Positions 1-35,976 of a stretch of 35,976 nucleotides of DNA are shown here, piece after piece. The notes under the pieces are model-generated. The model was not told the DNA's origin and did no database searches. It saw nothing but the letters and a program-made list of their open reading frames with translations. The number at the start of each line of letters is the position of its first letter. Position 1 is the first letter of the stretch. Where the stretch lies: positions 1-35,976 of the forward strand of contig JAAUUD010000003.1 in assembly GCA_012031655.1 (NCBI GenBank). Direction: 5' to 3'. The stretch is from Anaerolineae bacterium (lineage in GTDB: Bacteria; Chloroflexota; Anaerolineae; Aggregatilineales; J027). A program made the position numbers and the translations under genes.

Positions 1-90
1 GGCCACGGCATATCCCCCAATCGGCTGAACCGGGTGCCGGGCAACGCGTTATAATCAAAAACAAAGCGGAGCAGAAAAACCAAATTCCCC

Positions 91-1086
91 ATGAACTATC
101 CCTGCGATATTTCCCTGGTCTTGCCAGTCTACAACGAGGCAGAAAGCCTGCACGACCTGCATAGCGAGCTAGAGGGCGTGCTGCGCGGCATGAACCTGCG
201 CTACGAGATTATCTATGTGGATGATGGCAGCCGCGATGGGAGCAGCGCGGTGCTGCGCGAACTCGCAGAACAGCATTCCAGGGTGAAGGTGGTTTATCTG
301 CGGCGTAACTTTGGCCAAACAGCCGCGATTCAGGCCGGCATTGACCAGGCCAACGGCGCCATTATCACCCTGATGGACTCCGATTTGCAGAATGACCCGC
401 ACGAGTTGCCGCGCATGTTCGCCCGCATGGCAGAAGGCTTTGACCTGGTCAGTGGCTGGCGCAAAAACCGTCAGGATCGTATGATCCGCAAAATCCCTTC
501 CCGGGTGGCCAATCGCCTGATTTCGGTGGTGACAGGCGTTCATCTGCACGACTATGGCTGCACGCTCAAGATGTATCGCCATGAAGTGCTGGACCATGTG
601 CGGCTCTACGGCGAGATGCACCGCTTTATCCCGGTGTTGGCCTCGGCAGCCGGGGCCAGGATCGATGAAATGGTGGTCAACCATCGCGCGCGGCGCTATG
701 GCAAAAGCAAGTATAGCCTGTGGCGCACCGTGAAAGTGGTGCTGGACCTGATGACCGTTACCTTCCTCACGCGCTACAACACGCGCCCCATGTACATCTT
801 TGGGGGTAGTGGTTTTCTCTTTGGGTTTCTGGGGGTGCTGGCGTTGTTTGCAGCGCCGCTGTATAGCCTGGTGGCGGGCGTCCCCTTCTTTGAGCATCCA
901 CTGGCGTTTATCGTGGCGGGCCTGGTGCTGCTGGTTGGCAGCGTGCAGAACGTCTTGCTGGGCCTGATCATCGAGATGCTGATGCGCACCTACTACGAAT
1001 CGCAGCGCAAAGGGCCCTACACCGTGCGCGAGGTGCTGGGGCAGGTGCCCAGCCTTCAGCCAGAGGGGCGCCCCGAGGCAGTTTAG
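91..1086 (+). CDS. Family 2 glycosyltransferase (DPM1/ArnC-like, C-terminal TM helices)
   Basis: ORF 331 aa; N-terminus ISLVLPVYNEAESL, YVDDGSRDGS, MDSDLQNDPHELP, GCTLKMYRHE typical of polyprenyl-phosphate GT2; two hydrophobic C-terminal segments; TATAAT -10-like at 50-55. Confidence 0.93.
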   Translation: MNYPCDISLVLPVYNEAESLHDLHSELEGVLRGMNLRYEIIYVDDGSRDGSSAVLRELAEQHSRVKVVYLRRNFGQTAAIQAGIDQANGAIITLMDSDLQNDPHELPRMFARMAEGFDLVSGWRKNRQDRMIRKIPSRVANRLISVVTGVHLHDYGCTLKMYRHEVLDHVRLYGEMHRFIPVLASAAGARIDEMVVNHRARRYGKSKYSLWRTVKVVLDLMTVTFLTRYNTRPMYIFGGSGFLFGFLGVLALFAAPLYSLVAGVPFFEHPLAFIVAGLVLLVGSVQNVLLGLIIEMLMRTYYESQRKGPYTVREVLGQVPSLQPEGRPEAV

Positions 1087-1155
1087 GGCTTCTGGCTATC
1101 CAGCCTGCGTAATTGACGTTATACTAGCCGCGCACAACGACCGCAACGGAGTTAC

Positions 1156-2169
1156 GTGGGCTTCAACATGGAATTTGTACCCATCCTGGCAGTGGGCTTC
1201 ATGACCGCCTATGGCTTTACGCCAGTGACCCGCCGCCTGGCGCTGCGCCTGGATATGGTGGATCGCCCCAGCAAACGCAAAATCCATCAGGAACCAATCC
1301 CGTTGCTGGGGGGGGTGGCCATCTTTGGCGGTTTTCTGCTGGCCATGACGCTCTTTACCCCGGCAGCCCACTGGCGCGAATTCGGCGCCGTGCTGGCAGG
1401 CTGCTTGTGGCTGGCACTGGTGGGCTACCTGGACGACCGCAACGGCATGAACCCTTACCTCAAGCTGCTGGCGCAGGTGGTGGCCGGATTGGTGCTGGTT
1501 GCCGCCGGGATTCAGGTGCGCTTATTTGGTTTCGAGCCATTGAACATTGCCCTCACGCTGTTCTGGATCGTCGGCATCACCAACGCGCTCAACCTGATGG
1601 ACAACATGGACGGGCTGGCAGCGGGCATTGCAGCCATCGCGGCCTTCACGTTCTTCCTGCTGGCAGCCAGCCAGGAACTCCTGCTGGTGGGTCGGTTGGC
1701 GGCGGCGCTGTGCGGGGCGACCCTCGGGTTTCTGCGCTACAACTTCAACCCCGCTTCAACCTTCATGGGGGATACCGGCAGCCTGGTGATCGGGTTTGTG
1801 CTGGCGGTGCTGGGCATCAAGCTCGATTTTCAGAGTCAATCGCAAGTGGTGACGTGGGCGATCCCCTTGCTGGTGCTGGGCATCCCGATTTTTGACACCA
1901 CACTGGTGACCTTTACCCGCTTGCGGGAAGGGCGTTCGCCTTTCCAGGGCGGCAAAGATCATACCTCGCACCGGATCGCCAGCCTGGGGCTCAGCCACCG
2001 TCGCACGGTGGTCCTGCTGTATGGTGCGGCCAGCCTGTTAGGGGCGGCAGCTTTGCTGATCAGCCAGTCCGGTTCGCAGATGGCCAGCCTGGTGATTGCT
2101 GCGGTGGGGCTGGGCGGTTTGGTGGCGTTCATCTTGCTGGAAGTTCAGTATACGCGGCAGCCTTCATGA
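1156..2169 (+). CDS. MraY/WecA-like glycosyl-1-phosphate transferase (GT4 polyprenyl-phosphate family)
   Basis: ORF 337 aa; KRKIHQEPIPLLGGVAIF, NALNLMDNMDGLAAG, FMGDTGSLVIGF motifs; multiple TM helices; start may be GTG 1156 or ATG 1168. Confidence 0.92.
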   Translation: MGFNMEFVPILAVGFMTAYGFTPVTRRLALRLDMVDRPSKRKIHQEPIPLLGGVAIFGGFLLAMTLFTPAAHWREFGAVLAGCLWLALVGYLDDRNGMNPYLKLLAQVVAGLVLVAAGIQVRLFGFEPLNIALTLFWIVGITNALNLMDNMDGLAAGIAAIAAFTFFLLAASQELLLVGRLAAALCGATLGFLRYNFNPASTFMGDTGSLVIGFVLAVLGIKLDFQSQSQVVTWAIPLLVLGIPIFDTTLVTFTRLREGRSPFQGGKDHTSHRIASLGLSHRRTVVLLYGAASLLGAAALLISQSGSQMASLVIAAVGLGGLVAFILLEVQYTRQPS

Positions 2170-3112
2170 GCAAATATTGTGTAACCGGGGGGGCAGGCTT
2201 CATTGGGTCGCATCTGGTGGAGCGGCTCTTGCAAGAAGGTCATGAGGTCGTGGTGGTGGATGACTTCAGCACGGGGCATCGGGCGAACCTGACCGCACTA
2301 CAAGGTCACATTCAGTTGATCGAAGCGGATATTCGGGACCTGGACGCCCTGCACAAAGCCTTACAGGGGGTCGAGTTCGTCTTTCATCAGGCGGCCTTGC
2401 CCTCGGTGCCGCGCTCGATTGATGACCCGCTCACCAGCCATGCGGTTAATGCAACAGGGACGCTCAACGTGCTGGTCGCGGCCCGAGATGCGGGCGTGCA
2501 GCGGGTGGTGTTTGCTGCGTCCTCTTCTGCTTATGGCGATATTGAAGAGGAATTTAAGGCAGAGGAGATGCGCCCGCGCGTCAAGTCTCCCTATGCCGCG
2601 GCCAAGGTGGCGGCAGAAAACTATTGCCTGGTCTTTAACCAGGTCTATGATCTGGAATGCGTCGCAATCCGCTACTTTAATGTGTTTGGCCCGCGCCAGG
2701 ACCCGCTCTCGCCCTATGCCGCGGTGATCCCACTCTTCATCACCGCCATGCTGGACGATATGCCACCGACATCTACGGAGATGGCACACAATCGCGCGAC
2801 TTCACCTTTGTTGATAATGTGGTGGAGGGCAACCTGCGAGCGATGCAAGCGCCACAAGCCCCCGGCGAGATCTTCAACATCGCCTGTGGCGAGCGCATCA
2901 CCCTATTGGAACTGGTGGCACACCTCAACCGCTTGCTGGGCAAGCAGTTGGAACCCCGTTTTGCTGATCCGCGCTCTGGCGATGTGCTACACTCCCGCGC
3001 AGCCATTGACAAAGCGCGGCGCCTGTTAGACTATGAGCCCCGGGTTCCCTTTGACGAGGGCCTGGCGCGTACGCTGGCATGGTATCGGGACGCAGGAGCC
3101 TGGCAGAAATAG
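2166..3112 (+). CDS. NAD-dependent epimerase/dehydratase (UDP-glucose 4-epimerase-like), split by a -1 frameshift near 2768
   Basis: MSKYCVTGGAGFIGSHLVERLLQEGHEV, SSSAYGD, YAAAK; continues in another frame as (IYGDGTQSRDFTFVDNVV)EGNLRAMQAPQAPGEIFNIACGERITLLEL...; one missing base in ccgac_atctac restores the ORF. Confidence 0.88.
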
Positions 3113-3982
3113 GTGACGATCCAACCGCCGAACATCACGACAATCGCCTCTGCCCTGGAGTGGGCAGCGCATGCGCTGGCCGATACCTCGGAGAGTGCCG
3201 CGCGGGATGCGCGCATCCTGCTGTGCGCGGTGCTGGAGGTCACGCCAGAGTACCTCATCCTCTACCTGGAACGCGCCCTGACCATCGAACAAACCGCAGC
3301 CTTTAGCAAGCTGGTGCAGCAACGCGCCCAGGGCGTGCCTGTTGCTTACCTGCTGGGGCGCAAGGGGTTTTACGATATCGAGGTCTACGTGACGCCGGGT
3401 GTGCTCATCCCGCGCCCCGAGACCGAGCTGCTGGTGGAAAAAGCCATTGCCTGGGCAACCGAGCGGCATGTGCTGATCATCGATGTAGGCACCGGGAGCG
3501 GCGCTATCGCGCTGAGCCTGGCCAAACACCTGCCCCAGGCCCACGTCACCGGCATTGATATTTCGGAAGTGGCGTTGGAGGTCGCGCGCCGCAGTGCAGA
3601 AAAGCTCAACCTGGCGCAGCGGGTCCGCTGGTTGCAGGGCAACCTGGTGCAACCCCTGCTGGATGCGGGCGAAACCGCCGATTTGATCATCGCCAACCTG
3701 CCCTACATCCCCAGCAACGAGCTAGAACACCTGGAAGTTGCCCGCCACGAACCACGCGAAGCCCTGGACGGTGGCCTTGATGGCCTGGACCCAATTCGGC
3801 AGTTGCTTCGGCAGGCGCCCGGGGTGATGCGCCAGACCAGCCTCATCTACCTGGAGATTGGCGCGGGTCAGTCCCAAACGATTCGGGATATGGTTGCCCA
3901 GCACTTCCCCGCGTTGGCTATTGAAGCGGTTGAGCAGGACCTGGCCGGGCATGACCGGGTCGTGACGCTGAAGTTGGCCTAG
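3113..3982 (+). CDS. prmC: Peptide chain release factor N5-glutamine methyltransferase
   Basis: GTG start; VGTGSGAIALSLAKHLP, LIIANLPYIPSNE (NPPY-like), LIPRPETELLVEKA motifs of PrmC/HemK. Confidence 0.93.
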   Translation: MTIQPPNITTIASALEWAAHALADTSESAARDARILLCAVLEVTPEYLILYLERALTIEQTAAFSKLVQQRAQGVPVAYLLGRKGFYDIEVYVTPGVLIPRPETELLVEKAIAWATERHVLIIDVGTGSGAIALSLAKHLPQAHVTGIDISEVALEVARRSAEKLNLAQRVRWLQGNLVQPLLDAGETADLIIANLPYIPSNELEHLEVARHEPREALDGGLDGLDPIRQLLRQAPGVMRQTSLIYLEIGAGQSQTIRDMVAQHFPALAIEAVEQDLAGHDRVVTLKLA

Positions 3983-4554
3983 CGCTGAGCAGGTGGGTGG
4001 TGCAGCCACCAGAACACCTCTGGTGGATAAGCTGGCGCCAGGTCTGCATCCCACTGAAATTCACTGATGTTGGTGTTTAGATAGCTGCGTAGTTGCTGGT
4101 CTCGCTGGTTGAGTTCAGTCTCTTCTTCCTGATCCCACAGCTTCAGGTCACGCGCATCGGCACGCACATGCTCCAGAACGCTGCGGTGGCGTAGCTCCAA
4201 CCCCAGGTAATCGGCCCCGCGTCGTGGGTTCTGGCGGAGCTCTTCCACAAAATTACGCAGATCGCGCAGGCGGGCGTGCTTTTCGCGCGTCAATTTTTCT
4301 TCGTAGTGCACGCGCCAGGCGTTGCAGATGCGTTCGTATTCCTGACGAGCAGCCTGCACCTGGCTCTGCTGTGCCGTGCTCAGCAACCCAGGCAGCGCTT
4401 CCAGTCGGTGCAGTGTAAAGCGCAGCGATCCCAGCGTCATGCGCGGCAGGTTGGGCGCCGTGGCGCCGTAGAGGTCGCTGCCGCGCAGGTAGCCATCCAG
4501 GCTGGCGAGCATGGCATCCAGAAGTTTCAGGTCGCCAGCGGGATCGTAGCTCAT
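3979..4554 (-). CDS. Hypothetical protein (charged, alpha-helical)
   Basis: ORF; likely start MSYDPAGDLKLLDAM at 4554 overlapping the upstream gene's stop as ATGA; no family recognised. Confidence 0.7.
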   Translation of the reverse strand: MSYDPAGDLKLLDAMLASLDGYLRGSDLYGATAPNLPRMTLGSLRFTLHRLEALPGLLSTAQQSQVQAARQEYERICNAWRVHYEEKLTREKHARLRDLRNFVEELRQNPRRGADYLGLELRHRSVLEHVRADARDLKLWDQEEETELNQRDQQLRSYLNTNISEFQWDADLAPAYPPEVFWWLHHPPAQR

Positions 4555-4952
4555 CGCTTGTAGCGCTTCAGGTTCTGGAAGCTGGGGTTGCCCTGCACCT
4601 CGCTCAGGCGTTTCTGGGCATCTTTGGCATACCATTCGGTGATGAAACGACCATCTGCGTCCGTGTAGGAGACGGTTGGCGGAAAGCCCAGGATTTCGGC
4701 CACGCCGCGCACAAAGGGCACGGACTCCTCTTGCATACGCAGGATGAACACCCGCGTGGGTTCGTATTCCAGCTCGACAGCCTTACCATCCCATTCCCCA
4801 ACCAGCCGAAAAGGCGGCTCCGCATGCACGCAGGTAAAGTACACATCGTTGATGCGGTTCTGCCAGAAGGTGTGGTTAACCCGCTCGCTGATCAGGTAGG
4901 GGCGCCCTTTTTCCGGTTCACGGTAAAACCAGGTTGTTGCATTGGTTGCCAT
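4551..4952 (-). CDS. Hypothetical protein
   Basis: ORF 133 aa (MATNATTWFYREPEKGRPYLISERVNHTFW...), 4-nt overlap with the downstream ORF. Confidence 0.7.
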   Translation of the reverse strand: MATNATTWFYREPEKGRPYLISERVNHTFWQNRINDVYFTCVHAEPPFRLVGEWDGKAVELEYEPTRVFILRMQEESVPFVRGVAEILGFPPTVSYTDADGRFITEWYAKDAQKRLSEVQGNPSFQNLKRYKR

Positions 4953-5039
4953 TGCACCAGGTATCCTCTAGTTCGGGTACTGATCGCCTAACGTTCTTGT
5001 GTGTAATGATACCAGAGGCACCGGGGGTTGGCGAGCGAC

Positions 5040-6164
5040 TCAGAGCGCTTCGGCACGGGCCAGGCGCAGCACATTCAGGATGCCCTGTGCCATATGCTGG
5101 GCGGTGTAGTGCTGTGTTGCCAACCAGTGACGGCGCATCCGGTTGCGCTCTGAGTGCATCCGGGGGCGGGCCAGCAATTGGGTGAGCAAGCCATCGACGC
5201 TGCCAAAGGGGGCGGTGTGGCCAATTTCGGGCAAAATTCCAACCTGGCTTCCGTAGACATCGGTGCCGCAAGCCAGGGCTTGCAGCGCCTCCAGCCCAAA
5301 CATCTCGTGTTGAGAGGTCAACAGGAAAAAGCTGGCCTCTTGGTAGAAGGCAGGCAGTTTTTCGTATGGCACATGGCCATGAAAGACCACGCGATCCGCA
5401 ATATTGAGGCGCTCTGCCAGGACTTCCAGCGGTTCGCGCAGCACGCCCTCACCCACCAGGTCCAGCTGTGCCCCTGGGATGCGCGCGATGAGCTTCAGCA
5501 GGATGTCCTGGCGCTTGACCGGCACCAGCGGCCCCACATGGATAAACTCACGCGGGCGCTGGTCCACTTCGGGCAGGTGGAAGTGCGTTACATCCACCCC
5601 AAAAGGCACCACATACACCCGGTTATGGCTGTTGAGCTTGGCCAACCGGAGGTGATAGTGGGTCAGATCAGCAGCGTAGCGACTGGGGGCAATGAGCAAA
5701 GTGGCATTGCTGAGCACCTCGGTGACCAAAGTGGCTGCTTCGGGGTCCAGTTGCCAGCCAAAGCGGATCTCCTGAAGGCCCACCAGATCGGCTTCGGCCA
5801 GGCTGACCCACGGCTGGGCACCCCCCAGCGCTTCCCCGATCCTGGGTCGCCAGATAGCCGCTGAGGTGGGCGCTATCGGCATAAAGGCATCAAAGGGCAG
5901 GGTGTGGTGATGGCGCTTGACCTCGGCAAAAACGCTCTGGGCTAACTCCGGCAAGGCCTCGGCTGGGAGGGGATCGCCGGATAGGCCCAACGGGAAGACA
6001 TAGGCGCCGTATAGTTCGTACGCCGCCGATTCCGGCGGGTAGTGCAGGGGGAATACTCGCACGGAATGCTGCTGTTCCCAGGCGCGCAACAAATCCTGAT
6101 ACACCGGGATCGTCCAGTCGTCCTCGTGGCGTCCGACCTGGGTCAAGAACAGACCAATCTTCAT
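5040..6164 (-). CDS. Glycosyltransferase family 1/4 (GT-B)
   Basis: ORF 374 aa; FIHVGPLVPVKRQDILLKLIARIPGAQLDLVGEG, RVVFHGHVPYEKLPAFYQEASFFLLTSQHEMFGLEALQALACGTDV. Confidence 0.92.
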   Translation of the reverse strand: MKIGLFLTQVGRHEDDWTIPVYQDLLRAWEQQHSVRVFPLHYPPESAAYELYGAYVFPLGLSGDPLPAEALPELAQSVFAEVKRHHHTLPFDAFMPIAPTSAAIWRPRIGEALGGAQPWVSLAEADLVGLQEIRFGWQLDPEAATLVTEVLSNATLLIAPSRYAADLTHYHLRLAKLNSHNRVYVVPFGVDVTHFHLPEVDQRPREFIHVGPLVPVKRQDILLKLIARIPGAQLDLVGEGVLREPLEVLAERLNIADRVVFHGHVPYEKLPAFYQEASFFLLTSQHEMFGLEALQALACGTDVYGSQVGILPEIGHTAPFGSVDGLLTQLLARPRMHSERNRMRRHWLATQHYTAQHMAQGILNVLRLARAEAL

Positions 6165-7419
6165 ACTGGGGCAGGACCTCCAGCCCGCATTGTGTGCTGC
6201 AAGCGTGCCCAGCCTTGCGCAAACCAGCCCAGCAAGCAGCCCTCGCTGAGGAGCAAGGCCCAGGCGGCGCCGGTTGCGCCCCAGTGCCAGGTCAGCGCGG
6301 CGGTGAACAAGGCTTGCAGGGCAAGCTCAGGGCCAGGCGGCGGTTGGCGTCTGCTTCGCCACCGCGTGCATAGAGTAGCGTCATGATGAGTTGACGCAGC
6401 AGAAATGGCAAGCTGGCCAGGCCCAGGATCGGCAAAAGCTGGCCGGCTTGCGTATAAGCTGGCCCCAGCAACCGCTCCACCAACCAGGCGCCCAGCAAAA
6501 TCAGGGCCATCCCACTCAGCAGACCATACCCCAGCACCAGCAAACCCATGCGCCAGGTGAGCCGCCGTAGGGCATCATCGTTCCAGGAAAGGGCGGCCAC
6601 CGCAGGGAACAGCGCCACGAACAGCGCGAGCGGGGGCAAGCGCACGGCCTCCAGAAAACGATAGGCTGCTGCAAACCAACCCGTGACCTCTGCCCCGGCA
6701 ATCGCCTGCACCACCAGCGTAAAGGATCGAAGTTGGAGCATAGCCAGCACCCCGCCCACCGCGAAAGGCAAGGCCACCCGCAACAGCGATTGCCCGGTTG
6801 GCAGGGGCAGGGCGGGTGGCTGTGGGGGGTGCTGCCAGCGCCACCACAGCCAGGCCAGCAGCAGTTGCAGCGCATCCACGGCCACCAACCCGGCCAGCAC
6901 GGTCACCAGGCCACCGCCCCGGCTCAGGATGAGCACGCTCACGCACACCTGCCCGCCCAGCAGGCCCCAGTTCAACAGCGTAATCGGCAGCATCGTTTCC
7001 CAGGCCCGCCATAGCGCTGTATAGACGCCAAACAGGGTATCAATCAGGATCATCAAGGCCGCCAGGCGCAAACCCGTTACGCTGGCAGCATCGCGGAAGA
7101 GCCACCCTGCCACCAGCCACACCACCCCCACCAGGCCACCAGCCACCCACAGCCGCAAACGCACGGCCTGCGCCAGATAGGCCATGGTCTGGCTACGATC
7201 GCGCGCAATCTCCCGCGTGAGGAGCGTAGCCAGACCGGCATCAGCCAGCAGCGTTAGCGGCAGGACCAGCGCCATGATGCTGGCATAGCGGCCAAAGTCG
7301 GCGCTACCCAGGCCCCGCGCCAGGCTGATGACCAGCAGAAAAGCCAGGAGGGCGCTACCGCCGTTCCCCAGCACCAAGATAAGCGTATTTGCCGTCAGAC
7401 GCCTGAACATAACTTTCAA
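6161..7419 (-). CDS. Polysaccharide/lipid flippase (Wzx/MATE-like), C-terminus shifted by a -1 frameshift near 6328
   Basis: Multi-TM ORF 6292..7419; after one missing base the frame continues ELALQALFTAALTWHWGATGAAWALLLSEGCLLGWFAQGWARLQHTMRAGGPAPV*, with the stop overlapping the next gene's ATG as ATGA. Confidence 0.85.
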
Positions 7420-7485
7420 TATATCTCATTTGAGACCGCAACGCGGTATGATTGCCCGCCAAAGTGATGAGAGAGGATTCCGAGG

Positions 7486-8049
7486 ATGATTGAACTGTGG
7501 GAGCTGTTCCGCCTGATGTTCAAAGTGGGCCTCTATGCATATGGCGGTGGCCCGGCGATGCTGCCTGTGATGCAGGCCGAAGTGGTGGAGGGGCAAGGCT
7601 GGGTGAGCGATGCGGATTTCCGAACCGCGATGGCGATGAGCTATTCCCTGCCAGGGCCCGTGGCTCCGCAACTGGCTTTGTGGGTGGGGTGGCGCGTGGC
7701 AGGGTGGCCAGGGGCAGTCCTGGCCTCTTTTGCCGTTGTGCTGCCGGGCTTATTGCTGATGTCCGTCTTTATGACCTTTTTCTGGTCCAGTGCGCAAACG
7801 GCCTGGCTCAAAGGTGCGGCCAAAGGCGCGGGCATCGCCGTGATTGGCCTGCTGGCCTATGTAACCTATGACCAGGCTTTTAAGCTTTTTGCGCGCGGCA
7901 CAGGCGGCTGGGTGGCCGGAGTCACCCAGCATCTTGACTGGGTGATCATCGCTGTGCTGAGCTTTGCACTGGTGTTGTGGCGCCCCACCCTGATGATGCC
8001 GCTCACGATTGCGGCGGCGGCCCTGTATGGCGCGTTGTTTATCCGCTAA
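7486..8049 (+). CDS. Chromate transporter family protein (single ChrA half-domain)
   Basis: 187 aa; LFRLMFKVGLYAYGGGPAMLPVMQAEVVEGQGWVSDADFRTAMAMSYSLPGPVAPQLALWVGW matches the chromate_transp signature. Confidence 0.88.
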   Translation: MIELWELFRLMFKVGLYAYGGGPAMLPVMQAEVVEGQGWVSDADFRTAMAMSYSLPGPVAPQLALWVGWRVAGWPGAVLASFAVVLPGLLLMSVFMTFFWSSAQTAWLKGAAKGAGIAVIGLLAYVTYDQAFKLFARGTGGWVAGVTQHLDWVIIAVLSFALVLWRPTLMMPLTIAAAALYGALFIR

Positions 8050-8055
8050 GGGGGC

Positions 8056-8871
8056 CTAGTTGCAACGCGCCAACTGCGTAAGGGCTTCGTTCAGGACCTC
8101 GCGAACGGCTGCGTGATCTTCGGCCTCGGGGTTGATGTAGAGGTAGTGGCGCAAAGATCGGCTGGCAGGGCCCCACTGGCGGAGTTGCGCCTGAAGGATA
8201 CCGATATCCCGCTTCAGTTCCAGGTGTTCGGGCAGCAGGCTATGTTGCAGGTGCAACACGCGCAAAAGCTGCTGGGTTTCATCACGATAAAGGTAAATCT
8301 GGCGCAGGTTGTTCAACAGCCGCAGCAGGACCATGCGCGGCGCCTGGGGCAACAACAGGTCTGGCGGCAAGGTGTTTTCCGAGGGCAGGTGATGGCGGGC
8401 CAGCAAGTGGCATTCTGCCGCATCCAGCACAATCCCGCCGTTAAAGGCGTCCAGGTACAAGCTATGGTGAGGGGTATCGTAGCCCACCAAAAAGTGCCCT
8501 GGCAGGCCCACACCATAGCTGGCCAACCCCAGGCGGCGCGTCACGGCCATAAACAGGATTGAAAGCGTGATGGGTATCCCGGTTCGGTGCTGAAGAACCT
8601 CGTTCAGGAAGCTGTTACGCGGGTCGTAGTAGTTCTCTACATTGCCCCGAAAGCCTTCCTCGTCAAAAAGGATGTCTGCGCTGCGGCGGAGCTTCGCGAT
8701 GGCATCATCAGTTGGGCGCAGGCGGCTTTCGATGCGGCGTGCATAGCGTTCGATTTGCCCCAGGAGGGATTCAACCTGGAGGCCGGGGTAGTTAATTTCT
8801 TTGGCAAGCACCAGGCTTGCGTGCTCCAACGGTAGGGCGTCTAGGTGGACCGCCAATTTAGAGATGAGCAT
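8056..8871 (-). CDS. SirB1-family transglutaminase-like / TPR protein
   Basis: FRGNVENYYDPRNSFLNEVLQHRTGIPITLSILFMAVTRRLGL...GVGLPGHFLVGY typical of Transglut_core2 (SirB1). Confidence 0.88.
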   Translation of the reverse strand: MLISKLAVHLDALPLEHASLVLAKEINYPGLQVESLLGQIERYARRIESRLRPTDDAIAKLRRSADILFDEEGFRGNVENYYDPRNSFLNEVLQHRTGIPITLSILFMAVTRRLGLASYGVGLPGHFLVGYDTPHHSLYLDAFNGGIVLDAAECHLLARHHLPSENTLPPDLLLPQAPRMVLLRLLNNLRQIYLYRDETQQLLRVLHLQHSLLPEHLELKRDIGILQAQLRQWGPASRSLRHYLYINPEAEDHAAVREVLNEALTQLARCN

Positions 8872-8981
8872 TCCATTGATCCCACTTACTTCTATAGTTC
8901 ACTCTAGCACACCTGGTGCCAAGCCATCGCGCGGGGGCCGTAAACTCTAAATTAGCATTAACCTGAAAGGCACCAGGCAAC

Positions 8982-9005
8982 AAAAAACCAGCCGTTAAGC
9001 TGGTT
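8982..9005 (-). terminator. Intrinsic terminator downstream of tRNA-Arg
   Basis: Minus strand AACCAGC-TTAACG-GCTGGTT followed by TTTT GTT; stem 7 bp. Confidence 0.75.
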
Positions 9006-9013
9006 GTGGAAGG

Positions 9014-9086
9014 CGTACCTGCAGGGATTCGAACCCCGGACCCCTTGTTCCGTAGACAAGTGCTCTATCCACTGAGCTACAGGTAC
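9014..9086 (-). tRNA. tRNA-Arg (anticodon ACG)
   Basis: Minus strand GTACCTG-TAGCTCAGTGGATAGAGC-CTTGTctACGgaACAAG-...-GGGGTTCGAATCCC-CAGGTAC; cloverleaf pairs, 7 bp acceptor. Confidence 0.95.
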
Positions 9087-9223
9087 ATGAGCGTGCTTAA
9101 CAGTCTAGCAAACCTTGCGGGCCTGTCAAGATGAAATCTCCGCGTACGAGGCAGTCGCTTGCTAAAACCGGGCAGAGTGCGTAAACTCAGCAGGCAGAAA
9201 GCGCATCAAGGGAAGCGGCTCGC

Positions 9224-10361
9224 ATGGAAAAACGAACGGTTTGGAACCTGCCCACTGTCCTTTATCAGTCCCTGGCTAGCTATGAGGAATCCCGCCCGGT
9301 CGCGCTCATTACCGCGTTGGACCGCTGGGCACGGGTGCAGGATCAACTGAACCTGCCGATTGTGGTTCAGGCAGAGCCAGAACGGACTGACTATGCCTTT
9401 TTGCAATATCTGGCGCAGCATGTTCCCTCCACGGTCGAGGTCATCTATGCGGTCGGGGGGGCGCCGCAGGTGATGGCGGGTAAAGTGGTGGCGTATGAAA
9501 AACGACCTCCCCTTGATCATCATCCCAACAGAGCTGGACTCGGACCAGATTTTTGAGCCGCACGTCGAGACCATGACCGAAGGCATTTTAAATGACGTGG
9601 AATTGGGCGCCGCGCAACGGGTTGTGGTTGACCTGGAGGTAATCGCGGCGGCGGACCTGCATCAGCGTGCCGGGATGGTGGCTGATATGCTGGCCATCGT
9701 GACGGGCCTGCTGGACTGGCGCTATGCAGTCAAGATGGAAAAGAATGCGCTGGCCCATCCCTTTATGCCCTGGGCGGCGGGTGTGGCAGCCGGGATTGCT
9801 TCGCAAACCTTGAAGATTGCGCCGCAAATTGGCGAAGGAGACCCGGAAGCTCTGCGTACCCTGCTCGACCTGACGGCGCTGTCTGTGCAACTGGCCAACC
9901 AACTGGGCCACGACCGCCACCAGGAAGGCACCGAACACTACCTGGCCTTTGCGCTGGAAAACCAGGGCGTGCATTATGCCTCGCATGCCGAATGCCTGGC
10001 GCCGGGCATTTTGCTCACTTCGGCCCTGCATGGCCAGGACCCCGCAGCCCTGCGCGAGGCGCTCCTGAAGGCTGGGGTACGCCTGGATGTGTTGCGCCCG
10101 GTGGATTTGCAGCAGGCGCTTAATAACCTGCCAAACTTCGTGGAGACGAATGGCCTGCCGCACGGCATCGCCCATGACATTGACCCCTATAGCGACATGG
10201 TCAAGAACGCGTTGGCCACCGCACAATTGAGCCTGGAAACAGGCGGTTGGGCCGTGGCGCAACCCACAGCCCCGGCTGCGGCTGGCGCCACCAGCAGTGT
10301 GCCCTCCCCAGAGGATACCGAACCCGGCCCACCCCCCGCAGAAGAAAGCAACCCGGCCTGA
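9224..10361 (+). CDS. Iron-containing alcohol dehydrogenase family protein, glycerol-1-phosphate dehydrogenase-like; frameshift near 9500-9515
   Basis: [20 protein letters not shown]...[23 protein letters not shown] | [20 protein letters not shown]...[15 protein letters not shown]...[11 protein letters not shown]; the two ORFs are continuous if one extra base in cgacctcccc is removed. Confidence 0.75.
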
Positions 10362-11002
10362 TGCGCATTTGCGGCATGGATGAAGCCGGGCGCGGTCCGG
10401 TGGCGGGGCCGCTTGTGGCGGCGGCGGTGGTGGTGGATGAGGCCAGCCCAGAACTCGATGCCCGCGATGGCAAGACCATTGCAGCCAAAAAGCGCTTGGT
10501 CTGGGCGGAACGCCTGCGCGGCGAAGTGGACCAGGTTGAATATGCCCTGATCAGCGTGGAGGAGATCAACGAGCACGGCCTGGGTTGGGCGAACAAAGAG
10601 GTTTTTCGTCGCCTGATCGAGAAGATCGACGCTGATCAATACATTGTGGATGGCAACCTTAAGTTTGGCGACATGCTTGGGGAAAAAGGTGCGCGGGTGC
10701 AGTGTGTCGTGCGTGCCGACCAGCACATAAAAGTGGTTTCTGCCGCTTCGATCCTCGCCAAGACCCATCGCGATCAGCTCATGCTGGCCTTGCACGAACA
10801 ATACCCGGATTATGCCTGGCAACAGAACAAGGGCTACCCCACCCGCGCCCATATTCAAGCCCTCAATCGCCTGGGGCCAACCCCCTATCATCGCGACAAA
10901 GCCTACAGCACCGTAAAAAAAAATCTTGACGCGGGCGCTCCCCCTATTACCAACCCCTCGAACCTGCCGCGCCAGATGCGCCTGCCGATTGAGCTGGGCT
11001 AG
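10361..11002 (+). CDS. rnhB: Ribonuclease HII
   Basis: [49 protein letters not shown]; start ATG overlaps upstream TGA. Confidence 0.94.
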
Positions 11003-11931
11003 CTGCCCTGGCGCAGGTTGTCCAGGGTATGTTGCAGATCCGGCGGGAGCGCGCTTCGATCGCCAAGGGTGTGTTGGTGGCGGGATGTGAGAAGCGCAGT
11101 TGTTGCGCGTGCAAAAAAACCGCTTGAGCTTGAGCGAGGGCTTGCGCCGTCCGTAGACCGTGTCGCCCACCACCGGATGACCGATCAGGGCCAGGTGTAC
11201 CCGAATCTGATGGGTGCGCCCTGTTTCCGGGCGAACTTCCAGCAAGCTATGGTTGGGGAAGGTTCCAGGGTGCGGAACACAGAGACTGCCGAGCGCCCAT
11301 CGCGGGTGGCGGCCATCTTTTTGCGCTGCCGGGGGTCGCGGCCCATCGGGGCGTCAATCCTGCCTGTTTCAGAAGGGGGTGCGCCTTCCACCAGCGCCAG
11401 GTAGACCTTCTCCACGCTCCGCGCCTGGAATTGCGCCATTAGCGCAGCCTGACTGGTTGCGTTGAGCGCCACCAGGATGACCCCAGAGGTGTCTTTATCC
11501 AGCCGATGCACGATCCCGGCGCGTTCTGGCTCGCCTACGCTGGCCACCTGGGGATAGCGGGCCAGAAGGGCGTTCACCAGGGTGCCGCTGATGTTGCCAT
11601 CGCCAGGGTGCACCACCATGCCCGCTGCTTTGTTGATCACCACCAGGTGCTCATCTTCGTAGAGCACCTCCAGCGGGAGCGCTTCGGGCAGCACTTCGCC
11701 AGCCGTGGGCATGGCTTCGGGCAGGCGTGCGCGCACGCGCGACCCTGCTTCCAACCGGGTAGAGGGTTTGGCGGGCTGATCATCAACCGAAGCAGCGCCC
11801 GCACGGATGAGCTGCTGCACCTGCGCCCGCGAGCACTGTGGCAGCACTTCCGCCAGGAACTTATCCAGCCGTTCCCCGGCAGCATCCTCCTCAATCAGAA
11901 AGTCATGGTCCATCAGGGGTGGTGTTTCCAT
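10999..11931 (-). CDS. RluD-family 23S rRNA pseudouridine synthase, disrupted by about 3 single-base indels
   Basis: [22 protein letters not shown] (S4), [17 protein letters not shown], then shifted frame [31 protein letters not shown], then [22 protein letters not shown] and [16 protein letters not shown]. Confidence 0.9.
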
Positions 11932-12062
11932 AGATCCATCATAGCGGAAAAACTACCCACCTAGCTAGTTGCACTTCCCCGGCAGGCTGCTTTAATGAAA
12001 AAGGTTGTTGCGATGGATGCTGATTACTTCAATTCGTTGAGCTGTTTAAGGAGATTGCCTGC

Positions 12063-12494
12063 GTGCAACCGACCAATCTGTACACCTTGCCACTGAGCCG
12101 CCCTGTTGACCCCTATGAACTGACCGCCGCGCTGGTTAACATCGCCCTGGTAGACCCGGCTGTGATCCTGGCTACAGAAGACCCACAGCGCGCTGCCTTG
12201 CCCACGCCAGGAACGCGGGTGGTGGGGTTTCTTTACCCCGGGTCGGGCGAATACCCTCAACTGCTGGACCTGATCTGGCTGAGCGCAGCACAAGCGTATG
12301 ACGGCGCTGGCGAACGTGCCTGGGCCGAAGCCCTTTGCACTGAGCTGGAGTGTTATGCGCTGGTGGCTGCTGATGACGCCCCGGATGACCCTTTCCAATA
12401 CCTGGAAATTGCCCCCGATGGGAGCACAAGCCGCGTGGCGCTGGACCCGCAAGCCGTTGATAACGGAGAAATCCTGATCGCCACGCGGTTTTAG
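12063..12494 (+). CDS. Hypothetical protein
   Basis: ORF 143 aa, GTG start, coding-like composition; no family recognised. Confidence 0.6.
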   Translation: MQPTNLYTLPLSRPVDPYELTAALVNIALVDPAVILATEDPQRAALPTPGTRVVGFLYPGSGEYPQLLDLIWLSAAQAYDGAGERAWAEALCTELECYALVAADDAPDDPFQYLEIAPDGSTSRVALDPQAVDNGEILIATRF

Positions 12495-12500
12495 GACGGG

Positions 12501-13650
12501 CTAAAATTCCTGCCAATCGCGCATGAGGGCTGCCACCAGCGCCGTGCGGCGTGTCAGGCTGCGGATCAGGATATGCTCGTGTTGGGCGTGCATCCCAGCA
12601 CCATGGGCGCCCAGGCCATCCAACACGGGCATCCCCGTCGCGGCAATGAAGTTGCCATCGCTAGCCCCACCAGCACTGTCTTCGTAGAGCGTCATGCCAA
12701 TGCCTTCTGCGATGCGCCGCGCCTGGGCCACGGTGGCTTCCATGCGGGCGTTGCGCTCCATCGGTGGGCGATTGATGCTGCCTGTAATTTCCAGAGTGCT
12801 GCCTGGTAGCATGGGTTCTAAACTGCGGATGGCTGCGTCAACGCGGTCGGCTTCGCTCTGGTAGAAGAAGCGCACATCGACTTCGCAGCGGGCTTCGGCG
12901 GGGATGACGTTGCTGGCGGTGCCTCCCTGGACCTGGGTCACGCTGACTGAAGTGCCTGGCGCAGGGCGTTCAAGCTATGTAGCGCGATTGTCTGGTGGGC
13001 CAGTTCCACCACGGCATTCACCCCTTCTTCTGGCGCGGCCCCCGCGTGGGAGGCCTTCCCCCGGGCGGTGATAGTGTAGTTGCCGATGCCCTTGCGCCAG
13101 GTCTTAAGCCCTTCGTTATCCTGGGCGGCGGGTTCCATCACCAGGGTCAGGGCGCATTCAGCGGCAGTCTCCAGGATGATCTGGCGGCTGTGATGGCTGC
13201 CGGTTTCCTCATCGGTCGTCACCATCATGTAGATGGGGCGTTGTGGCATCTGGCCCAGCACTTGCAAGGCGCGGATGGCTTCGATAGCAATCACAATGCC
13301 CGCTTTCATGTCCAGCGCGCCTGGCCCATAAAAGCGGTCTTCATCCTGGCGGATAGGTACCTGATCTGGAAGCGTGCCGACTGGCCAGACGGTATCCATG
13401 TGGCAGAGCAGCAGGATGGGGCGCCCTGGGGCATTGGGGCTCCAGATGCCCATCAAGATGTCGCCCACGGTGGCAGCAGGTAGCGCCGGAGGTTTGCGCG
13501 GCGGTCTGACATCTGCGCCTGCACAAAGCGCCCCAGGGCATCAACCCGGGGTTTGTCATGCGAGGGCGATTCAAACTCAACCAGCTTTCGCAAGAGGTCC
13601 AGCATGGGCGGCGTACGGTCATCAAAGTAAGTGTTCCAGTCCTTAAACAT
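12501..13650 (-). CDS. M20-family metallopeptidase (carboxypeptidase G2-like), split by two frameshifts (about 13455-13545 and 12965-12985)
   Basis: Three consecutive ORFs: MFKDWNTYFDDRTPPMLDLLRKLVEFESPSHDK / VGDILMGIW...LLLCHMDTVWPVGT...YGPGALDMKAG...TTDEETGS...GKASHAGAAPEEGVNA / SVTQVQGGTASNVIPAEARCEVDVRF...GGASDGNFIAATGMPVLDGLGAHGAGMHA. Confidence 0.88.
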
Positions 13651-13756
13651 ACGTCCTTTGCCTCTGTGGGGGGCCCTGAGGGTCCCGATTGTTGCCAAGC
13701 ATAGCCTGAATTCCCGCTTGCGCCCATTTCGGGTGTTCATTACGCTACAATAGTCT

Positions 13757-13773
13757 AGGGGAGTCACTCCCCT
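13757..13773 (+). other. 5'UTR hairpin upstream of helicase gene
   Basis: AGGGGAG-TCA-CTCCCCT, 7 bp stem, between a TACAAT -10-like hexamer (13745-13750) and ATG 13805. Confidence 0.4.
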
Positions 13774-13804
13774 GGATGTATGCTGTCTGAAATATTGAGG
13801 GTGT

Positions 13805-16404
13805 ATGGGAAAGAAGAAAAACAAGCCGATCCTGGGGCGCGATGACCTGGTGATGTTGGTCAAGGCCTCTCCTGCAGGCGTGTTGCGGCGGTATGAACTG
13901 TACGCGCTCTGGCGGATGGTCAACGAATCAATTCAGGAAGCGCGCGGCCTGGGGTTGGTAGCCACAATCAATGACCTAGTCTATGATCCAGATCGGTTGG
14001 AGCGCCCAGCAGCCGAAGCCGTGGCCGAAAACGGCGCTGGGACGGGCCTGCCCAGCTTTGCGCGCTGGGTTCACGAGTTGCTGAGCGCAGCGCAGGCGCC
14101 GGCTGTGCCGCTGGAAGACCTCAAAAAACAAATTGGAGATTACTTTAGCCCGCGCCTGATGGACCCGGTCGAGGTCGCAGAATTGGGTATCGAAAGCCTG
14201 ACCCTGCGCCTCTTTGAACCTTTCATGTGTGGTTCTATCTGCGTACCGAGTCTGGCGAAGCCGTCTATGACTATGCTCTGGCGGAGGCCGAACGCCTCCA
14301 CGAAGCCGCCTGGCAGGCAGTCGCGGAGTGGGCTGGGCCAGAGTTGCGCGAGGGCGCGCGCCTGACCGGCCAGGAACCGCCCAAAACGCAAGCCCTGGCG
14401 CGGCTCTACTCGCGTCACCAGCTAGAAAACGCGCTGGCTTTGCCGCTACGCGTGCTGCGGTTGCTGCTCCAGCAAGAAAAGATGGAGCACCGCCTTTGCC
14501 CGGATGGAGTGGTGCGTTTTCGGGCGCAAGACGTGCACCAGTTACGCGATAATCCCGCTCGTTTGCAGGATGTCGAGGATGAGTTCGAACTGACTTCGCA
14601 CCAGTTGCGCTTGCTGACAGACCTGAAGCTGAACTACCTGCGGACGCACCTCCATAACGCCGGGGTTAAGCCGACCGGCTCTCGCGGGCAGGGGCATAAC
14701 GAAACCCTGTGGTATCGCTGGGGCGATGTGCGCCAGGTTTTCTGGCCAGATGGCGACCATCCCAACATCGCGGATATTGAGCTTATCGAAGAAACGGGTG
14801 GTTCTGGGCGGGCCTGGTGGAGCGACCAACTAACGGCCCTGCACGATGAAATTGAGGACAAAAAGCGCAAGCGGCGCGATGCCCGCGACCGCCGCCGCCA
14901 GGAGATGCGCGAGCAACGTGCTCAACTCCGCGCCCAGATGATCGATAACTTCCCTAGCTGGCTGCGCGACCCTGAATTTGAGCAAACCGCGTTCATCCAC
15001 GTAGGGCCAACCAACTCTGGCAAAACGCACGATGCCCTGGTGGAGCTATCCAAAACGGAGAGCGGTTGGTACCTGGCGCCCTTGCGCTTGCTGGCACGCG
15101 AGGTCTTCGAGAAGCTGAACCGGATGGGCGTCTATTGCTCCCTGTTAACAGGTGAAGAGCGCATCGACGTCCCCGGCGCAACCTTCACCGCCGCCACCGT
15201 AGAGATGTTCAACCCCCTGCATAGCGGGGATTGCGTGGTGGTGGACGAAGCGCACCTGGTGGGCGATGATCAACGCGGTTGGGCCTGGACGCAAGCCCTC
15301 GTCCGCGCCGAGGCGCCCCAATTGCGCGTGATTACGGCCCCGCATGGCCTGAACCTGCTCACCCGTATCTTTGAAAATACGGGCGTCGAAACCCAGGTGC
15401 TCCATCATCAGCGGATGGTGCCGCTGGAGGTTGCCGACCGCCCCTGGGACCTCTCCCATCTGCCCCCTCGCACGATCCTGGTGGCCTTCACCCGGCGCGA
15501 TGTGCTGCGCCTGAAGTACGAACTGCAACAGATGGGCCGTAGCGTGGCGGTGGTCTATGGCGCGTTGCCGCCAGAAGTTCGCCTGAAGCAAGCCGAGCGC
15601 TTTGCACGGGGCGAGGTCGAAATCTGCGTGGCCACCGATGCGGTTGGCATGGGGCTCAACCTCCCGGCAGATAATGTGGTGTTTTCTACGCTGCGCAAGT
15701 TCGATGGCAAGCAACGCCGCCGCCTGGAGGCGTCTGAGCTTCAGCAGATTGCAGGCCGAGCCGGGCGTTTTGGCATGTCGGAGCGCGGCCTGGTGAACGG
15801 CATCAACAAGGGAATCCTGGATGAAGTCCGCAAGTTGATGAACCAGCCCATCCCGGATGTTGGTGCGGCTCGCCTGGCGCCGCGCACAGATGAAATCGAG
15901 CTGCTGGAAGGCGATCTGGTGGAGCGGCTCATCACCTGGCAGAAGCTCAACGCCATCCCTGACGACCTGCGCGGGATTGTTACCTCCACTGAAATGGATG
16001 ACCGCATTGAGTTGGCGCGCTTCTTGAGCTACGAGGACCTTTTTAAGCTGGGCGTGGATCGTGCGCTGACGCTGGTCAATGCGCCCGTTCGCAGCGAAAG
16101 CCAGGAATACTGGGTGGAGTGCGCCACCGCCATCCTGGAAGATACCGAACTGCCCCAGCCGCCACCCTCGCTAACGCGCATCAGCGAAGGGGCCAGCCTC
16201 AAACGGGCCGAAGCGGTGATCGCCTGCATTGACATTTACCTGTGGCTGGCCTATCGCCAACCCTTCCAACATCTGGTGCAGGATGTACAACCGATTATGC
16301 TGCAACGCGAAGCGCTCATCCGCGAAATGGATCTGGCGCTCATGAAGAAGTTCGACCCGAACGCCTCGCGCGGGCGTAGCGGCACCTGGAACGAGTACTT
16401 CTAG
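13805..16404 (+). CDS. SUV3-like DExH-box RNA helicase with N-terminal extension; -1 frameshift near 14236
   Basis: HVGPTNSGKTHDALVEL (Walker A), APLRLLAREVFEKLN, VVDEAHLVGDDQRGWAWTQALV, VVYGALPPEVRLKQAERF, ATDAVGMGLNLPADNVVFSTLRKFDG, QQIAGRAGRFG; N-terminal ORF 13805.. ends LRLFEPFM|WFYLRTESGEAVYDYAL across the frameshift. Confidence 0.88.
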
Positions 16405-16473
16405 GCCAAGTCAGACTCGCTTTTTTGTTCTAGTGCTGGTAGACTTGAAGTAAGCAAGTGTCAGGGGGTTCCA

Positions 16474-17967
16474 TTGGCAAACCAGGCGCTCTATCTCAAG
16501 TGGCGGCCTCAGGCCTTCGATGAGATGATTGGGCAAGAGCACATCGTGCAAACCCTGCGCAATGCCCTGCGACAGGAGCGTATTCGCCATGCATATCTGT
16601 TCAGCGGGCCGCGTGGCACGGGCAAAACCTCCTCGGCGCGTTTGCTGGCCAAGGCCGTCAATTGCCTGGAGCCCAACCCGAACCGCCGCCCCTGTAACGC
16701 CTGCCACACCTGCCAGATGGTCAACGAAGGGCGTTTTCTGGACCTCATCGAAATTGACGCGGCCTCGCACACCGGGGTTGATGATGTGCGCGACCTGCGC
16801 GAGAAGATCGCGTTTGCGCCCACAGAGGGCCGCTACAAGGTCTACATTATTGACGAAGTGCATCGTTTTTCGGCGGCTGCCTTCGATGCCCTGCTAAAAA
16901 CCCTGGAAGAACCCCCTGCCCATGCGATTTTCGTCCTGGCCACCACCGAAATAGATAAAGTGCCCGCCACGATCAAGAGCCGCTGTTTGCTCTTTGAATT
17001 TCGGCGTGTTTCGCTACGCCAGGTGATGGAACGCCTACAAATGATCTGCGATGATGAGTCGATCTCCATCGAACCGGCGGCGCTGGAACTCATCGCACGG
17101 CAGGGGACCGGCAGCGTGCGCGATAGCATCAGCTTGCTGGATCAGGTCATTGCTGATCCCGAACAGCATATTTCCCTGGAACTTGCCCAGCGGATGTTGG
17201 GGGCGGTGGGCAGCCAGGCCGTCATCCATCTGGCGCAGGCGATTTTCGAGCGCGATGCCCCCCTGGGCCTGGACATCCTGAACGAAGCGCTGGATATGGG
17301 CGCTGACCCACGCCAATTCGCGCAACAGGTGGTCGAGCACCTGCGGAATGTGTTGCTGGTGCAGATCGGCGGACGGGCGGTGGTGGATGCCTCCGACGAA
17401 ATGCGCGATATCCTGGCGGACCAGGCCGTGCTGGCGGAACGTGCGCTGTTGATGCGTGCTGTCCGTGCCTTTAATGGCGCGGTAGCGGAACTGCGCGGCG
17501 GTTGGCAACCCCAGTTGCCGCTTGAGCTGGCCTTGCTAGAAAGCGTTGATACGCCCGTGGTTGCCCCTGTTCAGGACCCAGCCCGGTTCGGCGTGCCGAA
17601 ACACCTCGCCCGCAGCCGCAAGAACGCTGTGCCCGCCCCACTGCCGCTGCCTGCTGTGGCTCCGCCGCAAGGCGCACCGGGCGTCGCTGCGGATTTGCCC
17701 GTGCTCGCCCAGTGGGATGAGGTCGTCAATTACATTAAAAGCGCCCTGCGCTCCGCTTCGATTTCTGGCCTGATCGACCATGCCCAGCCACAACGCTTTC
17801 AGCAGGGCGTGCTTTACCTGAGCGCCGAAAACGACTTCTTCCGGACGCGGTTGGAAAAAGCCCGGGAGGATCTCCTGGCGGCGCTGCTGGCCGTCTTTGG
17901 CCAGCCTGTGCAGGTCAAAATCGAGATAGGTAGCGTGGGGCAGCGCCCTAACCGCCCAGGGGGATGA
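16474..17967 (+). CDS. dnaX: DNA polymerase III subunit gamma/tau
   Basis: LYLKWRPQAFDEMIGQEHIVQTLRNAL, SGPRGTGKTSSARLLAKAVNC, zinc motif CLEPNPNRRPCNACHTC, IDEVHRFSAAAFDALLKTLEEPPAH; TTG start. Confidence 0.96.
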   Translation: MANQALYLKWRPQAFDEMIGQEHIVQTLRNALRQERIRHAYLFSGPRGTGKTSSARLLAKAVNCLEPNPNRRPCNACHTCQMVNEGRFLDLIEIDAASHTGVDDVRDLREKIAFAPTEGRYKVYIIDEVHRFSAAAFDALLKTLEEPPAHAIFVLATTEIDKVPATIKSRCLLFEFRRVSLRQVMERLQMICDDESISIEPAALELIARQGTGSVRDSISLLDQVIADPEQHISLELAQRMLGAVGSQAVIHLAQAIFERDAPLGLDILNEALDMGADPRQFAQQVVEHLRNVLLVQIGGRAVVDASDEMRDILADQAVLAERALLMRAVRAFNGAVAELRGGWQPQLPLELALLESVDTPVVAPVQDPARFGVPKHLARSRKNAVPAPLPLPAVAPPQGAPGVAADLPVLAQWDEVVNYIKSALRSASISGLIDHAQPQRFQQGVLYLSAENDFFRTRLEKAREDLLAALLAVFGQPVQVKIEIGSVGQRPNRPGG

Positions 17968-18042
17968 TTTGCTTGATGAAGCGATGAGCCTGGGAGCAGA
18001 AATCACTGAGTTGGATTGAGGAAGAGGAAGGATTACGCAACT

Positions 18043-18441
18043 ATGGTCAAGAAGATGAAGCCGAAGGGCACCTCTCGGAAGCCAGCTGGCGGGGGCGGCA
18101 TGGGCAACCCCAACGCGATGATGGCCCAGCTCCAAAAAATGCAGGACGACATGGCCGAAGCCCAGAAGCAGCTCGAAACCGAAACGCTGGAAGTGAGCGT
18201 GGGCGGCGGCGCGATTAGTGTGGTCGTAACAGGCCACCAGCGTATACAGTCCATTCAGATCAATAAAGAAGCAATTGATCTGGAAGACGAAGAATGGCTG
18301 GAAGACCTCCAGGACCTGTTGGTAGCAGCCTTTAACCAGGCTATTGAGCAGTCGCAGGCCATGGCCACCGAGCGGATGGAAGCCATCACCGGTGGTTTGG
18401 GCGGAGGTCTACCCGGTGGGCTAGGTGGGTTGCTCGGCTAA
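18043..18441 (+). CDS. YbaB/EbfC family nucleoid-associated protein
   Basis: MAQLQKMQDDMAEAQKQLETETLEVSVGGGAISVVVTGHQRIQSIQI; located between dnaX and recR. Confidence 0.93.
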   Translation: MVKKMKPKGTSRKPAGGGGMGNPNAMMAQLQKMQDDMAEAQKQLETETLEVSVGGGAISVVVTGHQRIQSIQINKEAIDLEDEEWLEDLQDLLVAAFNQAIEQSQAMATERMEAITGGLGGGLPGGLGGLLG

Positions 18442-18839
18442 TGCGCCGCCTGATCCTTAGCTGGCTGGTCAACGCAGTGAGCTTGTTTGTGGTGGCCAGC
18501 GTGCTGCCGGGGGTTACGCTCGCTGAGGGGATCACTACCCTGCTGCTGGTGGCGTTGCTCATCGGGCTGATCAACGCTGTGCTACGCCCGTTGCTCTATT
18601 TTGCCAGTTGCGGCCTGATTGTATTAACGCTGGGGTTGATTATCCCCATCTTGAATGCGCTCTTGCTGCTGCTGGCGGATCGGCTGGCTGGGGATCGTTT
18701 TGAAATCGCTGGGATTGGTTGGGCCATCATCGCCGCGCTGATGATGGGCGTCATTAATGCCGTACTGACGCAGATTTTGGCGCCAGAAAAAGAGAAGAAA
18801 GACAAGGACAAAGGGCCATATGTCATTAACGCCCGTTAA
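18441..18839 (+). CDS. Phage-holin-superfamily-IV-like membrane protein
   Basis: 132 aa, 4 hydrophobic segments; LVNAVSLFVVASVLPGVTL...INAVLRPLL...LNALLLLLADRL; start overlaps ybaB stop (TAATG). Confidence 0.85.
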   Translation: MRRLILSWLVNAVSLFVVASVLPGVTLAEGITTLLLVALLIGLINAVLRPLLYFASCGLIVLTLGLIIPILNALLLLLADRLAGDRFEIAGIGWAIIAALMMGVINAVLTQILAPEKEKKDKDKGPYVINAR

Positions 18840-19440
18840 CCGCAGCTTGCCGCCCAGCATCCAAAAAACCATTGAGGCGTTTTCGCGCTTGCCAGGCATT
18901 GGGCCGAAGTCTGCTTCGCGGCTCGCCTACTACCTGCTCCGTTCCCCGGATGAGGTAGCCCTGAGCCTGGCGGCTGCCCTGACCGACCTCAAGCAAAACA
19001 CGCGCTTTTGCAGCATTTGCTTTAATATTACCGAGCAGCCCATCTGTGCGATCTGCGCAGACGAGCGCCGCGATCGCGACAAGGTGGTGGTAGTGGAAGA
19101 ACCGTTAGACCTGGTGGCGATGGAGCGTACCAGGGCATATAACGGGCGCTACCATGTTCTGCACGGCGCGATCCGCCCGGTCGAGGGGATCGGTCCAGAT
19201 GATCTCAAAATTCGGGAGCTGGTTGCACGAATTCCGGCAGAAGGCATCCTTGAAGTCATCATCGCCACCAATCCCAGTACCGAAGGCGAAGCAACCGCGT
19301 TCACGGTGCAGCGTTACCTCGAAGGGCTGGGCGTGCGTATCACCCGCCTGGCGCGTGGTCTGCCCACAGGGAGCGACCTGGAGTATGTAGACTCTCTCAC
19401 GCTCACCCGTGCTCTGCAGGGCCGCTACGACCTCTCTTAA
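18820..19440 (+). CDS. recR: Recombination protein RecR
   Basis: FSRLPGIGPKSASRLAYYLL, C4 zinc motif CSICFNITEQPICAIC, Toprim VVVVEEPLDLVAME, GLPTGSDLEYVDSLTLTRAL. Confidence 0.96.
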   Translation: MSLTPVNRSLPPSIQKTIEAFSRLPGIGPKSASRLAYYLLRSPDEVALSLAAALTDLKQNTRFCSICFNITEQPICAICADERRDRDKVVVVEEPLDLVAMERTRAYNGRYHVLHGAIRPVEGIGPDDLKIRELVARIPAEGILEVIIATNPSTEGEATAFTVQRYLEGLGVRITRLARGLPTGSDLEYVDSLTLTRALQGRYDLS

Positions 19441-19481
19441 ATCTCGTTTGGCTTGGCTCGCCCCCAAATCCAAAGTTTCCC

Positions 19482-19511
19482 TTGAGGACCCTTTCAAAGA
19501 TGGAGTAAGCT
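19482..19511 (+). promoter_or_regulatory. Promoter-like P1 upstream of leader element A
   Basis: TTGAGG - N18 - TAAGCT. Confidence 0.4.
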
Positions 19512-19556
19512 GCTCGCTACTAAATTGGGCAGCTCAAGAAACTGAGCATAAGAAGC

Positions 19557-19635
19557 GAGGACGCTGAAGCACGCTAGGTGGTTAGGGGGTAGAAACACCC
19601 TCCTACAAACGATCGCTGCCGTGCTCACCAACGCA
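19557..19635 (+). ncRNA. Structured leader element A (homologous to element B)
   Basis: Shares ACGCTGA...GCT(C)AGGTGGTTA(A)GGGGG...AAA...CTGCCGTGC with element B; outer stem AGCACG(19568-19573)/CGTGCT(19620-19625). Confidence 0.45.
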
Positions 19636-19672
19636 AGTTTAACCCAATTTAATCCAAAATCTTAAATCCCCC

Positions 19673-19701
19673 TTGACGGCAAAACAGGGTGGGAGTAATA
19701 T
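19673..19701 (+). promoter_or_regulatory. rRNA operon promoter P2
   Basis: TTGACG - N17 - TAATAT. Confidence 0.65.
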
Positions 19702-19760
19702 ATTTTTTACGACGTCAACGAAGATCAAACTTCGGTGGGGTTGAGAAAACCGAGCGAAGG

Positions 19761-19860
19761 AGGAGGCGCGCACGCTGAGAGCAGCAAGCAGCTCAGGTGG
19801 TTAAGGGGGAGGGAAAGCCAGCCCCCGGTAAAGAGGACCACTGCCGTGCCCGCCGCCGCG
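19761..19860 (+). ncRNA. Structured leader element B (homologous to element A)
   Basis: Same core as A; outer stem GGCGcGCACG(19765-19774)/CGTGCcCGCC(19845-19854), inner GGGGG/CCCCC hairpin. Confidence 0.45.
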
Positions 19861-19883
19861 CGAGAAAGCTCCGCGGCGTTTTT
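19854..19883 (+). terminator. Intrinsic-terminator-like hairpin in the 16S leader
   Basis: CGCCGCG-c-GAG-AAAG-CTC-CGCGGCG followed by TTTTT. Confidence 0.6.
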
Positions 19884-19894
19884 GATGCGAGGTT

Positions 19895-19906
19895 TGCACC
19901 TTAACA
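19895..19906 (+). promoter_or_regulatory. boxA-like antitermination motif upstream of 16S
   Basis: TGCACCTTAACA, 10/12 match to the E. coli rrn boxA TGCTCTTTAACA. Confidence 0.5.
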
Positions 19907-19910
19907 GCAG

Positions 19911-19925
19911 AATAGTGGTAAACAG
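19911..19925 (+). other. 5' arm of 16S pre-rRNA processing stem
   Basis: AATAGTGGTAAACAG is perfectly complementary to CTGTTTACCACTATT at 21530-21544. Confidence 0.75.
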
Positions 19926-19991
19926 CAAGTGCGTGCAACAAAAGCAAGAACCCAGCGTGCTCAGCTCTGCGGAGTGGAGCGCGAACAAATT

Positions 19992-21485
<1,494 letters not shown>

Positions 21486-21529
21486 AAGGCTGGCTGAGCG
21501 CTCACGCGCCAGCCGCAAGCAGGCCAGGA

Positions 21530-21544
21530 CTGTTTACCACTATT
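21530..21544 (+). other. 3' arm of 16S pre-rRNA processing stem
   Basis: CTGTTTACCACTATT, 15-nt perfect complement of 19911-19925. Confidence 0.75.
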
Positions 21545-21580
21545 GTGCGGTTGAGAGGTCAACCGTGCGCCAGCTGGAGA

Positions 21581-21654
21581 GGGAATGTAGCTCAGCTGGT
21601 TAGAGCACTCGCCTGATAAGCGAGAGGTCACAGGTTCGAGTCCTGTCATTCCCA
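21581..21654 (+). tRNA. tRNA-Ile (anticodon GAT)
   Basis: GGGAATG...CTCGCCTGATAAGCGAG...GGTTCGAGTCC...CATTCCCA cloverleaf. Confidence 0.97.
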
Positions 21655-21661
21655 TGTGGGC

Positions 21662-21734
21662 GGGGACATAGCTCAGCTGGGAGAGCGCCTGCTTTGCAAG
21701 CAGGAAGTCAGGGGTTCGAGTCCCCTTGTCTCCA
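21662..21734 (+). tRNA. tRNA-Ala (anticodon TGC)
   Basis: GGGGACA...CCTGCTTTGCAAGCAGG...GGTTCGAGTCC...TGTCTCCA cloverleaf. Confidence 0.97.
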
Positions 21735-21745
21735 CAACCTGGAGG

Positions 21746-21774
21746 TTGACAGGCGGTTAGGGGTCTGGTAAGCT
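21746..21774 (+). promoter_or_regulatory. Promoter-like P3 in the tRNA-Ala/23S spacer
   Basis: TTGACA - N17 - TAAGCT. Confidence 0.45.
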
Positions 21775-21837
21775 TTCAGGTAAGCAAGACCCTATCAAGA
21801 GGAGCACGCGAATTTGGGCAGCACGGCCATAACAAGA

Positions 21838-21900
21838 CGCAGGAGCAACGGCAGCTAGGGCGGCAAGTCCTGGCCCTGTCGGATGGACAAGACTCCTGCG
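21838..21900 (+). ncRNA. Structured spacer RNA upstream of 23S
   Basis: CGCAGGAG(21838-21845)/CTCCTGCG(21893-21900) 8-bp stem enclosing AGGGC/GCCCT helix; 3' arm overlaps the terminator 5' arm by 2 nt. Confidence 0.35.
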
Positions 21901-21923
21901 ACCCGCGAGGGTCGTTTTTGTTT
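21899..21923 (+). terminator. Intrinsic-terminator-like hairpin in the spacer before 23S
   Basis: CGACCC-GCGA-GGGTCG + TTTTTGTTT (GNRA loop). Confidence 0.65.
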
Positions 21924-21945
21924 GGGGTAGCCCAGCGCGCGGCTT

Positions 21946-21957
21946 CGCACCTTACCA
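21946..21957 (+). promoter_or_regulatory. boxA-like motif upstream of 23S
   Basis: CGCACCTTACCA; shares GCACCTTA with the leader boxA-like motif at 19896-19903. Confidence 0.4.
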
Positions 21958-21958
21958 A

Positions 21959-21970
21959 GTGAATAAGCTG
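21959..21970 (+). other. 5' arm of 23S pre-rRNA processing stem
   Basis: GTGAATAAGCTG, perfect complement of CAGCTTATTCAC near 24879-24890. Confidence 0.7.
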
Positions 21971-22028
21971 TAACAGATGCAGCAAGGCACGTAGAAGTTC
22001 AATTTCTCCGTACTCAGCCTGAAGTGAG

Positions 22029-24853
<2,825 letters not shown>

Positions 24854-24917
24854 CTCTACGGTCGCCTGCAGCCTATCACAGCTTATTCACCCCCCCCACA
24901 CCGCGTGGGGCAGCGGT

Positions 24918-25037
24918 TTGTTGGTGGCTCCCGCGCTGGGGGTACACCTGGTCCCTTCCCGAACCCAGTCGTTAAGTCCAGCAGCGCCAATGGTACTTGG
25001 GGAGCCATCCCCTGGGAGAGTAGGCCGCCGCCAACAA
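24918..25037 (+). rRNA. 5S ribosomal RNA (ends approximate)
   Basis: TTGGTGGCTCCCGCGCTGGGGGTACACCTGGTCCCTTCCCGAACCCAG...GGGAGAGTAGGCCGCCGCCAA; flanked by an extended GTGGGG.../...CCCCAC stem. Confidence 0.93.
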
Positions 25038-25142
25038 ACCCCCGCCCCACGCCACACTCCCCACACTTTTCCACCATCCCTCAAAAATTTTATCCCTATA
25101 TCCCCTTTTTCAAATTGCCCTGAATATGGCTATAATTCAGGC

Positions 25143-25802
25143 ATGACACTTCTCGATGGCATCACACACATCATATTTGATCTGGACGGTCTGCTCGTTG
25201 ACACCGAGCCGCTCTGGCAGGCTGGCGAAAGTGCCATCCTGGCGCGCTATGGAACCGCCTGGGACCCGGAAATAGCGAAAACACACATTGGCCGCCGCCT
25301 GGACGAGGCTGCTGCTGCCATGATTGCTGGCTATGGATTGCCCTTAGCGGCTGCCGTGCTGGAAGCGGAAATTCTGGAAGACGTCGTTGCCCGTACTGCG
25401 CATGAATTGGTGGCCATGCCCGGCGCCGACGAACTGGTGCGGCGTGCTTATTCTGCGGGCTATCCGCTGGCGATTGCCAGTAGCTCCCCCCGCTATTACA
25501 TTGAAGCCGTGGTGCAGCAAAGTGGCTGGGCTGGCCTGATTACCCACATCGCCAGCGCCTATGAAGCACCACAGGGCAAGCCTGCGCCAGACGTTTATCT
25601 GGATGCAATTGCTCGGCTGGAAACCACCGCCGCGCGTTGCATCGCATTCGAAGACAGCCCCACGGGTGCTCGGGCGGCGCAGGCCGCTGGGTTACGTACC
25701 GTTGCTGTTCCAGGGCATGGCTTTACCCCGCAGGATTACCTGGGCATTGTGGACCATGTTCTGCCCTCATTGCTGGAAATCCTCCCCCTCATTAAAACCT
25801 AA
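25143..25802 (+). CDS. HAD-superfamily hydrolase (beta-phosphoglucomutase / 2-deoxyglucose-6-phosphatase-like)
   Basis: HIIFDLDGLLVDTEPLW, PLAIASSSP, GKPAPDVYLDAIARL, IAFEDSPTGARAAQAAGLRTVAVP. Confidence 0.93.
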   Translation: MTLLDGITHIIFDLDGLLVDTEPLWQAGESAILARYGTAWDPEIAKTHIGRRLDEAAAAMIAGYGLPLAAAVLEAEILEDVVARTAHELVAMPGADELVRRAYSAGYPLAIASSSPRYYIEAVVQQSGWAGLITHIASAYEAPQGKPAPDVYLDAIARLETTAARCIAFEDSPTGARAAQAAGLRTVAVPGHGFTPQDYLGIVDHVLPSLLEILPLIKT

Positions 25803-25838
25803 TTTGTTCCTCTCTGGCCTATTGAGTAGACTAGGACT

Positions 25839-26072
25839 ATGAATATCCAGCCTACAGATACCTTCTCGACACAGCTGGAAGTTTGCTACGAAGTTCTTCT
25901 GTTCCTGTCCACGCGCATGCAACGCCTGGCACCGGGGGAAATTCTGGAGTTTATTAGCTGCGACCCGGATGCACCCCGTGCTGTCGAAGAGTGGACTGCG
26001 TTACGCAGCTACGAACTTCTTGCTGTTGAAGCCCTGGAAGATGGTCAAACTCGTTTTCTGATTCGGAGATAA
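25839..26072 (+). CDS. Small hypothetical protein (77 aa)
   Basis: ORF immediately upstream of and co-directional with the lipoprotein gene; coding-like composition. Confidence 0.5.
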   Translation: MNIQPTDTFSTQLEVCYEVLLFLSTRMQRLAPGEILEFISCDPDAPRAVEEWTALRSYELLAVEALEDGQTRFLIRR

Positions 26073-26075
26073 CCG

Positions 26076-28505
26076 ATGAGCCCCAAAAGATGGTTGCTGA
26101 TCATCGCCCTGGCCCTGATGGCGGGCCTGCTGGTTGCTTGCAATGGCGATGATGACGCGGATTCAACCGCCCAGGACGTTAGCTCCGCGCCAGAAACCAC
26201 GGCGGAGGCAGCCCCGGAAACAGAAGTCGCCCAGGCCCCCACAGAAACGGTAGAAGTAACCGAGGAAGCGGTTCCAACGGTCACGCCGCAACGCAATGCC
26301 CCGCTACTCACCGCCACAGCCATCCTGTTGCAAGCGACAGAGATGCGCCTGAGTGCCATCCAGGCGACTGGCGAAGCTCGGTCTGCGTCCACGGGAACCG
26401 CGATTGTTGAAAACGCCCTGGGGACAGCCACAGCAGCCGGCACCGAAGCCCCCACAGCGACCGAAGTAGCCCAGCAACCAACGGCATCGCCAACCCGCAA
26501 TCGGCAGAACAACTTGCTCCTGACTGCGACTGCCCTCCTGGCCGATCAAACGGCCACTGCCGCCGCACCCACGCAGGTTCCCATGGCAACTGCCACCCCA
26601 ACGGAGGCTCAACCGACCGCAACAGAAGTGCTCCCCTCCAGTACACCTAGCGCCAGCCCCACCGTAACCCGAACGAATACTCCAACTGCTGTGGCAACCG
26701 CTACCGTGACGCCTACCGAAGTAGCGCCCGACCTGGAAGCTACGATAAGCGCTGCCGTTGCGGGCACGCTCACGGCTTTGCCGCCTGGTGTCAGCTTGAC
26801 CGAAGGAGCTTCTTTTGCCTTGCAGGTGGCGCCAGAGGTGGGCCTGAGCTTTATGGCCCCCGAGGATTGGCAAGCCGTGCTGGAGGGGCGTACTGCCTTG
26901 CTCCAATCGCCGGACCGGACCAGCGGCTTAATCATCCAGCGGGGAAGCCGGGTGTTCCTGGTGAGCCTGGGCTTGCTAGGCCAGGCTGAAGACCTGGAAA
27001 GTGCCCTGGCGGATGTTTCTTTGAGTGACCAGGCCCCGCAAATCCAGAATGTAAATCCCTTACCGGTGGATGTGCTGGGCGTACCCACCCTGGAGCTGCG
27101 CGCGCAGGATGTATCCTCCGTCACGCTGGCCTATTTGCTCACCCTGGCCGAGGATGATTATGCGCTGGTGGTGGCCTATGCACCGCTGGCACAAGCGCAG
27201 GTCTTCGAGCAGACCGTTTTGCGCCCGGTGCTCTTCTCGCTGGATGATGCGACGGGCGCCAGCGCCGTGGCTACCCCGACGGCCACCGAGGCTGCGGGTG
27301 CTTCTACAGCGACCACGCTCCCGGCGAGTGCCACGCCGCTCCCCACTAGCGCCATAGTCACGCCACTGCCCCAGGTCAGCCCAACAGAGGCCGCCACAGA
27401 GACGCCAGCGACGCTCCCTGCACCCCCCACCGAGATGGGGCAGGCCACGCCGCAGCCAGGCTTCCAGAACTTTAGCAGCCTCTCGCTACGGATCAACTTC
27501 CAATATCCCAGCAATAGCACCCTGGAGCAAGATGGGCCGATTGTCGTGGTGACTTCCGAAGAAAACCAGCAGGCGCGGGTGGTTTTCATCCGCTTGACGC
27601 CGCAGGAATTTGTGGAGGTTGACCTGTTTACGGATGCTTCGGACCCGCAGTTGGCGCTCGAAGGTCTGGTCGAAGAAGCGCTGGATCAGGAATTCTCGGT
27701 TGAGGACGTGGAGCTTTTCGGCTTTACCACCTACCGAGCCGAGCTGGGCTTCCTCCCCGAACTCTATGCAGCCTACTACCTGGTAGACCTGGGTTCGGAA
27801 TGGCTGTACATCTTGGCGGTGGCGCCGCAACAGGCCGTTGATTTCAAAGAAACCTTTGTTGATCCCATCCTGGGGAGCCTGGCCATCACGCCGCCCCTGG
27901 ATGCCATCGCAACAGAAGCGGTGGAGTTCCCCAGCCGCTACACCAGCCCAACAACTGGCATATCGGTCCCCGTGTTCGAAGATACAGTCGCTACAGAGGG
28001 TGAAACCAGCTTTAGCCTGGCCTTTACGGAAAGGGTTGTGGTGACGCTTCAGCGCGGCACGCCTCAGGACTTACTGGCGCGCGGGGTCATCACCAACGAT
28101 ATTGGCCTGATTGCCGCCGTTCGTAGCATCGCAGAACGCTTTGGGGTGCAGGATGTAACTGTGGAGCCAGACCGCAACCTGCCTTATTCTCGGGCGGCCT
28201 ATGTGGAGTTCGAGGTCGAGGGTGTGGGCTACCACTTTAGCGCGGCTGTGGTGGATGAGGTCGAGAACGAGTGGCTGGTGGTGGAGGTCAGCGGCCCTGC
28301 TGAGGTCTTTGCAAGCTTTGTCGCCACGACCCTGAACAGCTTTTTGCAGCAGGTCCAGCTGGAAGAAGGCTTTGTGGCGCCTAGCGGAGCCAGCACACCG
28401 GCTCAACCGACCACTGGCAGCGCTACACCCACGCTGCAACCCACCTACACGCTGCAACCCACCTACACGCCGCTGCCCACCTATACCCAACCCGCCAATC
28501 CTTAA
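26076..28505 (+). CDS. Large secreted lipoprotein with Thr/Ala/Pro-rich linkers and three related globular domains
   Basis: ORF 809 aa; lipobox-like signal LALMAGLLVACNGDDD; low-complexity linkers; three segments ending with similar motifs (YALVVAYAPLAQAQVFEQTVLRPVLFSL / WLYILAVAPQQAVDFKETFVDPILGSL / WLVVEVSGPAEVFASFVATTLNSFL). Confidence 0.85.
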   Translation: MSPKRWLLIIALALMAGLLVACNGDDDADSTAQDVSSAPETTAEAAPETEVAQAPTETVEVTEEAVPTVTPQRNAPLLTATAILLQATEMRLSAIQATGEARSASTGTAIVENALGTATAAGTEAPTATEVAQQPTASPTRNRQNNLLLTATALLADQTATAAAPTQVPMATATPTEAQPTATEVLPSSTPSASPTVTRTNTPTAVATATVTPTEVAPDLEATISAAVAGTLTALPPGVSLTEGASFALQVAPEVGLSFMAPEDWQAVLEGRTALLQSPDRTSGLIIQRGSRVFLVSLGLLGQAEDLESALADVSLSDQAPQIQNVNPLPVDVLGVPTLELRAQDVSSVTLAYLLTLAEDDYALVVAYAPLAQAQVFEQTVLRPVLFSLDDATGASAVATPTATEAAGASTATTLPASATPLPTSAIVTPLPQVSPTEAATETPATLPAPPTEMGQATPQPGFQNFSSLSLRINFQYPSNSTLEQDGPIVVVTSEENQQARVVFIRLTPQEFVEVDLFTDASDPQLALEGLVEEALDQEFSVEDVELFGFTTYRAELGFLPELYAAYYLVDLGSEWLYILAVAPQQAVDFKETFVDPILGSLAITPPLDAIATEAVEFPSRYTSPTTGISVPVFEDTVATEGETSFSLAFTERVVVTLQRGTPQDLLARGVITNDIGLIAAVRSIAERFGVQDVTVEPDRNLPYSRAAYVEFEVEGVGYHFSAAVVDEVENEWLVVEVSGPAEVFASFVATTLNSFLQQVQLEEGFVAPSGASTPAQPTTGSATPTLQPTYTLQPTYTPLPTYTQPANP
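28431..28484 (+). repeat. Short in-frame tandem repeat, 3 x 18 bp
   Basis: acgctgcaacccacctac x2 (28431-28448, 28449-28466) + degenerate acgccgctgcccacctat; encodes TLQPTYTLQPTYTPLPTY. Confidence 0.85.
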
Positions 28506-28520
28506 CGCGCAGATTGGGTG

Positions 28521-29453
28521 CTAATCTCCGAAAAGCCCGCCAGGTGCACTGGCGGGTTTTCTTTTGCGCCAACGCCCTAGGCCGGGTTTGTAATTCACGG
28601 CAAAGACCCCGCCCAGGATGAGCGCAGCCCCGGCCAGCAACGAAGCATCCACCGTCTCATTGAGGAAAATCGCCCCCAGCGCAATGCCTACAGGTGGAAA
28701 GACGTAGGTCACTACCGAGGCGCGTGTGCCCCATTGGTCCAGCAGGTAGTAGAACAGGAAGTAGGCCGCCACCGTGTTTATGACTGCCAACGTGATCACC
28801 GCCGCCAAAATGTCTGTGCTAAAGCGGCTTGCCGAGGGGAGGGGGGCGCTCACCAGGGTTAAGGGGATGATCATCACGCTAGCGGCCAGCAAGGTTGTCC
28901 CCGCAATGGTGATGGACTCGATGTGGCGCAACCGGGCACGGATGAACACCAACGCAATCCCATAACTCAGGGAGGCCCCCAGCATCATGACCTGACCGGC
29001 GAGCGGGCTGGCCCCAGCCGTCTGCAAACCGCGCCACGTTAGCATGATGATGCCCCCATAGCCAATCATCAGGCCCAGCAGGCGCGTCAGGTTTAGCCGT
29101 TCATCCTTCAGGAAGAAGTGCGCGATCACCAGGCTGAACAACGGCACCGTCGAATTTAGGATCGTAGCCAGGCTGCTGTCGATGCTCTCTTCGGCGCGGG
29201 CGATCAAGCTAAAGGGCAGGGCAACGTTCAAGAACCCGGCAATGGCGACCCCGCCCACATCGCTCCAGCGGAGCTTCGCCAGGCGGTGTGTTGCCTGCAA
29301 ATAGGCGATCATCAAGGCTGCGGCCAACCCAACCCGCAACGAAACCAGCGGCAGAGGCCCCAGCGCTTCTACCACGATTTTGATGAGCAAAAATGAAGAC
29401 CCCCAGATCAGGCCCAGGGACCAGAAGGCAAGCCACTGCTTCATCGGCGGCAT
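28521..29453 (-). CDS. EamA/DMT family transporter
   Basis: ORF 310 aa, 10 hydrophobic segments; WGSSFLLIKIVVEALGPLPLVSLRVGLAAAL, second-half VTYVFPPVGIALGAIFLNETVDASLLAGAALILGGV. Confidence 0.93.
   Translation of the reverse strand: MPPMKQWLAFWSLGLIWGSSFLLIKIVVEALGPLPLVSLRVGLAAALMIAYLQATHRLAKLRWSDVGGVAIAGFLNVALPFSLIARAEESIDSSLATILNSTVPLFSLVIAHFFLKDERLNLTRLLGLMIGYGGIIMLTWRGLQTAGASPLAGQVMMLGASLSYGIALVFIRARLRHIESITIAGTTLLAASVMIIPLTLVSAPLPSASRFSTDILAAVITLAVINTVAAYFLFYYLLDQWGTRASVVTYVFPPVGIALGAIFLNETVDASLLAGAALILGGVFAVNYKPGLGRWRKRKPASAPGGLFGD
28535..28565 (+). terminator. Intrinsic terminator of lipoprotein gene, inside the 3' end of the convergent EamA gene
   Basis: CCCGCCA-ggtgcac-TGGCGGG followed by TTTTCTTTT. 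Confidence 0.8.
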
Positions 29454-29486
29454 ATCCTTACTTCAACTTCGTGCGCAGAAATGCGA

Positions 29487-29514
29487 AACCGATGGCTAGG
29501 TGCAGCCATCGGTT
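29487..29514 (-). terminator. Hairpin downstream of the STAS gene (weak intrinsic-terminator candidate)
   Basis: AACCGATGGCT/AGCCATCGGTT perfect 11-bp stem, 6-nt loop; only a short T run follows on the minus strand. Confidence 0.5.
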
Positions 29515-29560
29515 GAGGGAACAAGGGGGCGTTTTGCCCGGCGCCAGGAAAACGCGCGGC

Positions 29561-29905
29561 CTACTCAGCGATCTTGGCGCGCGCTTCTTCCTCGTTATCA
29601 ACCAGGATAATCCGTTCGGTCAGGCCCACCATGCTAAAGAGCTTTTTGTAATGAGAAGAAAGGCCATAGGCAAACACCTTCCGCCCGGCCTGGGTAGCGT
29701 CTTCGACCAGGCTAATGATCAGACCGATCCCGGCACTGTTGAGGTAATCACTGTTATCAAAGTTCAGGGATAGCAGCTCCACCTTTTCGGCAGCCAGGGC
29801 ATTATATGCGGTATAGGCAGTCTCGCGGGTCTGAGCCGTCACATCGCGTGGGAAGTCCAGAAACCCCATGCGCCCTTCTTTGCGATGTTGCACTTCCTTC
29901 GCCAT
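29561..29905 (-). CDS. STAS-domain anti-sigma factor antagonist (RsbV/SpoIIAA-like)
   Basis: KVELLSLNFDNSDYLNSAGIGLIISLVEDATQAGRKVFAYGLSSHYKKLFSMVGLTERIILVDNEEEA. Confidence 0.9.
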   Translation of the reverse strand: MAKEVQHRKEGRMGFLDFPRDVTAQTRETAYTAYNALAAEKVELLSLNFDNSDYLNSAGIGLIISLVEDATQAGRKVFAYGLSSHYKKLFSMVGLTERIILVDNEEEARAKIAE

Positions 29906-30011
29906 AACTTGCTCTCCTCATCTGATCTTACCCAGATCAGCCCGATTGTTGGTTCCCGAAGCGCCGCTTGATGGCAACCCGGGCCAGGCGTGTATAAAAA
30001 TTAACCTGCCC

Positions 30012-32886
30012 CTAGCGCTCTGGCGCTGAGGTTTCTCCACTTTCTGCGACCCCAGGGAGGTAAGCGACCATTTTGATCAGGTTCCCGCCATCCGGCAGAT
30101 GAAGGATCTCAAATTCATCCACCAGATTCTTAATGAAGAACAGCCCCCAGCCACGCATGTCGCCCAGGCCAGGTGCAGGTAGTACGTTCGAAAGCGCTTT
30201 CTGGCCGCTATCCGAGATGCGGATTTCCAGCCCATTTGGCGCAGCGCTCAGCAGAACGCTCACCGAGCGCGAAATATCTTCGGCGTTGCCGTGTTCGATG
30301 GCGTTCATGCAGGCTTCGGCCACAGCCGTCTTGATGTCTTCGATACGTTCTTCTGAAAACCGACTTCACGGGCAATAGCGTCCACTGCGCCCCGCGCCAC
30401 CATTTCAAAGCCAAGCTGGCTGGGCAAAAGAGTTCCACATTCCGTCGTGGCATACCCGGGTCTCCGTAGACTATCGGCGCAAATTTCTTTCGAGACAGCT
30501 CAACCTCATCCTCGGGCTCCTCCGTTGGGGCTTCGGTCATAGCGCTGTCAATTCCGGCAGCGCCTTCCACCTCCAAGTTTGGCTCCGAGGGCGGGGCTGG
30601 TTGGTAGTGAAGGGCACGCAACACCAGGATGGTTGTATCATCCTGAGGGTCTAGCTCCCCAAGGTGCTCCTCCACAGACCTTTGAATTGTAGCAAGGACT
30701 TCTGCTGCTGTCACGTTTTCTGGCAGGGCGTTCAGCAGGCTTTCGATGCGGTCGAAGCTATACATTTCTCCCAGGTTATTTTGCGCTTCGACCACCCCAT
30801 CCGAAAACATAACCATCAAACTGCCGGGCAGGAGCTTGATGGAACGGGCCGAGTAGAGCATGCTGGTAGAAACCCCCAGCGGATACCCCCCGATAGGGAC
30901 GGTATCAAAAAGGCGGGTCCCAGCCAGGCGCAGGTAGGGCTGGACCATCCCGGCATTGGCAATATCCAGCATGCTCTCCTGCGGGTCATAAATCGCCAGG
31001 ATCAACGCGCTGTTCATATCATTCTGGCGCATACGGTCAATCAAGCGCACGTTGAGCGCTTGCAGCAGCTCAGAAGGATGCGTATGGCGGGTGCTTTCAT
31101 CACGCATGGCGGTGGTGATGACCGCCATCAGCAGCGCCGCCGGGATACCCTTGCCCTGGACGTCGCCAATGGCAATCACCAGCTTGCCATCCGGCAAGGT
31201 GATGTATTGATAGTAGTCGCCGCTTACCTGCCGCGCCGGGAGGGAGGTGGAAACAATCTCCAACTGAGGGAGGTCCGGGGCGCTGGGGGGGAGCAAGCTG
31301 GTTTGGATACCGCGTGCAATGACCAGCTCTTGCTCAATGCGGTTGACTTCTAGCTCATAGACCCGTGCATTCTGGAGGGCAATACTGGCTTGGTCTGCAA
31401 ACGTCTCGGCCAGTTCGATGTCTTCGCCGCTAAAGCGGTGCTTTTGATGGCTGTTGATGCCCAATACGCCCACCAATTGCTCGCGCACGCGCAGCGGCAC
31501 CCCAACCCAGGAACCAATCTCTTCTGCACTGCCAGCCAGATGAGACCAGCGTTCGTCTATGGTGGTGTCGTTGATGACCACGGTCACCCCGCGTGCGATG
31601 ACCTCGCGCGCGGCACGTGCTTCGTCAATCTGGAGTGTGGGTTGTTCAAGGCTGTGGTTGCCATTGGCGCTGCGGTAGGCTGCCGAGCGCAACTCCTGGT
31701 CTTCAACCAATAAAATGGTGGCGCTATCGTGCGGCACCAGCAGCGCGAGTTCGTCCAGAATGCGTTGCAGCACCGTACCCACATCCAGGCTGGAGTTCAG
31801 CACGCGGCTGGTTTCTAACAAACTGCGCATGGCCAGCCGCCGTTGCTCTTCCAGGCGGAGGGTGCGCCCTTCCTCTAGCAACCGATACGAGAAGGTGCTA
31901 CCCAGCACCAGCACGCACAAGGCAGAAAACACCCCGAACACGTTCAGCAAGAGTAACGTTGTGCTTACTTCGTCTTCCAGTGCTTCGCTTTGGTCGCTGC
32001 TCAGGAAGATAATGAATGCCTCGTTGAGCACGTTGGCAGGCGCGATGGCAGCTTCGCGCACCACATCATCCACGGAATAGCTGCGGTTGATGGGTTCTGC
32101 CAGTTGGGTCAGGCTCGTTAGCGGAGCCTCCTGAAAGGCTGCTTGCAAGTTGGGTTCTGGTAAGGAACTATACTGGAGCGTCCCTGTACCATTCACCACC
32201 CAGACCTGCCCGGTTTCAGCCAGGTCCAGAAAGCTAAACAAATCGGCAAAAAGGGCATTGAGGTCCACCTGAGCCACCAGAAACTCCGTGTTTAGGCTGG
32301 TGGAGTCCACTGGCACAACCAACAAAACTTGCGATGGTGGGAGCATCTCGCTGCGCGTTAGAATTGCCGGAATATCGGCTGTAACGCGTTGACCCTGGCT
32401 GGTTAGGGGCGACCAGCTCTGCTGGGATGGTGTAGCTATAGTCTGCTGGGTCTTCCAGGGTTGTGATGACCGCATGCATGGCTTCAGGATAGGCATACAG
32501 GGCCGACCCCGGAAGTCAAAACGGGTGATGCTCACCAGCGCACCCGGCGGATACTCTAAACTGGCCGCGGCCAGAGCCTCGCGGGCGTCAGCCTGGCGGG
32601 TGACGGATACCGCGCGGATGTCTTCACGACTGGCCAGGCTAGAGAGATCGCCCTCCAGGCTAGTCAGGGTGACCTGGGTTTGTTGCGAAAGGGAAGTGAC
32701 CAGTTGCAGTTGAGAGGTCTGGAAGCGCTCCAGGGCTGTGTCTTCAATGGTAGCAGCAGCCAGTCGGGTCAGGGCAATAACACCAAACATCAGGACCAGG
32801 GTAATTACAACAGATAGGATGGTAAGGCGCTGTCTTTGCAAGCCTACTTCTCCCTCGATGCCCAGCCTTGCATGCCTCATTGGCAC
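30012..32886 (-). CDS. Membrane sensor - GAF - SpoIIE phosphatase - HATPase (RsbW-like) fusion; several frameshifts
   Basis: N-terminal TM + extracellular sensor + second TM; GAF-like segment; SpoIIE motifs PARQVSGDYYQYI, GDVQGKGIPAALLMA, MVMFSDGVVEAQN, DDTTILVLRA; C-terminal EACMNAIEHGNAED (N-box) and GLGDMRGWGLFFIKNLVDEFEI in shifted frames. Confidence 0.85.
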
Positions 32887-32975
32887 GCCAAAAATACGCC
32901 TGCGCCATGCCAGAATGTATCAAGAAGGCCAGCGATAATCAAATTAAATTAAGTTAACACGCTTGGTCGCTAGGC

Positions 32976-33437
32976 TTAACGTAACTTTCCCATTTCGCGG
33001 ACTGCATCCAGCGCATCCAGGGTCAGATTGGCCGTGGGGACTTTCAGGTTGTAGTTTAGAATCTGGCGGTTGATGGCGCGGATCTGGTCCTGAAACGCGC
33101 TTTCGGCGGCCTTCAGATCATCCTCAGCCGCCCATTGTTGCCGGACCCGGTGTTCATCATAGCGCATCCGCTGGAGGCGCTCCTGGGCTTGTTTCCAGCG
33201 GCGGCAGGCCCGTTGCCAGCCTTGCCGTGCACGGTCTAGCGCTTGCTCAAGGTCCTGTCGTTCTGCAATCCAGGGGGGCAGCACTTCATTATCCGCCATG
33301 ATCTTGTTCGCCAGGCGGTCTTCCTCTGGCACCAGGCGCGAGAGGTCCAGCGGAAGGCGCTTCCCGGCGCTGTTCAGGTTCTCAAAATCGCCCCGCTCCA
33401 TGGCTTTGCGAATGTGTTCATCTGCAATGTCGGGCAT
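32976..33437 (-). CDS. DUF1992 / DnaJC28-like conserved domain protein
   Basis: DEHIRKAMERGDFENLNSAGKRLPLDL...RLANKIMADNEVLPPWIAERQDLE. Confidence 0.85.
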   Translation of the reverse strand: MPDIADEHIRKAMERGDFENLNSAGKRLPLDLSRLVPEEDRLANKIMADNEVLPPWIAERQDLEQALDRARQGWQRACRRWKQAQERLQRMRYDEHRVRQQWAAEDDLKAAESAFQDQIRAINRQILNYNLKVPTANLTLDALDAVREMGKLR

Positions 33438-33457
33438 GGTGCTCTCCCCTTGCCGTG

Positions 33458-34492
33458 CTAATTGCTGCCCGGCGTTCCAAAGTCGATGATCTCTCCGCCT
33501 ACCGTAAAGGTCGCTTGTAATTCTCCCTGATCATCGTATAACATGACGGTTTCGCCCACTTCCCACATGGGGCTGCTCTGGTTCCAGTAGAGGAAGCCCG
33601 GCGTATTGGTGCCGGTGCGGGTTTGGACGCGGATTAAGCTCCCCGGCACCAGGCGCACCGCTGGAAAAGTGAACAGGTTGCCCTGGCCGTCTTCCAGGGT
33701 CCAACCGCTCAAGGCAATTTCGCCGCTCAGGTTTTGCAGCACCACCTGTTCACGGGTAATGTCTCCGGCATTTTCCACGGCGACGATGGCCACTTCGGGG
33801 TTTTCTACGGTGGGTGGCAGTTCTGCTGTCGGCGCGATGAAGGTCAGGTTGAAGGTGGGACGCGGGGTAATGGTCGGGGTGGGGGTGGCATCCGGTTGGC
33901 AGGTTGGGCCAGGGACGAGCAATTCCTGGCCAATTTGCAGGATGGTTTGATCTGTGATGTCGTTAAGCACCAGAAGCGCCGGGAGGGTCACACCAAAGCG
34001 GTTGGCGATGGTGCTGGCTGTATCGCCTGACTGGACGAAGTATCGTTCGCAGCCATCCTCCGGTTGTGGAGTGCTGGCCCCCGTGGCATTCTGAGCAACG
34101 CTGCCGCTGGGTGCGCCCGGCAAGCTGGGGATGAGTTGCGGCGGCAGCGTGGGCAGGTCATCGCTGCTGGAGGCGGGCACGTTTGGGGTGGCGTTGGTGG
34201 TGGGGATGAGGCCCGCCCCGCCACCGGAAGCGGTGTTGGGGGCCTGGGTAAGCTCGCGCGCTGCTGCGGTGATGGTCAACGCCTGGGCATCCACGGTTTG
34301 CTGGAGCGCATCTGCCGAAAGGGGCTGGTTAGGGTCTGGGGTCGCGGTCACCACGATGATAATTGTTGGGCGGGCGCGGGCTTCTTCGCCACTGTCATCT
34401 GGCGAGAAGAACGTGATCACACCAAAGGCCACCCCAATTGAGACGACCACATTGATCAGAAGAAAGAGTGCGCCGGTCTGCCGTCTGCCCAT
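33458..34492 (-). CDS. Membrane-anchored LysM + lamin-tail (LTD)-like domain protein
   Basis: Probable start MGRRQTGALFLLINVVVSIGVAFGVITFF (TM anchor); LysM YFVQSGDTASTIANRFGVTLPALLVLNDITDQTILQIGQELLVPG; LTD-like EQVVLQNLSGEIALSGWTLEDGQGNLFTFPAVRLVPGSLIRV...NQSSPMWEVGETVMLYDDQGEL. Confidence 0.85.
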   Translation of the reverse strand: MGRRQTGALFLLINVVVSIGVAFGVITFFSPDDSGEEARARPTIIIVVTATPDPNQPLSADALQQTVDAQALTITAAARELTQAPNTASGGGAGLIPTTNATPNVPASSSDDLPTLPPQLIPSLPGAPSGSVAQNATGASTPQPEDGCERYFVQSGDTASTIANRFGVTLPALLVLNDITDQTILQIGQELLVPGPTCQPDATPTPTITPRPTFNLTFIAPTAELPPTVENPEVAIVAVENAGDITREQVVLQNLSGEIALSGWTLEDGQGNLFTFPAVRLVPGSLIRVQTRTGTNTPGFLYWNQSSPMWEVGETVMLYDDQGELQATFTVGGEIIDFGTPGSN

Positions 34493-34649
34493 GCTGGTTT
34501 CCTTATCTGTCGGCGCGCTATCGTCAGATGTTTGATGATGCGCTTGCGCCTGCATACTAGCACAGCGCCTGGGCCGGGGCAACCGACAACAGTTGCCCGC
34601 GCCATCGATCCCCACTACACTCAGAGCGACATCAAGTGAAGGAACAGCC

Positions 34650-35392
34650 ATGCGCGAAACAGAAGCCCTGGTGGAGCGGGTCTGGCGGTTGGCGCCCCGT
34701 GTGCAACGGATGGAAGTGGTCATCGAACCCGCTCTGGAGCAAATTGAGCCTGGACAGCGCTTGCTGGGGATGCCCCCAGCGCGCAATTGGCAGCCCTACC
34801 TGCGCGATGCCCTTTTCCGGTCAAACGGGAACAAAGTATCCTCACGCTGGAGTACCCTGGCGAGCAACGCTATAACGCCGGAGATGTGATCAGCCTGCTG
34901 GGGCCAGTAGGCAGCCCTTTGCCCTGGGTGCGCGGCGCAGGCAAGCGCTTGTTACTCATCGCGCACCAGGCCGCGCCCACGCCTTTGCTCTTTTTGGCGC
35001 AGCGTGCCGTGGAAGTTGCCGCCGAGGTGGTGCTGGTGCTGCTGGGCCCGGCCAGCGAATATCCCTTTACCGGGGTGCCTCCGGCGGTTGAGGTGCTGCA
35101 AAGCGAGCCAGACGGCACCTGGAACGACGCGACCAATGTGCTATCCTGGGCAGACCAGCTCTTTGTGGTGGCAGACGAGGCCCTGTGGCCAGAGGCCTTT
35201 AGCCAGGTCTATCACCAAATTCAGCAGCAACGCAGCACCGTTCCGGTGAACTTCGTCTTTGGGGTGTTTGACCTGCCTTTCCCGTGTGGCACTGGCGCAT
35301 GCCTGGCCTGCATGGTGCGCTGCAAAACCACCAACCGCCTGGCCTGCAAAGAAGGCCCCGCCCTTGACCTCACCGAAGTGCTGCTGGCATGA
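34650..35392 (+). CDS. Dihydroorotate dehydrogenase electron-transfer subunit-like (PyrK-type); -1 frameshift near 34815
   Basis: MRETEALVERVWRLAPRVQRMEVV...; second frame FPVKREQSILTLEYPGEQRYNAGDVISLLGPVGSPLP...PCGTGACLACMVRCKTTNRLACKEGPALDLTEVLLA (2Fe-2S Cys pattern, CKEGP). Confidence 0.8.
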
Positions 35393-35976
35393 TCGAACTC
35401 ACACATTCCCCCAAAAACGCGTTGTTAGTAGCCCACCCTGTGCTCATTGGAGCGGGTTTTGTGGGTTGGGATGGCTCTGCTTATCGGCGCCTGTTGCCGC
35501 TGGATCAGTTCGGCGCGCTCATCACGCCGCCGCTCTCGCTGACGCCGCGTCAACCAGCCTCCGGGGTGCGCGTGGTCCCTACTCCCGTCGGATTTTGCTG
35601 CACACCGGGTTGCCGAACCCTGGTGTGCAACGGGCGCTGCGCGAAAACGATGATAAGTGGAAGAAAAGCCCTATCCCAGTAGTGGTGCACCTGGTTGCAG
35701 AGTCAGCGGAACGGGTGGCCCAGGCGGTTCAGGTTCTGGACCGTAGCCCCAATTTAACCGGGATCGAGCTGGGGCTGCATGATGAAGTGGAGCTACAGGA
35801 GGTGCACCGCCTCATCGGGGCTGTAGCGCGCCAATTCGGACCTGCCCGTTCTGGTCAAGGTGCCCTTATATCGGGCGACATTCACAAGGTGCTCTAGATT
35901 TACTAGCTGCCCTATGTTGGCCACTGCGGCTCGTGGCATTCGCCCCTAGTGTTACCACCCACCGCGACAAGGATGC
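35389..35976 (+). CDS. Dihydroorotate dehydrogenase-like catalytic subunit (PyrD-type), partial at window end, frameshifted
   Basis: ATGA overlap with pyrK-like gene; VLIGAGFVGWDGSAYRRLLPLDQFGALITPPLSLTPR...HTGLPNPGVQRALRENDDKWKKSPIPVVVHL...(DLPVLVKVP) across indels near 35600 and 35837. Confidence 0.65.

Follow-up and report, generated by a model that had tools for sequence, protein, structure and literature searches.

A predicted, terminator-linked leader RNA upstream of boxA in rRNA operons of Anaerolineae, present in two tandem copies at the locus analysed: a candidate attenuator

The window, i.e. the whole stretch of 35,976 nucleotides analysed here, comes from a Chloroflexota genome of 3.8 Mb (470 contigs, 70% complete), and the closest named relatives of its recR are found in Anaerolineae and Promineifilum. 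All features of the window given below lie on the plus strand. The recR gene ends at 19440, directly upstream of the leader region, and is followed by one rRNA operon in the order 16S rRNA (19992–21483), tRNA-Ile, tRNA-Ala, 23S and 5S. The 551-base gap between recR and 16S contains two leader units, A and B. In a preliminary description of this DNA a promoter-like sequence had been placed before each unit; the one before B, P2 (TTGACG-17-TAATAT, 19673–19701), passes a consensus scan and is the last predicted promoter before 16S, whereas the one before A, P1 (TTGAGG-18-TAAGCT, 19482–19511), is weak, being recognised in the sequence but missed by the scan. The 5′ strand of a leader–trailer helix (19922–19983) precedes 16S; its partner is found at 21497–21577, and the duplex has an energy of −48 kcal/mol.

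Unit B, behind P2, extends from about 19709 to 19883 and, when folded to 19895, has a z of −2.80, with none of 200 shuffles as stable. The P2 transcript would open with a hairpin, SL1-B (19710–19743; pair probabilities 0.67–0.93), in the position of the conserved SL1 of relatives. It is followed by the purine-rich AAGGAGGAGG (19757–19766) at the foot of SL2, similar to an AGGAGG present in many relatives, and by SL2-B (19765–19854), the former element B, whose outer stem is GGCG-C-GCACG/CGUGC-C-CGCC (pair probabilities 0.71–0.97). The last base of this stem is 19854 and the first of the terminator stem is 19855, so that the 3′ arm of the one meets the 5′ arm of the other, as had been claimed. 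By sequence and predicted fold, the structure between P2 and 16S at 19855–19883, SL3, is an intrinsic terminator, composed of the hairpin GCCGCG-C-GAG-AAAG-CUC-CGCGGC (pair probabilities 0.99–1.0) and a U-run (19879–19883); a standard terminator scan does not report the hairpin, probably on account of its bulge. After a spacing of 12 nt the U-run is followed by boxA2 (GCACCTTAACAGCAGAATAGTGG, 19896–19918), the presumed NusB/S10 loading site, which was absent from the preliminary description and is placed here between the terminator and 16S; it has no mismatches to the relatives' consensus, with 0 expected by chance. It resembles the boxA of E. coli, CUUUAACAA. As 12 nt can fit no promoter, P2 transcripts reach 16S only by passing the terminator, and every promoter predicted for 16S in this layout lies upstream of the terminator. 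The key neighbour of the folded element is this boxA downstream of the terminator.

Unit A (19518–19652) comprises a closing helix (19521–19529/19643–19651), a small hairpin (19532–19547) and SL2-A (19566–19626), the former element A, with outer AGCACG/CGUGCU, middle GUGGUU/GAUCGC and inner GGGGU/ACCC stems; its fold has a z of −4.20, and 0 of 200 shuffles are as stable. The view that the stretches at 19557–19635 (A) and 19761–19860 (B) are duplicated leader elements upstream of 16S is borne out. Their alignment scores 24.5 (shuffles: mean 7.8, maximum 14.5), that of the whole leaders 28.5, a value reached by 0 of 1,000 shuffles (mean 9.1, maximum 15.0), and every other place in the window scores 15 or less in the leader-repeat alignment. 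The repeat starts further 5′ than previously described, at AAACTGAGC (about 19538) and AAACCGAGC (about 19746), and the promoter segments of A and B form a weaker repeat, equalled by 28 of 1,000 shuffles. Pair probabilities agree with the earlier observation that GCACG/CGUGC stems close both copies (A, 19569–19573/19620–19624; B, 19770–19774/19845–19849). The same closed element with the same order of inner stems is predicted in each; the middle stems differ (GACCAC versus GAUCGC), and the partner GUGGUU pairs with either. Also as described, only B adjoins an intrinsic terminator, A being without one. No other copy of A above chance was found in its own genome, and a mobile or dispersed repeat was rejected on this basis. 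At a sibling locus from the window's own family, L009, there is a single leader copy; the duplication is a local event of the window's lineage. Copy A, behind P1, would be a tandem duplicate of the unit in which the fold was kept and the terminator was not.

A long-range helix, H1-B, is tentatively placed around SL2 and SL3 (19747–19895), with AAACCGAGCG (19747–19756) pairing with UGCGAGGUUU (19886–19895) at predicted probabilities of 0.59–0.93, and such a closing helix is predicted around A, B and single relatives of differing sequence. In a swapped-partner energy test, 7 of 25 fell in the top tenth (p = 0.009) and the overall Fisher p was 0.057, whence the helix is only suggestive; simpler swap tests on the best helix had little power for H1 and SL2. 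Further downstream, ACCCAGCGTGCTCAGCTC (19949–19967, 3′ of boxA2) shows complementarity with the 5′ arm of SL2, over 12 nt at 92% in A and over 15 nt at 80% in B; 8 of 500 shuffles do as well as its duplex with the arm of SL2-B. It also lies within the leader–trailer helix, and a competing fold is possible.

The leaders of relatives were surveyed in a sample of Anaerolineae, consisting of the stretch upstream of 16S at 149 loci, of which 128 were left once near-duplicates had been discarded. Lineages were assigned from tool-given family labels and from the named relatives of recR. The boxA2 matrix of these 128 leaders has the consensus ACCTTAACAACAGAA, and several of its columns reach 100% or come close to it. 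In 64 of the 128 leaders a terminator-like hairpin with a T-run was detected in the 200 nt preceding boxA2, where dinucleotide shuffles lead one to expect 7.2; for the roughly one-half of class leaders in which no terminator was detected, contig breaks and the simplicity of the finder explain some part. In the taxonomic order of the window (families f1–f4 and f7) the terminator mostly lies 8–36 nt before boxA2 with no promoter between, and the hairpin and U-run keep their position across families with little common leader sequence. Such families also have some terminator sequence in common: CCG...CGG, frequently as CCGA...UCGG, is retained in the stem at many loci (L101, L144 and L113 among them), and UUUUUGUCU is a frequent tail. 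In other orders a second promoter is often found 3′ of the terminator and before boxA2, and many relatives have the arrangement promoter, hairpin, boxA1, SL2, terminator, second promoter, boxA2 and 16S. Within family f6 some genera have a window-like order of parts with a very short leader, and others stack promoters, boxA-like sites and terminators; L012, L015, L024 and L026 of this family carry repeated promoter/boxA-like/GTTCGG-type terminator modules before 16S. At L108 (1600–2150, minus strand) there are three serial promoters, the first two each with a hairpin, a boxA-like site and a terminator, the full order being promoter–SL1–boxA1–terminator–promoter–SL1–boxA1–SL2–terminator–promoter–boxA2–16S. 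Taken with two tandem matches at L121 to the covariance model R1 described below, this stacking indicates that tandem copies of the module recur, A and B in the window being one instance.

Outside the class, a family of genomes of about 4–6 Mb with up to three 16S matches each (f67), which appears to be Chloroflexus-like, has the layout promoter, leader, terminator, boxA2 and 16S; at L209–L213 and L218 boxA follows immediately on the terminator that ends the leader, and no promoter separates the two. The layout was not seen by eye at the loci inspected in families f65 (large genomes, up to eight 16S copies) and f63 (small genomes). NusB is encoded, over the cut-off, in 16 of 16 genomes, the window's own included. 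Other elements near rRNA leaders were a T-box-like match (L144, 459–787; 75.8 bits, below the gathering score of 93) and a TPP riboswitch (L141, 509–659).

Upstream of the terminator, the boxA2 matrix finds boxA1-like sites at p ≤ 0.05 in 16 of 64 leaders against 3.2 expected, some of which are −35 boxes; clear examples of boxA1 are those of L009 (TCCTTAACAATTC), L030, L012 and L117. With the same matrix no boxA1 is recognisable upstream of the window's terminator, where the best score at the expected place is −12.1, and control there may for this reason rest on SL2 or on partial termination.

For families that resist alignment, fold statistics were used. The 100 nt before the terminator have a mean z of −1.99 in the window's order (n = 15, Stouffer −7.7), against −0.60 for controls further upstream, and of −1.71 in other leaders (n = 26, Stouffer −8.7), against −0.54. 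In 14 of 15 leaders of the window's order the 3′ arm of SL2 abuts the terminator (Fisher p = 1.3e-4; class p = 3.5e-4), and in these 15 leaders its mean pairing is 0.92, compared with 0.67 when the upstream part is shuffled. Family f32 could be aligned (32 leaders, plain MAFFT, A2) and displays three helices in which 99.7% of cells pair. Changes on both sides occur in 7 of 20 pairs and in 30 cells, compared with 7.5 cells in shuffles (0 of 500 shuffles for each), and the covariation score is 0.170 against 0.102 (0 of 500), an excess that is lost when partners are slid, in shuffles that ignore the relatedness of the leaders. SL1 and SL2 are conserved and covarying in this family. The covariance model R1, built from its leaders, matches the 16S leaders of many other families at full length, that of L009 (E = 0.0099) among them. 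In the window, A and B are unmatched even with filters off, the best hit being 0.8 bits on the wrong strand. Across 247 whole genomes R1 has matches in 18, with one copy each, and those also present among the 16S loci lie directly upstream of 16S. That the sequence of SL2 varies from family to family speaks against a classical ligand aptamer; an aptamer sequence conserved across relatives, as in a riboswitch, was not found.

The family had not been recognised in the preliminary description, and an Rfam 15 search of the A/B region likewise returned only chance-level matches at E ≤ 10; over the leaders of ten class-level loci there was no credible match. Relaxed thresholds brought up mir-2780 and Hsp83, which were rejected as chance. 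Among the open-licence texts reached by literature searches, none describes a leader of this kind from Chloroflexota. Of the earlier suggestion of a repeated regulatory RNA acting with the terminator, the absence of an Rfam family, the support for structure and, in many relatives, the link to a terminator stand; the element itself is recast here as the local form of a widespread architecture. The best reading is an uncatalogued rRNA leader in which premature termination would check rRNA transcription before an antitermination complex loads.

An rRNA leader attenuator is favoured over an insulator, a folding or processing element and a small RNA, and we would put its chances at about even. In its favour are the terminator's place in the path of P2 transcripts, its recurrence before boxA2 in relatives, the strong folding just ahead of it, the abutting arm of SL2, the covariation in family f32, the single copy per genome, the presence of NusB and the suppression of intrinsic termination by the E. 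coli complex in vitro; against it are the unrecognisable boxA1 of the window and the roughly one-half of leaders with no detected terminator. Transcription from P2 would yield a leader RNA of about 175 nt, folding into SL1, SL2 and the terminator SL3; we infer that some polymerases stop at the U-run (19879–19883) and release this RNA, and that the remainder go on to boxA2 (19896), where they would acquire the NusB/S10 antitermination complex before making rRNA. The choice between stopping and read-through would probably be tuned by SL2, which stacks directly on the terminator. In relatives, boxA1 could let an antiterminated polymerase from the first promoter pass the terminator, and the class-wide SL1–boxA1–SL2–terminator module, judged by analogy, looks like an E. 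coli-type antitermination site with its own terminator. A bolder version, which we regard as rather doubtful, is that a phylum-specific leader RNA switch gates rRNA synthesis in Chloroflexota before boxA, its folded element responding to some factor, for instance an alarmone, a ribosomal protein or free S10/NusB, with tandem stacks in some lineages.

The terminator might alternatively act as an insulator, keeping transcription that strays in from recR or from weak upstream promoters out of the rRNA operon, with the folded leader being incidental. The position of recR directly upstream in the window would suit this role, as would the many class members in which the terminator is followed by a promoter and then by boxA2; in the window, its order and the Chloroflexus-type leaders, however, the terminator is 3′ of the last predicted promoter, and an incidental fold is at odds with the covarying SL1 and SL2 of family f32, so that insulation is an unlikely explanation. 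It is also improbable that SL1–SL3 and H1 serve 30S maturation as a scaffold or as a nuclease site, in the manner of hA/hB of E. coli, with an incidental U-run. The closing helix predicted around A and B and the leader–trailer helix point in that direction, and removal of leader helices in E. coli modestly lowers 30S activity (PMC10250234), but H1 is not significant overall and the hairpin and U-run hold their place where little else of the leader sequence is shared. With promoter, folded body and terminator all present, P2–SL1–SL2–SL3 could even be a gene for a stand-alone, trans-acting small RNA that happens to precede 16S; this is very improbable given that R1 matches only once per genome, that copy A has no further match above chance in its own genome, and that 16S in the window's layout would be left with no other predicted promoter.

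Operons for rRNA are viewed as controlled at their promoters, with boxA shielding them against termination. The strong terminator predicted here between boxA and the last promoter, kept across an order and also seen in Chloroflexus-type genomes, would imply a control point in early elongation, and the idea is testable since Chloroflexus is culturable. If correct, the attenuator reading would bring a further entry for the RNA-family catalogues and a rule for annotating the rRNA leaders of this phylum.

Attenuation is known in E. coli rrn leaders at tL, a weak site of premature stop located after boxA; both systems would stop early in the rRNA leader, but the one described here has a strong hairpin and U-run before boxA. 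The E. coli rrn leaders contain boxA and boxC together with a boxB-like hairpin, and in vitro both Rho-dependent and intrinsic termination are suppressed by the complex when it is reconstituted with SuhB (PMC6614801). That nut-like site is paralleled by the hairpin-then-boxA order of the relatives (SL1, which covaries, then boxA1; in the window SL1 is predicted and boxA1 unrecognisable), by boxA before 16S and by the presence of NusB. Unlike the E. coli site, an intrinsic terminator, abutted by a further folded element, lies here between the promoter and the last boxA, and relatives have tandem promoter–boxA–terminator modules. The dfn leader with LoaP (PMC12691694) similarly places an intrinsic terminator after an RNA hairpin, and read-through of the dfn terminator is controlled; that leader belongs to a Bacillus biosynthetic operon and depends on a NusG paralogue. 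The pre-16S helices hA/hB and the leader–trailer helix (PMC10250234) likewise form a folded leader upstream of 16S, and a leader–trailer helix is present here too, but in the leaders described here SL1–SL3, terminator included, are all upstream of boxA2.
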